Positions 1 through 64,000 of a DNA stretch of 64,000 nucleotides are shown here, one piece after another. The DNA lies in assembly GCF_014219065.1 (NCBI RefSeq), contig NZ_JACLGO010000002.1, positions 62,001-126,000 of the forward strand. The letters are read 5' to 3'. Numbering within the stretch: the first letter of the stretch is position 1; each line of letters opens with the position of its first letter. Both the position numbers and the translations under genes were made by a program. The notes under the pieces were generated by a model. That model saw nothing but the letters and a program-made list of their open reading frames with translations, searched no databases and had not been told where the DNA came from. The stretch comes from Halopseudomonas xiamenensis (GTDB taxonomy: Bacteria; Pseudomonadota; Gammaproteobacteria; Pseudomonadales; Pseudomonadaceae).

Positions 1-330
1 CTGATCTGGCGTGCTCGACCGGATGGGCTGAATAGCTGGTGCAGTGGTTTGTATGCGTCGCCAGCTAACGAACAGGTTGGACTTTATCTGCTACAACCAC
101 AACGATGTGGTGCCGTAACCGAGCCCGAGACATGGGAAGTACGCCCATTGCTTATGGACAACAATGATGCGGCGGATGAGCGATCGCGGTTGCCGGTAAC
201 CATCTCGATCAAAAGTGAGGAGTGTACGGTTTTTGGTATCGCTGGTGAGGGGGCGTTGTATGCGAGCCTGAGTACAACAGATCGCACTGGTAACGAGGTT
301 ATCAGTACTACTTGCCTGATCAACTTTTAA
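1..330 (+). CDS. C-terminal end of an unidentified protein, possibly pilus-related (partial)
   Basis: The reading frame is open from the first base to the stop at 328-330, so this is the 3' end of a gene that starts outside the window. About 109 residues are visible, with several cysteines and a beta-rich, non-membrane character. I do not recognise the family. The gene lies 20 bp upstream of a PilX-like pseudopilin in the same direction, so a minor pilin or PilW/PilV-like role is possible, but this is inferred from context only. A TTG inside the frame (49) could be mistaken for a start, but there is no reason to think translation begins there. Base composition is AT-richer than most of the window. 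Confidence 0.55.
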   Translation: MIWRARPDGLNSWCSGLYASPANEQVGLYLLQPQRCGAVTEPETWEVRPLLMDNNDAADERSRLPVTISIKSEECTVFGIAGEGALYASLSTTDRTGNEVISTTCLINF

Positions 331-350
331 TCAGGAATGAGATTATCGTC

Positions 351-2507
351 GTGAGAAAAATACACTCCAGCTACCAACGACAACAGGGTATAGCTGCCAT
401 CCTTATATTGGTGATGCTCGGGTTGGCATTGACAGCCAGCATGCTGGGTAGTGCCCATTACCTGCGCGCCAGCCAGCAGCAACACATGGTACTACACGCC
501 CAAACCGCTGCAGAGGCTCGAGTTTGGACTGCAGCAGAGGCGCTGCGCCTTTATCTAGAGGCGGTAGCTCAGGCAGGTGAATGGGAAAGCTTTGCCAACA
601 GTCTTGCCATACCAGAGCAAGTCAGCATGGATTTGGATGGCTTCGTTAAGGCTGACATCATCGCATTGAACAATACGCCGAACCCCCAGCTTACGGCACG
701 CTTGGCAGCTAAGGCGGCAGAAAATAGTCCTGCCGAGTCCGCAGCAGTACTGGAAATGGTATATGACATCTTCCTAAACAGTGCGCCTTCTCCAGCGCCG
801 GGTCCCCGTACAGGTCTGCGCCTTAATGCGAACCTGAATTATACTGGAGGCGGCTTGGAGATTGTCCAAGGTGAAAATATGGCTGACTTTGCCGTCAGCG
901 GTAGTCTCACCGTTTCCAGTGGTTCAAAAGCAGTCACGTCAGGCTGTGCCAAAGGTGATATGCGTTATTCGGGAGGAGGTGTTGAGGATGGTGCAAGGCT
1001 GGTTTCCGAAGGCTTAATCTCATTGCAAAATATGACAGCACCTAACAACCTTATGTTGTGGGCAAAGAACATCAGCGCTCAACAGCACAATGGTACTTAT
1101 AGCTCTATTCTTGCAGGCGCTTTTTCAGCAAATGTGCAAGCAGCCGGCAGTGTTATTGGTACAGTGGTTACAGGAGGCCAATTACGGAGCGATGATAAAA
1201 TTATTCCGTCGAAAACAGGAGTCGCACAGATAACGCTGAACGACGGCACTAAGTATTATCTTCAACTAGATGCTGTTTCTGTAAATGATGATGCCATCAT
1301 TACCAAAAATGACGCTGCCACTCGGATAACTGGAAGTAGCGAGCTTCCTGAATCTTTTTCCTTTATATATAAGGGCGTAGAGGGCGGATTAATAACTTTA
1401 ATTGATGCTACGGTTAAGGAGATGTGGGGCAATAATATAAGCCTGCCTGACTGGCACTATCGAATCGATGAGCTCAAGGCGCACGGAAATATAGAGTCAA
1501 ATACGGCTAGTATCGGGTATGTGCTGGCTGGGGGTAATTGGGTAGTAAAAAGCTCGGATCAGCCCACCCTCGACAACCCCAGTAAGCTAGGTGGTCTTTA
1601 TACGGGCGGTAGCCCTCCAGTTCAGTTGGCAACAAAGACACCCGATGCCTCCCCAGGGTTGCCGGGAAACCCTATTTGCGAGGTCGGGCCCGATCAGATT
1701 GTTGTAGAGCGATATAAGGATGAAGCCAATTATGTTTTTTATTTTGAAAACAACAAGCCTATGCTTAAGGTTCAAAATCTAAAAATCTCTAGTACTGATG
1801 CTCCCATAAATGAAACGTACGATTTAAGTAGCGATGATATTCGTTATCTACATGGCTATTCATTTTTTCAGTGTGGGTGGTGGGAAAGTCATTGCTTTCG
1901 TAATGGTACTGCCTCTCCTAGCAAAGGCTGGAGCTTAACCGGCGTTCACAGTTTACCGCCAGGTATTCTCTGGTTTGATGGAGATGTTGCCTTTGATGGC
2001 ATGACGCAAAATACACAGGCATTTTATAATAGTATCCTCACTACAGGCAATTTAACTCTGAAGTCTGGAGGGGGACACCAAACGCTCCGGGCTCCTAATT
2101 TTTCGGACCCGTCGCTAAGCTGTGGAGGTGCTTTCTATCCCGCGAATCTGTGCGATAGATCAGTTTCTCCGCCAGAATTTATAGTAGATAGTGAGGGTCG
2201 AAAGGGACTGCCGCTGGCGAACTCTGCCATTCTTATAGCAGGGGATCTTACGGCCAGCGGCTGGACAATTTATGGCAATGTCAGCCTGGGCCAAGGGCTG
2301 AAGACAGAAGGTGCGAAGGTGACTATTAACGGCGGGTTGTCGGTAGGTGGAAATAGCTTCAGTACTATAAATGTAGGAGCGGGAGGGCTTAAAGTAGACC
2401 TCTCAAATGTCACTCAGGATCAAATTCATTTCCCTGATGACTCTGATAATGATAGCGGTACCCCTGATAGCGCCTCGGCAGAGTTTAAGTGGGGACGTTA
2501 TTTATGA
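351..2507 (+). CDS. Large PilX-like pseudopilin with glycine-rich C-terminal region
   Basis: A 718-residue protein. I chose the GTG at 351, preceded by a purine-rich AGGAATGAG, over an upstream TTG that would overlap the preceding gene. Residues 1-13 form a short charged leader ending in QQG; residues 14-35 are a hydrophobic helix, followed by an Ala/Glu-rich helix (about 45-70). This is the layout of PilX/GspK-type pseudopilins, which often lack Glu at +5, as here. Ordinary PilX proteins are under 200 residues; this one carries about 600 extra residues rich in Gly/Ser/Thr/Asn. The last 120 contain short repeated turns such as GDLTASGWTIYGNVSLG, suggesting a beta-solenoid or bactofilin-like fold. 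Paired cysteines (CGWWESHC, SCGG...LCD) suggest disulfides. It is probably a pilus-tip or minor-pilin adhesin, but its role is unproven. Low GC suggests transfer. Confidence 0.6.
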   Translation: MRKIHSSYQRQQGIAAILILVMLGLALTASMLGSAHYLRASQQQHMVLHAQTAAEARVWTAAEALRLYLEAVAQAGEWESFANSLAIPEQVSMDLDGFVKADIIALNNTPNPQLTARLAAKAAENSPAESAAVLEMVYDIFLNSAPSPAPGPRTGLRLNANLNYTGGGLEIVQGENMADFAVSGSLTVSSGSKAVTSGCAKGDMRYSGGGVEDGARLVSEGLISLQNMTAPNNLMLWAKNISAQQHNGTYSSILAGAFSANVQAAGSVIGTVVTGGQLRSDDKIIPSKTGVAQITLNDGTKYYLQLDAVSVNDDAIITKNDAATRITGSSELPESFSFIYKGVEGGLITLIDATVKEMWGNNISLPDWHYRIDELKAHGNIESNTASIGYVLAGGNWVVKSSDQPTLDNPSKLGGLYTGGSPPVQLATKTPDASPGLPGNPICEVGPDQIVVERYKDEANYVFYFENNKPMLKVQNLKISSTDAPINETYDLSSDDIRYLHGYSFFQCGWWESHCFRNGTASPSKGWSLTGVHSLPPGILWFDGDVAFDGMTQNTQAFYNSILTTGNLTLKSGGGHQTLRAPNFSDPSLSCGGAFYPANLCDRSVSPPEFIVDSEGRKGLPLANSAILIAGDLTASGWTIYGNVSLGQGLKTEGAKVTINGGLSVGGNSFSTINVGAGGLKVDLSNVTQDQIHFPDDSDNDSGTPDSASAEFKWGRYL

Positions 2508-2529
2508 GTATTCCTTTTTATTTTCTTTC

Positions 2530-2997
2530 TTAAAGTTTTGCAGCCTGTGTTAGAGCCAGAAGCTGTTGCCCCGCAATGGGATGACCGAAGGCAGCAGCTT
2601 TGGTTAGCCACATCAAGCCGGTGTTCTCGTCCTTTTGCACTCCGGTGCCTTTTATATATAGCTTGGCCAGATTATGCATGGCGTCGGCGTGCTCTTGGTC
2701 CACTGCTAGCTGCAGCCAATGCACAGCAATATCAGGCCTGTTCGCTTCCAGAAATAGCTGAGCCAGATCATTCTGCGCGTCGGCATCGCCCGCATCGGCC
2801 TCGGTGAAGATTTCGTAATCCTCAGGGTCTACCGCAACGCATAACAATGGGATGAGATCTGCAAAGGCGAGCATGGCCCTGCCCCGTGCATCGTTGACTT
2901 GGCGCCGGATCCGCCCTTCGTTCAGCCGCCGCCAGAACGTTCTTTTACTGATATCGGTAACAATAATCGCCGCATCCAAGCTGATTGCCTTTCTCAC
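2530..2997 (-). CDS. Sel1-repeat protein with HTH-like N-terminus
   Basis: A 155-residue cytoplasmic protein with no signal peptide or membrane segment. Residues about 68-150 contain Sel1/TPR-type helical repeats (for example HADAMHNLAKLYIKGTGVQ and the following LMWLTKAAAFGHP), a protein-interaction fold. The N-terminal 55 residues, with ISKRTFWRRLNEGRIRR, look like a small helix-turn-helix or MerR-like recognition segment, so this could be a DNA-binding regulator fused to Sel1 repeats; that part is inference. It is convergent with the PilX-like gene (22-bp T-rich gap) and divergent from pilA, sharing the palindromic region at 3034-3103. A sigma-54-like -24/-12 element on this strand at 3103-3088 would start transcription about 80 bp before its ATG. 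Confidence 0.7.
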   Translation of the reverse strand: MRKAISLDAAIIVTDISKRTFWRRLNEGRIRRQVNDARGRAMLAFADLIPLLCVAVDPEDYEIFTEADAGDADAQNDLAQLFLEANRPDIAVHWLQLAVDQEHADAMHNLAKLYIKGTGVQKDENTGLMWLTKAAAFGHPIAGQQLLALTQAAKL

Positions 2998-3049
2998 GTT
3001 TCCATCCTTTCACTAGTCAGGGAGTTCCAACACTGTGCCAAAATCAGAT

Positions 3050-3065
3050 TGGCACACCTTCTGCT
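3050..3065 (+). promoter_or_regulatory. Sigma-54-like -24/-12 element (distal, toward pilA)
   Basis: TGGCACACCTTCTGCT matches TGGCAC-N5-TTGCW at all but one position with exact GG/GC spacing. It lies about 205 bp upstream of the pilA ATG and overlaps the left palindrome arm. It could be a second pilA promoter or an RpoN-binding decoy. Its activity is not shown by sequence alone. Confidence 0.4.
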
Positions 3066-3087
3066 GTGCCAATTGGCCAGATGGCAC

Positions 3088-3103
3088 AGCAGAAGGTGTG
3101 CCA
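3088..3103 (-). promoter_or_regulatory. Sigma-54-like -24/-12 element toward the Sel1 gene
   Basis: The right palindrome arm read on the minus strand gives the same TGGCACACCTTCTGCT, with GG and GC correctly spaced. The predicted start is near 3076, giving a leader of about 80 nt for the Sel1-repeat gene. If active, the Sel1 gene would belong to the same RpoN regulon as pilA. Confidence 0.4.
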
Positions 3104-3205
3104 TTTGGCTCGAGTGGATGAAAAATAACATGTCAAATGGCAGAATTTTTGCCAACACGCTCTGATTATATGCTTTTTCCGATGGGTAGCCATGGATTGG
3201 ACTGG

Positions 3206-3221
3206 TGGCATGAATCCTGCA
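3206..3221 (+). promoter_or_regulatory. Sigma-54 promoter of pilA
   Basis: TGGCATGAATCCTGCA has GG at 3207-3208 and GC at 3219-3220, the exact RpoN -24/-12 spacing. The expected start lies near 3233, about 38 nt before the pilA ATG. Pseudomonas pilA is known to be transcribed by RpoN with the response regulator PilR, which fits. Confidence 0.75.
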
Positions 3222-3270
3222 TTGTATATTTCAGCCAAACGGCTATCTCACATACAAACGGAGTTGAGGA

Positions 3271-3648
3271 ATGAAAGCTCAAATGCAGAAAGGTTTTACT
3301 CTTATCGAACTGATGATCGTAGTGGCGATCATCGGTATTCTCGCTGCCATCGCGCTGCCGGCTTATCAGGACTATGTAAATAAGTCTGGTGAAAATGCCT
3401 GCCTGAGCGAGGCTAGCTCTTACACCAAGACACTCATGGCTGCACTTCATACAGACATGGCACGTCCCGATGCACAATTTAACAGTTGTAAGGCGCCTGA
3501 AGGTCTTGATAGCGCTAGCTTAACCACTACCAACCTGGCGTTTACTCCGGAAAAAGGAAAGGCAGGTTCGAGCGTCGTCTGTGATCTTTCGAAAGGTGGA
3601 ACCTGCGAAGTCACAGGGGGCACAGGTTCAGATACTACTTCGGGTTAA
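3271..3648 (+). CDS. pilA: Type IV major pilin PilA
   Basis: A 125-residue prepilin. The leader MKAQMQKG is cut by prepilin peptidase before Phe9, giving the classic mature start [20 protein letters not shown] with Glu at +5, the signature of type IVa pilins; the first 50 mature residues form the polymerisation helix. The 117-residue mature form is short for a Pseudomonas pilin (about 145). There are four cysteines; the last pair ([11 protein letters not shown]) would make the C-terminal disulfide loop. The tail after it is Gly/Ser/Thr-rich and ends TTSG, suitable for O-glycosylation by the ligase encoded immediately downstream. pilB, pilC and pilD are not adjacent in this window. AGTTGAGGA precedes the ATG. 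Confidence 0.93.
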
Positions 3649-3676
3649 TTGATTTTTAGCTGCTCACTCCCTCGTG

Positions 3677-5101
3677 ATGGACATTTTTCAAAAAAACGGT
3701 GAGTGGCTTTACTCGCAGGGCGCTATATTACAAAGTATATGCGCCCCGTTTTTTGTATTGTTTTTTCTCTCAGCTATATATCTAGGTCATGTGGATCTTG
3801 ACTGGCATGACCAGCAACGCGTATCCCAGATCCTGTTACTGCTCGCGATAGTTTTTTTTTCGATTTTCTTTCCTCAGCAGAACCTTCCTAAGCCCGTTTC
3901 ATACGCTTTGTTAGGAATCTTTGCTTCTGGTCTTATATCTTGCTTTTTCGCTGAGCTGCCTGGCTGGGCACTGAAGGAGTGGGCTCGCTATGTGGGGCTG
4001 GCTTTACTGGCAATAATACTGGGGTATTGCGCTCGCAAACCTGTTGTCCGCAGATTCATGCTCTGGGGCATGGCGTCAGTTGGTTTTATCCATGCATTCC
4101 AGTTTCTGGTGGCTTATGCGTCAGCTTTCCTTTCAGGCATGTACATGCTGGATGCTGGCATGCTGTTCCGCGGCTTTTCCAACCCACGTTTTTTCGGTCA
4201 GTTTCAGGTCATGCTGCTACCGGTTCTGGCGTTACTGATTCGGGAGTTCCGGCAACAGGGACGTCGCGGATTGACGGCTATCCTGTTGACTGTTCTGGCG
4301 GTGCAGTGGTGCATTGCCCTGACCCTGGGTGGGCGCGGGTTGTGGTTGGCGCTGGCGGTGAGTCATGCCGCACTCTTCTGTGTCAGCCGCTCGTTCTGGC
4401 GGTTGTTGGTAATACAGCTGATGGCCGGATTGCTGGGAGCCATACTGCTTGTGGTCATGTTTCATCTCATACCGGATTGGCTTGAGATTACGCCCAAAAT
4501 GCGCGACACCTGGCGTTTCACCCTGTCAGGCAGAGGGCCGTTATGGCAATGGGCCTGGGAGATGGCATTGGCCAATCCCTGGTTTGGCGTGGGCCCTATG
4601 CACTATGCAGCTACTCTTAACCCGATTGCCACCCACCCGCATCAGGTGATTCTGCAATGGGCCGCGGAGTGGGGGTTTGTTGCCACAGCACTTGCCATGC
4701 TGCTGGCGGGCTGGGGAGTAATACATGGTGTTATGTATCTGCGCAGGAACATGGCCAGCCATCATGACGCTGCGTTGTGGCTAGCGATTGTCGGCGCCCT
4801 GGTGCTGGCGCAGGTCGATGGGGTGTTCGTTATGCCTTATACGGAGACCTGGCTGGCTATCCTAATTGGCCTGGTCCTGGCTCGATGGTCGACTGCGGCC
4901 AAGTCGCAGCCATTACAACGATATGCAAGTTTGCTACTGGCACTGCCCGTGATGGTCGTTTTCAGCTTGGTATTGCTTGAAGATGTTCCACGTCTTGCTG
5001 AAAACAAACAGGTTTACAGCGAAAAGCACGGAGGGTCTTTTAACCCCCGATTCTGGCAGCAAGGATGGATACCGTTGATGAGTGAGCCGGCTACTCACTA
5101 A
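3677..5101 (+). CDS. O-oligosaccharyltransferase of the Wzy/PglL/TfpO type
   Basis: A polytopic inner-membrane protein of about 474 residues with 10-12 predicted hydrophobic segments. The Wzy_C/WaaL-type ligase region lies around residues 190-340, with [20 protein letters not shown] and a periplasmic-loop motif [15 protein letters not shown] that supplies the family's conserved histidine. Such enzymes move lipid-linked glycan to pilin or lipid A in the periplasm. Its position 28 bp after pilA is that of pilO/tfpO in group I P. aeruginosa strains, where it glycosylates the pilin C-terminal serine; here the pilin also ends in Ser/Thr. Orthology is inferred from position and fold. GTG 3674 is an equally possible start. 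The 3' end overlaps convergent engB by 11 bp. Confidence 0.75.
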
Positions 5102-5747
5102 TATCTGCCTCGCCATCCGCTGTTGGCTCGTCCGCGGGATACAGCCAGCTTTCCAGCACCGCATGGGCTTCGTCGATGCCCTGGCGTTTGGGCGAGGAGA
5201 ACAGCTGCACGCTGGCGCGGTTGCCGAACTCCTTGCGTACCGTGCTCTGCACCTTGAGCAGCACGCCCTTGGCCGCGCCGAAGGACAGCTTGTCGGTCTT
5301 GCTCAACAGGATATGCGCCGGCAGGCCGGTCACGTTGGCCCAGTCTAGCATCATGCGGTCGAAGGCCGACAGCGGATGACGGATATCCATCACCAGCACC
5401 ACGCCGGCCAGTGAATCCCGCTGGGTGAGATAGGCGTCCAGATGCTGCTTCCAGTGTTCCTTCAGCTCCAGCGGCACCTTGGCGTAGCCGTAGCCTGGCA
5501 GGTCCACCAGGCGACGCTGCTCATCCAGGCCGAAGAAATTGATCAGCTGGGTACGCCCCGGGGTTTTCGAGGTTCGCGCCAGGCGGGCATGGGTGAGGGT
5601 GTTCAAGGCGCTGGACTTGCCGGCGTTGGAGCGGCCGGCAAAGGCCACTTCCAGCCCCTGGTCGGCGGGACACTGGTCCACCTGGCTGGCGCTTTTGATG
5701 AAGCTGGCGGTCTGGCAGAGGATGGCAAGAGGTGTAGCTGGGGGCAT
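5091..5747 (-). CDS. engB: Ribosome biogenesis GTPase EngB (YihA/YsxC)
   Basis: A 218-residue TrmE-Era-like GTPase needed for late 50S ribosomal subunit assembly. It has the P-loop GRSNAGKSS (about 38-46), the G2 TPGRTQ, G3 [10 protein letters not shown] and G4 SKTDK motifs. I prefer the internal ATG at 5747 (start [10 protein letters not shown]), which matches the length of Pseudomonas homologues; an ATG at 5777 would add ten residues and neither has a good ribosome-binding site. In P. aeruginosa engB adjoins polA and the sRNA gene ersA; here its 3' side is taken by the pilin ligase gene instead, with an 11-bp convergent overlap. Confidence 0.93.
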
Positions 5748-5776
5748 GGAATATCCGGTCTGTGTGGCTTGATGCA

Positions 5777-5806
5777 TTCACGTCAGCGGCTAGCTTAGTA
5801 TATAAT
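5777..5806 (+). promoter_or_regulatory. Likely sigma-70 promoter upstream of cytochrome c4
   Basis: A perfect TATAAT at 5801-5806 follows a weaker TTCACG (5777-5782) with an 18-bp spacer. It would read toward the cytochrome c4 gene with a leader of roughly 200 nt. No small gene could be supported in that leader. Confidence 0.4.
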
Positions 5807-6009
5807 GCCGCGGTTTTATATCGTGACAGTGCACTGCGACAGTATGACCATTGCACTGCCTCCGGTCGGCGGCTAGCATGGGCGCTTATTTGTGCCGGAG
5901 CGCCAGTGGTCTGTCGGCAACAGCATGCGAGGCGGCCTGCCCATAACGCGGTCATCAAGACCGGACGCAGACCAGCCCTGTTATTTTTTAGCCGTAATTG
6001 GATTAGCCG

Positions 6010-6618
6010 ATGAATAAATTACTTGTAAGTCTGGTGTTATCCCTCGGTGTGGCCGGTTCGGCCCATGCACTGCAGGGTGATGCCGCTGCCGGTCAGGGCA
6101 AGGTGGCACTCTGTACAGCCTGTCATGGTGCAGATGGTAACAGTGCGATGCCAAACTGGCCCAAACTGGCTGGCCAGGGGGAGCGCTACCTGATCAAGCA
6201 GATGACCGATATCAAGGAAGGTACACGCCCGGTTCCCGAGATGACCGGCATGCTCGACAGCTTCAATGAGCAGGACCTGGCCGATATCGCTGCCCACTTC
6301 TCATCCCAGACCCTGGCCGGTGGTGTCGCCAGCCCTGATCTGGTCGAGCGTGGTGCCGCCATCTACCGCGGTGGCGATCTGGCCACCGGTCTGCCGGCCT
6401 GTACCGGTTGCCACTCGCCGACCGGTCAGGGCAACGCGCCGGCCGCCTATCCGCACCTGGCGGGCCAGCACGCGGCCTACACCGTCAAGCAGCTGACCGA
6501 CTTCCGTGAAGGCGCCCGCACCAACGATGGTGATGCGATGATCATGCAGACCATCGCTTCGCGCCTGAGCAACAAGGACATCCAGGCGGTTGCCGACTAC
6601 ATCCAGGGTCTGCGTTGA
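6010..6618 (+). CDS. cc4: Di-heme cytochrome c4
   Basis: A 202-residue periplasmic electron carrier. The signal peptide MNKLLVSLVLSLGVAGSAHA is cleaved after residue 20. Two CXXCH heme sites are present, CTACH at 35-39 and CTGCH at 131-135, in two repeated cytochrome c domains. It passes electrons from the bc1 complex to terminal oxidases, notably cbb3-type, and is usually membrane-attached. The order engB-cc4-dsbA matches P. aeruginosa. A long leader separates it from the only clear -10 box, and a strong terminator follows. Confidence 0.93.
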   Translation: MNKLLVSLVLSLGVAGSAHALQGDAAAGQGKVALCTACHGADGNSAMPNWPKLAGQGERYLIKQMTDIKEGTRPVPEMTGMLDSFNEQDLADIAAHFSSQTLAGGVASPDLVERGAAIYRGGDLATGLPACTGCHSPTGQGNAPAAYPHLAGQHAAYTVKQLTDFREGARTNDGDAMIMQTIASRLSNKDIQAVADYIQGLR

Positions 6619-6649
6619 TCCCGGAGCGAAGCTGCAACAGCTGGTGATA

Positions 6650-6679
6650 AAAAAAGGGTGGCTGCGGTCACCCTTTTTT
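6650..6679 (+). terminator. Rho-independent terminator after cc4
   Basis: AAAAAAGGGTG and CACCCTTTTTT form an 11-bp stem around an 8-nt loop, with the U-tract built into the stem. It separates cc4 from dsbA. Confidence 0.88.
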
Positions 6680-6782
6680 GCGACTGTTGAAAACCCAGGC
6701 GGCGAGCGAAACATGAGCGGCTGGGGAACCTTTTTGCCATCATGATGGCCTGAATGACACAGAATCCTGTCTGGAGAGATAC

Positions 6783-7409
6783 ATGCGTACGTTGTTGACT
6801 ATCGGGTTGGTCTGGCTGCTGGGCAGCCTGTCACTGGTCCAGGCCCAGAGCAGCCAGTATCAGGCTGGGGTCCATTATGTCGAGCTGCCGGCAGTGGCGC
6901 CGACCCAGGAGCCGGACAAGATCGAAGTGGCCGAGCTGTTCTGGTATGGCTGCGGCCATTGCTTCACCTTCGAGCCTATCATCGGCCAGTGGAAGCAGGA
7001 CCTGCCCGAGGATGTGAACTTCCGTCCGGTTCCGGCCTTCTTCGGCGGCACCTGGGACACCCATGGCCAGCTGTTCTACACTCTGGAAAGCATGGATCAG
7101 TTGGGTGAGGCCCATACCGCGGTATTCCAGGCGATCCACAACCAGGGCAACCGCCTGGCCGATGTCGACGCCATGGTCAAGCTGCTCACGCAATATGGCA
7201 TCGACGAGGAAGAGTTCCGCAAGACCTGGGCTTCCCCCGGTGTGAAGCTGAAGATCAACCAGGCCAAGCGCCTGGCCAAGGCCTACCGTGCCAGCGGCGT
7301 ACCGACTCTGATCGTCAATGGCAAGTACCGCATCGAAGGCGGTATGGCCGGCAGCTTCGAAGAAATGCTGAAAATCGCTGAATATCTGGTGGAACAGGAA
7401 CGTCCCTGA
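6783..7409 (+). CDS. dsbA: Thiol:disulfide interchange protein DsbA
   Basis: A 208-residue periplasmic oxidoreductase that introduces disulfides into exported proteins. It has a signal peptide (about 1-21), then a thioredoxin fold with the active site CGHC at 57-60 (as FWYGCGHCF) and the cis-proline loop SGVPTLIVNG near residue 172. Likely clients in this window include the disulfide-bearing pilin and PilX-like protein. GGAGA stands about 8 bp before the ATG. It follows a terminator, so it probably has its own promoter in 6680-6770, and is followed 15 bp later by the EEP-family gene. Confidence 0.95.
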   Translation: MRTLLTIGLVWLLGSLSLVQAQSSQYQAGVHYVELPAVAPTQEPDKIEVAELFWYGCGHCFTFEPIIGQWKQDLPEDVNFRPVPAFFGGTWDTHGQLFYTLESMDQLGEAHTAVFQAIHNQGNRLADVDAMVKLLTQYGIDEEEFRKTWASPGVKLKINQAKRLAKAYRASGVPTLIVNGKYRIEGGMAGSFEEMLKIAEYLVEQERP

Positions 7410-7423
7410 CCGAGGATGCAGTA

Positions 7424-8305
7424 ATGATTGCCACGGGTAATATTCCATGGCGCCGAGCCACTCAGGGTTCAATGGCGCCCGCCTGCATGCAGACCAACCC
7501 GAACTGGGCCTGCAGTGAGGATGCACCGGCGCTGCCGGATGTATTGAAGCTGCTCAGTTTCAATATCCAGGTCGGCATCAATACCCAGCGTTATCATCAC
7601 TATCTGACCCGTGGCTGGCAGCACCTGCTGCCCCATGCCCGGCGCCAGCAGACGCTGGGCCAGATCGCCCAGCTGCTGAATGACTTCGACGTGGTGGCAT
7701 TGCAGGAAGTCGACGGCGGCAGCCTGCGCTCCGGCTTCATCAACCAGGTCGAGCACCTGGCCCGGGAAAGCCAGTTTCCCTACTGGTACCAACAGCTCAA
7801 CCGCAACCTGGGCCGCTTCGCCCAGCATTCCAACGGCTTCCTCAGCCGCTACCAGCCGCAGTTGCTGGAAGACCACAAGCTGCCCGGCATGCTGCCCGGA
7901 CGCGGGGCCATTCTGACCAGCTTCGGGCAGGGCCCGGACAGCCTGCTGGTGGTGATGATGCACCTGGCGCTGAGTACCCGCACCCGCGCCAGCCAGTTGG
8001 CCTATATTCGTGAGCGTATTGCCGATCACGCCCACGTGGTGTTGATGGGCGACATGAATACCCATGCCGAGGACCTGCTGGAGCGCTCACCGCTGAGCGG
8101 CAGCAACCTGCACACGGCGAGCCTGCCCGGCACCTATCCGAGCTGGAAGCCAGCACGCGTGCTGGACCATATCCTGCTCAGCCCGAGCCTGAGCATCGAA
8201 CAGGTGGACGTGCTGCCGCAGCCGATCTCCGATCACCTGCCAGTGGCCATGCATATTCGCCTGCCCGAAAGCCTGTGCAGTCTGCCGGCCGCCAACCAGC
8301 AATAA
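7424..8305 (+). CDS. Endonuclease/exonuclease/phosphatase family protein
   Basis: A 293-residue protein of the EEP (DNase I-like) superfamily. Recognisable parts are LLSFNIQVG at the start of the fold (about 43), the metal-binding LQEVDGG (about 92), GDMNTHAEDL (about 210) and the C-terminal SDHLPV motif carrying the catalytic Asp-His. Substrate cannot be told: relatives cut nucleic acids, phospholipids or inositol phosphates. No clear signal peptide is seen. GAGGA lies 7 bp before the ATG. Same gene order as in P. aeruginosa (dsbA, then this, then ampDh2 nearby). Its TAA overlaps the next ATG by one base (TAATG), suggesting translational coupling. Confidence 0.85.
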   Translation: MIATGNIPWRRATQGSMAPACMQTNPNWACSEDAPALPDVLKLLSFNIQVGINTQRYHHYLTRGWQHLLPHARRQQTLGQIAQLLNDFDVVALQEVDGGSLRSGFINQVEHLARESQFPYWYQQLNRNLGRFAQHSNGFLSRYQPQLLEDHKLPGMLPGRGAILTSFGQGPDSLLVVMMHLALSTRTRASQLAYIRERIADHAHVVLMGDMNTHAEDLLERSPLSGSNLHTASLPGTYPSWKPARVLDHILLSPSLSIEQVDVLPQPISDHLPVAMHIRLPESLCSLPAANQQ

Positions 8306-9162
8306 TGCCCCGACTGCTGCCGCGCCCACTCGCGCCTCTTGCCGGCCTGCTGTTCATCGTCCTGCTGCTGGCCGGCTGCAGCCGCGGCCTGCAGATCGAC
8401 ACCAGCCATACTGCCCGTGGCCAGGACAGCCGCGTGCAGTACGTGATCCTGCACTACACATCCTCCAACTCGGCGCGGGCGCTCAATACCCTGACCCTGG
8501 GCGAGGTCAGCAGCCATTACCTGATCGATAGCGGCAAGCCGGTGATCTACCGGCTGGTCGACGAGGACCGTCGCGCCTGGCACGCCGGCGACAGCAGCTG
8601 GCAGGGTCGCACCTGGCTGAACGCCAGCTCCATCGGTATCGAGATAGTGCATCCCGGCTACCGGGATACGCCGCAAGGACGCCACTGGTACCCCTGGGAC
8701 CAGCAGCAGATCGAGCGGCTGATCCCCTTGCTGCAGGACATACTGCAACGCCACGACCTGCCGCCGGAGCGGGTGCTCGGCCACAGTGATATCGCCCCGC
8801 AGCGCAAGCTCGATCCCGGCCCGCTGTTTCCCTGGCAGCAGCTGGCCGAGGCGGGCGTGGCCATCTGGCCGGACGCGGCCCAGGTCGCCCAGTACCAGTA
8901 CCTGCTGGCTGAGCAGACGCCACCGCTGGCCTGGTTCGAGACCACCCTGCAGCGCTTCGGCTACAGCACCGCCGGCCGACCGGGGCAAACCGACGCCCTG
9001 CGCAACGTCATCGCCGCGTTCCAGATGCGCTTCCGGCCGGCCCGGCATGACGGCCTGCCGGACGCGCAGACCGCCGCCATGCTCGCCGCGCTGGTGCCAG
9101 GCAGCTTTGCACAGATCGAGCGTTTCACCGGCCTGGCCGAGCCAGCCATCGACCTACCGTAG
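8305..9162 (+). CDS. ampDh2: N-acetylmuramyl-L-alanine amidase lipoprotein AmpDh2
   Basis: A 285-residue lipoprotein. The signal peptide ends in the lipobox LLAGC (Cys25), so it is likely anchored in the outer membrane. The Amidase_2 domain (about 45-190) has the zinc ligands in VILHYTSSN, an IGIEIVHPG segment and GHSDIAPQRKLDPG; it cuts the amide bond between MurNAc and the stem peptide. A PG_binding_1 helical domain follows at about 205-275. This fits periplasmic AmpDh2/AmiD rather than the cytoplasmic AmpD. The start at 8305 was chosen because it gives a proper lipoprotein signal and couples to the preceding stop; an upstream ATG at 8275 would spoil it. Confidence 0.88.
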   Translation: MPRLLPRPLAPLAGLLFIVLLLAGCSRGLQIDTSHTARGQDSRVQYVILHYTSSNSARALNTLTLGEVSSHYLIDSGKPVIYRLVDEDRRAWHAGDSSWQGRTWLNASSIGIEIVHPGYRDTPQGRHWYPWDQQQIERLIPLLQDILQRHDLPPERVLGHSDIAPQRKLDPGPLFPWQQLAEAGVAIWPDAAQVAQYQYLLAEQTPPLAWFETTLQRFGYSTAGRPGQTDALRNVIAAFQMRFRPARHDGLPDAQTAAMLAALVPGSFAQIERFTGLAEPAIDLP

Positions 9163-9179
9163 AAGGGACTAGCCGACAC

Positions 9180-10409
9180 ATGCTCAATGGAATCTGGCTG
9201 AGCTTCTTTCTCGCCGCCGCCGCCGCGGCGCTATGGCAATGGCTGGGACTCGGTGATGGCGAGGTGTTCAGCCGCCTGGTGACGGCGCTGTTCGACATGG
9301 CGCGGCTGAGCGTCGAGATCGTGCTGGTGCTGGTCGGCACCATGACCCTGTGGCTGGGCTTCCTGGCGATCGCCGAAAAGGCCGGGCTGATCCGCCTGCT
9401 GGCACGGGTACTGGACCCGCTGTTCCGCCGCCTGATGCCGGGCGTGCCCAGCGGCCACCCGGCGCTGGGGCATATCAGCATGAATTTTGCCGCCAATATC
9501 CTGGGCCTGGACAATGCCGCCACGCCGATCGGCATCAAGGCCATGCACTCGCTGCAGGAGCTCAATCCGCAGAAGGACACCGCGACCAATGCGCAGATCC
9601 TGTTCCTGGTGCTCAACAGCTCGTCGCTGACCCTGCTGCCGGTAACCGTGTTCATGTACCGCGCGCAGCAGGGCGCCACCGACCCGACCCTGGTGTTCCT
9701 GCCGATCCTGCTGGCCACCACCGCCTCCAGCCTGGTCGGACTGCTGTCCGTGGCCTTCATGCAGCGTCTGCGCCTACATGACCCTGTGGTACTGGCCTAT
9801 CTGCTGGCCGGCGCCGTCGGCATGGGCCTGCTGCTGACCAGCCTGGCCGGGATGTCGGCCCAGGCGCTGGCGGCCACCTCGTCGCTGGTCGGCAACCTGA
9901 CCCTGTTCGGCATCATCATCCTGTTCCTGGGTGTCGCCGCGCTGCGCCGGGTGCCGGTGTACGACACCTTCATTGCCGGAGCCAAGGAAGGCTTCAGCTT
10001 CACCATCTCGCTGCTGCCGTTCCTGATCGCCATGCTGGTGGCCATCGGCGTACTGCGCGCCAGCGGGGTGCTGGATGCCGGTCTGGAAGGCATCCGCTGG
10101 ATGATCGAGGGCCTGGGCTGGGACACCCGCTTCATCGACGCGCTGCCGACCGCCTTCATGAAGCCACTGTCCGGCAGCGGAGCGCGGGCGATGATGATCG
10201 AGACCATGGACAACTTCGGCGTCGACAGCTTCCCGGCACTGCTGGCAGCGACCTTCCAGGGCAGCACCGAAACCACCTTCTACGTGCTCGCAGTGTATTT
10301 CGGCGCGGTCGGCATTACCCGCATCCGGCATGGATTGGGTTGTGCGCTGGTCTCGGATCTGGCGGGTATGCTGACGGCAATTGGTGTATGTTACTGGTTC
10401 TTCGGTTAG
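9180..10409 (+). CDS. SpmA/SpmB-like fused nucleoside-recognition membrane protein
   Basis: A 409-residue integral membrane protein with about ten hydrophobic segments. It has two halves resembling the Gate/nucleoside-recognition domain: the first with SGHPALGHISMNFAANILGLDNAATPIGIKA-type sequence (about 95-125) and the second with the STETTFYVLAVYFG segment near residue 365. Bacillus SpmA and SpmB are separate proteins for spore maturation; in Gram-negatives the fused form is common but its transport or envelope role is unknown. It starts 17 bp after ampDh2 and may share its transcript. Confidence 0.75.
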   Translation: MLNGIWLSFFLAAAAAALWQWLGLGDGEVFSRLVTALFDMARLSVEIVLVLVGTMTLWLGFLAIAEKAGLIRLLARVLDPLFRRLMPGVPSGHPALGHISMNFAANILGLDNAATPIGIKAMHSLQELNPQKDTATNAQILFLVLNSSSLTLLPVTVFMYRAQQGATDPTLVFLPILLATTASSLVGLLSVAFMQRLRLHDPVVLAYLLAGAVGMGLLLTSLAGMSAQALAATSSLVGNLTLFGIIILFLGVAALRRVPVYDTFIAGAKEGFSFTISLLPFLIAMLVAIGVLRASGVLDAGLEGIRWMIEGLGWDTRFIDALPTAFMKPLSGSGARAMMIETMDNFGVDSFPALLAATFQGSTETTFYVLAVYFGAVGITRIRHGLGCALVSDLAGMLTAIGVCYWFFG

Positions 10410-10800
10410 GTACTACTTCGCCATCCAGACCCGTCGCCAGGAGCTGGAGGATAGCCAGCAATTCAGCGCCCTATCCTAGGATGCCGGAGTGGAGTTCCCA
10501 CTGGACTACAATGCTGCTTCACTTAACGCCGCCATCCTTCATTAAGCTCCGTCATCCTTCGCGAAGGCGAAGGATCCACCAGCCACTCCGGGTCAGCCGA
10601 AACCCTGGATCCTTCGCCTTCGCGAAGAATGACGAGGTAGAGAGCAATCCCGCATTGTTTAAGGTCAGCTCAGGAGTGGGATTAACGGCCAAGGATTAGA
10701 GTCCGGCGCATTTGCTGTGCAGCAGGCATTCAAACCTTACATCGACTCTCCCGCTGGCCGTGCTGCTAAGCTGTACCTGAGCCCATGACGGAAGTCGCGC
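10410..10800. other. 390-bp intergenic region with no supported gene
   Basis: The gap holds a large inverted repeat at 10550-10634 and otherwise featureless sequence. A short plus-strand ORF across 10340-10699 overlaps the 3' end of the SpmAB gene and the repeat and shows no protein-like character. The promoter of the downstream RNase J-like operon should lie in 10640-10790, but no convincing -35/-10 pair stands out. Confidence 0.6.
10550..10634. repeat. Long inverted repeat (REP/MITE-like element)
   Basis: The arms at 10550-10578 and 10606-10634 are 29 bp, complementary except for one position, and flank a 27-nt spacer. Each arm itself contains the self-complementary TTCGCGAA and a GGATCC site. 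The start CGTCATCCTTCGCGAAGG resembles the scattered GTCATTCCCGCGAAGG-type intergenic repeats of many proteobacteria. There is no T-tract, so it is more likely a mobile palindromic repeat than a terminator. No transposase is nearby. Confidence 0.75.
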
Positions 10801-12141
10801 ATGCCTGCACCACGTTTCGATCAACTGCACCGCCAGTCCGGTCCTTTCTTCGTCGCTCTCGGCGGCGCCGGGATGTTCGGCGCCAATCTGTATCTGTATG
10901 GCTCCGGCGGACAGTGGATTGGCATCGATTGCGGAGTGGCCCTGGAATCCACCGCCAGCGGTGACAACCGCGTGTCGGTACCCAGCCTCAGCGCCCTGAG
11001 CAAACACGACATCCAGCTCAGTGCGCTGCTCATCACCCACGGCCATGAAGACCATATCGGCGCCATTCCCTTCCTCTGGCGTGAGCTTGGCTGTCCGTTG
11101 TACGTCAGTCCGTTCACCGCGCAGTTGATCCGCGGCAGGTTGGCGCCGAACCTGGATTGGCCGCCGCTGCATGAAATCAGACCGCTACAGGCCATTGGCC
11201 TGGGCAACTTCCAGGCCGAATGGATTCCGGTCACCCACTCGATCCCCGAGTCCCACGGCATTCTGTTGCAGGTTGCCGGCAAGCGCCTGTATCACAGCGG
11301 CGACTGGAAGCTGGATGCCCAGCCGCTGGTTGGCGAGCTGACCGCCGAAGGCCGCCTGCGGGCCATTGGCCGGGAGGGCGTCGATGTGCTGATCGGCGAC
11401 TCCACCAATGCGCCCAACACCGGCGCCAGCCGCTCCGAAGCCGCCGTGCAGGATGGTCTGTCAGATGCCATACGCAGCTGCCACGGGCGGGTGATCGTTA
11501 GCTGCTTCGCCAGCAACCTGGCGCGCCTGCACAGCCTGGCGGACATCGCCATGGACACTGGCCGCTACGCCGGACTGCTTGGGCGCAGCCTATTGCGCAT
11601 GCACAGCCATGGCCGGGCCCATGGCTATCTGCGCAGCCGACCGGGCTTTATCGGTGCCTGGGAGCTGGGATTTCTACCCCGGGAGCAACAACTCTGGGTC
11701 TGCACCGGTAGCCAGGGTGAGCCCGCGGCGGCACTGGGACGGCTGGCCAGCGGCAGCCATCCGCAACTGACCCTGGAGGCCGGTGACAGCGTGCTGTTCT
11801 CCTCCAGGCTGATTCCCGGCAACGAACTGCCGCTGGAACGTATCCGCCAGCAACTGCAGGGGCAGGGCGTGCATATCATCGATGACGACATGGCGCCCAT
11901 CCATGCCTCCGGGCATCCGCCGCAGGAGGATCTGCGCCAGCTATATGACTGGCTGCGCCCACGCTACCTGTTGCCGGTACACGGCGAGCTCTACCATCAG
12001 CAGGCGCATATGGATTTCGCCAGGCGCCTGGGCATCGGTGGACTGATACCGAGCAATGGCGAACTGATCGACCTCAGCGCCCAGCCATGTCGCATCGCCG
12101 AGCTGCCCTGGGCGCTATGCGCAGTGGACCGCAACGGATGA
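10801..12141 (+). CDS. RNase J-like metallo-beta-lactamase/beta-CASP protein
   Basis: A 446-residue cytoplasmic protein. The metallo-beta-lactamase core shows HGHEDHIGA (His80, His82, Asp84, His85), a further histidine in THSIPESHG and the metal ligand in HSGDWKLD (about 164). The beta-CASP part follows with GDSTNA, CTGSQGEP and the C-terminal IHASGHP. These are RNase J-type motifs (5'-3' exo/endoribonuclease); the protein is shorter than Bacillus RNase J (about 555) and lacks most of its C-terminal domain. Pseudomonads rely mainly on RNase E, so its RNA target is unclear. Its stop overlaps the next gene by ATGA. Confidence 0.75.
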   Translation: MPAPRFDQLHRQSGPFFVALGGAGMFGANLYLYGSGGQWIGIDCGVALESTASGDNRVSVPSLSALSKHDIQLSALLITHGHEDHIGAIPFLWRELGCPLYVSPFTAQLIRGRLAPNLDWPPLHEIRPLQAIGLGNFQAEWIPVTHSIPESHGILLQVAGKRLYHSGDWKLDAQPLVGELTAEGRLRAIGREGVDVLIGDSTNAPNTGASRSEAAVQDGLSDAIRSCHGRVIVSCFASNLARLHSLADIAMDTGRYAGLLGRSLLRMHSHGRAHGYLRSRPGFIGAWELGFLPREQQLWVCTGSQGEPAAALGRLASGSHPQLTLEAGDSVLFSSRLIPGNELPLERIRQQLQGQGVHIIDDDMAPIHASGHPPQEDLRQLYDWLRPRYLLPVHGELYHQQAHMDFARRLGIGGLIPSNGELIDLSAQPCRIAELPWALCAVDRNG

Positions 12142-13481
12142 TGCCCGTCCGCCAGCGCCTCGATGCCCTGTTCAACCTGCGCCGGGGCGAGGCCGTGCCG
12201 GTGCTGCTGGCGGTACTGTTCTTCTTCTGCGTACTCACCGCGCTGATGATCCTGCGTCCGGCGCGTGACGCCCTGGGCATGCAGCGCGGCATCGAGGCGG
12301 TACGCTGGCTGTTCATCGGCACCGCATTGGTCACCCTGCTGGTCAACCCGCTGTTCGGCTGGCTGATCAGCCGTTTTCGGCGGCTGCAGTTCATTGCCGC
12401 CACCTATGTGTTCTTCGCCCTCAGCCTGGTCGGCTTTCATCTGCTGCTGGTACTGACCCCGCAGGCGGTCGGCGAACTCAGCGGCCAGGTGTTCTATGTC
12501 TGGTTCAGCGTGTTCAACCTGTTCGCCACCATGCTGTTCTGGGCGCTGATGGCCGACCGCTTCACCCTGGAGCAGAGCAAGCGGCTGTTCGCGCTGATCG
12601 CCGTGGGCGGCACGCTGGGGGCGATCTTCGGCCCCTGGCTGGCATCGCTGCTGGCCACGCCTTTGGGTACCCCGGCGCTGCTGCTGATCTCGGCCGGGTT
12701 CCTGCTGCTGGCCCTGCTCGCCGCCTGGGCGGTGGCCCGCAGCCAGCCGCAGCCCATGGGGCCAGCTACCGAGCAGCAGGCGGTGATCGGCGGCAGTGCC
12801 TGGCAGGGACTCAAGGCGGTGTTCCGCTCACGCTACCTGCTGGGCATTGCCGGCTATGTGATCTGCATGACACTGATGGCCACCCTGCTGTATTTCACCC
12901 GCTTGCAGATGGTCGCCGCGCTCGGTGATGACATGGATATGCGCACCACACTGTTCGCCCGCATCGATCTGCTCACCCAACTGACCACCCTGTTGCTGCA
13001 GACGCTGATCGCCGGGCGGGTGATGAAGCGCTTCGGCGTCCCTGTGACCCTGATGCTGCTGCCGCTGACCGTGATGCTGGGCTTCATCGGCCTGGCCATG
13101 GTCGCCAGCCTGGCCGTGCTGATCCTGTTCGAGGCGGCGTTCCGGGCGATCCAGCGGGCGCTGACCCGGCCGGCGCGCGAGACGCTGTATACCGTGGTCA
13201 GCCGTGAGGACAAGTACAAATCCAAGGCCTTCATCGATACCTTCGGCTACCGTGGCGGCGATGTACTCGGCGCCCAGCTCGAGGGCCTGCTCGGCCGGTT
13301 GGGCATGGGCCTGGCCGGGCTGGCCAGCGTCGCCATCCCGCTGGCACTGGCCTGGGCGGCGCTTGGCCTGTGGCTGGGCCGAGCCCAGCAGCGGCTCGCC
13401 GCCGCACAGGCAGATACGCTGCCCACCACCCCGGCGCATACACCGGACCCACCTTCCGCGACCAGGAGACAACAACAATGA
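12138..13481 (+). CDS. MFS-fold transporter, Npt1/Npt2 nucleotide-exchanger-like
   Basis: A 447-residue inner-membrane protein with about 12 hydrophobic helices. The N-terminal stretch with RPARDALGM after the first helix and the loop REDKYKSKAFIDTFGYRGGD are typical of proteins annotated as NTP/NDP exchange (ATP:ADP antiporter-like) transporters in free-living bacteria, whose real substrate is unknown. I chose the ATG at 12138, which overlaps the upstream TGA by 4 bp; a start at 12087 would lie well inside the previous gene. The C-terminal 35 residues are Pro/Thr-rich and probably disordered. The 3' end again overlaps the next start by ATGA. Confidence 0.7.
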   Translation: MMPVRQRLDALFNLRRGEAVPVLLAVLFFFCVLTALMILRPARDALGMQRGIEAVRWLFIGTALVTLLVNPLFGWLISRFRRLQFIAATYVFFALSLVGFHLLLVLTPQAVGELSGQVFYVWFSVFNLFATMLFWALMADRFTLEQSKRLFALIAVGGTLGAIFGPWLASLLATPLGTPALLLISAGFLLLALLAAWAVARSQPQPMGPATEQQAVIGGSAWQGLKAVFRSRYLLGIAGYVICMTLMATLLYFTRLQMVAALGDDMDMRTTLFARIDLLTQLTTLLLQTLIAGRVMKRFGVPVTLMLLPLTVMLGFIGLAMVASLAVLILFEAAFRAIQRALTRPARETLYTVVSREDKYKSKAFIDTFGYRGGDVLGAQLEGLLGRLGMGLAGLASVAIPLALAWAALGLWLGRAQQRLAAAQADTLPTTPAHTPDPPSATRRQQQ

Positions 13482-14422
13482 TCACGCGACGCGACTACCT
13501 CAAACTCTGTGCCGCCACCGGCGTGGCACTGGCCATCAACCCCCGCCTGCTGCTGGCCGACGACAGCCCGCGCCAGTTGCTCACCCGTACCATCCCCGGC
13601 ACCAGCGAGCAGCTACCGATAATCGGGCTGGGCAGTTCGGCTTCCTTCTCGCGGATCGCCGGCGAGGGCGATAACGCCACTGTGCGCGAACTGCTGCAGA
13701 CCCTGGTGGAGCAGGGTGCCAGCGTGTTCGACACGGCACCCAGCTACGGCGCAGCCGAGCGGGTAGCCGGCGAGATTGCCCGGGACAGCGGGCTCAATGA
13801 GAAACTGTTCTGGGCCACCAAGGTCAATGTCGCCGGGCGCGGCGGTGGCTCGGCCGATCCGGCGGCAGCCCGGGCGCAGATCGAGCAGTCCTTCGACTGG
13901 CTGGGCAAACCGGAAATGGACCTGATCCAGGTACACAACCTGGGCGACGTACCCACCCAGCTCGGCCTGCTGCGCGAATACCAGGAAGCGGGCAGGCTGC
14001 GCTACATCGGCGTGACCACCACCTTCCCCGAGCAGTACCAGGAGCTGGAACGGCTGATGAGCAGCGAACCGCTGAACTTCATCGGCATCGACTATGCCGT
14101 CGACAATCGGGTCATGGAGCAGCGCATCCTGCCACTGGCACAGGAACGCGGGATCGGTGTGCTGGTGTATTTGCCATTCGGTCGGACCCGCCTGTGGCAG
14201 TTGGTGGAAGGGCGCACGCTGCCGGACTGGGCAGCCGAGTATGATATCGCCAGCTGGGGCCAGTTCTTTCTCAAGTTCGCGGTCTCACATCCGGCGGTGA
14301 CCTGCGCCACCCCGGCCACCAGCCAGGTGCGGCACCTGATCGACAACCTGGGTGCGGCCAGCGGACGGCTGCCGGACGAGGAGGGGCGTCAGCGCATGAT
14401 TGCCCATATCGAATCGCTTTAA
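13478..14422 (+). CDS. Tat-exported aldo/keto reductase
   Basis: A 314-residue protein. The N-terminus TRRDYLKLCAATGVALA fits the twin-arginine signal (S/T-R-R-x-F-L-K), so a folded enzyme is probably exported to the periplasm. The rest is an aldo/keto reductase TIM barrel: GLGSSASFSR, FDTAPSYGAAER (with Asp and Tyr of the catalytic set), ATKVNV, DLIQVHNLG and YIGVTTTF. Export with a pre-bound NAD(P)H cofactor is typical of Tat substrates but the substrate is unknown. AGGAG precedes the ATG, and an AACAACAA run at 13469-13478 lies over the start, a possible Hfq/Crc site. It overlaps the MFS gene by 4 bp. Confidence 0.85.
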   Translation: MITRRDYLKLCAATGVALAINPRLLLADDSPRQLLTRTIPGTSEQLPIIGLGSSASFSRIAGEGDNATVRELLQTLVEQGASVFDTAPSYGAAERVAGEIARDSGLNEKLFWATKVNVAGRGGGSADPAAARAQIEQSFDWLGKPEMDLIQVHNLGDVPTQLGLLREYQEAGRLRYIGVTTTFPEQYQELERLMSSEPLNFIGIDYAVDNRVMEQRILPLAQERGIGVLVYLPFGRTRLWQLVEGRTLPDWAAEYDIASWGQFFLKFAVSHPAVTCATPATSQVRHLIDNLGAASGRLPDEEGRQRMIAHIESL

Positions 14423-14535
14423 GAGGCCATCAAATATCTACGGGCCGACCGACATACGGCGCAGTCATCAAGGCGCTGATCGCTGCACCGCGGTCTTTCG
14501 ATATACTGAGCAGCTTCGCCCGCCAGGAAAACACC

Positions 14536-15507
14536 ATGAACACCATGAACGCCGCCGTACTGGCAGACTATGGCCAGGTGCCGACACTGGGCCAGCTGCC
14601 CGCCCCGCAACCGGCAGCCGGTCAGCTGCGGATCAGGATGGAAGCGGCCAGTATCAAGCAGCTGGACAAGCTGAAGGCCAGCGGCAAGCACTACACCCGT
14701 TATCCGGCATTTCCCGTGGCCGTGGGTGTGGATGGCGTGGGCCGTACCGAGGATGGCCGTCGCGTGTATGCCATGGGCGTGACCGGTATGCTGGCCGAGT
14801 ACGCCCTGGTGGACGAACAGGACTGCGTGAGCGTCCCGGAAAACCTGCCCGCGTCACTGGCCGCCGTGTTACCCAATGCATTATTGGGGTCCGATGCAGC
14901 GCTGGTAGAGCGTGCGCACATACAACCTGGCCAGGTGGTATTGATCAACGGTGCTACCGGCGTTTCCGGGCGCATGGCCGTGCAGGCAGCGCGTATACGG
15001 GGTGCCGGTCGCATCATTGCCACTGGCCGCAACGCCAGCTCCCTGCAGCAACTGCATGCACTGGGCGCCGACCAGTGCATTTCGCTGCTCGACGACCCGG
15101 CACGGATCCTTGAACAGCTCACCCAGGTGCAGCAACACAGCCCGGTCAACATCGTCCTGGACTACCTGTGGGGCCAGCCCATGCAGATACTGCTCCAGGC
15201 TTTCGCCGGGCACTGCCCCGAGCCGGTCAGCATCATCACCATCGGCCAGATGGCAGGCGCCAATATCGAACTGGCCTCCGGCACGCTGCGCAGCCAGCCC
15301 ATCAACCTGATGGGTTCCGGGCTGGGCAGCATCAGCAAGCCCCAACTGCGGCAATACAATCAGAAGCACCTGACGGCAATGCTGGCCAGGGCGGCAGCGG
15401 GGGAACTGGTGGCCGATTACCAGGAGTTCACCCTGGCCGACATCAGCCAAGCCTGGCAAGCCACTGTCGAACCCGGCGCGCGGGCCGTCGTGCGCATGGT
15501 CGGTTGA
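14536..15507 (+). CDS. Quinone oxidoreductase-like MDR-family enzyme
   Basis: A 323-residue zinc-independent medium-chain dehydrogenase/reductase. It has a GroES-like N-terminal domain (about 1-110, lacking structural-zinc cysteines) and a Rossmann domain with INGATGVSGRMAVQAAR (about 139-155) for NADPH. FAVE-type neighbours such as PauR do not explain its role; relatives reduce quinones or enones. AGGAAA lies before the ATG, and a second ATG two codons on is possible. The gap of 113 bp from the aldo/keto reductase suggests its own promoter. It is not in the usual qor position beside hemF, where no qor is found in this window. Confidence 0.8.
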   Translation: MNTMNAAVLADYGQVPTLGQLPAPQPAAGQLRIRMEAASIKQLDKLKASGKHYTRYPAFPVAVGVDGVGRTEDGRRVYAMGVTGMLAEYALVDEQDCVSVPENLPASLAAVLPNALLGSDAALVERAHIQPGQVVLINGATGVSGRMAVQAARIRGAGRIIATGRNASSLQQLHALGADQCISLLDDPARILEQLTQVQQHSPVNIVLDYLWGQPMQILLQAFAGHCPEPVSIITIGQMAGANIELASGTLRSQPINLMGSGLGSISKPQLRQYNQKHLTAMLARAAAGELVADYQEFTLADISQAWQATVEPGARAVVRMVG

Positions 15508-15541
15508 ACGATCCAGCGGCCGACTGACCGGCTCCTCGGCC

Positions 15542-16849
15542 TCAGAAGCTCCCCTCCTTAAGCTTCTGCCACAGCATGCCCAACGCCAGCAGCGGCGCGC
15601 GCAGGCGCTGGCCACCGGGGAAGGTCATGTGCGGCACCTGGCTGAACAGGTCGAAGCCCCGACTGGCCTGGCCGCTCATGGCCTCACCGAGAATGCGCGC
15701 GGCCAGATGGGTGGCGTTGAGCCCGTGGCCGGAGTAGGCCTGGGCGTAAAACACGTTGGGCTGCTCGGGCAGGCGGCCGATCTGCGGCAGGCGGTTGGCG
15801 CCGATGCCGATCATGCCACCCCACTGGTAGTCGATGCGGGTGCCCTGCAATTGCGGGAATACCTTGAGCATCTTCGGGCGCATGTAGGCGGCGATATCCT
15901 CGGGGTCGCGGCCGGAGTAATGGCAGGCGCCGCCGAACAGCAGGCGCCGGTCGGCGGACAAGCGATAGTAGTCCAGCGCCACCCGCTGGTCGCACAGCGC
16001 CATGTTCCGTGGAATCAGTTGCCGGGCCAGCTCCGGGGCCAGCGGCTCGGTGGCGATGATGTAGCTGCCGGCGGCAATCACCTTGCCGCCCAGTTGCGGC
16101 TGGATACCACTGTGGTAGGCATTGCAGCCGAGCATCAGCTGGGCGGCACGGACCCGGCCCTGATCGGTATGCACGGTGATGGTCGGACCGTAGTCGATGC
16201 GGGTGACCATGGAGCGTTCGAACAGTCGCACGCCTAGCGACTGCGCTGCGGCCGCCTCGCCCAGCGCCAGGTTGAGTGGATGCAGGTGCCCCGAACCCAT
16301 GTCGATCATGCCGCCGACATAGCGATCGGAGCCGACCACGCTGTGCAGTTGATCCGGCTCGACGATAGTTAGCTCATGCTGGTAGCCCAGCGACAGCAGC
16401 TCCTCGCGATCGGCACGGAAATCATCGAGATGACGCGGCTTGTTCGCCAGGTCGCAATAGCCCCAGGTCAGGTCGCAGTCGATGCCGAACTGCTCGATGC
16501 GCTGGCGCACCAGCTGCACCGCCTCGATGCCCATCAGCTTGAGCTCGCGCACGCCCTGCTCACCCAGCACCCCGGTGAACTGCTCCAGGTCGTGGCCGAC
16601 CCCGCGGATCAACTGCCCACCATTGCGTCCGCTGGCGCCCCAGCCGATGCGCCGGCCCTCCAGCAGGACCACCGACAGGCCGCGCTGGGCCAGTTCGATG
16701 GCAGTATTCAGGCCGGTGAAGCCGCCCCCAACGATGCAGACATCCGCCTGTTCCTCACCCTGCAGGATGGCATAGGCCGGGTCGGCATTGCGCGAGGCCA
16801 GATAGTAGGAGTTGGGGTAATCGGCGGTGTGTATGGCTTGGCGTGACAT
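15542..16849 (-). CDS. pauB4: FAD-dependent gamma-glutamylputrescine oxidase-like enzyme
   Basis: A 435-residue DAO-family flavoenzyme. The FAD-binding motif VCIVGGGFTGLNTAIELAQRG lies near residue 37, followed by GASGRNGGQL, and a C-terminal FAD contact HGLNATHLA. It is closest in character to PuuB/PauB enzymes that oxidise gamma-glutamylated polyamines for putrescine or spermidine use as carbon and nitrogen source. In P. aeruginosa pauB4 (PA5309) lies near dadX and pauR, as here, which supports the call, though the precise paralogue number is a guess. It is divergent from dadX across a 203-bp gap. Confidence 0.7.
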   Translation of the reverse strand: MSRQAIHTADYPNSYYLASRNADPAYAILQGEEQADVCIVGGGFTGLNTAIELAQRGLSVVLLEGRRIGWGASGRNGGQLIRGVGHDLEQFTGVLGEQGVRELKLMGIEAVQLVRQRIEQFGIDCDLTWGYCDLANKPRHLDDFRADREELLSLGYQHELTIVEPDQLHSVVGSDRYVGGMIDMGSGHLHPLNLALGEAAAAQSLGVRLFERSMVTRIDYGPTITVHTDQGRVRAAQLMLGCNAYHSGIQPQLGGKVIAAGSYIIATEPLAPELARQLIPRNMALCDQRVALDYYRLSADRRLLFGGACHYSGRDPEDIAAYMRPKMLKVFPQLQGTRIDYQWGGMIGIGANRLPQIGRLPEQPNVFYAQAYSGHGLNATHLAARILGEAMSGQASRGFDLFSQVPHMTFPGGQRLRAPLLALGMLWQKLKEGSF

Positions 16850-17052
16850 GGAGGTTCCGTTGGCTGACAGCGATGCAAAGCGCAGGATAGCGGCATTTGC
16901 GCCGCCGCAGAAGGCTGTTCAGCCTATACTGGCCACGACGCCCCGACCAACGTCTACGACCATGGCTCGGATAATTTGATATTCTTGCCGCCGGCTTCCG
17001 CCACCATGCAGTTCCTGCGTTCCCAACAGCCCGTTTTCTCTGTGGATTGACC

Positions 17053-18123
17053 ATGCGCCCAGCCCATGCTCTGATTGATTTGTCCGCCCTGCGTCACAAT
17101 TACCGCCTGGCTAAAAGCCTGACCGGCTGTCGCGCGCTGGCTGTGGTCAAGGCCAATGCCTATGGCCACGGAGCGCTGGAGTGCGCTGCGGCGTTGAATG
17201 ATGAGGCCGATGGCTTCGCCGTGTCCGCCATCGAGGAGGCGCTGGTACTGCGCGAGGCCGGCTATCGCCAGCCCATCGTGCTGCTGGAGGGTTGGTTCGA
17301 GGCCGCCGAGCTGGAGCTGATCTGCCGCCATGAGCTGTGGCCGGTGGTGCATCACCATGGCCAGTTGGCCGACCTGCAGCAGGCCGACCTGCGCCAGCCG
17401 CTGCACGTCTGGCTCAAGCTCGACAGTGGCATGCACCGCACCGGCTTCTGCGCCGCGGAGTACCCCGCCATCTGGCGTCAGCTGCAGGCCAGCAGCAAGG
17501 TCGCTAGCCTGACCAAGATTACCCACTTTGCCCGCGCCGACGAGCCGGAAACCGGCCGTACCGAGCAGCAGCTGGACACCTTCCTGGACGCTACCGCTGA
17601 CCTCGAAGGTCCGGCCAGCCTGAGCAATTCGGCCGGGGTGCTGGCCTGGCCCGGCGCCCATGGTGACTGGGTGCGGCCGGGCATCATGCTGTACGGCTCC
17701 AGTCCGTTCGGCTTCGAGCAACCCCAGGCCGCCCAACTGCGCCCGGTGATGCAACTGGATTCACGGGTCATTGCCGTGCACCAGATCGCCGCCGGCGAAC
17801 CGATCGGCTACGGCTCGCGCTTCGTCACCAGCCGCCCCAGCCGCATCGGTGTGGTCGCCATGGGCTATGCCGACGGCTATCCGCGCCACGCCCCGGACGG
17901 TACCCCGGTACTGGTGGACGGCCAGCGCACCTGCATCAGCGGCCGGGTGTCGATGGACATGCTGACCGTCGATCTCACCGACCTGCCCGGCAGCGGTCTC
18001 GGCAGTGCGGTACGGCTGTGGGGCGAGGGTCTGGATGCCGGCGAGGTGGCCAGCCATGCCGGCACCATTTCCTACCAGCTGTTCTGCAACCTCAATCGCG
18101 TGCCGCGTCACTACCAGGAGTGA
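17053..18123 (+). CDS. dadX: Catabolic alanine racemase DadX
   Basis: A 356-residue PLP enzyme interconverting L- and D-alanine. The PLP lysine lies in AVVKANAYGHGA (Lys34); the catalytic tyrosine is in the GYADGYPRHA region or GYGSRF; MLYGSSPFG and GRVSMDMLTVDLTD are also typical. I chose the ATG at 17053 (MRPAHALIDLSALRHNY), which matches known DadX starts, over a TTG two codons upstream. Pseudomonads often have a second, biosynthetic alr. dadA is not adjacent, but pauR follows, an arrangement known from P. aeruginosa. Confidence 0.9.
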   Translation: MRPAHALIDLSALRHNYRLAKSLTGCRALAVVKANAYGHGALECAAALNDEADGFAVSAIEEALVLREAGYRQPIVLLEGWFEAAELELICRHELWPVVHHHGQLADLQQADLRQPLHVWLKLDSGMHRTGFCAAEYPAIWRQLQASSKVASLTKITHFARADEPETGRTEQQLDTFLDATADLEGPASLSNSAGVLAWPGAHGDWVRPGIMLYGSSPFGFEQPQAAQLRPVMQLDSRVIAVHQIAAGEPIGYGSRFVTSRPSRIGVVAMGYADGYPRHAPDGTPVLVDGQRTCISGRVSMDMLTVDLTDLPGSGLGSAVRLWGEGLDAGEVASHAGTISYQLFCNLNRVPRHYQE

Positions 18124-18151
18124 AGGACGGGGTGGGGCGCGTTGAAGATAA

Positions 18152-18165
18152 TGCACGGCCGTGCA
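18152..18165. promoter_or_regulatory. Perfect 14-bp palindrome upstream of pauR
   Basis: TGCACGGCCGTGCA lies 56 bp before the pauR start, in the dadX-pauR gap. It has the symmetry of an operator for a dimeric HTH protein and could serve PauR autoregulation. The half-site TGCACG is also found in the algB upstream region (22574-22634). Confidence 0.4.
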
Positions 18166-18220
18166 ACAATACGCCCCACCTGACTCTGCCTACCGTTGCC
18201 TTTCTGCGAGGATTCCGACC

Positions 18221-18769
18221 TTGGATGTTGGTGCCCGACTGAAGACCATCCGCAAACACAAGGGCCTGTCCCAGCGCGAGCTGGCCAAGCGGGCCGGCGT
18301 CACCAACAGCACCATTTCCATGATCGAGAAGAACAGCGTCAGCCCGTCGGTCAGCTCACTGAAGAAAGTGCTGGCGGGTATCCCCATGTCGCTGGTGGAG
18401 TTCTTTTCCCTGGAAGCCACGGCGAACCAGCCGCGCAAGGTGGTATACCGCGCCGATGAACTGCTGGATATCGGCAGCAACGAGGTAGTGATGCAGCTGG
18501 TAGGCAAGGATCACCCCGATCGCAGCCTGTCATTCCTGCGCGAAATCTACCCCCCGGCCAGCGACACCGGTCCGGACATGCTCCGGCATGAGGGCGAGGA
18601 GGCCGGTATGGTGGTGCGCGGCCGGCTGGAACTCACCGTCGGCGACGAGGTACATACCCTCACCAGCGGTGACAGCTACTACTTCGAAAGCAGCCAGCCG
18701 CACCGCTTCAACAATCCCTTCGACGAACCCTGCGAGCTGCTCAGCGCCACTACGCCGGCCAACTTCTGA
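18221..18769 (+). CDS. pauR: XRE-cupin polyamine-responsive repressor PauR
   Basis: A 182-residue regulator. An N-terminal XRE helix-turn-helix (about 1-60, LSQRELAKRAGVTNSTISMIE) is joined to a C-terminal cupin (about 105-178, HEGEEAGMVVRG...SQPHRF) that senses the ligand. The TTG at 18221 is chosen: it gives the expected start LDVGARLKTIRKHKG (read as Met), and AGGA lies 8 bp upstream; earlier in-frame codons would run into the dadX leader. In P. aeruginosa PauR represses polyamine catabolism genes, which fits the PuuB-like oxidase across dadX. The exact ligand is inferred from homology. Confidence 0.85.
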   Translation: MDVGARLKTIRKHKGLSQRELAKRAGVTNSTISMIEKNSVSPSVSSLKKVLAGIPMSLVEFFSLEATANQPRKVVYRADELLDIGSNEVVMQLVGKDHPDRSLSFLREIYPPASDTGPDMLRHEGEEAGMVVRGRLELTVGDEVHTLTSGDSYYFESSQPHRFNNPFDEPCELLSATTPANF

Positions 18770-18781
18770 TCAGAACTGGAC

Positions 18782-19336
18782 TCAGTAGTTGGGTGGGTAG
18801 TTGCTCAGCACACGTGCCGCCCGCTCATGCATTTCCTGACTGCGCTCGGCGGGTGACAGGCGATCGCGAACGATCTTGCTGTCACTGCCTCGCCAGACCA
18901 GCCGGCCATCGGCGGCATCCAGCAGATCGATCTGCAGGGTCATCACCTGGTAGTCCACGGTGCGCGTCTGGCTGTAGCCGGGGCCGCCCCAGTAAGGTCC
19001 CCAGTAGCCCCAACCGCCACCGTAGTGGGTGGTGACATTGTCCCGCCGGGTCTCCAGCACCACCGAGGCACGCACCTTGAGATCAGCGGCATCCTGCGCC
19101 GGGCGCAGGCCGCGCACATCCAGCTGGGCGGCGACCGCTTCCTCGACCCGCTGGGTGGTCAGGTCACTGGCCAGCCGTGGATCGTTGGCCGGGGCGTAGG
19201 TCACCGGCGTCTCGGCCCAGCTCCAGGTCTGGTATCGGTTGAAATCCCGGGTCGTATCGAAATCCGCTCGCGGCCCGGTGGCCTGACAGGCACCCAACAC
19301 CACCAGCAGCGACAACAGCATCAATGAACGCAACAT
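18782..19336 (-). CDS. DUF4136 lipoprotein
   Basis: A 184-residue lipoprotein. The signal peptide ends in the lipobox VLGAC (Cys17). The body matches the DUF4136 style: DFDTTRDFNRYQTWSW near the start, a Gly/Tyr/Trp-rich patch GGGWGYWGPYWGGPGYS (about 105-122) and a C-terminal segment DGRLVWRGSDSK. Function is unknown; such proteins sit in the outer membrane of many Gram-negatives. It is convergent with pauR (12-bp gap) and lies downstream of kinB on the same strand with a 64-bp gap. Confidence 0.8.
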   Translation of the reverse strand: MLRSLMLLSLLVVLGACQATGPRADFDTTRDFNRYQTWSWAETPVTYAPANDPRLASDLTTQRVEEAVAAQLDVRGLRPAQDAADLKVRASVVLETRRDNVTTHYGGGWGYWGPYWGGPGYSQTRTVDYQVMTLQIDLLDAADGRLVWRGSDSKIVRDRLSPAERSQEMHERAARVLSNYPPNY

Positions 19337-19400
19337 GGCAACCTCTGCTGTGTTGGTGGATATACAGAATCAGACTGCCCAGGCAGTTGATGGTTCTATG

Positions 19401-21185
19401 CTACGCCGCCGCGAACGGCAATAACAGCTCGAAGCGCGCGCCCGTGCCGGGATGCGAGGATACGCTGATCCGACCGCCGTGCAGCTGCACGATTTCCCGG
19501 CACAACGCCAGCCCGAGCCCGACGCCGCCACGGCTGCGGCCGATCTGCACGAAGGGTTCGAACACCCGCGCCTGCTGGCCATAGGGGATGCCCTCGCCCT
19601 GGTCCTCGACCACCAGCAGCAACTGCTCATCGCGCTTCGCCGCATACAGGCGGATCTCGTCGCCCGGCTGGCTGTGGCGGATGGCATTGGCCAGCAGGTT
19701 GTCCAGCACCCGCTCGATCTGCAGCCGGTCCAGCAGCGCCGGCGCCAGCCCCTCGGCACATTCGAGCCGCAGGCTGATGCCACGCTCGCCGGCACGGTCG
19801 GCAAAACGCTCGCGAGCCTGGGCCAGCAGCTCAGCGGCAACGCAGGGGCTGCGCTCCAGGCTTTGCAGGCCATTCTGGTAGCGGGAGAAATCCAGCAGTT
19901 CGTTGATCAGCCGCACCAGCCGGTGCATTTCCTCATCGACGGTGCGCAGCAGGTCGTCCTCCCGTGAGCCAGGGGCGAACTGCAGGCGTTCGAGCAACAG
20001 GGCGAAGGCCATGTGCATGCCGGCCACCGGGGTACGCAGTTCATGCGAGGCGCGCAGCACGAACTCGCTGCGAATGCGCTCGAAGGCACGCTGTTCGGTG
20101 ACATCGTGCAACACCATGACCATGCCAAGCAGGCGCCCGCCGGTATGACTGACCGGGGTGATGCTGTAGGTCAGCAGGCGTGCGGTACCGTGCACATCCA
20201 CCTGCAGGTCGCCCAGCACGCCGGACTGGGCCTGCCCCCGTGCCACCTGCCACAACTGCTCGTCCAGCTCCGCGCGCTGCAGCGCCTGGCCGGCGGTCAG
20301 GCCGAGCTGACTGACATCGCAGCCCAGCTGGCGGCCGGCCACCGGATTGAAATGCTGCAGGCGGCCGCTGCGATCGAACAGCAACAGGCCGTCGTCGATA
20401 CTGTCGAGCACCGCCTGCAGGCGCCGCTGCTCGGCCAGCAGTGCCTCCACGTCACTGCTGCGAAACTGCTGCAACGCGGCCGCCATCAGGCCGAAGCGAC
20501 GACTCAGGGTGGTCAGTTCAGCGACCGTAGTGACCGGCAGGGTGACCTGGAAATCGCCCTTGCCGATCAGGTCCGCGGCCTCGGCCAGCGCCTCGATCGG
20601 CTGGCCGAAACGCTGCGCGCTGCTGTGCGCGGTGACCAGCCCGAGCACCAGCACCGCCGCGCCAACCAGCCCGAGCAGGCCAGCAATCAGCCAGGCACGC
20701 TCGCGGGCATGTTGCTCACCGGCGCGCAGCTGCGTGAGGTACTGCTTGAGCAGGCTGTCGATATGATCATGGATGGCACTGAAATGCCGGCTGAACTGGT
20801 CACTGCCCAGGATCTGCTGGCGCACCGCCAGCGGCTCGGCCAGCAGGTCCTCGAATGCCGAATAGGCCTCGCTCAACTGCTCCAGAACCCGGCGGTCGGC
20901 AGTGTCGGGCATCTCCCGTTCAGCCTGCCGCAGCCAGTCATCGAAGCGTTGGTCGGAGGCACGGATCGCCGACAGGTCCAGCTCCTCGGCCAGCAGCAGC
21001 GCCACCTGGCGGTTCAGCTCCTGGCTCAGACCCAGGGCCGCATCAATGCTGCCCAGGCTGCTGCTCACCGTCTGGTTCTGCGCCCGGGTCAGGTGCAGCA
21101 CGCTGAAGATACCCAGCAGCAGACCGATCAACGCCACCGTGAGCAGCGCACCGCTGCCGAGAAACAGCCGACTGCGCAGCTTCAC
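19401..21185 (-). CDS. kinB: Sensor histidine kinase KinB
   Basis: A 594-residue membrane kinase. TM1 lies at about 10-32 and TM2 at about 165-187, flanking a periplasmic four-helix sensor; then HAMP, a PAS domain (about 255-365), the H-box SHELRTPVAG (about 385), the N-box NLLANAIRH and G-boxes DQGEGIP and GVGLGLAL. Length and partner match P. aeruginosa KinB, the kinase/phosphatase of AlgB controlling alginate and other envelope and virulence traits. It overlaps algB by 4 bp, so the pair is one operon. No alginate biosynthesis genes lie in the window. Confidence 0.9.
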   Translation of the reverse strand: MKLRSRLFLGSGALLTVALIGLLLGIFSVLHLTRAQNQTVSSSLGSIDAALGLSQELNRQVALLLAEELDLSAIRASDQRFDDWLRQAEREMPDTADRRVLEQLSEAYSAFEDLLAEPLAVRQQILGSDQFSRHFSAIHDHIDSLLKQYLTQLRAGEQHARERAWLIAGLLGLVGAAVLVLGLVTAHSSAQRFGQPIEALAEAADLIGKGDFQVTLPVTTVAELTTLSRRFGLMAAALQQFRSSDVEALLAEQRRLQAVLDSIDDGLLLFDRSGRLQHFNPVAGRQLGCDVSQLGLTAGQALQRAELDEQLWQVARGQAQSGVLGDLQVDVHGTARLLTYSITPVSHTGGRLLGMVMVLHDVTEQRAFERIRSEFVLRASHELRTPVAGMHMAFALLLERLQFAPGSREDDLLRTVDEEMHRLVRLINELLDFSRYQNGLQSLERSPCVAAELLAQARERFADRAGERGISLRLECAEGLAPALLDRLQIERVLDNLLANAIRHSQPGDEIRLYAAKRDEQLLLVVEDQGEGIPYGQQARVFEPFVQIGRSRGGVGLGLALCREIVQLHGGRISVSSHPGTGARFELLLPFAAA

Positions 21186-22528
21186 AGGCCGAGCTGCTTG
21201 CGCTTGCGGTACAGCGTGGATGCATCGATGCCGAGTATCCGCGCCGCCTGGTCCAGTGTCTCGCTGTTGCCCAGCACCGCGGTGATGTGCGCGCGCTCCA
21301 GCTCCTCCAGACTGAGCTGGGCGCCGGCCCGAGGTACACTGTCGGCCGGTGCCGGGTCCAGCCCCAGGTGGCTGAGTTCGACCCGTTCGGCGGTGCAGAT
21401 GATGCTGGCGCGCTCGATCACATTGCGCAACTCGCGGATATTGCCTGGCCAGCGGCAGTGCTGCAGCGCCGCCAGCGCCTCGTCGCTGAAGCCCCGGGCC
21501 GGCCGGCCATAGTCGCTGACGAAGCGGGCCAGGAAGCCCTCGGCCAGGGTGACGATGTCCTCGGGCCGCTCACGCAGTGGCGGCAGGGTCAGGGTGATGA
21601 CGTTCAGCCGGTACAGCAGATCCTCACGGAACTGGCCTTCGCTGACCATCTCCTGCAGGTTGCGGTTGGTCGCCGCGAGAATCCGCACATCGGCCTGGCG
21701 GGTCAGCGGGTCGCCGACCCGTTCGTATTCCCGATCCTGGATGAAGCGCAGCAGTTTCGGTTGCAGCGCCAGCGGAAAATCACCGATCTCATCGAGAAAC
21801 AGCGTGCCGCCATCGGCCTGGCTGACGCGCCCCAGGGTATTCTCGGTGGCACCGGTAAAGGCACCGCGGGCATGCCCGAACAGCTCGCTTTCCATCAGTT
21901 CGGCGCTCAGCGACGGGCAGTTGATGGTCACGCAGGGCCGCTTGCTGCGCGTGCTCCAGCCATGGATGGCACGGGCCAGCTCACCCTTGCCGGTACCCGA
22001 CTCGCCGAGGATGAGGATATTGGCATCGGTATCGGCCACCTGCCGCGCGGTATCCAGCACCGACATCATCACCGGACAATCGGAGTCGAGCACTGCCGCC
22101 GCACTGGGTGCCTGCTGTTCCAGCGTCTGCAGCCGGGCGGCCATGCGGCTGGCCTCCAGCTGCCGCGCCGCGGCCAGGCGCAACTGCTCGGGACTGCAGG
22201 GTTTGACCAGGTAGTCCGCGGCGCCGGCCTGCATGGCATTGACCGCGGTATCCACCGCCGAATGCGCGGTGACTATCACCACCCGCATCCACGGTGCCTG
22301 CACCCGCAGCCGTGCGAGAACCTCCAGGCCATCGTCGGCGCCGAGGCGCAGATCGAGAAAGCACAGGTCGAATACCTGGGCCTGGATCAGCGCTTCGGCC
22401 TGGGCGGCACTGGCAGCGCTGGCCACTTCGTAGCCCTCATCCTCCAGACAATAGCGAAAGGTGCGCAGGATGGCCGGTTCGTCATCGACCAGCAGTATGC
22501 GTCCGTCTTTGGCATCGGTGGTTGGCAT
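21182..22528 (-). CDS. algB: NtrC-family response regulator AlgB
   Basis: A 448-residue sigma-54 activator. The receiver domain has the acidic pair DD (15-16), phosphorylation site Asp59 (FLDLRLG) and Lys in VKPCSP. The AAA+ domain has Walker [10 protein letters not shown], the sigma-54 loop GAFTGA, and Walker [15 protein letters not shown] Fis-type HTH ends the protein ([24 protein letters not shown]-like, about 425-448). Nearly the same length as P. aeruginosa AlgB (449). AlgB there binds algD directly; the intact GAFTGA means it should also activate sigma-54 promoters, and one lies divergently at 22684. Confidence 0.93.
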
Positions 22529-22573
22529 TGCCCGCTCCGTTGAAGGCCTGTGAATGATTAGTCAGCGGCGGGC

Positions 22574-22588
22574 CGTGCAAGTTGCACG
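22574..22588. promoter_or_regulatory. Palindrome CGTGCAA-G-TTGCACG, candidate activator site
   Basis: A perfect odd palindrome 96 bp upstream of the sigma-54 element at 22684 and 46 bp upstream of the algB start. The position suits an enhancer-binding protein site; AlgB is the obvious candidate, NtrC a second one. Confidence 0.5.
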
Positions 22589-22614
22589 ATGATTTTCCGG
22601 GCGTTCTTGCATCA

Positions 22615-22634
22615 TGCACGACAGCTATCGTGCA
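22615..22634. promoter_or_regulatory. Inverted repeat TGCACGA-N6-TCGTGCA, candidate activator site
   Basis: Perfect 7-bp arms around 6 nt, 50 bp upstream of the sigma-54 -24 box. It shares the half-site TGCACG with the palindrome at 22574, so the two probably bind the same protein as paired dimers. Confidence 0.5.
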
Positions 22635-22683
22635 GAAAAAATACAACCAATTGATAACTAAAGACTTTTATTCCGCCAAAAGC

Positions 22684-22699
22684 TGGCACGCCAACTGCA
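22684..22699 (+). promoter_or_regulatory. Sigma-54 promoter of the BON-domain gene
   Basis: TGGCACGCCAACTGCA fits TGGCACG-N4-TTGCA at all but one base, with exact GG/GC spacing. The expected start near 22711 lies 35 nt before the ATG at 22746. The adjacent algB gene encodes a sigma-54 activator. Confidence 0.8.
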
Positions 22700-22745
22700 A
22701 TGATTACCTTCGAGCGGTTACCGCCAGACAAGAAGGAGTCATGCA

Positions 22746-23600
22746 ATGCATACATTGAAGAAACTCGCTATTGCCACCGCCACCGTCGGTGCCCTGGCCC
22801 TGAGCCCCATCGCCGCGCATGCCGCCGATGGTGACCTGAGCCGGCAACTGACCGAGGCGCGTCAGGAAGGCTCGGTGTGGACGGCCTTTGCCCTGAACCG
22901 GCACCTGAGTCCCTTCAGCATCGATGTGGAAGTCGAGAACGGCATCGCCACCCTGACCGGCGAAGTCGAATCCGAAGTGGATCGCGATCTGGCCGAGCAG
23001 GTGGCGCTGGGCGTGGATGGCGTGCGCGAGGTCGACAATCAGTTGCAGGTCAGCGGCGAGGAGGTGAAGCGCAGCGCCGATGATGCCGAAGGGCGGGCCT
23101 TTTCCACGCGTTTCAATGACGCCACCACCACCGCCACGGTGAAGTCCAAGCTGCTGTGGAATCGCAATACCGAAGGCCTGGATATCAATGTCACTACCCG
23201 CGATGGTGTGGTGACCCTGGAAGGCCGTACCGATACGGACGCGAGCAGTGAGCTGGCCGAACGGCTGGCACGCAACACCGAGGGCGTACGCCAGGTCGAC
23301 AACAAGCTGAACGTCAGCGCCGAGGGTGGCACTACCGACCGGGCGAAGGAGCGCGCCAACGAGGCCGGCGGAGCGATCAGTGATGCCTGGATCACCAGCA
23401 AGGTGAAATCCAGCTTCCTGTTCAGCAGCAACCTCGACGGCCTGGATATTTCCGTGGAAACCAAGAATGGCCAGGTCACCCTGAGTGGTCAGGTGGCCAC
23501 TGATGCAGAGAAGTCGCTGGCGGTCGAGACTGCCGAGAACATCCGCGGCGTGCGCGGTGTCAATGCCGATGCACTGAGGGTCGGCGGCACGGAGAGCTGA
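22746..23600 (+). CDS. Periplasmic triple-BON-domain protein
   Basis: A 284-residue exported protein. The signal peptide ends ...IAAHA (about 27). Three BON domains follow, at about 35-102, 120-190 and 212-282, each with a helix, then the pattern DV.V.NG.ATLTGEV and a closing REVDNQL. BON domains bind membranes or phospholipids, as in OsmY and Kon-type proteins, and help the envelope under osmotic stress. OsmY has two BON domains; three is unusual. A sigma-54 promoter and putative AlgB sites lie upstream, so it may be an AlgB target. A DUF1328 mini-protein follows, another envelope-stress-type gene. Confidence 0.82.
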   Translation: MHTLKKLAIATATVGALALSPIAAHAADGDLSRQLTEARQEGSVWTAFALNRHLSPFSIDVEVENGIATLTGEVESEVDRDLAEQVALGVDGVREVDNQLQVSGEEVKRSADDAEGRAFSTRFNDATTTATVKSKLLWNRNTEGLDINVTTRDGVVTLEGRTDTDASSELAERLARNTEGVRQVDNKLNVSAEGGTTDRAKERANEAGGAISDAWITSKVKSSFLFSSNLDGLDISVETKNGQVTLSGQVATDAEKSLAVETAENIRGVRGVNADALRVGGTES

Positions 23601-23687
23601 AGTCGGTGCCGGGGTCTGTGGAGGCAATGAAGCCTGCATGGACCCCAAGGCATTGAAGCGCTATTCCATCAACCGAGGAGAAATACC

Positions 23688-23852
23688 ATGCTGAGTTGGG
23701 CCATTACCTTCCTGATCATCGCCATCATCGCCGCGGTACTGGGCTTCGGTGGTATCGCCGGCACCGCCACAGGTATCGCCAAGATCCTGTTCATCGTGTT
23801 CCTGGTGCTGTTCATCGTGTCCTTCATCATGGGGCGGCGCCCCAAGCTATAG
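23688..23852 (+). CDS. DUF1328 small membrane protein (YtjA-like)
   Basis: A 54-residue protein (too short for many gene finders). It begins [20 protein letters not shown], has a [12 protein letters not shown] turn and a second hydrophobic helix, and ends FIMGRRPKL: the two-helix DUF1328/YtjA pattern, a small inner-membrane protein linked to stress conditions but without known function. GAGGAG lies 8 bp before the ATG. It follows the BON gene by 87 bp and is closed by a terminator, so the two may be co-transcribed. Confidence 0.85.
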
Positions 23853-23877
23853 GCCATGCAACCACAGCGCAAAACTC

Positions 23878-23907
23878 AAAGACCGCTCCCGCTGGGAAGC
23901 GGTCTTT
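23878..23907. terminator. Bidirectional terminator
   Basis: AAAGACCGCT and AGCGGTCTTT form a perfect 10-bp stem with a 10-nt loop. A-tract and T-tract flank it, so it can end both the DUF1328 transcript and the converging efflux operon. Confidence 0.82.
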
Positions 23908-23937
23908 GCGCATCCGCGGCCCGGCTTTTGCAGCCAC

Positions 23938-25347
23938 CTAACCCGCCGCAGGCGCCCCCGCCAGCGAACGATAGACATTGACCATCGCCAGGGCCATGTC
24001 GGTCCGGCTCTGCACCAGGCGGTCGCGCATGGCCGTCAACTCCTGCTCCGCAGCGAGCAGCTCGAAATAACCGATAAAGCCCTGCTCATATCGATCACGC
24101 GCCTGCTCCACTGCCTGGGTGGCGGCCTCGGTAGCGTCCTGCAGCAGTGCCACCCGTTGATGCGACTGCTGGTAGCGCAGCAGCCAGGTCTCGGTTTCTT
24201 CCAGCGCCAGCAGGACCGTCTGCCGATAGTCGGCCAGCAATCCGGCGGACTGCGCATCCGCGGCATCAATACGGACCCGCACCTGCGCCCGGTCGAGGAA
24301 GCTCCAGTCAATGCCCAGCGCTACCCGCCCGCTCCGCGCCCCGGCGCTGAACAGGTCCGAGCCATTGCCGGCCAGCGAGCCGAGCAGTGCGCCCAGCGTG
24401 AAACGCGGGAACAGGTCGGCGCTGGCGACACCGATACGCGCGCTGGCCGCCGCCAGCCGCCGTTCGGCGGCCTGGATATCCGGTCGCCGGCGCAGTACCT
24501 CGCCGGGGCTGCCCGCCGCAATCGCCGGGGTACGTTCCGGCAGGGCCGCCGGCACTGTCAGCAGCGAGACCAGCGTGGTGGGCGCCTGGCCGGTCAATAC
24601 ACCGATCCGGTGCATGGCTGCGCCGATATCGGCGTTCAGTTGAGGAATGATTGCCCGGGTGGCATCCAGTTGTGCACGTGCACGCACCTGATCAAACAGC
24701 GTGCCGCGCCCGACCTCCAGGCGCGCGCTGACGATATCCAGCGAGGCCTGCTGCAGGCTGATGTTTTCCTCGGCCACGCGCAGCTGCTGTTGCAGGCCTC
24801 GCAACTCGAAGTAGCTGGCGGCCAGCTGGCCAGCCAGTGCCACCTGCAATGCCTGCCGATCCGCGCCCGCGGCCTGCAGCTCGGCTTCACTGGCTTCGGT
24901 GGCGCGCCGCAAGCGGCCGAACAAATCCAGCTCCCAGCTGAGCATCACACCGGCCTGATACAGCTCCAGCCGCTCTTGGTCCGGCTGACTGCGCTCCACT
25001 TCCGCCAGCCGCTGTCCAGATACCCCAGCGCCGGCGGTCACGCTCGGCAACTGCTCACGCCGGGTGCCGCGCAACAGCGCCTCGGCTTCCTGATAGCGGG
25101 CCAGGGCCGCCTGCAGGCTGTGATTCTCCGCCATCGTCTGCTCGATCAAGCGCGCCAGCAGCGGGTCTGCAAATCCCTGCCAGAACAACTGCTCATTGTC
25201 CGGCGCTGGGCTGTCCCCAGCCGTCGCGGCTGCCTGGTCATGGGTAAAATGATCCAGTTGCGGTGATGCGGGGGGCTGGTAGTCGGGTCCCACCGCACAG
25301 GCGCTCAACAGCACAGCAATTGACAGAATGCTTGCGAGCTTATTCAT
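23938..25347 (-). CDS. RND outer-membrane channel lipoprotein, OprN/OprM type
   Basis: A 469-residue TolC-family efflux protein. The signal peptide carries the lipobox LLSAC (Cys17), followed by AVGPDYQPP, the usual start of NodT/OprM lipoproteins. Two OEP repeats (about 60-250 and 270-460) supply the coiled-coil helices and beta strands; the trimer would form the outer-membrane exit of the pump. Its start overlaps the RND pump gene by 8 bp, so it is the last gene of a three-gene efflux operon. Drug range cannot be read from sequence. Confidence 0.9.
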   Translation of the reverse strand: MNKLASILSIAVLLSACAVGPDYQPPASPQLDHFTHDQAAATAGDSPAPDNEQLFWQGFADPLLARLIEQTMAENHSLQAALARYQEAEALLRGTRREQLPSVTAGAGVSGQRLAEVERSQPDQERLELYQAGVMLSWELDLFGRLRRATEASEAELQAAGADRQALQVALAGQLAASYFELRGLQQQLRVAEENISLQQASLDIVSARLEVGRGTLFDQVRARAQLDATRAIIPQLNADIGAAMHRIGVLTGQAPTTLVSLLTVPAALPERTPAIAAGSPGEVLRRRPDIQAAERRLAAASARIGVASADLFPRFTLGALLGSLAGNGSDLFSAGARSGRVALGIDWSFLDRAQVRVRIDAADAQSAGLLADYRQTVLLALEETETWLLRYQQSHQRVALLQDATEAATQAVEQARDRYEQGFIGYFELLAAEQELTAMRDRLVQSRTDMALAMVNVYRSLAGAPAAG

Positions 25348-28300
25348 CCGACTCTCCTGAGGGGTGTTCGCCCCGTTTGGCCAGGGTTCTCAAGGCCACG
25401 TAAAATACCGGCGTCAGCAACAAGCCGAACAGGGTCACGCCGATCATCCCGGTAAAGACCGTGATGCCCATGGCGTTACGCACCTCCGCCCCGGCTCCAG
25501 AGGCCACCACCAGCGGCACCACACCGGCAATGAAGGCCACCGAGGTCATGATGATCGGGCGCAGGCGTAGACGGCTGGCTTCCAGCGCGGCACTGACGGT
25601 GTCACGTCCCTGGATCTCGAGTTCGCGAGCGAACTCGACAATCAGGATCGCGTTCTTGCACGCCAGCCCCATCAGCACCACCAGTCCGACCTGAACGAAA
25701 ATATTGTTGTCGCCACCCGCCATCCAGACACCGAACAACGCCGCGAGCAGACACATCGGCACGATCAGAATCACCGCCAGCGGCATGACCCAACTTTCAT
25801 ACAGGGCGGCGAGCACCAGGAACACCAGCAGCAATGCCAGTGGGAAGACGACCATTGCCGCATTGCCCTGGGTCACCTGCTGAAAGCTCAGGTCGGTCCA
25901 CTCCAATGTCATGCCCGCCGGCAACACCTGGTCAGCGACCTGAATCACCGCCGCCAGGGTCTGGGCGGAGGACAGCATGGCCGGGTCGGACTGACCGATC
26001 AGATCCGCAGCCGGATAGCCGTTGTACCGGATCACCGGGTCCGGGCCGAAGCTTTCGCGCAGCGTGACCATGGTATTGAGCGGCACCATCTGGTTATTCG
26101 CGTTGCGTGTATAAAGATGATCGATGTCGCTGGGATCATTGCGAAATTCGGCATCGGCCTGGGCCATGACCCGGTAGGTGCGACCAAACAGATTGAAGTC
26201 GTTGATGTACTGCGAGCCAAAGTACAGCTGCAGGCTGCCGAACAGGTCCTGCAGGCTGACGCCCTGCGCCTTGGCCTGCATGCGGTCCACCTCGGCATCC
26301 AGTTGCGGCACGTTGGCCTGATAGGAACTGAACGGGTAGAACATGCCAGGTGTTTCACTCAGTGCCAGGGTCAGCGCATCGGTGGCGGTTTGCAGTTCAC
26401 CATAACCGGCGCCGCGACGATCCTGTACATACAGTGAGTAACCCGAGCCCGCACCCAACCCGAACACCGGTGGCGGCATGAAGGTAATGGCGAAGCCTTC
26501 ATTGATGCCGCCCAGCTTGGCGTTGATGTCATCGGAGATCGCCTGGGCGGTGCGGTCGCGATCCGCAAAGTCGTCGAACACCATGAACACCGTACCTACA
26601 TTCGGCGTGTTGGTGCCCTGCAGCGCGTTGAAGCCGACAAAGGCCAGCGCGTCGGCAACGCCCTCGGTTTCCAGCGCCAGCTCACTGACCCGCCGCGCAA
26701 CCGCTTCGGTACGGTCCAGCGAGGCGCCTTCGGGCAGGCGAATACTGCCGATCAGGTAGGTCTTGTCCTGGGTCGGAATAAAGCCGCCAGGCACCTGATT
26801 GAACATCAAGGCGGTGCCGCCCAGCAGCAGCACATACAGCCCGAACACCAGCCCCCGGCGGCTCAGACTGCGGCCCACCAGCCACTCGTAACGCTGGGCA
26901 TTGCGCAGGAAGAAACGGTTGAACGGGCGGAAGATCCAGCCGAACAGGCGATTGATGATGCGCGCGGGCAGATCCGGCGCCGCACCGTGGGGTTTGAGCA
27001 GGTTCGCCGCCAGCGCCGGCGACAGGGTCAGCGAATTGATCGCCGAGATCACCGTGGCGATGGCAATGGTCATCGCGAACTGACGGTAGAACTCGCCGGT
27101 GATGCCATCCAGAAATGCCATGGGCACAAATACCGCGCAGAGCACCAAGCTGATGGCGACGATAGGCCCGCTCACTTCCCGCATCGCCTGGTGCGCCGCG
27201 GCCAGCGGCGCCAGACCCTGTTCGATATTGCGCTCGACGTTTTCCACCACCACGATGGCATCGTCCACCACGATGCCGATGGCCAGCACCATGGCGAACA
27301 GGGTCAGCGTATTGATCGAAAAACCCATCAGCAACAGCACCGCAAAGGTGCCGACGATCGACACCGGCACTGCCAGCAGCGGAATCAGCGAGGCGCGCCA
27401 GGTCTGCAGGAACAGGATCACCACCAGCACCACCAGGGCAACCGCCTCAAGCAGCGTCATGATCACCGCCTTGATCGAGGTGCTGACGAACACCGTCGGG
27501 TCGTAGGCGATTTCCCAGTTCAAGCCCTCGGGGAAGTCCGCCTGCAGCTCGGCCATCTTGTCGCGTATCGCTGCCGACACCTCAAGGGCATTGGAACCGG
27601 GCGCCTGGAAGATCGGCAGGGCTACCGCCTGGCGCCCATTGAGCAGCGCCCGCAACGCATCCTGCGACGCGGCCAGCTCGATGCGTGCCACATCCTTGAG
27701 CAGCATCACTTCACCCTGTTCTCCGGTCTTCAGCACGATGTTGCCGAACTCTTCAACCGTTTCCAGCCGCCCCCTGGCATTGATCGGAATCAGCATATCG
27801 GAGCCATCCGGCATCGGCGGCGCACCTATCTGCCCGGCCGAGACCTGGATGTTCTGTTCGCGCACCGCGGCGCTGATGTCACCAGCGGTCACCCCCAGCG
27901 ACGCCGCACGTTGCGGGTCTATCCACAGGCGCATCGCATAGTCACCAGCGCCAAACAGACCTGCCTCCCCGACGCCGGGGATGCGCGCCAGTTCATCGCG
28001 AATGTGCAGCACCGCATAGTTGCGTATATAGGTCGCGTCCAGGCTGTCGTCCGGTGAGGTCAGGTGCACCGCCATCATCAGGTTGGGCGACTGTTTCTGG
28101 GTGGTCACGCCGAGCTGGCGCACATCTTCCGGCAACCGCGGCAACGCCTGGGATACCCGGTTCTGTACCTGCACCTGGGCCTGGTCGGGGTCGGTGCCCA
28201 GCGCAAAGGTCACCGTCAGCGCCAGACTGCCATCGCTGCCTGCCACCGACTTCATGTAGATCATGTTCTCGACGCCGTTGATGGCCTCTTCCAGTGGTGT

Positions 28301-28492
28301 GGCCACGGTTTCGGAAATGGTCCTGGGATTGGCCCCCGGATAACTGGCATTGACCAGCACACTGGGCGGCACCACCTCGGGATGCTCGCTCACCGGCAGC
28401 AGCGGAATGCTGATCAGCCCGACGACGAAGATAATGATCGACAGCACCGAGGCAAAAATCGGTCTGTCTACGAAGAAGCGCGAGAAATTCAC
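25340..28492 (-). CDS. RND efflux inner-membrane pump, MexF-like
   Basis: A 1050-residue HAE1-type RND transporter. It starts MNFSRFFVDRPIFASVLSI, as AcrB/MexF pumps do, has 12 helices with two large periplasmic loops (about 30-335 and 560-870), and the proton-relay acidic pair in helix 4 (GIVVDDAIVVVENVER). Sequence features such as VVPPSVLVNASYPGANP and LTSPDDSLDATYIRNYA point to the MexF subfamily (chloramphenicol, quinolone, trimethoprim export in P. aeruginosa). Substrates here are not known. Gene order is adaptor-pump-channel, with an 83-bp gap from the adaptor. Confidence 0.92.
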   Translation of the reverse strand: MNFSRFFVDRPIFASVLSIIIFVVGLISIPLLPVSEHPEVVPPSVLVNASYPGANPRTISETVATPLEEAINGVENMIYMKSVAGSDGSLALTVTFALGTDPDQAQVQVQNRVSQALPRLPEDVRQLGVTTQKQSPNLMMAVHLTSPDDSLDATYIRNYAVLHIRDELARIPGVGEAGLFGAGDYAMRLWIDPQRAASLGVTAGDISAAVREQNIQVSAGQIGAPPMPDGSDMLIPINARGRLETVEEFGNIVLKTGEQGEVMLLKDVARIELAASQDALRALLNGRQAVALPIFQAPGSNALEVSAAIRDKMAELQADFPEGLNWEIAYDPTVFVSTSIKAVIMTLLEAVALVVLVVILFLQTWRASLIPLLAVPVSIVGTFAVLLLMGFSINTLTLFAMVLAIGIVVDDAIVVVENVERNIEQGLAPLAAAHQAMREVSGPIVAISLVLCAVFVPMAFLDGITGEFYRQFAMTIAIATVISAINSLTLSPALAANLLKPHGAAPDLPARIINRLFGWIFRPFNRFFLRNAQRYEWLVGRSLSRRGLVFGLYVLLLGGTALMFNQVPGGFIPTQDKTYLIGSIRLPEGASLDRTEAVARRVSELALETEGVADALAFVGFNALQGTNTPNVGTVFMVFDDFADRDRTAQAISDDINAKLGGINEGFAITFMPPPVFGLGAGSGYSLYVQDRRGAGYGELQTATDALTLALSETPGMFYPFSSYQANVPQLDAEVDRMQAKAQGVSLQDLFGSLQLYFGSQYINDFNLFGRTYRVMAQADAEFRNDPSDIDHLYTRNANNQMVPLNTMVTLRESFGPDPVIRYNGYPAADLIGQSDPAMLSSAQTLAAVIQVADQVLPAGMTLEWTDLSFQQVTQGNAAMVVFPLALLLVFLVLAALYESWVMPLAVILIVPMCLLAALFGVWMAGGDNNIFVQVGLVVLMGLACKNAILIVEFARELEIQGRDTVSAALEASRLRLRPIIMTSVAFIAGVVPLVVASGAGAEVRNAMGITVFTGMIGVTLFGLLLTPVFYVALRTLAKRGEHPSGESDE

Positions 28493-28575
28493 GGCAAAGG
28501 CCTCCCGGAGCGCGTCTGCAAGACGCGCCCGTATTCAATGGGGCTGGAAAGGTAGTAAGTAGGAGCGCCAGCGCC

Positions 28576-29727
28576 TCAGCGGGCCAGGGCAACCACCGGT
28601 GCCGGGGCGCGGCGCATCTGCACCCACTGCGGTGCCACTTCGATACCCGGGCTGGCAATTTTCTGCAGACCGCTGACCACAACCCGGTCACCGGCGGCCA
28701 GACCTGCGGTAATCACCAGCAGGCCGTCCACCCGCCGACCGGTCTTGACGATGCGCCGCTCGGCACGGTTATCGTCGTTGAGCACATAGACGTAACGGCG
28801 ATCCTGGTCGGTCATCACGGCTTTCTGATCGACCAGCAGGGCTGCCGCAGCAGCAGCTACCGGCATCTCCACCCGGGCGAATTGACCGGGGCGCAAGGCG
28901 CCGTCGGGATTGGCCACCTCGGCGCGGTATTGCAAGGTACCGGTACGGCTGTTGTACTGGTTATCGACGAAATCCAACTGCCCCTCATAGGGAAAGTCCT
29001 GCCCGCTCGCCAGCCCGATCCGTACCGGCACCGACGGGCCATGGGGGTTATCCTGCACAGTCTGCTGATCACTTTCGAAATACACATACAGCGGGTCGAC
29101 CGATACCAGGGTTGCCAGCAACGTTGTGTCGGCCGTGGCAAGATTGCCGCGGGTCACCTGGGCACGGCCGATGCGACCGCTGACGGGAGCCCTGACCTGG
29201 GTATATTCCAGATCCAGCTGCGCACTCTGCAGCGCCGCAGCCGCGGCGTTGACCGCCGCCTGGGCCATGCTTCGGGCGGCATTGCGCTGCTCGAACTCCT
29301 CCCGGGAAATCGCCCGCCGCTCCCACAACTGCTCCGAGCGGGTTGCCTCGCTGCGCGCCAGGGTCAACTGGCTGCGCATGCGGGCCAGTTCGGCCTGCGC
29401 CAATTGCTCACGGGCCTGATATGGCCGCGGGTCTATAGTGAAGAGCACGTCACCCTGGTCAACTAATTCACCCTCCTTGAACGCCACCTGGTCGATGTAG
29501 CCGCTGACCCGCGGCCGCAGCTCTACCCGCTGGGGCGCCTCGACCCGGCCACTGAAAGCGCCCCACAGCGTCACCTGCTCGGCCTTGACCTCGGCCACCT
29601 CGACTGCAGGCGGTGGCGGCGTTGTACTATCCTGGCTCTGGCCCCGGGCATCGCAGCCGGCCAGCCCCATCAGCAGGGCTGCACCGAGCAAGGCCACTCT
29701 GGCTTGGTTGTAGGTTATTGCTTGCAT
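28576..29727 (-). CDS. RND periplasmic adaptor, MexE-like
   Basis: A 383-residue membrane-fusion protein. The lipobox LAGC at Cys25 implies inner-membrane anchoring. The barrel-sandwich/lipoyl parts and alpha-hairpin lie at about 60-180 (RVSGYIDQVAFKEGELVDQGDVLF), with beta-barrel and membrane-proximal domains after. It links the pump to the channel. First gene of the operon; transcription starts in the 326-bp region shared with the divergent AraC regulator, which probably controls it. In P. aeruginosa mexEF-oprN is controlled by MexT (LysR); no LysR gene is near here. Confidence 0.9.
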   Translation of the reverse strand: MQAITYNQARVALLGAALLMGLAGCDARGQSQDSTTPPPPAVEVAEVKAEQVTLWGAFSGRVEAPQRVELRPRVSGYIDQVAFKEGELVDQGDVLFTIDPRPYQAREQLAQAELARMRSQLTLARSEATRSEQLWERRAISREEFEQRNAARSMAQAAVNAAAAALQSAQLDLEYTQVRAPVSGRIGRAQVTRGNLATADTTLLATLVSVDPLYVYFESDQQTVQDNPHGPSVPVRIGLASGQDFPYEGQLDFVDNQYNSRTGTLQYRAEVANPDGALRPGQFARVEMPVAAAAAALLVDQKAVMTDQDRRYVYVLNDDNRAERRIVKTGRRVDGLLVITAGLAAGDRVVVSGLQKIASPGIEVAPQWVQMRRAPAPVVALAR

Positions 29728-30053
29728 AATCGTTCTCGCTTCCCCTCAGGGATCACTGGTCAGTCACAGCAGGCACAGGGCCTTGGTAGCGATGAACGAT
29801 ACGATCAGTTGCCTTGCAGCAGATAGCGCGTTACTGGCGCATGATTGCCTGATCCTATTTTTCCCGATTTATCAGCATGCATAGTCATGGCTGGAACAGT
29901 GCGCCCAGGAAAAATTTCAGCGTCTCTGCAGGTCACGATCAATGCAGGTTTGAGCGATCCTACTGGATCATTGCCTATTCCTGCAAAACGCAGCTGGAGG
30001 GCTTATGCCTTACCTGATCCTGTATATACTGCGTGCAGCCCTTGGAGGTCCGT
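29728..30053. promoter_or_regulatory. Efflux-operon/AraC divergent control region
   Basis: A 326-bp gap without a supported gene. A 15-mer TGATTGCCTGATCCT (29842-29856) recurs as TCATTGCCTATTCCT (29968-29982, 12 of 15 identical) and as GCCTTACCTGATCCT (30007-30021, 11 of 15). All are in the same orientation, as expected of AraC-family asymmetric sites. The copy at 30007 lies next to a TATACT (30024-30029) that could be the -10 box of the regulator, so it may act in autorepression. Confidence 0.5.
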
Positions 30054-31025
30054 ATGAACACCGCCGCCTACTCAACCCCTGCAGTTGCCCCGTCAGAGCC
30101 GCCAGCCGAACCCATGTGCCGGCAACTGGCCGATCTGGTCTCAACCAGAGTCACCACGCAGGGCATCCACAAAACCAGCATTCCAGGGCTGGAGCTGTTT
30201 CGCATCGATGCCCCCTCCGGCTGCGTATCCAGCGTGTATGAACCGTCGCTGTGCGTTATTGCCCAGGGCCGAAAGACGGTCCAGCTGGGTGATCGCGAGA
30301 TCGTCTATGGGGCACTCAGCTATATGGTTTCCAGCGTCGATCTGCCGGTCAATGGCCGCGTGATAGACGCCTCGGCAGAACACCCCTACCTGGCGGTGAA
30401 GATCAGTATCGATCCGGCGGAGGTGGCTGATCTGGTGCTGCAACTGGACGATGCCGAGGTGGCCAGGGAACAGACTGACTGCCCCTATTCCGCCTGCGGT
30501 CTGTGTGTCGCCCAGGTGGACCTGGGCATCCTTGATGCGATGACCCGCCTGGTTCAGTTGCTCGACTCGCCAACCGACGCCCGGGTGCTGGCACCATTGA
30601 TCCAGCGCGAGATCATTTACCGCGCGCTGGTGGGCGAGATGGGCCCGCGCATGCGCGAGTTCGTCTCCGCCGACAGTCATTCACACCGCATCTCCCGGGT
30701 GATTGCGGTGCTCAAGACCCGCTTCGCCGAACCGCTGCGGGTGCGCGAGTTGGCGGAAAACGTCAACATGAGCGAATCGGCCCTGTATCACAGCTTCAAG
30801 CAGGTCACCTGCATGTCGCCGGTACAGTTTCAGAAGAAGCTGCGCCTGCATGAGGCGCGCAGATTGATGCTCAGCGAGGGCCTGGAAGCCGCTACCGCCA
30901 GCTACCGGGTCGGCTATGAAAGTCCCTCGCATTTCAGCCGGGAATACAGCCGCATGTTCGGTGCGCCACCACGTGCCGATGTGGTCAAACTGCGCGGGGA
31001 GGCACGCCTGCATCTGCCAGCCTGA
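30054..31025 (+). CDS. AraC-family transcriptional regulator
   Basis: A 323-residue regulator. The N-terminal half (about 25-190) is the AraC_N cupin-like type (EPSLCVIAQGRKTVQLGDREIVYG), and the C-terminal 100 residues form two HTH motifs (LRVRELAENVNMSESALYHSFKQVTCMSP and the FSREYSRMFGAPP end). The ATG at 30054 was chosen for its GGAGG 5 bp upstream. A CPYSACGLC stretch near residue 150 could bind a metal or sense redox; related CmrA-type regulators of P. aeruginosa respond to electrophilic stress and turn on mexEF-oprN. Divergent from the RND operon, it is its likely activator. Confidence 0.85.
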   Translation: MNTAAYSTPAVAPSEPPAEPMCRQLADLVSTRVTTQGIHKTSIPGLELFRIDAPSGCVSSVYEPSLCVIAQGRKTVQLGDREIVYGALSYMVSSVDLPVNGRVIDASAEHPYLAVKISIDPAEVADLVLQLDDAEVAREQTDCPYSACGLCVAQVDLGILDAMTRLVQLLDSPTDARVLAPLIQREIIYRALVGEMGPRMREFVSADSHSHRISRVIAVLKTRFAEPLRVRELAENVNMSESALYHSFKQVTCMSPVQFQKKLRLHEARRLMLSEGLEAATASYRVGYESPSHFSREYSRMFGAPPRADVVKLRGEARLHLPA

Positions 31026-31043
31026 CCGGCAACGCACCCTCCC

Positions 31044-31075
31044 AACCGGCCACTGGCAACAGCGGCCGGTTTTTC
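31044..31075 (+). terminator. Rho-independent terminator after the AraC gene
   Basis: AACCGGCC and GGCCGGTT form an 8-bp stem around a 12-nt loop, followed by a short T-run. The converging tctE gene ends immediately beyond it. Confidence 0.8.
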
Positions 31076-32473
31076 TCATCTCCCCGGTTCGCTGGGGAAA
31101 CGCACCCGCACCAGCAGCCCACCCAACCTGCCTTGCTCAAGACTGATATTGGCCCGATGGGCTCGACAGATCTCCCCGACAATCGACAAACCCAAGCCGC
31201 TGCCTTCGCCACCGTGCCGATAGAATCGCTCGAAGACCCTGGTACGCTCGGCCTCGGGGATACCAGGCCCGGTATCCTCGACTTCCAGAAAACGACCTGC
31301 GGCCAAGCGCAGAATTACCTGGCCGCCAACTGGTGTATGTGCCAGCGCATTGTCGATCAGGTTACCGAGCAGCTCCTGCAGCAGGGTCGGCTCGCCCCAG
31401 ACGGTGAAGGGCTGCGATACCTCCAGCGCCAGTTCCACGCCGCGATCATAGGCCAGCGGTACCATGGCCATCGCCACCTCCTGCACCAGCGGCTGCATGG
31501 CGATACGTTCGGCGCTACCATCGGCTACCGCCCTGGCCCCGCGCTCGATGCGCGCCATGGACAACAGCCGGTTGGCCAGGGCGATGGTGCGGTCGGTGCT
31601 CCGTTCGGCATCCTTCAGCGCCTGGTGCCATTGCTCGGGGCGAGTGGAGCGTAGGCCGAATTCGATGCGCGCCTTCAGCGCCGACAGCGGCGTGCGCAGC
31701 TCATGCGAGGCCTCGGCGATAAAGTCACGCTGGCGCTCGAAGTTGTCCTTGAGCTGACTGGTGAAATGGTTGATGGCATCCACCAGCGGGCTGATCTCCC
31801 GTTGCAGCCCTTCGGTACTGATCGGGCTCAGGTCATCGCTGCGGCGCCCGGCCACCTCTTCCTTGACCCGGCGCAACGGCCCCAGCGCGGCGTTCACCGT
31901 CAGCCAGACCAGCAGCAGGGCGCTGATACTGAGCACGCCCAGGTTGATCAGCGAGCGATGCAGCAGGCTGCGCGCCATGCCTTCGCGGGCGTTCAGCGTT
32001 TCCGCCACGCGGATCTCCGCCATGCCATGCTCGTCACCGATGCGCACTGGCTGCAGCAGGCTGACCAGACGCACCTGCGCGCCGCGGTAATGGCCGTCGT
32101 AGAAGCGCGCCAGCGCCGGATAGTCACTGGTCATGGGGGTGCCCTGCGGTGGCGCCGGCAGGTCCTCGTAGCCGGAAACGGACAGCCCTTGCCGATCCAG
32201 CACCTGGTAGTACAGGCGGCCGGTGATGTCGTAGGCGAAGTTGTCCAGGGCGATATAGGGCACCTCCACCGATAACCTGCCCTCGGCGTCGAACAGGCGC
32301 TCGGCGATGCTCCGCGCCGAGGACAGCAGCGAACGGTCGTAGGCGGTATCGGCGGCGTTGCGCGCGTTCCAGTAGGCGCTGATCGCCGCCAATACCAGCA
32401 GCAGGCTGAGCATCAGCGCCAGCCGCACCATCAGCCGCCGGCGCAGGCTGCCGGCGCTGCGCCGGCGACTCAT
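31076..32473 (-). CDS. tctE: Tricarboxylate-sensing histidine kinase TctE
   Basis: A 465-residue kinase. TM1 (about 15-35) and TM2 (about 180-200) flank a 2CSK_N-type sensor domain; then HAMP, H-box SHELRTPLSALKARIEF (about 270), N-box LLGNLIDNALAHT and G-boxes DTGPGIP and GSGLGLSI. With TctD it controls uptake of citrate-like acids in P. aeruginosa and Salmonella. It overlaps tctD by 4 bp. Divergent opdH-tctCBA supports the function. Confidence 0.88.
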   Translation of the reverse strand: MSRRRSAGSLRRRLMVRLALMLSLLLVLAAISAYWNARNAADTAYDRSLLSSARSIAERLFDAEGRLSVEVPYIALDNFAYDITGRLYYQVLDRQGLSVSGYEDLPAPPQGTPMTSDYPALARFYDGHYRGAQVRLVSLLQPVRIGDEHGMAEIRVAETLNAREGMARSLLHRSLINLGVLSISALLLVWLTVNAALGPLRRVKEEVAGRRSDDLSPISTEGLQREISPLVDAINHFTSQLKDNFERQRDFIAEASHELRTPLSALKARIEFGLRSTRPEQWHQALKDAERSTDRTIALANRLLSMARIERGARAVADGSAERIAMQPLVQEVAMAMVPLAYDRGVELALEVSQPFTVWGEPTLLQELLGNLIDNALAHTPVGGQVILRLAAGRFLEVEDTGPGIPEAERTRVFERFYRHGGEGSGLGLSIVGEICRAHRANISLEQGRLGGLLVRVRFPSEPGR

Positions 32474-33138
32474 TCGCTGACTTCCAGCAGATAGCCCAGG
32501 CCGCGGAAGGTGACGATGCGCACGCCGCTGCCCTCGAGCTTGCGCCGCAGGCGGGAAATGTAGATCTCGATGGCCTCGGGACTGGCGTCCTGGTCCAGGC
32601 CGAACACCTTGCTGGCCAGCTGTTCCTTGTTCAGCAAGCGTCCCGGCCGGCTGATCAGGTTTTCCAGTACCGCATGTTCGCGCGAGGGTAACTGCAGGGG
32701 CGCATCGCCCAGGCTGAAGCGGCGGTCGGTCAGGTCATAGACCAGCGGCCCGCAACGCTGCTGGCGCTCGCCCCCCATCAGGCTGCGGCGCAGCAGGGCA
32801 TTGACCCGCGCCTCCAGTTCGCTGAGTTCGAAGGGTTTGGCCAGGTAGTCATCGGCGCCCAGGTTGAGCCCGCGCACCCGGTCGCTGACCTCACCCCGCG
32901 CGGTGAGGATCAGCACCGCCAGGGTCTGGCGCCGCTCGCGCAACTGGCGCAACACCTCGAAGCCGTCCATGCGTGGCAGGCCGACATCGAGAATGGCCAG
33001 GGCATAGTCCTCACTGCGCAACGCCAGGTCGGCAGCCACACCGTCGTGCAGCGTGTCCACCGTCAAACCGCCCGCCTTGAGCGCGCGGGTCAGGCTGTCA
33101 GCCAGCTCCGGATCGTCTTCCACCAGCAGAATACGCAC
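32470..33138 (-). CDS. tctD: OmpR-family response regulator TctD
   Basis: A 222-residue regulator with GTG start. The receiver has DD (8-9), phosphoacceptor Asp51 (ILDVGLPRMDG) and Lys in LAKPFEL (about 101); the winged-helix Trans_reg_C domain (about 128-218) has the usual ending SRLRRKLEGSGVRIVTFRGLGYLL. It is expected to activate opdH-tctCBA. The 183-bp gap to opdH contains OmpR-style direct repeats at 33215-33230. Confidence 0.9.
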   Translation of the reverse strand: MRILLVEDDPELADSLTRALKAGGLTVDTLHDGVAADLALRSEDYALAILDVGLPRMDGFEVLRQLRERRQTLAVLILTARGEVSDRVRGLNLGADDYLAKPFELSELEARVNALLRRSLMGGERQQRCGPLVYDLTDRRFSLGDAPLQLPSREHAVLENLISRPGRLLNKEQLASKVFGLDQDASPEAIEIYISRLRRKLEGSGVRIVTFRGLGYLLEVSE

Positions 33139-33214
33139 CGGCCCGTTCCTCCTAAGATCGTTTAACCGAGTTTACACCGCCAGTCGCGCTCCAGCAGTGG
33201 CAAGTTTCGATGAC

Positions 33215-33230
33215 AGGTTGATGAAAGGTT
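33215..33230 (+). promoter_or_regulatory. AGGTT direct repeats at 11-bp spacing, candidate TctD box
   Basis: AGGTT at 33215-33219 recurs at 33226-33230, one helical turn (11 bp) apart, the normal arrangement for OmpR/PhoB-type regulators. A related AAGTTT stands at 33202. It lies about 90 bp upstream of opdH. Confidence 0.4.
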
Positions 33231-33297
33231 TCCACATTAGGCTGCGGAACCTTACACCGAATATCACCCGATTCAGAGAGAGCGCACAGCGCTCCGT

Positions 33298-33311
33298 ACA
33301 ACAAAAATAAT
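33298..33311 (+). promoter_or_regulatory. A-rich Hfq/Crc-type motif over the opdH start
   Basis: ACAACAAAAATAAT contains the AAnAAnAA pattern that Hfq with Crc binds in Pseudomonas mRNAs for catabolite repression. It directly precedes the ribosome-binding site of opdH, where it would block translation on preferred carbon sources. Confidence 0.4.
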
Positions 33312-33321
33312 GGAGAAGCTG

Positions 33322-34581
33322 ATGGCAGTTAGTTGCACACCCCTGTTATTGCGCGCAGCGCCACTGGCCCTGCTGCTGGGCCAGCCCATGGTGCAGGCCC
33401 AGTCCGACGACGGCTTCCTGGCCGGCAGCACGGCCAGCCTGGAGATGCGCAACATCTACTACAACCGCGACTTTCGCGAGGGCACCGGCCAGTCCAAGCG
33501 TGACGAATGGGCCCAGGGCTTTCTGCTCAACCTGCAGTCCGGTTATACCCGCGGCCCGGTCGGCTTCGGCCTGGATGCCCAGGGACTGCTGGGCATCAAG
33601 CTGGACTCCAGCCCGGATCGCACCGGCACCGGCCTGCTGCCGACGCATGATGACGGCCGCGCAGCCGATGAGTACGGCAAGCTGGGGCTGACCGCCAAGC
33701 TGCGCGCATCGCAGTCGCAGCTGCGGGTCGGCCACCTGATGCCGTCGCTGCCGACTCTGCGGCCGAACAACAGCCGCATCCTGCCGCAGACCTTCGAGGG
33801 CGGCATGCTGGAGGTCGGCGAGGTGGAGAATCTGGGTCTGTCGCTGGGGCGATTGACCAAAACCCGATTGCGCGACTCCTCGAATACCGAGGACATCGCA
33901 CTCAACAGCAAGAACCGCCGCTTCGCCGGCGTGACGGCTGATCATTTTCAATGGGCCGGGGCGGATTACCAGTTCACTCCCGGCCTGGCGGGCAGTTATC
34001 ACCTGGCACAACTGGAGGATATCTACCGCCAACAGGTCATGGGCCTGACCTACCGTCAGCCCCTGGGCGCCGGCAGCCTGCGTGCCGAACTGCGCGTGGC
34101 CGTGTCCGATGAGCAGGGCGCCGCCCGCGCCGGCAGCATCGACAACCAGGCCTGGCAGGGCGTGCTGGGCTACAGCCAGGCGGGGCACAAGCTGGCCCTG
34201 TCGTTGCAGAAGATGCGCGGGGACAATGCCTTCCCCTACATCGAGGGCAGCAACCCCAACCTGGTCAACTTCGTGCAGGTCAATGATTTCGCCGAAGCCG
34301 GCCAGCGTTCCTGGCAGCTGCGTTACGACTATGACTTCGCCCGGCTGGACATTCCCGGCCTGACGTTCATGACCCGCTATACCAGCGGTGACCAGGCCGA
34401 GCTCGCCGCTGGCGGGCAGGGCAAGGACTGGGAGCGCAACATCGAGCTGCAATACGTGGTGCAGAGCGGTGCGCTGAAAAATGTCGGGCTGCGCTGGCGC
34501 AATGCAACCTACCGCTCCAGCCATGCCCGCGACCTGGATGAGAACCGGCTGATCGTCAGCTATACGCTGGCGCTCCGCTAA
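33322..34581 (+). CDS. opdH: OprD-family porin, OpdH-like
   Basis: A 419-residue outer-membrane porin. The signal peptide ends ...MVQA (about 26); the body has the OprD pattern: FLAGSTASLEMRNIYYNRDFR at the mature start, GKLGLTAKLRASQSQLRVGHLMP, RSWQLRYDYDFARLDIPGLTFMTRY and the C-terminal aromatic-alternating strand DENRLIVSYTLAL. I chose the ATG at 33322 because GGAG stands 6 bp ahead; an ATG at 33310 lacks a site. Placed directly before tctC and divergent from tctDE, as OpdH (tricarboxylate, cis-aconitate uptake) in P. aeruginosa. Confidence 0.88.
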   Translation: MAVSCTPLLLRAAPLALLLGQPMVQAQSDDGFLAGSTASLEMRNIYYNRDFREGTGQSKRDEWAQGFLLNLQSGYTRGPVGFGLDAQGLLGIKLDSSPDRTGTGLLPTHDDGRAADEYGKLGLTAKLRASQSQLRVGHLMPSLPTLRPNNSRILPQTFEGGMLEVGEVENLGLSLGRLTKTRLRDSSNTEDIALNSKNRRFAGVTADHFQWAGADYQFTPGLAGSYHLAQLEDIYRQQVMGLTYRQPLGAGSLRAELRVAVSDEQGAARAGSIDNQAWQGVLGYSQAGHKLALSLQKMRGDNAFPYIEGSNPNLVNFVQVNDFAEAGQRSWQLRYDYDFARLDIPGLTFMTRYTSGDQAELAAGGQGKDWERNIELQYVVQSGALKNVGLRWRNATYRSSHARDLDENRLIVSYTLALR

Positions 34582-34627
34582 CCAAGCCTGATTGCTATTC
34601 TGATAACCTCCGAAGAGGAACTGCGAC

Positions 34628-35608
34628 ATGAAAACAACTCTGCGCACAGTACTGCTCGCCGTGGCCTGCCTGGGTCTGGCGGCCCCCGCCCTGGCCGATG
34701 AGCCACGCCGTCCGGAATGCATCGCTCCGGCCTCGCCCGGTGGTGGATTCGACCTGACCTGCAAGCTGGCGCAGAGCGCGCTGCTGGACGGCAAGTACAT
34801 CAGCAAACCCATGCGCGTCACCTACATGCCCGGCGGTATCGGCGCCGTGGCCTACAACGCGGTGGTCGCCCAGCGCGCCGCCGAGGAAGGCACCATCACT
34901 GCGTTTTCCAGCGGCTCGCTGCTGAACCTGGCGCAGGGCAAGTTCGGCCGCTACGACGAGACCGCGGTGAAATGGCTGGCGGCCTTCGGCACCAGCTACG
35001 GCGCCATCGCCGTACGCGCCGACTCGGAGTTCAAGACCCTGGATGACCTGGCTGCGGCGCTCAAGGCCGACCCGGGCAAGGTGGTGATCGGTTCCGGCGG
35101 TACCGTCGGCAGCCAGGACTGGATGCAGACCGCAATGATCGCCCGCGCCGCCGGCGTCGATCCGCGCAAGCTGCGCTACGTGGCCATGGAAGGCGGTGGC
35201 GAACTGGTGACCTCGCTGCTCGGCGGGCACATCCACGTGGCCAGTACCGACATCTCCGACTCCATGCCGCATATCGAAAGCGGCGACATCCGCCTGCTGG
35301 CGGTGATGTCCGAGCAGCGCCTGCCGGGTGAGTTCAGCGAGCAGATTCCCACCGCCAGAGAGCAGGGCTATGACGTCATCTGGCCGGTGGTACGTGGCTT
35401 CTACATGGGACCGAAGGTCAGCGATGAAAAGTTCGCCTGGTGGAAGGATGCCTTCGACCAGATGATGGCGTCGGAGGAATTCGCCGAGTTGCGCAAAAGC
35501 CGCGAGCTGTATCCCTTCGCCATGAGCGGTGATGAGCTGGACGCCTATGTGAAAGAGCAGGTCAGCACCTACAAGGCACTGGCTGCCGAGTTTGGCCTGA
35601 CCCGCTGA
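34628..35608 (+). CDS. tctC: Tricarboxylate-binding protein TctC
   Basis: A 326-residue periplasmic solute-binding protein of the Bug/TctC family. Signal peptide 1-23 (ending PALA), then ECIAPASPGGGFDLTCKLAQ, typical of the ligand-binding P-loop-like turn, PGGIGAVAYNAV and GSGGTVGSQDW. It captures citrate-like acids and hands them to TctAB. Start chosen from GAGGAA upstream. It is 46 bp after opdH and 52 bp before tctB, so one transcript is likely. Confidence 0.92.
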   Translation: MKTTLRTVLLAVACLGLAAPALADEPRRPECIAPASPGGGFDLTCKLAQSALLDGKYISKPMRVTYMPGGIGAVAYNAVVAQRAAEEGTITAFSSGSLLNLAQGKFGRYDETAVKWLAAFGTSYGAIAVRADSEFKTLDDLAAALKADPGKVVIGSGGTVGSQDWMQTAMIARAAGVDPRKLRYVAMEGGGELVTSLLGGHIHVASTDISDSMPHIESGDIRLLAVMSEQRLPGEFSEQIPTAREQGYDVIWPVVRGFYMGPKVSDEKFAWWKDAFDQMMASEEFAELRKSRELYPFAMSGDELDAYVKEQVSTYKALAAEFGLTR

Positions 35609-35660
35609 CAGCTTGGTGCGGGCTGGCGTCCTGCCGGCCCGCCTGCGCGAGGATTCCCTT

Positions 35661-36116
35661 ATGTATCAACGTCTGTTTACCGGCTTTCTGCTGGTGGTCT
35701 GTGCTGTCCTCGGCTGGATGGCCTGGGGCCTGGAAGCACCCTTTTCCTATGAGCCGGTCGGGCCGCGGGCCTATCCGCTGCTGCTGCTCGGACTGATTGC
35801 CGCCGGCGCGCTGCTGCTGTTCGTCAAACCGGCCCTGGAGGGCGGCGACTCCGCGGAGCCACCGCTGCCGCCGATCATGATTCCCAAGCTGCTGCTGTGC
35901 CTGGCGCTGCTGTTGGCGCTGGCGGCGCTGTTCGAGCGCCTGGGCTTCGTTCTCAGCAGCATCGCCTTCGCCTATGGTATGTGCCGCCTGTTCGGTGGTC
36001 GCAACCTGCAGGCGGTGGTGGTGGCGCTGGTACTGGGCATCGGCCTGTATTTCCTCTTCGATCGCATTCTGGATGTGCCGCTGCCGCTCGGCGTGCTGGC
36101 CGCCCTGGAGAACTGA
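35661..36116 (+). CDS. tctB: Tripartite tricarboxylate transporter small subunit TctB
   Basis: A 151-residue inner-membrane protein with four hydrophobic helices (about 5-25, 35-60, 72-95, 112-145), the usual TctB layout. The ATG at 35661 is preceded by GCGAGGATT. TctB is the small membrane partner of TctA. One base separates its TGA from the tctA ATG. Confidence 0.9.
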   Translation: MYQRLFTGFLLVVCAVLGWMAWGLEAPFSYEPVGPRAYPLLLLGLIAAGALLLFVKPALEGGDSAEPPLPPIMIPKLLLCLALLLALAALFERLGFVLSSIAFAYGMCRLFGGRNLQAVVVALVLGIGLYFLFDRILDVPLPLGVLAALEN

Positions 36117-36117
36117 T

Positions 36118-37632
36118 ATGGATACACTTCAATATCTCGGCCAGGGCTTCGGCGTCGCCCTGAGCCCGAACAACCTGCTGACCGCGCTGGCCGGCACCAC
36201 CATCGGCACCATCGTCGGCCTGCTGCCGGGGCTGGGCCCGATCAACGGCGTGGCGCTGCTGATCCCGGTGGCCTTCGCCCTCGGCCTGCCACCGGAAACC
36301 GCGCTGATCCTGCTGGCCGCCGTGTACCTGGGCTGCGAGTACGGTGGACGGATTTCCTCGATCCTGCTGAATATCCCCGGTGAAGCCTCAGCGGTGATGA
36401 CCACCCTCGACGGCTATCCGCTGGCACGCCAGGGCAAGGCCGGTATCGCTCTGTCGATCTCCGCCTGGAGTTCGTTCATCGGCGGTTTCATCGCCACCGT
36501 CGGGGTGGTGATCTTCGCTCCGCTGCTGGCCACCTGGGCGGTATCCTTCGGCCCAGCCGAATACTTCATGCTGATGGTGTTCGCCACCGCCTGCCTGGCC
36601 GGCATGGCCGGCGACAAGCCGGTGAAGACCGCGGTGGCGGTGCTGATCGGCCTGATGCTGTCGTGCGTGGGTATCGATGCCAACAGCGGCGTATACCGCT
36701 TCACCTTCGGCAGCCTCGGCCTGTCCGACGGCATCCAGTTCGTGGTGCTGGTACTGGGGCTGTTCAGCATCAGCGAGATCCTCACCCTGCTGGAACGCAC
36801 CCACCACGGCCAGAAGGCGATCAAGGCCAGCGGGCGCATGCTGTTCAACATGAAGGAAGGCGCCTCGGTGTTCGCCACCAACCTGCGCAGCGGCGTGCTC
36901 GGCTTCACCTTCGGTATCCTGCCGGGCGCCGGCGCGACCCTGGCCAGCGCCATGGCCTACATGACCGAGAAGCGCCTGGCCAGCAAGGACAACCGCTTCG
37001 GCAACGGCGACCTGCGCGGCCTGGCCGCCCCGGAAACCGCCAACAGCGCCTCGGCCTGCGGCTCCATGGTGCCGATGCTGACCTTGGGCGTGCCCGGCTC
37101 CGGGACCACCGCGGTGATGATGGGCGCCTTGACCCTGTACAACATCACCCCCGGCCCGCTGCTGTTCCAGAACCAGCCGGACCTGGTGTGGGGCCTGATC
37201 GCCTCGCTGTTCATCGCCAACGTCATCCTGATCGTGATGAACGTGCCGATGATCAAGGTGTTCACCCGTGTCCTGGAAGTACCGAACTGGACCCTGGTAC
37301 CGGCCATCGCCATCATCACCTCGATCGGCGTGTACGCGGTACATGCCACCACCTTCGATCTGTTCCTGATGATCGGCATCGGCGTGTTCGGCTATATCCT
37401 GCGCAAGCTCGACTTCCCGCTGTCCGGCGTGCTGCTGGGCTTCATCCTCGGCGGATTGATGGAAAGCAACCTGCGCCGCGCGCTGTCGATCTCCAACGGC
37501 GATCTTGGCGTGCTCTGGGCCAGCCCGATCAGCATGACCCTGTGGGCACTGGTGGCCTTCATCGTGGCGCTGCCGTTCTGGCGTGCCTGGCGCGCCCGCA
37601 AGCGTACCGCGACCATGCTGCCTGATGCCTGA
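36118..37632 (+). CDS. tctA: Tripartite tricarboxylate transporter large subunit TctA
   Basis: A 504-residue permease with about 10-12 helices. Family motifs are GTIVGLLPGLGPINGVALLIP (split over residues 28-48), YGGRISSILLNIPGEASAV and, in the second half, GILPGAGATLAS and PGSGTTAVMMGAL, two copies of the TctA repeat. It carries out sodium- or proton-coupled uptake of the acid delivered by TctC. The ATG at 36118 follows the tctB stop. Its last 8 bp overlap the AbrB-type gene. Confidence 0.93.
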   Translation: MDTLQYLGQGFGVALSPNNLLTALAGTTIGTIVGLLPGLGPINGVALLIPVAFALGLPPETALILLAAVYLGCEYGGRISSILLNIPGEASAVMTTLDGYPLARQGKAGIALSISAWSSFIGGFIATVGVVIFAPLLATWAVSFGPAEYFMLMVFATACLAGMAGDKPVKTAVAVLIGLMLSCVGIDANSGVYRFTFGSLGLSDGIQFVVLVLGLFSISEILTLLERTHHGQKAIKASGRMLFNMKEGASVFATNLRSGVLGFTFGILPGAGATLASAMAYMTEKRLASKDNRFGNGDLRGLAAPETANSASACGSMVPMLTLGVPGSGTTAVMMGALTLYNITPGPLLFQNQPDLVWGLIASLFIANVILIVMNVPMIKVFTRVLEVPNWTLVPAIAIITSIGVYAVHATTFDLFLMIGIGVFGYILRKLDFPLSGVLLGFILGGLMESNLRRALSISNGDLGVLWASPISMTLWALVAFIVALPFWRAWRARKRTATMLPDA

Positions 37633-38662
37633 CGGCAGTGCGCTGAAGTACCTGGCAGCCCCGCTCGCGGGGCTGCTTGGTGGATGGCTGGCCAGTCTGC
37701 TCCAAATGCCCCTGCCATGGATAACCGGCTCGCTGCTGGCGGTCATCCTGGTGCGCTGCAGCGGTTGGCTGATCAGTGAGTTGCCCGGCGGCCGCCGGGC
37801 CGGCCAGTGGCTGGTCGCCAGCGCCATCGGCCTGCATTTCACCGCCCCGGTGTTCGAGCAGATGCTCGGGCACCTGTGGTTGATCCTGCTCGGTGCGCTG
37901 TTCACCTGCCTGCTCAGCCTGCCGGGCATCGCACTGCTGCGCCGCCATGGCGTGGACCGGCCCACCGCCTTCTTCGCCAGCATGCCCGGCGGCGCCAGCG
38001 AGATGGTGAGCTTCGGTCTGCGCCACGGTGCCAACCCGGCGCGGGTGGCTGCCGCCCACAGTCTGCGGGTACTGCTGGTGGTATTGACCATCCCGGCGAT
38101 CTTCACCTGGAGCCTGCCGGCCACCCCGGCCCCGGCGGCGGCCAGCGACTGGAACTGGCTGCTGCTGTTGATGCCGCTGGGGCTGCTGGCGGCACTGCTG
38201 TGGCGCCGCCTGGGCCAGCCCAACCCGTGGATGCTCGGCCCACTGCTGTGTTGTGCCAGCGCCAGTGTCCTGTTCGATCTGGAAGTGGCCCTGCCACCGG
38301 CTGCCAGTGCCATCGGCCAATGGCTGATCGGCAGTGCCCTGGGTTGTCATTTCGACCGCAGCTTCTTTCGCAGCGCACCGGCATTTCTGCTGCGCGTGCT
38401 GCTGTCCACCCTGGCCGCCATGCTGGTCGCCGCCGGCGCGGCCTGGCTGCTTGGCCAGACTACCCAGCTGGAGGTGGCCGGGTTGATGCTGGGCATGATG
38501 CCCGGCGGCATCACCGAACTGTGCCTGACCGCCGAGGCGCTGCAGCTGTCGGTGGCGCTGGTCACCGCACTGCAGGTGGCGCGGCTGTTTCTGGTGATGT
38601 TCCTCGCCGAGCCGCTGTTCCGCCTGTGGCAGCGCCATCAGCCGCTGTGTCAGGCGCCCTGA
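37625..38662 (+). CDS. AbrB-family membrane protein
   Basis: A 345-residue membrane protein of the AbrB (Gly-rich membrane protein, formerly AmoR/ammonia monooxygenase-like) family, an internal duplication: MPLPWITGSLLAVIL and MPGGASEMVSFGL in the first half match QPNPWMLGPLL and MMPGGITELCLTA in the second. About 10 helices. Function unproven; a transport role is assumed. The ATG at 37625 overlaps tctA by 8 bp, so it is translated with the TCT transporter and may modify or complement that uptake. Confidence 0.82.
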   Translation: MPDGSALKYLAAPLAGLLGGWLASLLQMPLPWITGSLLAVILVRCSGWLISELPGGRRAGQWLVASAIGLHFTAPVFEQMLGHLWLILLGALFTCLLSLPGIALLRRHGVDRPTAFFASMPGGASEMVSFGLRHGANPARVAAAHSLRVLLVVLTIPAIFTWSLPATPAPAAASDWNWLLLLMPLGLLAALLWRRLGQPNPWMLGPLLCCASASVLFDLEVALPPAASAIGQWLIGSALGCHFDRSFFRSAPAFLLRVLLSTLAAMLVAAGAAWLLGQTTQLEVAGLMLGMMPGGITELCLTAEALQLSVALVTALQVARLFLVMFLAEPLFRLWQRHQPLCQAP

Positions 38663-38773
38663 GCGCTAACCGCCCGCGCCCGGGCCTTTGTAACTGCGAC
38701 TTTCAGCCCCTTGCCCGGTCATGCACCCCGGCGTTAGCCTTGTCCGCCCATTACCAAGAGGAGTGCTGTTGCC

Positions 38774-39445
38774 GTGCGGATTACAGTCTGGGATCTGCCC
38801 TTGCGGCTATTTCACTGGTTGCTGGTACTGTGCGTCGCCGGCGCCCTGCTGACCATCAACCTGGGTGCCAGCTGGATCGACTGGCATGGCCGCTTCGGCC
38901 TGGCGGTGCTCGGCCTGATCGCCTTCCGCCTGGCCTGGGGTGTGCTCGGCTCGACTCATTCGCGCTTCGCCAGCTTCTTCCCCGGACCCGGCGCCATTGC
39001 GCGTTACTGCCGTGGCCAGTGGCAGGGACCGGGACACAATCCGCTCGGCGCCCTGTCGGTGTATGCACTGCTCGGGCTGTTCGCCGTTCAGGCGGTCAGT
39101 GGTTTGTTCACCAGTGACGAGATCGCCTTCAGCGGCCCGCTGAGCCGCGCGGTTTCCTCCAGTACCGTCAATACCCTGAGCAGTTGGCACCGGCAAACCG
39201 AGCTGTGGCTGTATCTGCTGGTCGGCCTGCATATCCTGGCTATCATCGCCTACCGGCTGCGCGGCAAGCGTCTGGTCGGTCCGATGATCCATGGCCAGGT
39301 CGAGGTGGATGCGCCGGTCAAGGCGCCGCGTGGCGGCGGTGTGCTGGCGTTCGTGGTGGCGCTGCTGGTAGCCCTGGCGGTGGTCTGGCTGGCCAATGGC
39401 AGCTGGATTCCGACACCGCCGCCGGCGCCAGCGCCGGCCTGGTGA
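38774..39445 (+). CDS. Cytochrome b561-family membrane protein
   Basis: A 223-residue inner-membrane cytochrome with GTG start. About five helices and likely heme histidines in LRLFHWLLV (His14), DWHGRFG (His39), SSWHRQTE and VGLHILAI. A linker and a final single helix (about 190-210) precede a Pro/Ala-rich tail. Relatives shuttle electrons between quinols and small c-type cytochromes; a cytochrome c' gene lies convergent 33 bp away. GAGGAG precedes the start by a normal distance. Confidence 0.8.
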   Translation: MRITVWDLPLRLFHWLLVLCVAGALLTINLGASWIDWHGRFGLAVLGLIAFRLAWGVLGSTHSRFASFFPGPGAIARYCRGQWQGPGHNPLGALSVYALLGLFAVQAVSGLFTSDEIAFSGPLSRAVSSSTVNTLSSWHRQTELWLYLLVGLHILAIIAYRLRGKRLVGPMIHGQVEVDAPVKAPRGGGVLAFVVALLVALAVVWLANGSWIPTPPPAPAPAW

Positions 39446-39449
39446 ACCT

Positions 39450-39468
39450 GTGCGGGCAGCGCCCGCAC
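39450..39468. terminator. GC hairpin between convergent cytochrome genes
   Basis: GTGCGGGC-AGC-GCCCGCAC is a perfect 8-bp stem with a 3-nt loop in the gap between the two genes. No U-tract follows on either strand, so termination would be weak or factor-assisted. Confidence 0.45.
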
Positions 39469-39478
39469 GGTCGAGGGA

Positions 39479-39952
39479 TTACTTCTGGCGGTACTTATCG
39501 TGGCAGGACTTGCAGGTCTGGCCCACTTCGCCGAAGGCCACGCGGATCGCCGCCTGATCACCACTGGCAGCGGCACTGGCCAGCTTGCCGGTGGTCTCGT
39601 TCAGGCGCGCGGAAATGGCTGCCACGTCATCGAAGTTGTCGAACATCTCCGGCTTGACCCGGGTCACCCGGTCGCCCACGTTCCGCTCGGTGCCCGGCCC
39701 GTACAGCGCGCCCATGCCGGAATTGGCGATGGCCGCCAGGGTATTGGCCGCCGCGGCGACCTGCGCCTGGTTATAGGCCACACTCTGGTCAATGACCTGC
39801 GCCTTGATCTTGCCCATGTTCCAGGACATGTAGCTGTAGCCGGCCTGACGCAGCTTGATCTGGTCCTCTGGGGAAACGGCCTCGGCCTGCGCGGTCATGC
39901 TCAGGCCCAGCAGCATGGCACTCAGCGCACCGGCTAGCACGGATCTCATCAC
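39479..39952 (-). CDS. Cytochrome c' / c-556 family protein
   Basis: A 157-residue periplasmic protein. Signal peptide about 1-23 (ending TAQA), a four-helix body, and a single heme site near the C-terminus, CKSCHDKYRQK, the c'/c-556 layout. Cytochrome c' proteins bind NO or act as small electron carriers. It converges with the b561 gene, a recurrent pairing in proteobacteria, suggesting the b-type protein reduces it. Confidence 0.88.
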   Translation of the reverse strand: MMRSVLAGALSAMLLGLSMTAQAEAVSPEDQIKLRQAGYSYMSWNMGKIKAQVIDQSVAYNQAQVAAAANTLAAIANSGMGALYGPGTERNVGDRVTRVKPEMFDNFDDVAAISARLNETTGKLASAAASGDQAAIRVAFGEVGQTCKSCHDKYRQK

Positions 39953-40045
39953 GTATTACTCCTTGTCTGTAGGTATTCGGCGACAGTAAATCTGCCGCTC
40001 CGTTGTATAACGGCGGACAGGAGAAAATGCCAGTGGCCAATGGTA

Positions 40046-41797
40046 TCAAGCTGTTTGCGGTGGCGGATCGCTCGGCCGCTTTACCTCGCTGAGGGTATTG
40101 AAAGCGATATAGGTGCTGGGGAACACCTCGCCGACCTGCTGTTCGATCCAGTCGGTATCCTCCAGCTGGTCCATCACCGGGCCCTTGACCTCGGCCAGGT
40201 GGATATTGATGTCCTTCTCACGCAGACCCTCGCTCAGTTCGCTGAGCATATCCAGCCCGGTACTGTCGATGTGGTTGACCGCCGACAGGATCAGCAACAG
40301 CTCGCGGGTGTCGGGATAGTCGCGCAGGGCCTGCAGGATGGCCCGCTCGATGGCCTTGGTGTTGGCGAAGAAGATGTTCTCGTCGATGCGGATGGCCAGC
40401 AGCTGCGGCTCGGTTTCCACCAGGTGACGCTGGGTGTTGCGGAAGTAGTGGGTCCCTGGCACCCGCCCGACCACCGCCACATGCGGGCGGCTGCCACGCC
40501 ACAACTGGGTGACGATGGACAGTCCGACGCCGAGTACGATGCCACCCTCCACCCCCAGCAGCAGTACCCCGGCGGCGGTGCAGGCCAGTGTCAGGCCCTC
40601 GCGCCGGTCGTAGCGCCAGGCCCGCCGCAGGCTGGCGACATCGATCAGCGGGGTCACCGCCACCAGGATCACCACCGCCAGCACCACCAGCGGCAACCAG
40701 GCGAACAGTGGCGCTATGGTCAACAGGATCAGCCCTATCACCAGCATCGACACCACCCCGGCGAGCGGCGTGTTGGCCCCGGCCTCGACATTGACCCCGG
40801 AACGGGAGAAGCCGCCGCACACGGCAAAGCCACCGGTCAATGCCGAGCCGACGTTGGCGGTGCCCAGCGCCAGCAGCTCGCGGTCGGGATCAATGCTCTG
40901 GCGCTTGCGCCGCGCCAGCGACTGGGCGATGGACACGCTTTCGACGAAGCTGACCAGGCTGATCAGCGCCGCCGGCAGCAGCAGCGCACGCAGGGTAGAT
41001 ATGTCCGGCGTGGACCACACCAGCGACGGCAGACCCGCCGGCAGGCTGCCGACCACGGGTACGCCGCGCGCGCCCAGGTCCCAGCCGATGGTCACCAGCA
41101 GGCCGAGCAGCACCACCAGGATCGGCGCCAACCGGGCCAGCAGCCGCGCTGCCGAAGCACTCAGGCCCAGGCGTTGCAGATGCCCGGCGAGCAGGCTGCG
41201 GGCATACAGCAGCCCGCCCAGCGCCAGCAATCCCATACCCAGCACCAGGCTGTTGACCGGCTGCCACTCAGCCAGCAACTGCGCCGGCGAGGCCGGCAGG
41301 CTGGCCAGGCCAAGCATGTGCGGCAGCTGGCTGAGCACGATGAGAATCGATGCCCCGCTGATGAAGCCGCTGATCACCGGATGGCTGAGGAAGTTGGCCA
41401 GAAAGCCCATGCGCAGCAGCCCGAGCACGAACAACAGCGCACCGGACAGCAAGGCCAGCCAGATCGCCAGTTGCAGATAATGCTCGCTGCCGATGGTCGC
41501 CAGCGGTGCCAGCAGCGCGGCGGTCATCAGCGCGGTCACCGCCACCGGGCCGACCGACATGCTCATGCTGGTACCGAACAGGGCATAGCCGAGCAACGGC
41601 AGCAGGCTGGCGTACAGGCCGATCTGCACCGGCAGCCCGGCGAGCATGGCGTAGGCCATGCTCTGCGGAATGATCATCACCGCCGTGACCAGGCCGGCCA
41701 CCAGGTCACCGCTGAGCCAAGCCAGCCGGTAGTGGCGCAGCCAGGCCAGCAGTTCCTCGCCACCGGGCGGCTGCAGCCGCGGATTGTCGCGCATCAA
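40046..41797 (-). CDS. SulP-family anion transporter with STAS domain
   Basis: A 583-residue inner-membrane protein. The SLC26/SulP membrane part (about 1-420) has AGLVTAVMIIPQSMAYAMLAG near the start and SISVGPVAV-type segment (MSMSVGPVAVTALM); the C-terminal STAS domain (about 450-560) has HIDSTGLDMLSEL. It could carry sulfate, bicarbonate or dicarboxylates. P. aeruginosa has a SulP gene (PA0029) in this neighbourhood. It is divergent from the SDR gene. Confidence 0.88.
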   Translation of the reverse strand: MMRDNPRLQPPGGEELLAWLRHYRLAWLSGDLVAGLVTAVMIIPQSMAYAMLAGLPVQIGLYASLLPLLGYALFGTSMSMSVGPVAVTALMTAALLAPLATIGSEHYLQLAIWLALLSGALLFVLGLLRMGFLANFLSHPVISGFISGASILIVLSQLPHMLGLASLPASPAQLLAEWQPVNSLVLGMGLLALGGLLYARSLLAGHLQRLGLSASAARLLARLAPILVVLLGLLVTIGWDLGARGVPVVGSLPAGLPSLVWSTPDISTLRALLLPAALISLVSFVESVSIAQSLARRKRQSIDPDRELLALGTANVGSALTGGFAVCGGFSRSGVNVEAGANTPLAGVVSMLVIGLILLTIAPLFAWLPLVVLAVVILVAVTPLIDVASLRRAWRYDRREGLTLACTAAGVLLLGVEGGIVLGVGLSIVTQLWRGSRPHVAVVGRVPGTHYFRNTQRHLVETEPQLLAIRIDENIFFANTKAIERAILQALRDYPDTRELLLILSAVNHIDSTGLDMLSELSEGLREKDINIHLAEVKGPVMDQLEDTDWIEQQVGEVFPSTYIAFNTLSEVKRPSDPPPQTA

Positions 41798-42001
41798 TCA
41801 AATTCCACGCAGAAATCTCCCACCCCAAGAAATGCCGTCCAGGCTCCTGGGCACAGTGTAGCGCCAGCCGCCCGGCTGCGCACCGGCGGCGCCGGTGCTG
41901 CAGACTGATCGGCCGGTATTCAGCGCAGCCAGCGCACTGGAGTCCCGGCGGCGGATCGTCGATACTCGAGGCAAAACAATCGATGGATGGAGAACCGCAG
42001 C

Positions 42002-42775
42002 ATGAGTCAGCAACGCTTTGATCTGACGGGCAAGACCGCCCTGGTAACCGGCGCTTCCAGCGGCCTTGGCGCGCATTTCGCACGGGTACTGGCCGCTGCC
42101 GGTGCACGGGTGGTGGTCACCGCCCGGCGCATCGAACGCTTGCAGGCGCTGGTCACCGAGTTGCAGGACCAGGGCCGGCAGGCACTGGCCCTGCCCATGG
42201 ATGTCACCGATGCGGACAGCGTCAACCGTGCCTTCGACCAGGCGGAGCAGCAATGGGGGCTGGTGGACATTCTGGTCAACAACGCCGGCATCGGCGACCC
42301 AGTGATGTTCCTCAACATGACCGAGGGCAACTGGCGCAGCATGATCGACACCAACCTGGACGGCGCCTGGCGCGTCGCCCACCGTGCCAGCCTGGCGATG
42401 GCCAAGGCCGGGCAGGGCGGCAGCGTGATCAACATCGCCTCCATCCTCGGCCTGCGCGTGGGCACCGCGCTCAGTCACTATGCGGTGGCCAAGGCCGGCG
42501 TGGTGCAGCTGACCAAGGCCATGGCCATGGAGCTGGCGCGCAACGACATCCGCGTCAACGCCATCGCCCCCGGCTACTTCCGCACCGAGATGAACGGCGA
42601 CTACTTCGATACCGCCAAGGGTCAGGACTATATCCGCAGCAAGGTGCCGATGCGCCGCCTGGGCCAGCTCGAGGAGCTGGATGGTCCGCTGTTGCTGCTG
42701 GCCAGCGAGGCCGGCTCGTTCATGACCGGGACCATCATCAATGTCGATGGCGGGCATCTGAACAACAGTCTGTAG
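42002..42775 (+). CDS. Short-chain dehydrogenase/reductase
   Basis: A 257-residue classical SDR. The NAD(P) motif TGASSGLG (about 17-24), NNAG (about 96), the catalytic Ser in INIASILG, and Tyr-x-x-x-Lys in SHYAVAKAG with Ala/Val around; C-terminal FMTGTIINVDGGHL completes the family. The ATG at 42002 is preferred (GGAG 9 bp upstream) over 41983 or 41987. Substrate unknown; relatives reduce 3-oxoacyl groups or sugars. Confidence 0.88.
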   Translation: MSQQRFDLTGKTALVTGASSGLGAHFARVLAAAGARVVVTARRIERLQALVTELQDQGRQALALPMDVTDADSVNRAFDQAEQQWGLVDILVNNAGIGDPVMFLNMTEGNWRSMIDTNLDGAWRVAHRASLAMAKAGQGGSVINIASILGLRVGTALSHYAVAKAGVVQLTKAMAMELARNDIRVNAIAPGYFRTEMNGDYFDTAKGQDYIRSKVPMRRLGQLEELDGPLLLLASEAGSFMTGTIINVDGGHLNNSL

Positions 42776-42790
42776 GGCAGGGGGTGAAGT

Positions 42791-43090
42791 ATGCGCGCAG
42801 CCATTGCATTGCTGGTACTGGGGTGGGTAATGGGCTTGAGCCTGCCGGTGCAGGCGTCGATGCGCTGCGGCACCGAGCTGGTGCGCACCGGCATGCAGAT
42901 GGAGGAGGTGCTCGAGCACTGCGGCGAACCCCAGCAGCGCTCGGTCGAGGAACCTGTGGATGAGCACGGTTACCTGATCCGCGGGGCGGTCACCGTCGAA
43001 CGCTGGCGCTATGGGCCGGACAATGGCATGTACCGCTACCTGCGGTTTATCGATGGCCGGCTGGTGGAGATTCGCTCACGGCGTTCCTGA
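42791..43090 (+). CDS. DUF2845 exported small protein
   Basis: A 99-residue protein with signal peptide (about 1-22, ending VQA) and the DUF2845 pattern: MRCGTELVRTGM, EVLEHCGEPQ (two cysteines likely disulfide-bonded), VERWRYGP and a final FIDGRLVEIRS. Function unknown; periplasmic. It follows the SDR by 15 bp and is probably co-transcribed. A REP doublet lies just after it. Confidence 0.8.
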   Translation: MRAAIALLVLGWVMGLSLPVQASMRCGTELVRTGMQMEEVLEHCGEPQQRSVEEPVDEHGYLIRGAVTVERWRYGPDNGMYRYLRFIDGRLVEIRSRRS

Positions 43091-43118
43091 GGTTCCCCCG
43101 GGCTGGCCGGACGGCCAG

Positions 43119-43186
43119 CATCGCGGCGGGGCGCCGCTCCCACGGGGATAGTGACGTTGTGGTGGGAGCGGCGCCTCGCCGCGATG
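43119..43186. repeat. REP-type palindromic doublet
   Basis: Arms 43119-43143 and 43162-43186 are 25 bp, complementary at all but one position, around an 18-nt spacer. The unit GTGGGAGCGGCGCCTCGCC belongs to the class of repetitive extragenic palindromes typical of Pseudomonas genomes, here in the paired (BIME-like) form between convergent genes. No RAYT transposase is nearby. Confidence 0.85.
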
Positions 43187-43203
43187 GCGCAGGCACCGAC
43201 TGC

Positions 43204-44009
43204 TCAGCGCAACGCCGCCAGCACCGGTGCGGTATCAGGGCGCACGCCGCGCCACAGCAGGAAGGCTTCGGCCGCCTGTTCCACCAGCATGCCCAGCCCA
43301 TCGATGCAGCGCGCCGCGCCCTGCTCGGCGGCCCAGCGGTTGAACACCGTGGCTTCGCTGGCATACATCATGTCGTAGCACCAGGTATGCCCTGGGCGGA
43401 TCAGGCTGCTCGGGATTGGCGGCAGCTGCCCGTCGAGACTGGCCGATGTGGCGTTGATGATCAGGTCCACCGACTCCTCGATCCATTCGAAGCCAGCGGC
43501 GCTGATCGGCCCCTGGTCCTTGAACAGCATGGCCAGTTGCTCAGCCTTTTCCACCGTGCGGTTGACCACGCACAGCTGCGCCGGCTGCGCCTGCAGCAGC
43601 GGCTGGATCACCCCGCGCGCGGCGCCGCCGGCGCCGACCAGCAAAATGCGCTTGCCGGCCAGCGCCAGCCCGGCGTTGTGCTGGATATCCCGCACCAAGC
43701 CCTTGCCATCGGTGTTGTCACCCAGCAGCCGGCCATCGTCCAGCCGCTGGATGGTATTCACCGCGCCGGCCAGCGCCGCCGCCGGGGTGTGGCTGTCGAC
43801 CAGCGCCCAGGCCTGTTCCTTGAAGGGTACGGTGACATTGACGCCGCGGCCCTGGCGCAGGAACTCGCGCAGGGTGCCGGCGAAGTCGTCCAGCGGCGCC
43901 AGCAGCGCCTCGTAGCTCAGCTGCTCGCCGGTCTGGCGAGCGAACATGCCATGGATCAACGGCGATTTGCTGTGGGCGATCGGGTTGCCGATCACGGCAT
44001 AACGGTCCA

Positions 44010-44010
<1 letters not shown>
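43204..44010 (-). CDS. aroE: Shikimate dehydrogenase AroE
   Basis: A 268-residue enzyme that reduces 3-dehydroshikimate with NADPH, in aromatic amino-acid synthesis. Substrate loop [13 protein letters not shown] (about 8-20), catalytic Lys/Asp region [11 protein letters not shown] and NTDGKG, and NADPH-binding GAGGAARGV (about 127). Its ATG overlaps the hemF stop by one base, forming an operon with hemF, as in P. aeruginosa. Confidence 0.95.
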
Positions 44011-44957
<947 letters not shown>

Positions 44958-45515
44958 TCAGGCGGAACGGATGATGCTATCGGTTTGCAGATCCCTGATC
45001 ATACTGGGATTGCGCTGGCGACCCAAAACCCCAGGGACGATATCGTCCAGCTCGCCATGGAAATACTGCTCGACCCGCAGCCGGGTACGCGCCGCCGGCC
45101 GCCCCGCCGGGTTGGCCGAGGTCGACACCAGTGGCCCGCAAGCCCGGCACAGTTGCTGGACCAGCGGGTGATCGCTGACGCGCAGGGCGACGCTGGCATG
45201 ATCGCCGGTGATCCACGGCGGCAGGCGTCCAGCGTGCGGTACCAGCCAGGTGTTGGGCCCGGGCCAGGACAACTGCAGCTTGGCCAGCTGATTGTGCGGC
45301 AGATCCCAGAGCAGGAATTCGAACTGCTGCATGTCGGCGGCGACCAGGATCAGGCCCTTTTCCACCGGCCGCTGCTTGAGCGACAGCAGGCGCTCCACCG
45401 CCGCCGCGTCCAGCGGGTTGCAACCCAGGCCCCATACCGCCTCGGTGGGATAGGCGATCACGCCCCCCGACTGCACCACCCTTCGTACCTGCCCCAACCG
45501 CCAACTCGCCAGCAT
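44958..45515 (-). CDS. tsaC: L-threonylcarbamoyladenylate synthase TsaC
   Basis: A 185-residue YrdC/Sua5-domain protein that makes threonylcarbamoyl-AMP from threonine, bicarbonate and ATP for the t6A37 modification of ANN-decoding tRNAs. Motifs: [16 protein letters not shown] (nucleotide site), [14 protein letters not shown] and the SANPAGRPA stretch. Short, stand-alone TsaC type. Downstream of dprA and upstream of hemF. Confidence 0.93.
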
Positions 45516-45567
45516 CTGTCATTCCCCTGATTGCGAGAGGCGACATTAGCCGAGCCGGCCCCGCGGC

Positions 45568-46683
45568 TCAAGGCCGGAAATCGCCGGCGCGGCAATATCC
45601 GTGTGGACTGTGCTGCACATGGCCGTCCAGTTCCAGTTGCAGCAGCCCCTGCAATACCTGGTGGATCGGCAGCTCGCTCTGGCAGGCCAGCCAGTCGGCG
45701 CTGACCGGATCGTGACCGATCCAACGCCATAGCGGATGATTGACCTGCCTGGTGCTGGCCGGCTCGGCAAGCGCCGCGCGCAATGGCAACTGCAGCACCT
45801 GCAGGACGTCCTGCACGGTCTCCACCAGGGTCGCGCCATCGCGCAGCAACCGATGACAGCCGCGCGCCTGGGGATTGTGGATTGAGCCGGGCATGGCGAA
45901 CACCTCGCGGTTCTGCTCCATGGCCAGGCGCGCGGTGATCAGCGAGCCACTGTTGAGGCTGGCCTCGACCACCAGGGTACCCAGGCTCAGGCCACTGATG
46001 ATGCGGTTGCGTAACGGAAACAGCCCGGCATGCGGGCTGGTGTGCGGCAACTGCTCGGACACCAGTGCGCCCCCCTCAGCCACTATGCTGTCGGCCAGCC
46101 GGCGATGCCGGCGCGGGTAGCAGTTGTCGAGCCCGGTGCCCCACACGGCGATGGTCTGCTCGCCGGCATCCAATGCGCCCTGATGGCAGGCAGCGTCGAT
46201 ACCCAGCGCCATGCCGCTGGTCACCGTCAGGCCGTTTTCCGCAAAGCTGCGGGCAAAGGCGCGGGCGGTGGCGGCGCCGTGCGGGCCGGGATGGCGAGTG
46301 CCGACCATGGCGATCTGCGGGTCGCCCAGCAGCTGTGGATTACCGCGCACGAACAGCACCATGGGTGGGTCGCTGATCTCGCGCAGCAGCCTGGGGTAAC
46401 GGGAATCGTCCGGGGTCAGCAGATGGCAGTCCGGCTGCTGCAGCCAGGCCAGGCTCTGCTCGATACCCTGCAGTACCTTCGCATTACCCTGCTGGCACTG
46501 CAGGATGGCGTGCTGCAGGCGCGCGGGCAGGCCCAGTGCGCCAAGGCTCAGCAGATCGGCACCGAGCAGCGCCGGCGGATCGGCGACCTGCTCCAGCAGT
46601 TGCCGCCGCCCGGTCGGACCCAGCCCGTCGAGCAGGCTCAGGGCCAGCCAGGCCAACCGGCGGTCGCGCAGATCGAAGGGCAT
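45568..46683 (-). CDS. dprA: DNA processing protein DprA
   Basis: A 371-residue protein. An N-terminal SAM/HhH-like region (about 1-75) precedes the Rossmann-like DprA domain with MVGTRHPGPHG, TSGMALGIDAACHQGAL, and SEQLPHTSPHAGLFPLRNRIISGLS; a winged-helix-like C-terminus follows. It loads RecA on incoming single-stranded DNA during natural transformation, which fits a window carrying type IV pilus genes. I chose the ATG at 46683 (MPFDLRDRRLAW) over one 19 codons upstream, since the extra segment is unlike the family. Confidence 0.92.
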   Translation of the reverse strand: MPFDLRDRRLAWLALSLLDGLGPTGRRQLLEQVADPPALLGADLLSLGALGLPARLQHAILQCQQGNAKVLQGIEQSLAWLQQPDCHLLTPDDSRYPRLLREISDPPMVLFVRGNPQLLGDPQIAMVGTRHPGPHGAATARAFARSFAENGLTVTSGMALGIDAACHQGALDAGEQTIAVWGTGLDNCYPRRHRRLADSIVAEGGALVSEQLPHTSPHAGLFPLRNRIISGLSLGTLVVEASLNSGSLITARLAMEQNREVFAMPGSIHNPQARGCHRLLRDGATLVETVQDVLQVLQLPLRAALAEPASTRQVNHPLWRWIGHDPVSADWLACQSELPIHQVLQGLLQLELDGHVQHSPHGYCRAGDFRP

Positions 46684-46729
46684 GGGATGGGTACTCGACA
46701 ACAGCGGGGAGCTACGGCGAGAACAGCAC

Positions 46730-46756
46730 AGCGGCGCCACCCCGGGTGGCGCCGCT
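46730..46756 (-). terminator. Strong hairpin between lysM and dprA
   Basis: The 13-bp arms AGCGGCGCCACCC and GGGTGGCGCCGCT flank a single base, so the hairpin is very stable. The downstream T-content on the minus strand is only moderate. It may attenuate transcription from the LysM gene into dprA. Confidence 0.55.
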
Positions 46757-46761
46757 GATCA

Positions 46762-47787
46762 TCAGGGGTTGCGGACCTTGTCCAGGATTGCCAGCTGGCG
46801 CTGGGCGTTGAGTACGATGCCGTAGCTCATGCGCTCATACACACGGAACACCATGAGCAGGCCGGCGCGCTCGTCGGGCAGTTGCACGCGCTCGTTCTGG
46901 ATGCGGTCACGCACGGTCTCACCGGTCTTGTAGATCGCCAGCACATTGCCCTCTTCGAGGTTGTCCCGGGCACCCTTGTTGAGGAGGACCACATCGTACT
47001 GGCCGATCTGGGTCACGCCATTGGGTACGTCGAGGATCAGCCCCTCGATCTCGTCCTGCGGATCGCTGGGGAAGAAGGTCGAGGCCACGGCGCGCTCTTC
47101 GGTCTCCAGCAGGCGGTCGCCGACGCGCACTTCCTGGCGGCTGCGGCTGACCATCAAGGTGGTGATGTCGCGCTCCGTGGCCAGTACCTGGGCATTACCG
47201 ATTTCCTGTGCATGGATGCCGAGGAAGTCGCCGCTCTGCGGGTCGGTATAGGCCTTGCCGCGGCGGTACAGGCCATAGGCTGGGACATGTTCGTCCACCT
47301 CGCCGCGGGCATATACGCGGTTGCCGGCACCGGCGACGACGCTTTCCGCCTCACCACCGATGACATAGGGCGCCGCTTCCAGCTCCGCGGCGTTTTCCAT
47401 GATGCGGCCGGCGTCGAGGAAGGCGTTGATCGCCTCCAGCGGGATGGTGGGAATGGCTTCGGCCATGGGCGTGGAGCGTATGCTCGGCGACAGCTTGATG
47501 GTGCCGCCCTGACCACGGTTAACCATCAGCCGTGGCTGACCGTCGATGTAGACCAGCGAGATGACATCACCGGGATAGATCAGATGGGGGTTGTTGATCT
47601 GCGGGTTGGCGTGCCAGATTTCCGGCCATTTCCACGGCAGGTTGAGAAACCGTCCGGCGATCCCCCACAGGGTATCGCCTCGGACTACTTCATAACGTTG
47701 TGGGTGGTTTTCCCTGAACACCGACTCCTGCGCCTGTACCAGAATGCTCACCGAGAGCAGTACCAGGCCGAGTAATGTTTTCCTCAT
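46762..47787 (-). CDS. LysM-domain periplasmic protein
   Basis: A 341-residue exported protein. Signal peptide about 1-19 (ending VQA), then one LysM domain (about 30-80: [17 protein letters not shown]...[18 protein letters not shown]) binding peptidoglycan. The remaining 250 residues ([35 protein letters not shown]) are a conserved domain of unknown function found in the same place upstream of dprA in Pseudomonas (PA0020). The ATG at 47787 with AAGGGA upstream is clearly better than an upstream one. Divergent from def. Confidence 0.88.
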
Positions 47788-47925
47788 GACACGAATCCCT
47801 TTATTATAGAGGCCAGCACCCAGGTCCCACGCCTCCCCCGGCGTGCAGGACCAGCTATACTTCCAAGCTGCCTGCATATTAGCAGCACCTTACAGATCAG
47901 TTCTACAAGTGCATCACAAACCGAC

Positions 47926-48438
47926 ATGGCCATATTGAATATTCTAGAATTTCCCGATCCACGGCTGCGCACCATCGCCAAGCCGGTGGAAGTGGTCGAT
48001 GAACGCATCCGGCAACTGGTCGATGACATGTTCGAGACCATGTATGACGCACCCGGGATTGGCCTGGCGGCGACCCAGGTCAACGTGCATGAGCGCGTCA
48101 TCGTCATCGACCTGTCGGAAGAACACGACCAGCCGCTGGTGTTCATCAACCCCGAGCTGGAGACGCTTACCGAGGAGCTGGAGGAAATGCAGGAAGGCTG
48201 CCTCTCGGTGCCCGGTTTCTACGAGACGGTCACCCGTCCCGAGCGGGTCCGGGTCAAGGCCCTGGGCCGTGACGGTGAGCCCTTCGAGATGATCTGCGAA
48301 GGCCTGCTGGCGGTATGCATCCAGCATGAGTGCGATCACCTCAACGGAAAGCTGTTCGTGGATTACCTGTCCAATCTCAAGCGTGACCGCATCCGCAAGA
48401 AGCTGGAGAAGATCCACAAGGCGCAGGCCAACGCCTGA
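47926..48438 (+). CDS. def: Peptide deformylase
   Basis: A 170-residue iron(II) enzyme that removes the formyl group from nascent proteins. All three motifs are seen: GIGLAATQV (about 46-54), EGCLSVPG (about 89-96, with metal ligand Cys) and QHECDHLNG (about 132-140, two His ligands and catalytic Glu). Paired with fmt, which adds the formyl group. A terminator-like hairpin lies between the two. Confidence 0.96.
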
Positions 48439-48454
48439 GCCTGTCCCTGGCCTG

Positions 48455-48482
48455 AAGGCTTGCCGCGGCAAGCCTTTTTCTT
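48455..48482 (+). terminator. Hairpin with U-tract between def and fmt
   Basis: GGCTTGC and GCAAGCC pair around a CGCG loop and a run of five T follows. It would end some def transcripts and so set the ratio of def to fmt. Confidence 0.75.
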
Positions 48483-48534
48483 TACCCGGACGACCACTCG
48501 GCAGGTGCCTGCCGAGCCAACAAGGCAGCATTGC

Positions 48535-49488
48535 ATGAACCGCTCTGACCTACGCATCGTTTTCGCCGGCACCCCGGAGTTCGCCGCGGCGCACCTACAG
48601 GCGCTGTTGCAGGCCGGCCTGAATGTGGTCGCCGTATACAGCCAGCCGGACCGCCCCGCCGGGCGTGGCCACAAGCTGACGCCGAGCGCGGTCAAGCAAC
48701 TCGCGCTGCAGCACGACCTGCCGGTCTACCAGCCACAGACCCTGCGCACGCCCGAGGCCCAGACCGAACTGGCGGCGCTGCAGCCGGACCTGCTGGTGGT
48801 GGTCGCCTACGGGCTGATCCTGCCGCAGGCGGTGCTGGATATTCCGCGCCTGGGCTGTATCAACAGCCATGCCTCGCTGCTGCCGCGCTGGCGCGGTGCG
48901 GCACCGATCCAGCGTGCCATCGAGGCCGGTGACGCGGAGACCGGGGTCACCGTGATGCGCATGGAAGCCGGGCTGGACACCGGACCCATGCTACTCAAGA
49001 GTCGCACACCGATCAGCGCCGGGGATACCGGCGGCAGCCTGCATGACCGGCTCGCCGGACTCGGCCCGCAGGCGGTGCTCGAAGCCATCGACGGGCTGGC
49101 CGCCGGCACCTTGCAGGGCGAGGTGCAGGATGACAGCCTGGCCACCTATGCGCACAAGCTGGACAAGACCGACGCGCGCATCGACTGGTCACGCCCAGCG
49201 CACGAACTGGCGAACATGATCCGCGCCTTCAACCCCTGGCCGCTGGCCCATGCGCGCTGGCAGGAGCAGCCGCTCAAGGTCTGGGCCGCCGAGGTCGAGG
49301 CCGGCCGCGGCCAGCCCGGCGAGATCCTCGGCTGCAGCAAGCAGGGCCTGCTGGTCGCCTGCGGTGAGCAGGCGCTGCGCCTGACCCGGCTGCAATTGCC
49401 CGGTGGCAAGCCGCTGGCCTTTGCCGACCTGTACAACGCTCGCCGCGACCAGTTCGTTCTCGGTCAGTCGCTGGCGAACGGGCAATGA
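48535..49488 (+). CDS. fmt: Methionyl-tRNA formyltransferase
   Basis: A 317-residue enzyme that formylates initiator Met-tRNA using 10-formyltetrahydrofolate. Motifs: [11 protein letters not shown] at the start, the catalytic Asn-His in [19 protein letters not shown], the Asp in [10 protein letters not shown], and a C-terminal OB-like domain (about 205-315). The ATG at 48535 matches the family start; a 25-codon upstream extension would cross the terminator. The stop overlaps the rsmB start (ATGA). Confidence 0.95.
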
Positions 49489-50819
49489 GCCCGCGCCTGG
49501 CCGCAGCCAATGCGCTGGCCGCGGTAATCGCCGGCAAGGCCTCGCTGGGCAGCAGCCTGCCGGCGCAACTGGCACATGTCGCCGCGCGGGACCAGGCGCT
49601 GACCCGCGAGCTGGCCTTGGGTACCGCACGCTGGTTTCCGCGCCTGCAGGGGCTGGCCGACCATCTGCTGCAGAAACCCCTCAAGGCGGCCGACCGCGAC
49701 CTGCAGGCACTGTTGCTGGTCGGCATCTATCAACTGCTGTACACCCGCGTTCCCGCCCATGCGGCCATTGGCGAGACGGTCGCTGTCGCGGTGAGCATGA
49801 AGAAGGCCTGGGCCAAGGGCATGCTCAACGCGGTGCTGCGCCGGGTACAGCGCGAAGGCGCCGAGCTGCTGGCAACCCTCGAACATGACCCGGTGATCCG
49901 TGTGGCGCATCCGCGCTGGCTGCAGAAGAGCCTGAAGCATGCCTGGCCGGCGCACTGGGAAGCGCTGTGCGCCGCGAACAACCTGCATCCGCCGATGACG
50001 TTGCGGGTCAACCGCCGCCAGGGCAGCCGTGACACTTATCTGGCGCGGCTGCAGGCGGCCGGGATGGAAGCAGCGGCCTGCCCGTTCAGTGCCGATGGCA
50101 TAACCCTGGCTCAGCCCTGCGATGTGCAGCAACTGCCCGGCTTCGCCGAGGGCGCTGTCAGCGTGCAGGACGAAGCGGCGCAACTGGCGGCACCGTTGCT
50201 GGAACTCAAACCCGGCCAGCGGGTGCTGGATGCCTGCTGCGCGCCCGGCGGCAAGACCTGCCACATTCTCGAGCTGCAACCGCAGTTGCGCGAGCTGGTG
50301 GCCCTGGACCTGGAGCCGGCCCGCCTTGAGCGGGTACGCGACAACCTGCGCCGACTGGGGCTCGATGCCACGCTCAAGGCCGCCGATGGCCGCGAGCTGG
50401 AGGCCTGGTGGGACGGCCAGCCGTTCCAGCGCATCCTGCTGGATGCGCCCTGCTCGGCTACCGGAGTGATTCGCCGGCACCCCGATATCAAGCTCACCCG
50501 CCAGCCGCAGGATATCGCCGCGCTGGCCGAACTGCAGGGCCAGCTGCTCGACCGGCTGTGGCAGACGCTGGAGGTCGGCGGCATCCTGGTATATGCCACC
50601 TGCTCGGTATTACCGCAGGAAAACACCCAGGTGATCGAGGCCTTCCTCGACCGGCAACCCGGCGCCCGCCAGCTACCCGTTGCCGGCGATTTCGGCCTGG
50701 CGCAGCCCTGTGGCCGGCAGTTGCTGCCGCAGCCGGGCGGGCACGATGGCTTCTACCTGGCCAGACTGCTGAAACTGGATAACGGCACGACGCTGCGCGA
50801 CCACAGGACCAGTGCATGA
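49485..50819 (+). CDS. rsmB: 16S rRNA m5C967 methyltransferase RsmB (Sun/Fmu)
   Basis: A 444-residue enzyme. The N-terminal NusB-like RNA-binding domain (about 1-140) is followed by the SAM-dependent methyltransferase domain: [13 protein letters not shown] (SAM site), [15 protein letters not shown] and the nucleophile motif [10 protein letters not shown] with the two catalytic cysteines. It overlaps fmt and trkA by 4 bp each (ATGA), so the fmt-rsmB-trkA run is translationally coupled. Confidence 0.94.
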
Positions 50820-52189
50820 AGATCATCATTCTCGGAGCGGGGCAGGTGGGTAGCAGCCTGGCCGCTTCGCTGGCCAGCGAGGCCAACGACATTACCGTGG
50901 TGGATACCGATGCGGTGCGCCTGCGCGCCCTTGGTGACCGCCTGGATATCCGCACGGTGCAGGGCCGCGGCTCATTGCCCACGGTACTGCGCCAGGCCGG
51001 CGCTGATGATGCCGACATGCTGATCGCGGTGACCAGCAGTGACGAGACCAACATGATCGCCTGCCAGGTGGCCTACAGCCTGTTCCGCACCCCGACCAAG
51101 ATCGCCCGCATCCGCGAGTCGGCCTACCTGACGCGCAGCGGGCTGTTCGGCAACGAAGGGATGCCGGTGGATGTGCTGATCAGTCCGGAACAGGCGGTAA
51201 CCACCTATATCAAGCGGCTGATCCAGCATCCCGGTGCACTGCAGGTACTGGATTTCGCCGGCGGCAAGGTACAGCTGGTGGCGGTGCGCGCCTATTACGG
51301 CGGCCCGCTGGTCGGCCAGGAACTGCGTTACCTGCGCCAGCACATGCCCGGTGTGGATACCCGCGTGGCAGCCATCTTCCGCCGCGATCGACCGATCACG
51401 CCACAGGGCGATACGGTGATCGAAGCCGATGACGAGGTGTTCTTCATCGCCGCGTCCCAGGATATCCGCGCGGTGATGGGCGAGCTGCGCCGGGTGGAAA
51501 AGCGCAACAAGACCATCATGATCGCCGGAGGTGGCAATATCGGCGAGCGCCTGGCCGAGGCCATCGAGACCCGCTATCGGGTGAAGATCATCGAGAACAA
51601 CCGCGCCCGCGCCGACTACCTGTCACAGAACCTGGATCAGGCCATCGTACTCTACGGCAGCGCCTCGGACCGCGAATTGCTGGTCGATGAGAATATCGAG
51701 GAGGTCGATATCTTCATCGCAGTGACCAACGATGACGAGGCCAATATCATGTCCTCGATGCTGGCAAAACGGCTCGGTGCGCGGCGGGTCATGGCACTGA
51801 TCAACAACCCGGCCTATGTCGATCTGGTCCAGGGTGGGCAGATCGATATCGCCATCTCGCCATCCCAGGCCACCATCGGCACCCTGCTGACCCATGTACG
51901 CCGCGGCGATATCGTCAATGTCTACTCGCTGCGCCGGGGTGCCGCCGAGGCCATCGAGGTGATCGCCCACGGCGATGCACGCTCGTCCAAGGTGGTCGGC
52001 AAGGCCATCAGCGAGATCAAGCTGCCGCCGGGCACCACCATCGGCGCCGTGGTGCGCGATGAGCAGGTGCTGATCGCGCATGACACCACGGTGATTGAGT
52101 CCGAGGACCACGTGATCCTGTTCGTTATCGACAAGAAGCACATCCGCGATGTCGAGCGGCTGTTCCAGGTCGGGCTGACCTTCCTCTAA
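50816..52189 (+). CDS. trkA: Trk potassium uptake regulatory subunit TrkA
   Basis: A 457-residue peripheral protein with two repeats, each a Rossmann RCK_N domain ([14 protein letters not shown] at 2-15; [14 protein letters not shown] at about 234-247) and an RCK_C domain. It binds NAD(H) or ATP and gates TrkH. Downstream gene trkH starts 20 bp later, giving a complete Trk system; in P. aeruginosa trkH is placed elsewhere, so this trkAH pairing is notable. Confidence 0.94.
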
Positions 52190-52209
52190 CCGGCCAGGTA
52201 GCGCAGCAC

Positions 52210-53658
52210 ATGCAGTACTCCCAGATCCAGCGCATCACCGGCATCCTGCTGATGCTGTTCTCCACCAGCATGCTGCCGGCGGCGGCAGTGGGCCTGCACT
52301 ACGGCGAGCATGCGCGCGAAGCCTTCCTGATCGGGTTCGCCATTACCCTGAGCGTCGGCTGCCTGGTCTGGCTGCCGGTACGCAAGCGACGCAACGAGCT
52401 GCGTACCCGCGACGGCTACCTGATCACGGTATTGTTCTGGCTGGTACTGGGGCTGTTCGGCGCGGTGCCGCTGTACCTGCTGGAGATGCCCGACCTGACG
52501 GTGGCCGATGCGGTGTTCGAGTCCTTCTCCGGGCTGACCACCACCGGTGCCACGGTGATCACCGGGCTGGACACCCTGCCGCGCTCGGTGCTGTTCTACC
52601 GCCAGCAGCTGCAATGGTTCGGCGGCATGGGCATCATCGTGTTGGCGGTGGCCATCCTGCCACTGCTGGGGGTGGGTGGCATGCAGTTGTACCGTGCGGA
52701 AATGCCCGGCCCGCTGAAGGACAACAAGCTGACCCCGCGCATCGCCGAAACCGCCAAGGTGCTGTGGTTCATCTACAGCGGGCTGACCCTGGCCTGCGCC
52801 AGTGCCTACTGGCTGGCCGGCATGTCGCTGTTCGATGCCATCGGCCACAGTTTTTCCACCGTGGCCATCGGCGGCTTCTCCACCCACGATGCCAGCATCG
52901 GCTACTACAACAGCCCGGCCATCGAGATGATCTGCCTGGTGTTCATGGTGGTGTCGGGGATCAACTTCGCCCTGCACTTCACCGCCTGGCGCTTCCGCTC
53001 GCTGCAGAGCTACTGGCAGGATCCGGAATGCCGTACCTACCTGATGATCCTGCTGGGCCTGTTCATCGTCAGCGCCAGCCTGCTGATCCTGCACCAGTAC
53101 TACGATGTACCGTCAGCCATCCGCTTCGCCGCCTTCCAGACCATCTCCATCGCCACCACCACCGGCTTCACCGTCACCGATTTCGCCGCCTGGCCGTCGG
53201 TACTGCCGTTCCTGCTGCTGTATGCCAGTTTCGCCGGCGCCTGCGCCGGCTCCACCGGTGGCGGCATGAAGGTGATCCGGGTGCTGCTGGTATTCAAGCA
53301 GGGGGTACGCGAGATCAAGCGCCTGTTGCATACCAATGGCGTGTTCCCGGTCAAGCTGGGCACCCGGCCAGTGGGCGACCGGGTGGTCGAGGCGGTATGG
53401 GGCTTCTGCTCGGTCTACGTGTTCACCTTCGCCGTGCTGCTCCTGCTGCTGCTCGGCACCGAGCTGGACTTCGTCACTGCCTTCTCCGCGCTGACCGCCT
53501 GCATGAACAACCTCGGGCCGGGCCTCGGCGACGTGGCGGCGCACTATGGTGAGCTGAGTGCGACGGTGAAGTGGATTCTCAGCTTCGCCATGCTGCTCGG
53601 GCGCCTGGAGGTATTCACCCTGCTGGTGCTGCTGACGCCGATGTTCTGGCGCCGCTGA
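52210..53658 (+). CDS. trkH: Trk potassium channel subunit TrkH
   Basis: A 482-residue K+-translocating membrane protein with about ten helices plus four pore loops. Selectivity-filter-type glycines are seen in SGLTTTGATV (about 112), STVAIGGFST (about 220), TTTGFTVTD (about 318) and LGPGLGD (about 440). QWFGGMGIIVLAVAILPLLGVGG is typical. Together with TrkA it imports K+ under osmotic or pH stress. Confidence 0.93.
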   Translation: MQYSQIQRITGILLMLFSTSMLPAAAVGLHYGEHAREAFLIGFAITLSVGCLVWLPVRKRRNELRTRDGYLITVLFWLVLGLFGAVPLYLLEMPDLTVADAVFESFSGLTTTGATVITGLDTLPRSVLFYRQQLQWFGGMGIIVLAVAILPLLGVGGMQLYRAEMPGPLKDNKLTPRIAETAKVLWFIYSGLTLACASAYWLAGMSLFDAIGHSFSTVAIGGFSTHDASIGYYNSPAIEMICLVFMVVSGINFALHFTAWRFRSLQSYWQDPECRTYLMILLGLFIVSASLLILHQYYDVPSAIRFAAFQTISIATTTGFTVTDFAAWPSVLPFLLLYASFAGACAGSTGGGMKVIRVLLVFKQGVREIKRLLHTNGVFPVKLGTRPVGDRVVEAVWGFCSVYVFTFAVLLLLLLGTELDFVTAFSALTACMNNLGPGLGDVAAHYGELSATVKWILSFAMLLGRLEVFTLLVLLTPMFWRR

Positions 53659-53676
53659 GCAGCGCCACCGGGCAGG

Positions 53677-54930
53677 CTACAGCAGTGGCAGGCTGTAGTT
53701 GAGGATCAGCCGGTTCTCGTCGAATTCACTGGTACTGAAGTTGCTGCGCAGGCTGGAGTTGCGCCAGCGCAGCGACAGGTTCCTGAAGGTTCCGCTCTGC
53801 ACGGTATAGGCCAGCTCCGATTCGCGAACCCATTCCTTGCCGTCGCTGCCAGTGGCGGTATCCACCTGGTCGCCGCTGATATAGCGGGTCATGAAGCCCA
53901 GACCGGGCAGCCCGGCGGCGGCAAAGTCGTAGTCGTAGCGCAGTTGCCAGGAACGTTCGCCGGCGTGGTCGAAGCTGGCATTGTAGCTGTCGTTGGCCAG
54001 GGTGCCGCCACTGGTACCGTTGACCCGCATCCAGTCGCTGTCGCCACTGACCTTCTGCAGGCCCAGGTACAGGGTATGGCCGCTGCGGCTGGCCGACAGC
54101 AGCGCCGACCAGGTGCGGTTGTCCAGCTTGCCAGCCCTCTCGCTGCCGTCCTCGCGGCCATGGAAATATCCCAGGTTGGCCGCCAGCAGCCAGTCGCCGA
54201 CCGGCTGGCTGTGGCGCAGCTGGAGGTACTGCTGGCGGTAGATGTCCTTGAGCTGCGCATGCCACAGGCCGACCAGGCTGCGCTCGGCATTGAAGCGGTA
54301 CTCACCACCGGCGAAATTTAAGCGATCGGAGCTGGCACCGCCGTACATCATGTCTTCCATGCTGCCATCGTTACGCGGGCTATTGCCGCGAAACTGACCG
54401 GCGTACAGGGTCAGATCGTCGAACTGGTCGGACGTCAGCTGGGCACCCTGGAAGCTCTGCGGTAATGCACGACCATCATCGGAGCGCAGGATCGGCAGTA
54501 CCGGCATCCACTCGCCGAACCTGAGTTCAGTACGCGAGATCCGCGCCTTGCCGGCCACGCCCAGGCGCCCGAAGTCATCCGCCGGGTGGCCGCCATCATG
54601 CACCGGCAGCAGCGAGGTATTGGTGGTGCCACGGCCACCATCGAGCTTCAGCGCATACAACCCCAGCACATCCACGCCCAAGCCCAGCACGCCGGAGGTA
54701 TAGCCGGAGCGGGCATCGAGGATGAAGCTCTGGGTCCACTCCCCGGCCTGGCTCTGGGGGTGCGCCGAATTGCTGAAGTCGCGGTGCAGGTAGAAGTTGC
54801 GCAGGTGCAGGCTGGCCTGGGCGTCATCGATGAAGCCATCGGCCTGGGCCGACAGCGGCAGGCCGCACAGACTGGCGCTGAACAGTACCGACAGTGCCAG
54901 CGGGCGCGCAGTGACGGTGAATCTGGTCAT
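53677..54930 (-). CDS. OprD-family outer-membrane porin
   Basis: A 417-residue porin. Signal peptide about 1-30 (ending QADG), then FIDDAQASLHLRNFYLHRDF, the OprD mature start; RSWQLRYDYDFAAAGLPGLGFMTRY and the C-terminal strand FDENRLILNYSLPLL are also OprD marks. It is a paralogue of the OpdH-like gene at 33322. No transporter gene is adjacent on its strand, so its substrate is unknown. Convergent with trkH (18-bp gap). Confidence 0.88.
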   Translation of the reverse strand: MTRFTVTARPLALSVLFSASLCGLPLSAQADGFIDDAQASLHLRNFYLHRDFSNSAHPQSQAGEWTQSFILDARSGYTSGVLGLGVDVLGLYALKLDGGRGTTNTSLLPVHDGGHPADDFGRLGVAGKARISRTELRFGEWMPVLPILRSDDGRALPQSFQGAQLTSDQFDDLTLYAGQFRGNSPRNDGSMEDMMYGGASSDRLNFAGGEYRFNAERSLVGLWHAQLKDIYRQQYLQLRHSQPVGDWLLAANLGYFHGREDGSERAGKLDNRTWSALLSASRSGHTLYLGLQKVSGDSDWMRVNGTSGGTLANDSYNASFDHAGERSWQLRYDYDFAAAGLPGLGFMTRYISGDQVDTATGSDGKEWVRESELAYTVQSGTFRNLSLRWRNSSLRSNFSTSEFDENRLILNYSLPLL

Positions 54931-54987
54931 CGGATCGTTCCTGTAGCCAGGTTGGCGCAGCGGCGTACCGCGCCCGATCCCTGCAGC

Positions 54988-55254
54988 CTAGTCGAGAAAA
55001 GCCAACCCGACTCCCTCGCCGGGAATCACCCGCTGGATGACCATGCGCAGTACCGGCGCTTCGATCGGCATGTCCTGCACCTGGCCGCTGACCTCGGTAC
55101 CCGGCGGCAGGCTGGCCAACTGTGGGTTCTCGACGAACACACCGCCATCGGACAGGTCGCGGGTCTGGCCATAGACCTCGCCCAGGTCCGGATGGCTGAT
55201 GCAAATCCGGCACTTCATCATCGTCCTCGGATACTGCCGTTTGTTGCTCATCAA
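54988..55254 (-). CDS. PilZ-domain c-di-GMP effector
   Basis: An 88-residue single-domain protein. The c-di-GMP motifs are RQYPR (RxxxR, residues 5-9) and DLSDGGVF (D/NxSxxG). Binding of c-di-GMP would change its contacts; the target is unknown. Same place as the PilZ gene PA0012 next to the LpxL/HtrB-type acyltransferase in P. aeruginosa. It is 22 bp after the acyltransferase and probably co-transcribed. Confidence 0.9.
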   Translation of the reverse strand: MMSNKRQYPRTMMKCRICISHPDLGEVYGQTRDLSDGGVFVENPQLASLPPGTEVSGQVQDMPIEAPVLRMVIQRVIPGEGVGLAFLD

Positions 55255-55276
55255 CTGCGCTCCTTGCAGTGCTGGA

Positions 55277-56164
55277 TCAATACCACTTCTTCTCGCCGAC
55301 GGGGCGTTTCTTGAACCGCTTCATGCTCCACATGTACTGGCTCGGCCAGCGCCGCACGTAGCTCTCGATGGTGGCGCTCATCGCCGCCACCGCCTCGGTC
55401 TCGTCGTCGCTGTACAGGGCCTCGGGGGCGCGCTCGACGATCACCTTGAAACCGCTGTGATCCGGCAGGCGCACGCAGTGCAGGAACACCCCGTTGGCCG
55501 CACCGCCCTTGAGCAGACCGGGCACGAACTTGCTGGTCAGCGCCTGCACCCCCAGGAAGGGTACGAATACACCGCTCTTGAGGGCCGGTTCCGGGTCCGC
55601 CGGAATACCCACCGCACCGCCACGCCGCACCTCGCGCATCACGCTGATGATACCCTCGCGGGTGGAGGCGGCGACCTTGTTGCCAAGCTGGGTGCGCTGC
55701 TTCTGCAGCAGTTCGTCCACCGCCTTCTGCTTGGGTGGACGATAGAAGATGATAGGCGAGCATTTCAGGCAATACCAATGGTTGAGCACTTCCCAGTTGC
55801 CCAGGTGGCTGGTGATCCCGACCAGCCCCTTGCCCTCGGCCAGTGCCTCGTCGAGCAAATGCTCGCCCTCCACCTCCTTGATCAGGCCCACGGTCTTCTG
55901 CGGGCTCCACATCCAGGCGCAGGCGCTTTCAGCGAAGCTGCGGCCGATATTGACCAGGGTCTCGCCGACCAGCCGTTCCCGCTCGGCGGGTGCCAGCTCC
56001 GGCAGGCAGTGGGCGAAGTTGATGCGTACGACTTCCCGCGAACGGTTCGGCAATTTCCACATCAGCCAGCCGACCGCCGCACCGAGGCGCTGCGCGACGC
56101 CGAACGGCAGCAGTGCGAACAGCCTGAGAAATCCCACCGTGATAGCGCCCTTGAGCCTTTCCAC
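55277..56164 (-). CDS. Lipid A secondary acyltransferase (LpxL/HtrB family)
   Basis: A 295-residue inner-membrane protein. An N-terminal helix (about 10-35) is followed by the lysophospholipid acyltransferase-like domain with the catalytic HX4E motif in ITSHLGNWEVLNH (about 128-133), IFYRPPKQK and PADPEPALKSG. It adds laurate or 2-hydroxylaurate to lipid A. The P. aeruginosa equivalent (PA0011, htrB2) sits between tag and PilZ; here a TRAP operon is inserted on the tag side. Confidence 0.88.
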   Translation of the reverse strand: MERLKGAITVGFLRLFALLPFGVAQRLGAAVGWLMWKLPNRSREVVRINFAHCLPELAPAERERLVGETLVNIGRSFAESACAWMWSPQKTVGLIKEVEGEHLLDEALAEGKGLVGITSHLGNWEVLNHWYCLKCSPIIFYRPPKQKAVDELLQKQRTQLGNKVAASTREGIISVMREVRRGGAVGIPADPEPALKSGVFVPFLGVQALTSKFVPGLLKGGAANGVFLHCVRLPDHSGFKVIVERAPEALYSDDETEAVAAMSATIESYVRRWPSQYMWSMKRFKKRPVGEKKWY

Positions 56165-56211
56165 TCACACACTCCAACCTGAAAAAGGCCATTGTAGCCT
56201 GCGCACTGGCA

Positions 56212-56610
56212 TCAGCCCACCGGCGACTGGCAACTCCACAACTCCACCACCGGGCGTTGCGGACTCGGAGGTCCCAGCCAGTCGGCCAGTGGTCGGCAGC
56301 CAGCGTCGCTGCACAGCTGGTAATCACCCGCCGCCGCGGCGCTGCTGCGCCCCAACCGCAGCGGCTGCAATGCCGGCAGTTGCGGCCGATAGTGCCAGCT
56401 GCCATCGCGCAGCACAGCACCTTCCGGAATCTCCATCCCCGCGCCGCTGCCACGCACCCGAGCCTCACGCAGCAACAGGCCGGCGGCGCTGAGCTGATAG
56501 TCCTCTTCCCAGCGGATCTTCTCCACGCTGTGATGCCAGGCCAGGGTGAATTCGGGCAGTGGCAGCTGCGCCCAGACCACCCCGGCCAGGCCGAGACACA
56601 GCGCATTCAT
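56212..56610 (-). CDS. DUF1850 protein of the TAXI-TRAP cluster
   Basis: A 132-residue protein. I chose the ATG at 56610, which overlaps the TRAP permease stop as ATGA and gives a hydrophobic, signal-like N-terminus (MNALCLGLAGVVWAQ). Conserved DUF1850 features: FTLAWHHSVEKIRWEEDY and the C-terminal CQSPVG. DUF1850 genes almost always accompany TAXI-type TRAP transporters, but their role is unknown; a periplasmic accessory is likely. Confidence 0.8.
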   Translation of the reverse strand: MNALCLGLAGVVWAQLPLPEFTLAWHHSVEKIRWEEDYQLSAAGLLLREARVRGSGAGMEIPEGAVLRDGSWHYRPQLPALQPLRLGRSSAAAAGDYQLCSDAGCRPLADWLGPPSPQRPVVELWSCQSPVG

Positions 56611-58628
56611 GCCGGCCGGGGCACACGCCGCGCCCGCCACCAGTGCTGTGCAAGAAAGAGCAGGCCCAGGGCGAAGCCCAGTTCATCGGTGACCGGCAAG
56701 GCCAGGATCATCAGCGCACCGGCAGCGAAGCCCAGCAGTTTTTCCCACCAGGCCAGCGAGCCCAGGCAATAGCCGGTGAAGACGATGCCCCACAGACCGA
56801 TGGCGAAAGCCGCCTTGATCAGCATGTACAGCACCGCCCACCAATCCCCACCCTGCATCATCAGCGCCGGACTGTAGACCGCCATGAAGGGCACGACGAA
56901 TCCGGCGACCGCTATGCGCACCGCCCAGAGGCTGATTTTCAGGCCGTTCTCCCGGGCGATGGGTGCTGCGGCAAAGCAGGCCAGCGCCACCGGCGGGGTG
57001 AGGTCGGCCATGATGCCGAAATAGAACACGAACATGTGCGAGACGATCAGTGGCACGCCCAGATCCAGCAGCGCCGGCGCGGCGATGGAGCTGGTGATGA
57101 TGTAGTTGGGAATGGTCGGAATCCCCATGCCCAGTACCAGACAGGTGAGCATGGTCAGCAGCAGCGACAGGAACAGGTTGTCCTGACCGATGGCCAGGAT
57201 GTAGCCGGCAAAGGTCGAGGCCACCCCGGTCAGCGAGACGATGCCGATAATCACCCCCACCAGCGCGCAGGCGATACCCACCGGTACCGCATGGCGTGCG
57301 CCTTCCACCAGCGCATGCAGGCAAATACGCAGGGTGTCGCGCCCACCCCTGACGAACCAGCAGGCCACCACCAGCACACCGATGACACCGAAGATCACCC
57401 CGATGCCCAGCTGGAAGAAGCCGGCACAGAGAACCCCCAGGGCAACCCAGAACACCACCCGCAGCGCAGTGGATGACAGCCGCAGGATCAGCGCCGAGCC
57501 GAGAATGACGATGGCAGTCAATGCCAGCCCCACGGTACCGGCGAACATCGGGGTACGCCCGGAGAACAGCAGCCAGACCAGGATGGCCAGCGGAATCAGC
57601 AGGAACCAGCGCTGCCTGACCGCCTCCCAGGCGCTGGGGCATTCGTCCTTGGGCAAGCCATTGAGCTTCGAACGCCTGGCCTCCAGGTGCACCATCCAGA
57701 ATACCGAGCTGAAGTACAGCAACGCCGGTAGCAGCGCCGCCTTGGCCACTTCGACATAGGGCACGTTGATGGTTTCGGCCATGATGAAGGCCACCGCGCC
57801 CATCACCGGTGGCATGATCTGACTGCCCATGCTCGCCGTGGCCTCGACGCCGCCGGCAAAGGCCGGCTTGTAGCCGAAGCGTTTCATCAGTGGAATGGTG
57901 AACTGGCCGGTGGTCACCACGTTGGCCACGCCAGAACCGGTGATGGTACCCATCAATGCCGAGGACACCACCGACACCTTGGCTGGCCCGCCGGCCCGGT
58001 GGCCGAACAGGCCCATGGCAAAATCGGTGAACAGCCGGATCATCCCTGCCTGCTCCAGGAACGAACCGAACAGGATGAACAGGAAGATGTAGGTGGCTGA
58101 GACATAGGTGGGCGTGCCGTACAGCCCTTCGGTGCCGAACGACAGCTGGTTGACCAGTTGATCCAGCCCGTATCCCCGGTGCGCCAGCTCGCCGGGCAGA
58201 TGATTGCCGAACATACCATAGGCCAGAAACAACCCACAGATGATCGGCAGGGCAATGCCCATCACTCGCCGCGCCGCCTCGAAGACCAGCACGATCAGCG
58301 CCAGGCCGACCAGCATGTCCATGCTGGTCAGGTCGCCCGAACGCTGGATCAGATCCGCTTCGAAATACCACTGGTAGAAGAAGGTCGCCATGCCCGCCAG
58401 CGCCAGCAGCCAGGCCAGCGGTTGCCAGGGCCGTGCGTAACCGCGCAGTGGATAGCTCAGATATACCAGCATCAACAGAAAGCCTACGTGCCCGGCCCGC
58501 AGCACCTGCGTGGAGACCGGATGAAAGGCGGCGGTGATGATCTGGTAACAGGAAAACAGCAGCGCCACATAGAACAGCGCCCTGGGCCACTCGGCGGGAC
58601 TCGCATGGAGCCCCTGATATTCACTCAT
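56607..58628 (-). CDS. TRAP transporter fused permease (4TM-12TM)
   Basis: A 673-residue membrane protein with about 16-18 helices. The fused form joins the small DctQ-like and large DctM-like subunits, as in TAXI-TRAP systems. Typical segments: GLFLAYGMFGNHLPG, MGTITGSGVANVVTTGQFTIPLMKR-type (split) and GMGIPTIPNYI. It moves the solute delivered by the TAXI protein, driven by Na+ or H+. Gene order TAXI - permease - DUF1850, all on the minus strand. Confidence 0.9.
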   Translation of the reverse strand: MSEYQGLHASPAEWPRALFYVALLFSCYQIITAAFHPVSTQVLRAGHVGFLLMLVYLSYPLRGYARPWQPLAWLLALAGMATFFYQWYFEADLIQRSGDLTSMDMLVGLALIVLVFEAARRVMGIALPIICGLFLAYGMFGNHLPGELAHRGYGLDQLVNQLSFGTEGLYGTPTYVSATYIFLFILFGSFLEQAGMIRLFTDFAMGLFGHRAGGPAKVSVVSSALMGTITGSGVANVVTTGQFTIPLMKRFGYKPAFAGGVEATASMGSQIMPPVMGAVAFIMAETINVPYVEVAKAALLPALLYFSSVFWMVHLEARRSKLNGLPKDECPSAWEAVRQRWFLLIPLAILVWLLFSGRTPMFAGTVGLALTAIVILGSALILRLSSTALRVVFWVALGVLCAGFFQLGIGVIFGVIGVLVVACWFVRGGRDTLRICLHALVEGARHAVPVGIACALVGVIIGIVSLTGVASTFAGYILAIGQDNLFLSLLLTMLTCLVLGMGIPTIPNYIITSSIAAPALLDLGVPLIVSHMFVFYFGIMADLTPPVALACFAAAPIARENGLKISLWAVRIAVAGFVVPFMAVYSPALMMQGGDWWAVLYMLIKAAFAIGLWGIVFTGYCLGSLAWWEKLLGFAAGALMILALPVTDELGFALGLLFLAQHWWRARRVPRPA

Positions 58629-58648
58629 GGGCTACTCCCGGCCGCCAG

Positions 58649-59602
58649 CTATTGCAGGATGCCTACTTCCTTGTAAAACCGCTCGGCGCCCGGATGCAGG
58701 GGAATCGGCAGGTTCTGCGCCGCATTCTCCAGCGTGATCGCCTTGGCCGCGGCATGGGCGTTGCCCAGCGCGCTCAGATTGTCGAAGATCAGCTTGGTCA
58801 TCTGATAAGCGATTTCGTCGTCGACCTTTTCATGGCTGACCAGGATATTGTTGATACCGACGGTGGGCACGTCCTCGTCCTGACCATCATAGGTGCCAGC
58901 CGGAATCACGCCCGGCTGATAGGCCGGGTTATTGATCTTCTGCACCACATCTTCGGGAATGGCAACGAAGTTCACCCGCATGGTACTGGCCAGATCGCGA
59001 ATGGCCGCCATGCCCAGGCCGGAGGATTGCAAGGTGGCGTCCAGTTGCCGGTTCTTGATCAGCTCTACGGATTCGGCATAAGGCAGGAACTCGACCCGGC
59101 GCATGTCCTCGTAGCTCAGCCCGGCGGCGGCGAAGATTGCCCGGGCATTGAGTTCGGTGCCGGATTTGGGCGCGCCGACGGAAATGCGCTTGCCCTTGAG
59201 GTCCTCCAGGGTCTTGATACCGGATTCCGCGCTGGCTACCACCTGAATGTAGTTGTTGTAGGTACCGGCAATGGCCCGCAACCGCTTGAGCGGCGCCTTG
59301 AAGCCGGCATCCTCCACGCCATTCCAGGCATCGGCGACCGAATCGCCGAGGGCGAAGGCCAGCTCACCACGGCCGGCCTGCAACAGATTGAGGTTTTCCA
59401 CCGAGGCCTTGGTCGCCTGCACCGACGGCCGGGCACCGTCGATCTGGCCATACAGCTGCGAGATAGCGACACCGATCGGGTAGTACACTCCACTGGTGCC
59501 GCCGGTAAGCACGTTGATATAGGTCGGCGCGGCAAACACAGCGGTGGTGGCGGTCAGCGCCGCAGCAGCGGCCAGCAGGCCCAGTCGTTTGGTCAGTTGC
59601 AT
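58649..59602 (-). CDS. TAXI-family TRAP solute-binding protein
   Basis: A 317-residue periplasmic protein. Signal peptide about 1-24 (ending AVFA), then INVLTGGTSGVYYPIGVAI, the hallmark of the TAXI (TRAP-associated extracytoplasmic immunogenic) family; also GKRISVGAPKSGTELNAR. Ligands of TAXI proteins are mostly unknown; glutamate or 2-oxoglutarate have been reported for a few. It starts the operon and follows tag by 16 bp on the same strand. Confidence 0.9.
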   Translation of the reverse strand: MQLTKRLGLLAAAAALTATTAVFAAPTYINVLTGGTSGVYYPIGVAISQLYGQIDGARPSVQATKASVENLNLLQAGRGELAFALGDSVADAWNGVEDAGFKAPLKRLRAIAGTYNNYIQVVASAESGIKTLEDLKGKRISVGAPKSGTELNARAIFAAAGLSYEDMRRVEFLPYAESVELIKNRQLDATLQSSGLGMAAIRDLASTMRVNFVAIPEDVVQKINNPAYQPGVIPAGTYDGQDEDVPTVGINNILVSHEKVDDEIAYQMTKLIFDNLSALGNAHAAAKAITLENAAQNLPIPLHPGAERFYKEVGILQ

Positions 59603-59617
59603 GGATGTTCTCCATCG

Positions 59618-60232
59618 TTATTGTTGTTTGATGGCGGCAGCTTCACCGGCCAGCTCGGCGTAGCGGTAACAATCCAGAGTATGGTCCATAACCATGCCGG
59701 TCGCCTGCATGAATGCATAACAGATTGTCGGCCCGACAAAACTGAAGCCGGCCTTGCGCAGTGCCTTGCTCATGGCCTGTGCCTCGGGCGTGATGGCCGG
59801 CACCTCGGCATGGCTGGCGAAGCGATTGACCAATGGCCGGCCTCCAACGAACTGCCAGAGCCAGGCGGCCGGATCGGTCTGCTCGGCCAGCGCCAGCCAG
59901 GCCCGGGCATTCTGTCGCGCCGCGTGCACCTTCAACCGATTGCGAATGATGCCGGGGTCCTGCATCAATGCCTGCAGATCGGCATCGGTCTGTGCCGCCA
60001 TGAACCGGGCATCGAAACCGTGATAGACCTGCCGATAGCGCTCACGCTTCTTCAGGATGGTGATCCACGACAGACCCGCCTGAAAGCCGTCGAGCAACAG
60101 CTTCTCGAACAGCCGCTGGGCATCGTACTCTGGTACACCCCATTCGTGATCGTGGTAAGACTGATAGATCGAGTCGCTGGAACACCACCGGCAGCGCGGC
60201 TGCGAAGAAATGACAGACGTATCGAGTGACAT
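59618..60232 (-). CDS. tag: DNA-3-methyladenine glycosylase I
   Basis: A 204-residue repair enzyme that removes 3-methyladenine from alkylated DNA. Motifs: RCRWC (Zn ligand cysteines near residue 14), YHDHEWGVPEYD, the HhH segment GFQAGLSWITILKKRE and the SFVGPTICYAFMQATGMV end, all as in E. coli Tag. Its neighbour in P. aeruginosa is glyQ; here a FlgO-like gene and ppnN lie between. Confidence 0.95.
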   Translation of the reverse strand: MSLDTSVISSQPRCRWCSSDSIYQSYHDHEWGVPEYDAQRLFEKLLLDGFQAGLSWITILKKRERYRQVYHGFDARFMAAQTDADLQALMQDPGIIRNRLKVHAARQNARAWLALAEQTDPAAWLWQFVGGRPLVNRFASHAEVPAITPEAQAMSKALRKAGFSFVGPTICYAFMQATGMVMDHTLDCYRYAELAGEAAAIKQQ

Positions 60233-60366
60233 GCTTTGCCTCGGTCCTCGGGAATACGGGTTTGCCTGATGTTATACCGTCAGGCAGCTCCAAACCAAAG
60301 GGGGGCAGCAGTCATCATCGGAGTCCCCTCTCCACCTTGCGGGAGAGAGGGGTCGAGGAAGGAGGA

Positions 60367-60915
60367 TCAGTATCTGCGGTTGCGCAGCATGGCGCGGGTA
60401 TTGTCGTCCAGCGGCAGCGCATAGTCGTGTACCGCCAGCACCAGGTTGGTGCCGGGCTGCACCACCTTGAGATTGATGAAAACGAAGTCCTTGCTTTCGC
60501 CATAGGTGCCGACGATGACCGCCTGCGCGGCATGCTGGCTGGCCAGCTCCTGCACTTCGCGCGTCAGCATCATCTCGCCCTGATTCTGCAGCACGTACAC
60601 GCTGTTGGCGAACTTCATCTCCACCATGTGGTAAGCGGACTGGGTAAAACGCGCCGAGACCTGCTCGGACACCAGCCGCCCCAGGGTCGAGGAACGCTCC
60701 AGGGCGTCGATATTCACCAGGGTCGCAATGAGCAGGGTGCTGCCACCCAGTTTGCCATTCAACTGCCCGAGCAATGCCTCGGCTGCCTGGTGGTTGGCGG
60801 GGATGAACGGATTGTTGCGCGCGTCGGCGTAGCTGGGGCCCTTCTGCGTCGGGGCACAGCCAGCCATCAGGACCAGCGCCAGCATCAGCGAGAAAACCAT
60901 ACCCTGTCTCATCAC
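60367..60915 (-). CDS. FlgO-like lipoprotein
   Basis: A 182-residue lipoprotein. The signal peptide ends in the lipobox LMAGC (Cys20). The body shows the FlgO fold pattern: TLVNIDALERSSTLGRLVSEQVSARFTQ, QGEMMLTREVQELA, AQAVIVGTYGESKDFVFINLK and a final ALPLDDNTRAML. FlgO proteins belong to the outer-membrane flagellar collar in Vibrio; no flagellar gene is near here, so a general envelope role is equally likely. Confidence 0.75.
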   Translation of the reverse strand: MMRQGMVFSLMLALVLMAGCAPTQKGPSYADARNNPFIPANHQAAEALLGQLNGKLGGSTLLIATLVNIDALERSSTLGRLVSEQVSARFTQSAYHMVEMKFANSVYVLQNQGEMMLTREVQELASQHAAQAVIVGTYGESKDFVFINLKVVQPGTNLVLAVHDYALPLDDNTRAMLRNRRY

Positions 60916-61029
60916 TTGCCTCCCTTGACCGGCAGAAGGACGTTTTGCGCATACAGTCGCTTGCCCGATTTGCCTTCACGGCGAAGCCGTGGAGTAAGAT
61001 GGGCATTCCTGTCCAACCTGGAAGAAATA

Positions 61030-62400
61030 ATGCCAAGACACGTCGTCAATGTTTCCGTAACCCCCCGGGGCAGTCTGGAGATCCTGTCCCAGCGTGAAGT
61101 GCAGAAGTTGAGCGAAGTCGGCTCCGGAAGCACCTACCAGCTGTTCCGCCAGTGCGCGCTGGCGATCCTCAACACAGGTGCACGAGTGGACAATGCCAAG
61201 ACCATTCTCGAGGCCTATGCCGATTTCGAGGTGCACATCCACCAGCTCGATCGGGGCGTGAGCCTGGAGCTGCGCAATGCGCCGGCTGATGCCTTCGTCG
61301 ATGGACACATGATCTCCAGTACCCGGGAGATGCTGTTCAGCGCCCTGCGCGATATCGTCTATACCGAGAGCGAACAACACAACAAACGTGCCGACCTGGA
61401 CAGCTCCAACGGCATCACCGACTACGTATTTCACCTGCTGCGCAACGCCCGGGCACTGACGCCCGGCATCGAGCCGAAGATGGTGGTGTGCTGGGGTGGC
61501 CATTCGATCGATGCCGAGGAGTACAAGTACAGCAAGAAGGTCGGCCACGAACTGGGCCTGCGCAACCTGAACATCTGCACTGGCTGCGGGCCGGGGGTGA
61601 TGAAGGGGCCGATGAAGGGCGCGACCATCGCCCATGCCAAGCAGCGGGTGATCGACGGCCGCTACCTGGGGCTGACCGAGCCGGGAATCATCGCCGCCGA
61701 GGCGCCCAATCCGATCGTCAACGAGCTGGTGATCCTGCCGGATATCGAGAAGCGCCTGGAGGCCTTCATCCGCATCGGCCACGGCATCATCATCTTCCCC
61801 GGTGGTGTCGGTACCGCCGAGGAGTTCCTCTACCTGCTGGGCATCCTGCTGCATCCGGACAATGCCGAGCTGCCATTCCCGCTGATCCTCACCGGGCCGC
61901 GCAGCGCTACCGCCTACCTGCAGCAGTTGCATGAGTTCGTCGGTGCCACCCTCGGCCCGCAGGCCCAGGCGCGCTACGAGATCATCATCGAGGACCCAAT
62001 CCTGGTGGCACGCAAGATGAAACAGGGCCTGGCCGCGGTGGAGCAGTTCCGCCGCGAGCGCAACGATGCGTTTCATTTCAACTGGCTGCTCAAGGTCGAG
62101 GAAGGCTTCCAGCGCCCGTTCGACCCGACCCACGAGAACATGGCGGCGCTGGAGCTACGCCGCAGCACGCCGCCGCACGAGCTGGCGGCCAACCTGCGCC
62201 GGGCGTTCTCCGGCATCGTTGCCGGCAACGTCAAGGAACATGGCATCCGCCGGATCGAGGCGCATGGGCCCTATGAGCTGCACGGCGACCGGGAAATCAT
62301 GCAGCCACTGGGCGCGCTGCTGCAGGCCTTCGTCGACCAGCAACGCATGAAGCTGCCCAACGGCACCGCCTACCAGCCGTGCTATCGGGTCATCAGCTGA
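61030..62400 (+). CDS. ppnN: Pyrimidine/purine 5'-monophosphate nucleosidase PpnN
   Basis: A 456-residue LOG-domain enzyme (formerly YgdH). It starts MPRHVVNVSVTPRGSLEILS, has the Rossmann-type core with GCGPGVMKGPMKGA (about 186-199) and the phosphate-binding PGGVGTAEE (about 257-265). It cleaves nucleotides to base plus ribose-5-phosphate and is stimulated by (p)ppGpp in E. coli. The ATG at 61030 matches the family start; an in-frame opening to 60226 crosses the tag-flgO interval and is not coding. Divergent from the FlgO-like gene. Confidence 0.93.
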   Translation: MPRHVVNVSVTPRGSLEILSQREVQKLSEVGSGSTYQLFRQCALAILNTGARVDNAKTILEAYADFEVHIHQLDRGVSLELRNAPADAFVDGHMISSTREMLFSALRDIVYTESEQHNKRADLDSSNGITDYVFHLLRNARALTPGIEPKMVVCWGGHSIDAEEYKYSKKVGHELGLRNLNICTGCGPGVMKGPMKGATIAHAKQRVIDGRYLGLTEPGIIAAEAPNPIVNELVILPDIEKRLEAFIRIGHGIIIFPGGVGTAEEFLYLLGILLHPDNAELPFPLILTGPRSATAYLQQLHEFVGATLGPQAQARYEIIIEDPILVARKMKQGLAAVEQFRRERNDAFHFNWLLKVEEGFQRPFDPTHENMAALELRRSTPPHELAANLRRAFSGIVAGNVKEHGIRRIEAHGPYELHGDREIMQPLGALLQAFVDQQRMKLPNGTAYQPCYRVIS

Positions 62401-62481
62401 GACAAATAGCCAGCCATGCTGTATGCCGCCCCGCCGGGATTGTATACTTCGGCCTTTGCTCACAGTTGACCGGTGAAAAAC

Positions 62482-63429
62482 GTGACTCAGACAAATCCCG
62501 CCGCCCAGACCTTCCAGGGCCTGATCCTGGCCCTGCAAAGCTACTGGGCGGAGCAGGGCTGCGTGCTACTGCAGCCCTATGACATGGAGGTGGGCGCCGG
62601 AACCTTCCATACCGCGACCTTCCTGCGCTCCATCGGCCCGGAAATCTGGAACGCCGCCTATGTCCAGCCCAGCCGCCGTCCCGCCGATGGCCGCTATGGC
62701 GAGAACCCCAACCGCCTGCAGCACTACTACCAGTTCCAGGTGGTGCTCAAGCCGAACCCGGACAATATCCAGGAGCTGTACCTGGATTCGCTGCGGCACA
62801 TCGGTATCGATCCGCTGGTGCACGATATCCGCTTCGTCGAGGACAACTGGGAATCGCCAACCCTGGGCGCCTGGGGCCTGGGTTGGGAAGTCTGGCTCAA
62901 CGGCATGGAAGTCACCCAGTTCACCTACTTCCAGCAGGTCGGTGGCGTCGAGTGCTATCCGGTCACCGGCGAGATCACCTACGGCCTGGAACGCCTGGCC
63001 ATGTATCTGCAGGGCGTGGACTCGGTCTACGATCTGGTCTACTCCGATGGCCCGTTCGGCAAGGTCACCTATGGCGATGTGTTCCACCAGAACGAGGTGG
63101 AGCAGTCGACCTACAACTTCGAGCACGCCAATGTCGACAAGCTGTTCGAGCTGTTCAGCTTCTACGAGAGCGAAGCCAACCGGCTGATCGAGGCCGAGCT
63201 GCCGCTGCCGGCCTACGAGATGGTGATGAAGGCCTCGCATACCTTCAACCTGCTGGATGCGCGGCGGGCCATTTCGGTGACCGAGCGCCAGCGCTATATC
63301 CTGCGCGTGCGTACCCTGGCCCGCTCGATCGCCCATGCCTATCTGCATGCCCGCGCCAAGCTCGGCTTCCCCATGGCCAGCCCCGAATTGCGTGACGAAG
63401 TACTGGCCAAACTGAAGGAGGCCGAATGA
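62482..63429 (+). CDS. glyQ: Glycyl-tRNA synthetase alpha subunit
   Basis: A 315-residue catalytic subunit of the alpha2-beta2 class II synthetase. Motifs: [24 protein letters not shown]-type (split over residues 18-42), [17 protein letters not shown] and [13 protein letters not shown] for ATP and glycine, and [20 protein letters not shown] prefer the GTG at 62482 (read Met-Thr-Gln) because it gives the family length and GGTGA lies upstream; GTG 62473 is the alternative. Confidence 0.95.
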
Positions 63430-64000
63430 TGCAGGCACAGGATTTTCTGGTTGAACTGGGCACCGAAGAGCTGCCCCCCAAGGCGCTGAAATCGCTTGGT
63501 GAAGCCTTCCTCGCCGGAGTCGAGAAGGGCCTGGCCGAAGCCGGCCTGGGCTACCAGGCGGCACGTTACTACGCGGCGCCGCGGCGCCTGGCGGTGCTGG
63601 TCGAACAATTGGACAGCGAACAACCCGATCGCACCCAGCAGTTGGACGGCCCACCGGTAAAGGCCGCCTTCGATGCCGAGGGCAACCCGACCCAGGCAGC
63701 GCTGGGCTTTGCCCGCAAATGCGGCGTCGAGCTGAGCGAGCTGGACCAGAGCGGCCCGCGCCTGCGTTTCGTGCAAAGCATCCCCGGCCAGCAGGCCAGC
63801 GAGCTGCTGCCGGGTATCGTCGATGGTGCCCTGGCCGCCCTGCCGATTCCCAAGCGCATGCGCTGGGGCGCCGGCAAGACCGAGTTCGTGCGTCCGACCC
63901 AGTGGCTGGTGATGCTGCAGGGCGAGCAGCTGATTCCCTGTACCATTCTGTCGCAACAGGCCGGCCAGCATTCCTACGGGCACCGCTTCCATCACCCGCA
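63426..64000 (+). CDS. glyS: Glycyl-tRNA synthetase beta subunit (5' part only)
   Basis: The first 191 codons of GlyS; the gene continues beyond the window. The start [22 protein letters not shown] and the segments [23 protein letters not shown] and [18 protein letters not shown] match the GlyS N-terminus, which recognises tRNA. ATGATG overlaps the glyQ stop; the first ATG (63426) gives a 4-bp ATGA overlap, the second (63429) is equally possible. Confidence 0.94.

Follow-up and report, generated by a model that had tools for sequence, protein, structure and literature searches.

In Pseudomonas aeruginosa, the pilin gene pilA is activated by PilR together with sigma-54 (PMC6058289). Pilin modules, designated PIL, have also been described on the Antarctic Pseudomonas plasmids pA6H3, pA62H1, and pA46H2, which are reported to be near-identical outside the PIL region; attachment or biofilm in E. 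coli was raised by two of these three modules (PMC6896180). Here, we describe a pilin locus in a 64-kb stretch of DNA, hereafter the window, that belongs to contig 22 of a 4.28-Mb genome (G000). At this locus, pilA is accompanied by an array of short inverted half-sites (3034–3103) and by a neighboring gene, HTH-Sel1. We consider it likely, with a probability of roughly 0.7, that the array serves as operator for the HTH-Sel1 protein encoded next to it, which would act as a local and sometimes phase-variable regulator of accessory pilins; we infer both the binding and the direction of control.

Organization of the Locus

The array lies between a leftward gene that starts with GTG (2530–2997) and a rightward pilin gene (3271–3648). 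It consists of five half-sites of the form TGTGCCA or TGGCACA that start at 3034 (plus strand), 3050 (minus), 3065 (plus), 3082 (minus), and 3097 (plus), which corresponds to steps of 16, 15, 17, and 15 bp. A preliminary description of this DNA had reported an array of alternating 7-mers, and the array is real: four of the five half-sites form two dyads within a near-perfect palindrome. Both dyads have the form TGGCACA-N8-TGTGCCA and are putative operator elements on the basis of their sequence pattern and conservation, neither being assigned to a strand. Dyad 1 occupies positions 3050–3071, and dyad 2, which begins 32 bp (approximately three helical turns) further on, occupies positions 3082–3103. 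The two are separated by 10 bp (N10) and are exact reverse complements of one another, such that the 22-bp arms are complementary at 22/22 nt, and at an arm length of 27 nt the value is 25/27. The outer half-site TGTGCCA (3034–3040, plus strand) is a fifth site that falls outside the conserved four-site core and has no exact counterpart in the arrays of two other genomes of the genus, G003 and G007. The window contains two close TGTGCCA...TGGCACA pairs, compared with 0.04 on average in 100 shuffled sequences, and the 7-mer taken singly shows no enrichment across the 64 kb (11 observed, 15.8 expected). Thus, positions 3034–3103 represent a local cluster.

The array starts 36 bp upstream of the GTG of the HTH-Sel1 gene and lies approximately 100–170 bp upstream of the −24 element of a putative pilA sigma-54 (−24/−12) promoter (TGGCATGAATCCTGCA; 3206–3221, plus strand), which is called from a consensus match at a conserved place. 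With a threshold of at least 9 of 11 on our own scoring scheme, 26 of 28 pilin genes linked to HTH-Sel1 and 27 of 28 control pilin genes, both sets being defined below, have a −24/−12 match at the equivalent position, which upholds the earlier proposal that pilA has a separate sigma-54 promoter at 3206. The gene for sigma-54 itself is encoded in the genome. The product of pilA (125 aa; gene on the plus strand), the presumed target, was recognized as a type IV pilin by N_methyl (4.1e-10) and by prepilin models. Downstream on the same strand, positions 3674–5101 encode a Wzy_C family protein (PF04932, 1.9e-15) that probably functions as a pilin O-oligosaccharyltransferase.

These genes form part of a stretch of pilus genes of approximately 7 kb that is located between polA and engB and comprises a prepilin gene, a weakly prepilin-like gene, a large gene, HTH-Sel1, pilA, and the Wzy_C gene. 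The stretch covers positions 1–5100 of the window together with flanking sequence in locus L042. In 24 of 30 loci from the genus, out of 37 matches in all, the polA and engB matches end 230–533 bp apart. The six loci without this short gap are the window, L208, L211, L212, L213, and L216, and at least one of them is cut by the end of a contig.

The HTH-Sel1 Protein

The gene that had been described simply as a Sel1 gene (2530–2997, minus strand, GTG start) encodes a 155-aa protein that is predicted to be a MerR/excisionase-type winged helix-turn-helix fused to Sel1 repeats, and this protein is our candidate regulator of the array. The predicted winged helix-turn-helix comprises residues 1–51 (2845–2997, minus strand) and is based on domain model and structure searches, and a Sel1 repeat was placed by Pfam at residues 104–136 (2590–2688, minus strand), the helices of the structural model extending from about residue 58 to 154. 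Pfam reports only Sel1/TPR repeats in the window protein (Sel1, 44 bits against a cut-off of 30.7). Sel1 was matched in 15/15 members of the family (E up to 1), and HTH_17 was matched weakly in 1/15 (E = 0.055), with no Pfam HTH at threshold.

When the whole protein was modeled on the basis of 15 relatives, the mean pLDDT was 95.9, and an N-terminal strand-helix-helix-strand-helix unit preceded the repeats; the best structural matches of this model are Sel1 proteins. When modeled alone, the N-terminal domain (pLDDT 87.9) has a layout of strand, helix-turn-helix, wing, and helix. All of the top 14 Foldseek rows for this domain are MerR-like DNA-binding proteins (probability 0.97–1.00, E 0.05–0.17, best 0.054), and the names among them are GlnR, MtaN, BldC, a Bacillus MerR protein, CvkR, NmlR, and RacA. 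The best Z score was obtained with BldC (6.8), and that with phage Xis was 6.7. These structural scores are modest, yet they are uniform in direction and point to a MerR/excisionase-type DNA-binding domain. No AAA+ domain is recognizable in the protein, NCBIfam returned no specific family but only weak matches below the cut-off, and a search for defense systems with PADLOC gave no match for three window proteins.

An orphan paralog encoded elsewhere in the same genome (G000:C13:34163–34612; L034) is 70% identical to the window protein and has neither a pilin gene nor an array nearby. A counterpart of this paralog, with an altered start of the helix-turn-helix, is present in G036 (G036:C25; L037).

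Association with Type IV Pilin Genes

A pilin gene lies beside the HTH-Sel1 gene in 28 of 32 distinct loci, a count drawn from mutually related cases, among them such close relatives as the plasmid loci L146–L148 and the pairs L200/L201 and L202/L204. The set includes the window, four copies from the same genus, two genomes found at the level of the class and one at the level of the family, four plasmids (of six records; those from Vibrio and Psychrobacter were left out), and five distinct IMG/VR contigs. It further includes 11 of the 59 loci from a scan of genome contigs (L045–L055), namely, those in which the match starts at query residues 1–5; the other 48, most of which match the Sel1 part only, were left out, as were the matches confined to the Sel1 part in our other searches. 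Duplicates were counted once (L046 is the same G003 DNA as L038, L199 equals L039, and L205 equals L204). A pilin motif was found nearby in 11/11 of the scan loci, which come from a Pseudomonadaceae metagenome-assembled genome (MAG), G003, Variovorax, Pseudomonas lini, P. gregormendelii, Comamonadaceae, and a β-proteobacterial MAG. The four loci without a pilin gene are L034 (contig 13 of G000), L037 (G036), L150 (G752), and L194 (G806), and in L150 and L194 a contig ends close by.

Several individual loci have features of their own. In L041, the array is separated from the HTH-Sel1 gene by an apparent transposase gene (3603–4601; IS5-like, named by eye). The pilin gene beside one Variovorax HTH-Sel1 gene (L048:3692–3880) looks truncated after approximately 50 residues. 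In the search tables, a further pilin gene of G007 (G007:C1:3481739–3482039) is adjoined by fragments of an HTH-Sel1 gene.

The orientation of the regulator gene varies among the loci: it may be divergent from the pilin gene, in tandem upstream of it (plasmids L146–L148, Pseudomonas lini, Variovorax L053/L054), or in tandem downstream of it (Variovorax L047/L048). In every one of these orientations, the array is located upstream of the pilin promoter. Because its position is constant whichever way the regulator gene points, the array appears to be tied to the control of the pilin and not merely to a shared divergent promoter region. In the tandem loci, the array is not flanked by divergent genes, which speaks against the reading of the palindrome arms in the preliminary description as a symmetric pair of sigma-54 promoters.

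Conservation of the Array

We searched 37 genomes of the genus for the four-site pattern TGGCACA-N8-TGTGCCA-N10-TGGCACA-N8-TGTGCCA, allowing up to three mismatches and using the reversed pattern as a control. The pattern occurs at one place each in three genomes (G000, G003, and G007), each time with no mismatch and each time flanked by an HTH-Sel1 gene and a pilin gene, and the reversed control has no occurrence in the 37 genomes. All four 7-mers are thus exact in G003 and G007. The spacers match across the palindrome at 8/8 positions in the window, 8/8 in G003 (L038), 3/8 in G007 (L039), and 1/8 in both L147 and L148, and the 27-nt arms of G003 are complementary at 23/27 positions.

The exact dyad is present in 10 of 398 Pseudomonadaceae genomes, and the reversed control pattern is present in 4. 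In five of the ten genomes (G000, G003, G007, G793, and G806), the dyad adjoins an HTH-Sel1 gene, and in four of these five it also adjoins a pilin gene; in G806, the contig ends there. The other five genomes have neither a pilin nor an HTH-Sel1 gene within 1.5 kb of the dyad, and their number is similar to that obtained with the reversed control. Of the inward steps between half-sites, 21 of 35 equal N8.

We then compared the 28 linked pilin genes with 28 controls, that is, same-genus pilin genes without HTH-Sel1 in the locus (approximately 1.5 kb on either side). The control set consists of 30 listed loci minus the three that have HTH-Sel1, plus the pilin gene on contig C8 of this genome (L035), for which the absence of HTH-Sel1 from C8 was taken from a separate search and not from the family-model scan. 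Half-sites were defined as strict (TGGCAC/GTGCCA) or relaxed (TGKCAC/GTGMCA) and were counted over the 220 bp that precede the sigma-54 match of the pilin gene. The mean number of strict half-sites is 2.64 in the linked genes and 0 in the controls, with at least one being present in 25/28 and 0/28, respectively. At least three relaxed half-sites were found in 17/28 linked genes versus 0/28 controls, and at least two in 25/28 versus 4/28. When the span was widened to 330 bp, one strict half-site was found in 3/28 controls. Among the linked loci, L036 has a single half-site, L193 has one near the promoter and a dyad further up, and L152 has no site of the TGTGCCA type but instead contains dyads of GGCGACA/TGTCGCC. 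A different element, TGTCAC/GTGACA, stands 80–136 bp upstream of the −24 element in 17 of the 28 control pilin promoters (among L157–L183), and it is possibly the PilR site.

Predicted Recognition Helices and Putative Operator Words

The predicted recognition helix has the form [KRQ]R[ST]xWRR in 24/24 linked proteins with TGTGCCA-type operators, a match that was spotted after the fact and in which the relatedness of the loci was left in. Four operators have deviating dyads, TGTGACA in L040, L041, and L149 and GGCGACA in L152, and the helices encoded at these loci are KRTLWRH, KRTLWRW, ERTLWRR, and VRTLQRW. Such a correspondence between helix and operator is what a cognate protein–DNA pair would show. 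The operator of L040 also contains one stray strict site of the TGTGCCA type, and 6 of the 24 TGTGCCA-type operators (L045, L054, L055, L146, L202, and L204) also contain a TGTCAC/GTGACA site despite an ordinary helix. Furthermore, the TGTCAC/GTGACA sites in 17 of the 28 controls raise the possibility that a protein other than HTH-Sel1 uses the TGTGACA-type arrays.

Repeat Tracts in HTH-Sel1 Genes

Poly-G tracts are typical of phase-variable contingency loci. Tracts of 8–13 G lie inside 4 of 31 HTH-Sel1 genes (14.7 kb), compared with three tracts in the 262 kb around them, a count that was noticed after the fact and that comes from single assemblies, in which tract lengths may reflect sequencing error. 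The four genes are those of L041 (position 4833), L055 (4123), L193, and L194, and one of the three outside tracts is found where the HTH-Sel1 gene of L150 begins. Additionally, the HTH-Sel1 gene of L040 contains a 7-bp tandem repeat at approximately 4658–4692. In L040, L041, L193, and L194, parts of the HTH-Sel1 gene are in different frames. Judged from these sequences, the tracts in the family look like phase variation. The HTH-Sel1 gene of the window contains neither a poly-G nor a 7-bp repeat tract.

Chromosomal, Plasmid, and Phage Settings

The module is found on chromosomes, on small plasmids, and next to phage tail or lysis genes. Its plasmid carriers include the three Antarctic Pseudomonas plasmids named above. 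In a PHROGs analysis that covered loci other than L201, L203, and L204, a phage tail protein of family phrog_6079 is encoded near the module in L199, L200, and L202, an endolysin in L199 and L200, and a spanin in L199; at L038, genes for an endolysin and a DNA methyltransferase accompany the module. L199 is a stretch of the closed G007 chromosome (L039), and the module is located there between the tail and endolysin genes. We consider that a pilin gene and an HTH-Sel1 gene beside phage genes, as in L199/L039, L200, L202, and L038, likely represent a prophage cargo module. No phage gene was seen beside the module in the window. Between positions 2400 and 5100 of the window and plasmid sequences, similarity is limited to approximately 90 bases that encode the pilin N-terminus (15 records), and in a collection of phage genomes only the Sel1 part was matched (four records).

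Discussion

Other readings of the array have to be weighed against an operator for HTH-Sel1. The preliminary description favored a symmetric pair of sigma-54 promoters, in which the arms are real, inward-facing promoters for divergent transcription of the Sel1 gene and pilA. In this genome, both outer arms (3050–3065 and 3103–3088), read inward, are TGGCACACCTTCTGCT and score 11/11 on the sigma-54 scheme; they match TGGCAC-N5-YTGC[AT] exactly, with GG at −24, GC at −12, and 10 bp between, and the array of G003, in which the spacers match at 8/8 positions, also has two such arms. The sigma-54 match of another pilA gene of this genome, which is on C8 and divergent from a pilB-like gene, is identical to an arm of the window palindrome over 15 nt (G000:C8:78305–78319; L035, L137). 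However, inward dyads with TGG arms are present in 19 of the 28 linked loci, and of their 57 arms, 11 have GC at −12 (still more than the 1 in 16 that chance would give for a dinucleotide) and 5 have YTGC, of which 4 come from this genome and G003, whereas the half-sites and their spacing persist. In G007 (L039), GC at −12 is found in 0/4 arms although all four 7-mers are exact, and in G003 (L038) it is found in 2/4. Moreover, arrays are also present where the regulator gene is not divergent, and a separate sigma-54 match precedes pilA at the position typical of pilin genes. We regard such a promoter pair as quite unlikely and reject it as a conserved function of the arms, given that the −12 element is kept in few related arms, although the arms may have sigma-54 activity in this one genome.

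It is also unlikely that PilR, or some other enhancer-binding protein, uses the array as its upstream activating sequence for this class of pilin while HTH-Sel1 acts elsewhere. Enhancer-binding proteins usually act in the upstream zone in which the array lies. The TGTCAC/GTGACA sites of 17 of the 28 control promoters, 80–136 bp upstream of the −24 element, are consistent with this reading, as is the activation of pilA by PilR with sigma-54 in P. aeruginosa (PMC6058289). Yet the dyad is unlike the PilR hallmarks quoted in the latter source, TGT-N11-AGA and GTCT. In addition, strict half-sites are found in 0/28 same-genus controls over 220 bp and as a single site in 3/28 over 330 bp, and in the reverse search all four genomes with the dyad beside a pilin gene also have HTH-Sel1 there. 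That the palindrome acts as a structure, be it a cruciform, an RNA hairpin, or a bidirectional terminator, would fit the complementarity of the 27-nt arms in the window (25/27) and in G003 (23/27), but the spacers are complementary at only 3/8 positions in L039 and 1/8 in L147 and L148, which indicates that the long palindrome is not generally conserved and that only the half-sites are. A long hairpin or terminator is therefore disfavored, even though the spacers pair in L038, and a structural role seems very improbable to us; there is also no Rfam match in the window. We assign just as little weight to a role of the sites in pilus-linked DNA uptake or recombination. They do adjoin pilin genes, some of them on plasmids or beside phage genes, but the 11 occurrences of TGTGCCA in the 64-kb window, against 15.8 expected, show no enrichment, on which ground an uptake sequence is rejected, and they cluster upstream of the promoter of the pilin gene with a spacing that would suit the binding of dimers.

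The preliminary description had also offered, as an alternative, an unknown dimeric regulator at phased sites, and for this proposal the neighboring HTH-Sel1 gene supplies a candidate protein. If the array is indeed the operator of HTH-Sel1, two dimers of the protein would bind the two dyads side by side, and the distance of 32 bp between the dyads would place them on the same face of the helix. The array spans the region just upstream of the start of the regulator gene as well as the enhancer zone of pilA. Given this position near the GTG of the regulator and upstream of the −24 element of pilA, HTH-Sel1 would control both itself and pilA. Because HTH-Sel1 has no recognizable AAA+ domain, it could not open a sigma-54 promoter alone and must help or hinder an activator. 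A pilin sigma-54 match at the usual place leads us to expect activation of the PilR type, and HTH-Sel1 may thus act on or against the enhancer-binding activator of pilA, presumably PilR. We lean slightly toward a local silencer or anti-activator rather than a co-activator. In those lineages whose regulator gene contains slippage-prone tracts, the pilin could be switched on and off.

Array, regulator, and pilin together constitute a module that may be mobile. We tentatively suggest, as a less secure proposal than the operator itself, that temperate phages and small plasmids carry a full pilin switch, consisting of an alternative pilin with its own HTH-Sel1 regulator and operator and sometimes phase-variable, and that the copy in the window is a domesticated one beside likely minor-pilin and glycosyltransferase-like genes. 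If this is true, such a switch would exchange the pilin of the host pilus and thereby alter phage receptors, attachment, and DNA uptake. A literature search by title and the start of the abstract, which covered few subscription papers and no bioRxiv preprints, revealed neither a pilin regulator of the HTH-Sel1 kind nor type IV pilins encoded by phages.

In environmental Pseudomonadota, additional pilin genes can readily be mistaken for simple duplicates. Our analysis suggests that a class of these extra pilins are parts of a module with a private regulator and a recognizable operator, which makes their regulation testable through a single protein–DNA pair. The module is a possible route by which a prophage or plasmid could alter a surface filament that many phages use as a receptor, and the operator words provide a simple tag for locating more such modules.

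The locus can be set beside four kinds of known system. With the PilS-PilR/sigma-54 control of P. aeruginosa pilA (PMC6058289), it has in common a sigma-54 match at the usual place, but it differs by the additional array and the dedicated neighboring gene, neither of which was seen at the 28 same-genus control pilin loci. With phase-variable contingency loci, some HTH-Sel1 genes share poly-G or 7-bp tracts in the coding region, whereas the window gene is free of tracts, and it is from the tracts that we infer switching. The predicted N-terminal domain shares its strand-helix-turn-helix-wing-helix layout with MerR-like domains such as those of GlnR, MtaN, BldC, and the Xis of mycobacteriophage Pukovnik. 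Several MerR-like domains have been solved bound to DNA. HTH-Sel1 differs from them in a sequence that falls below the Pfam HTH threshold, in its fusion to Sel1 repeats, and in its proposed operator of phased inverted dyads upstream of a sigma-54 promoter. Finally, the PIL modules of pA6H3, pA62H1, and pA46H2, which PMC6896180 treats as pilA, apparently with no mention of a regulator or operator and with no occurrence of the term sel1 in its main text, contain the same gene pair and array as the locus described here.
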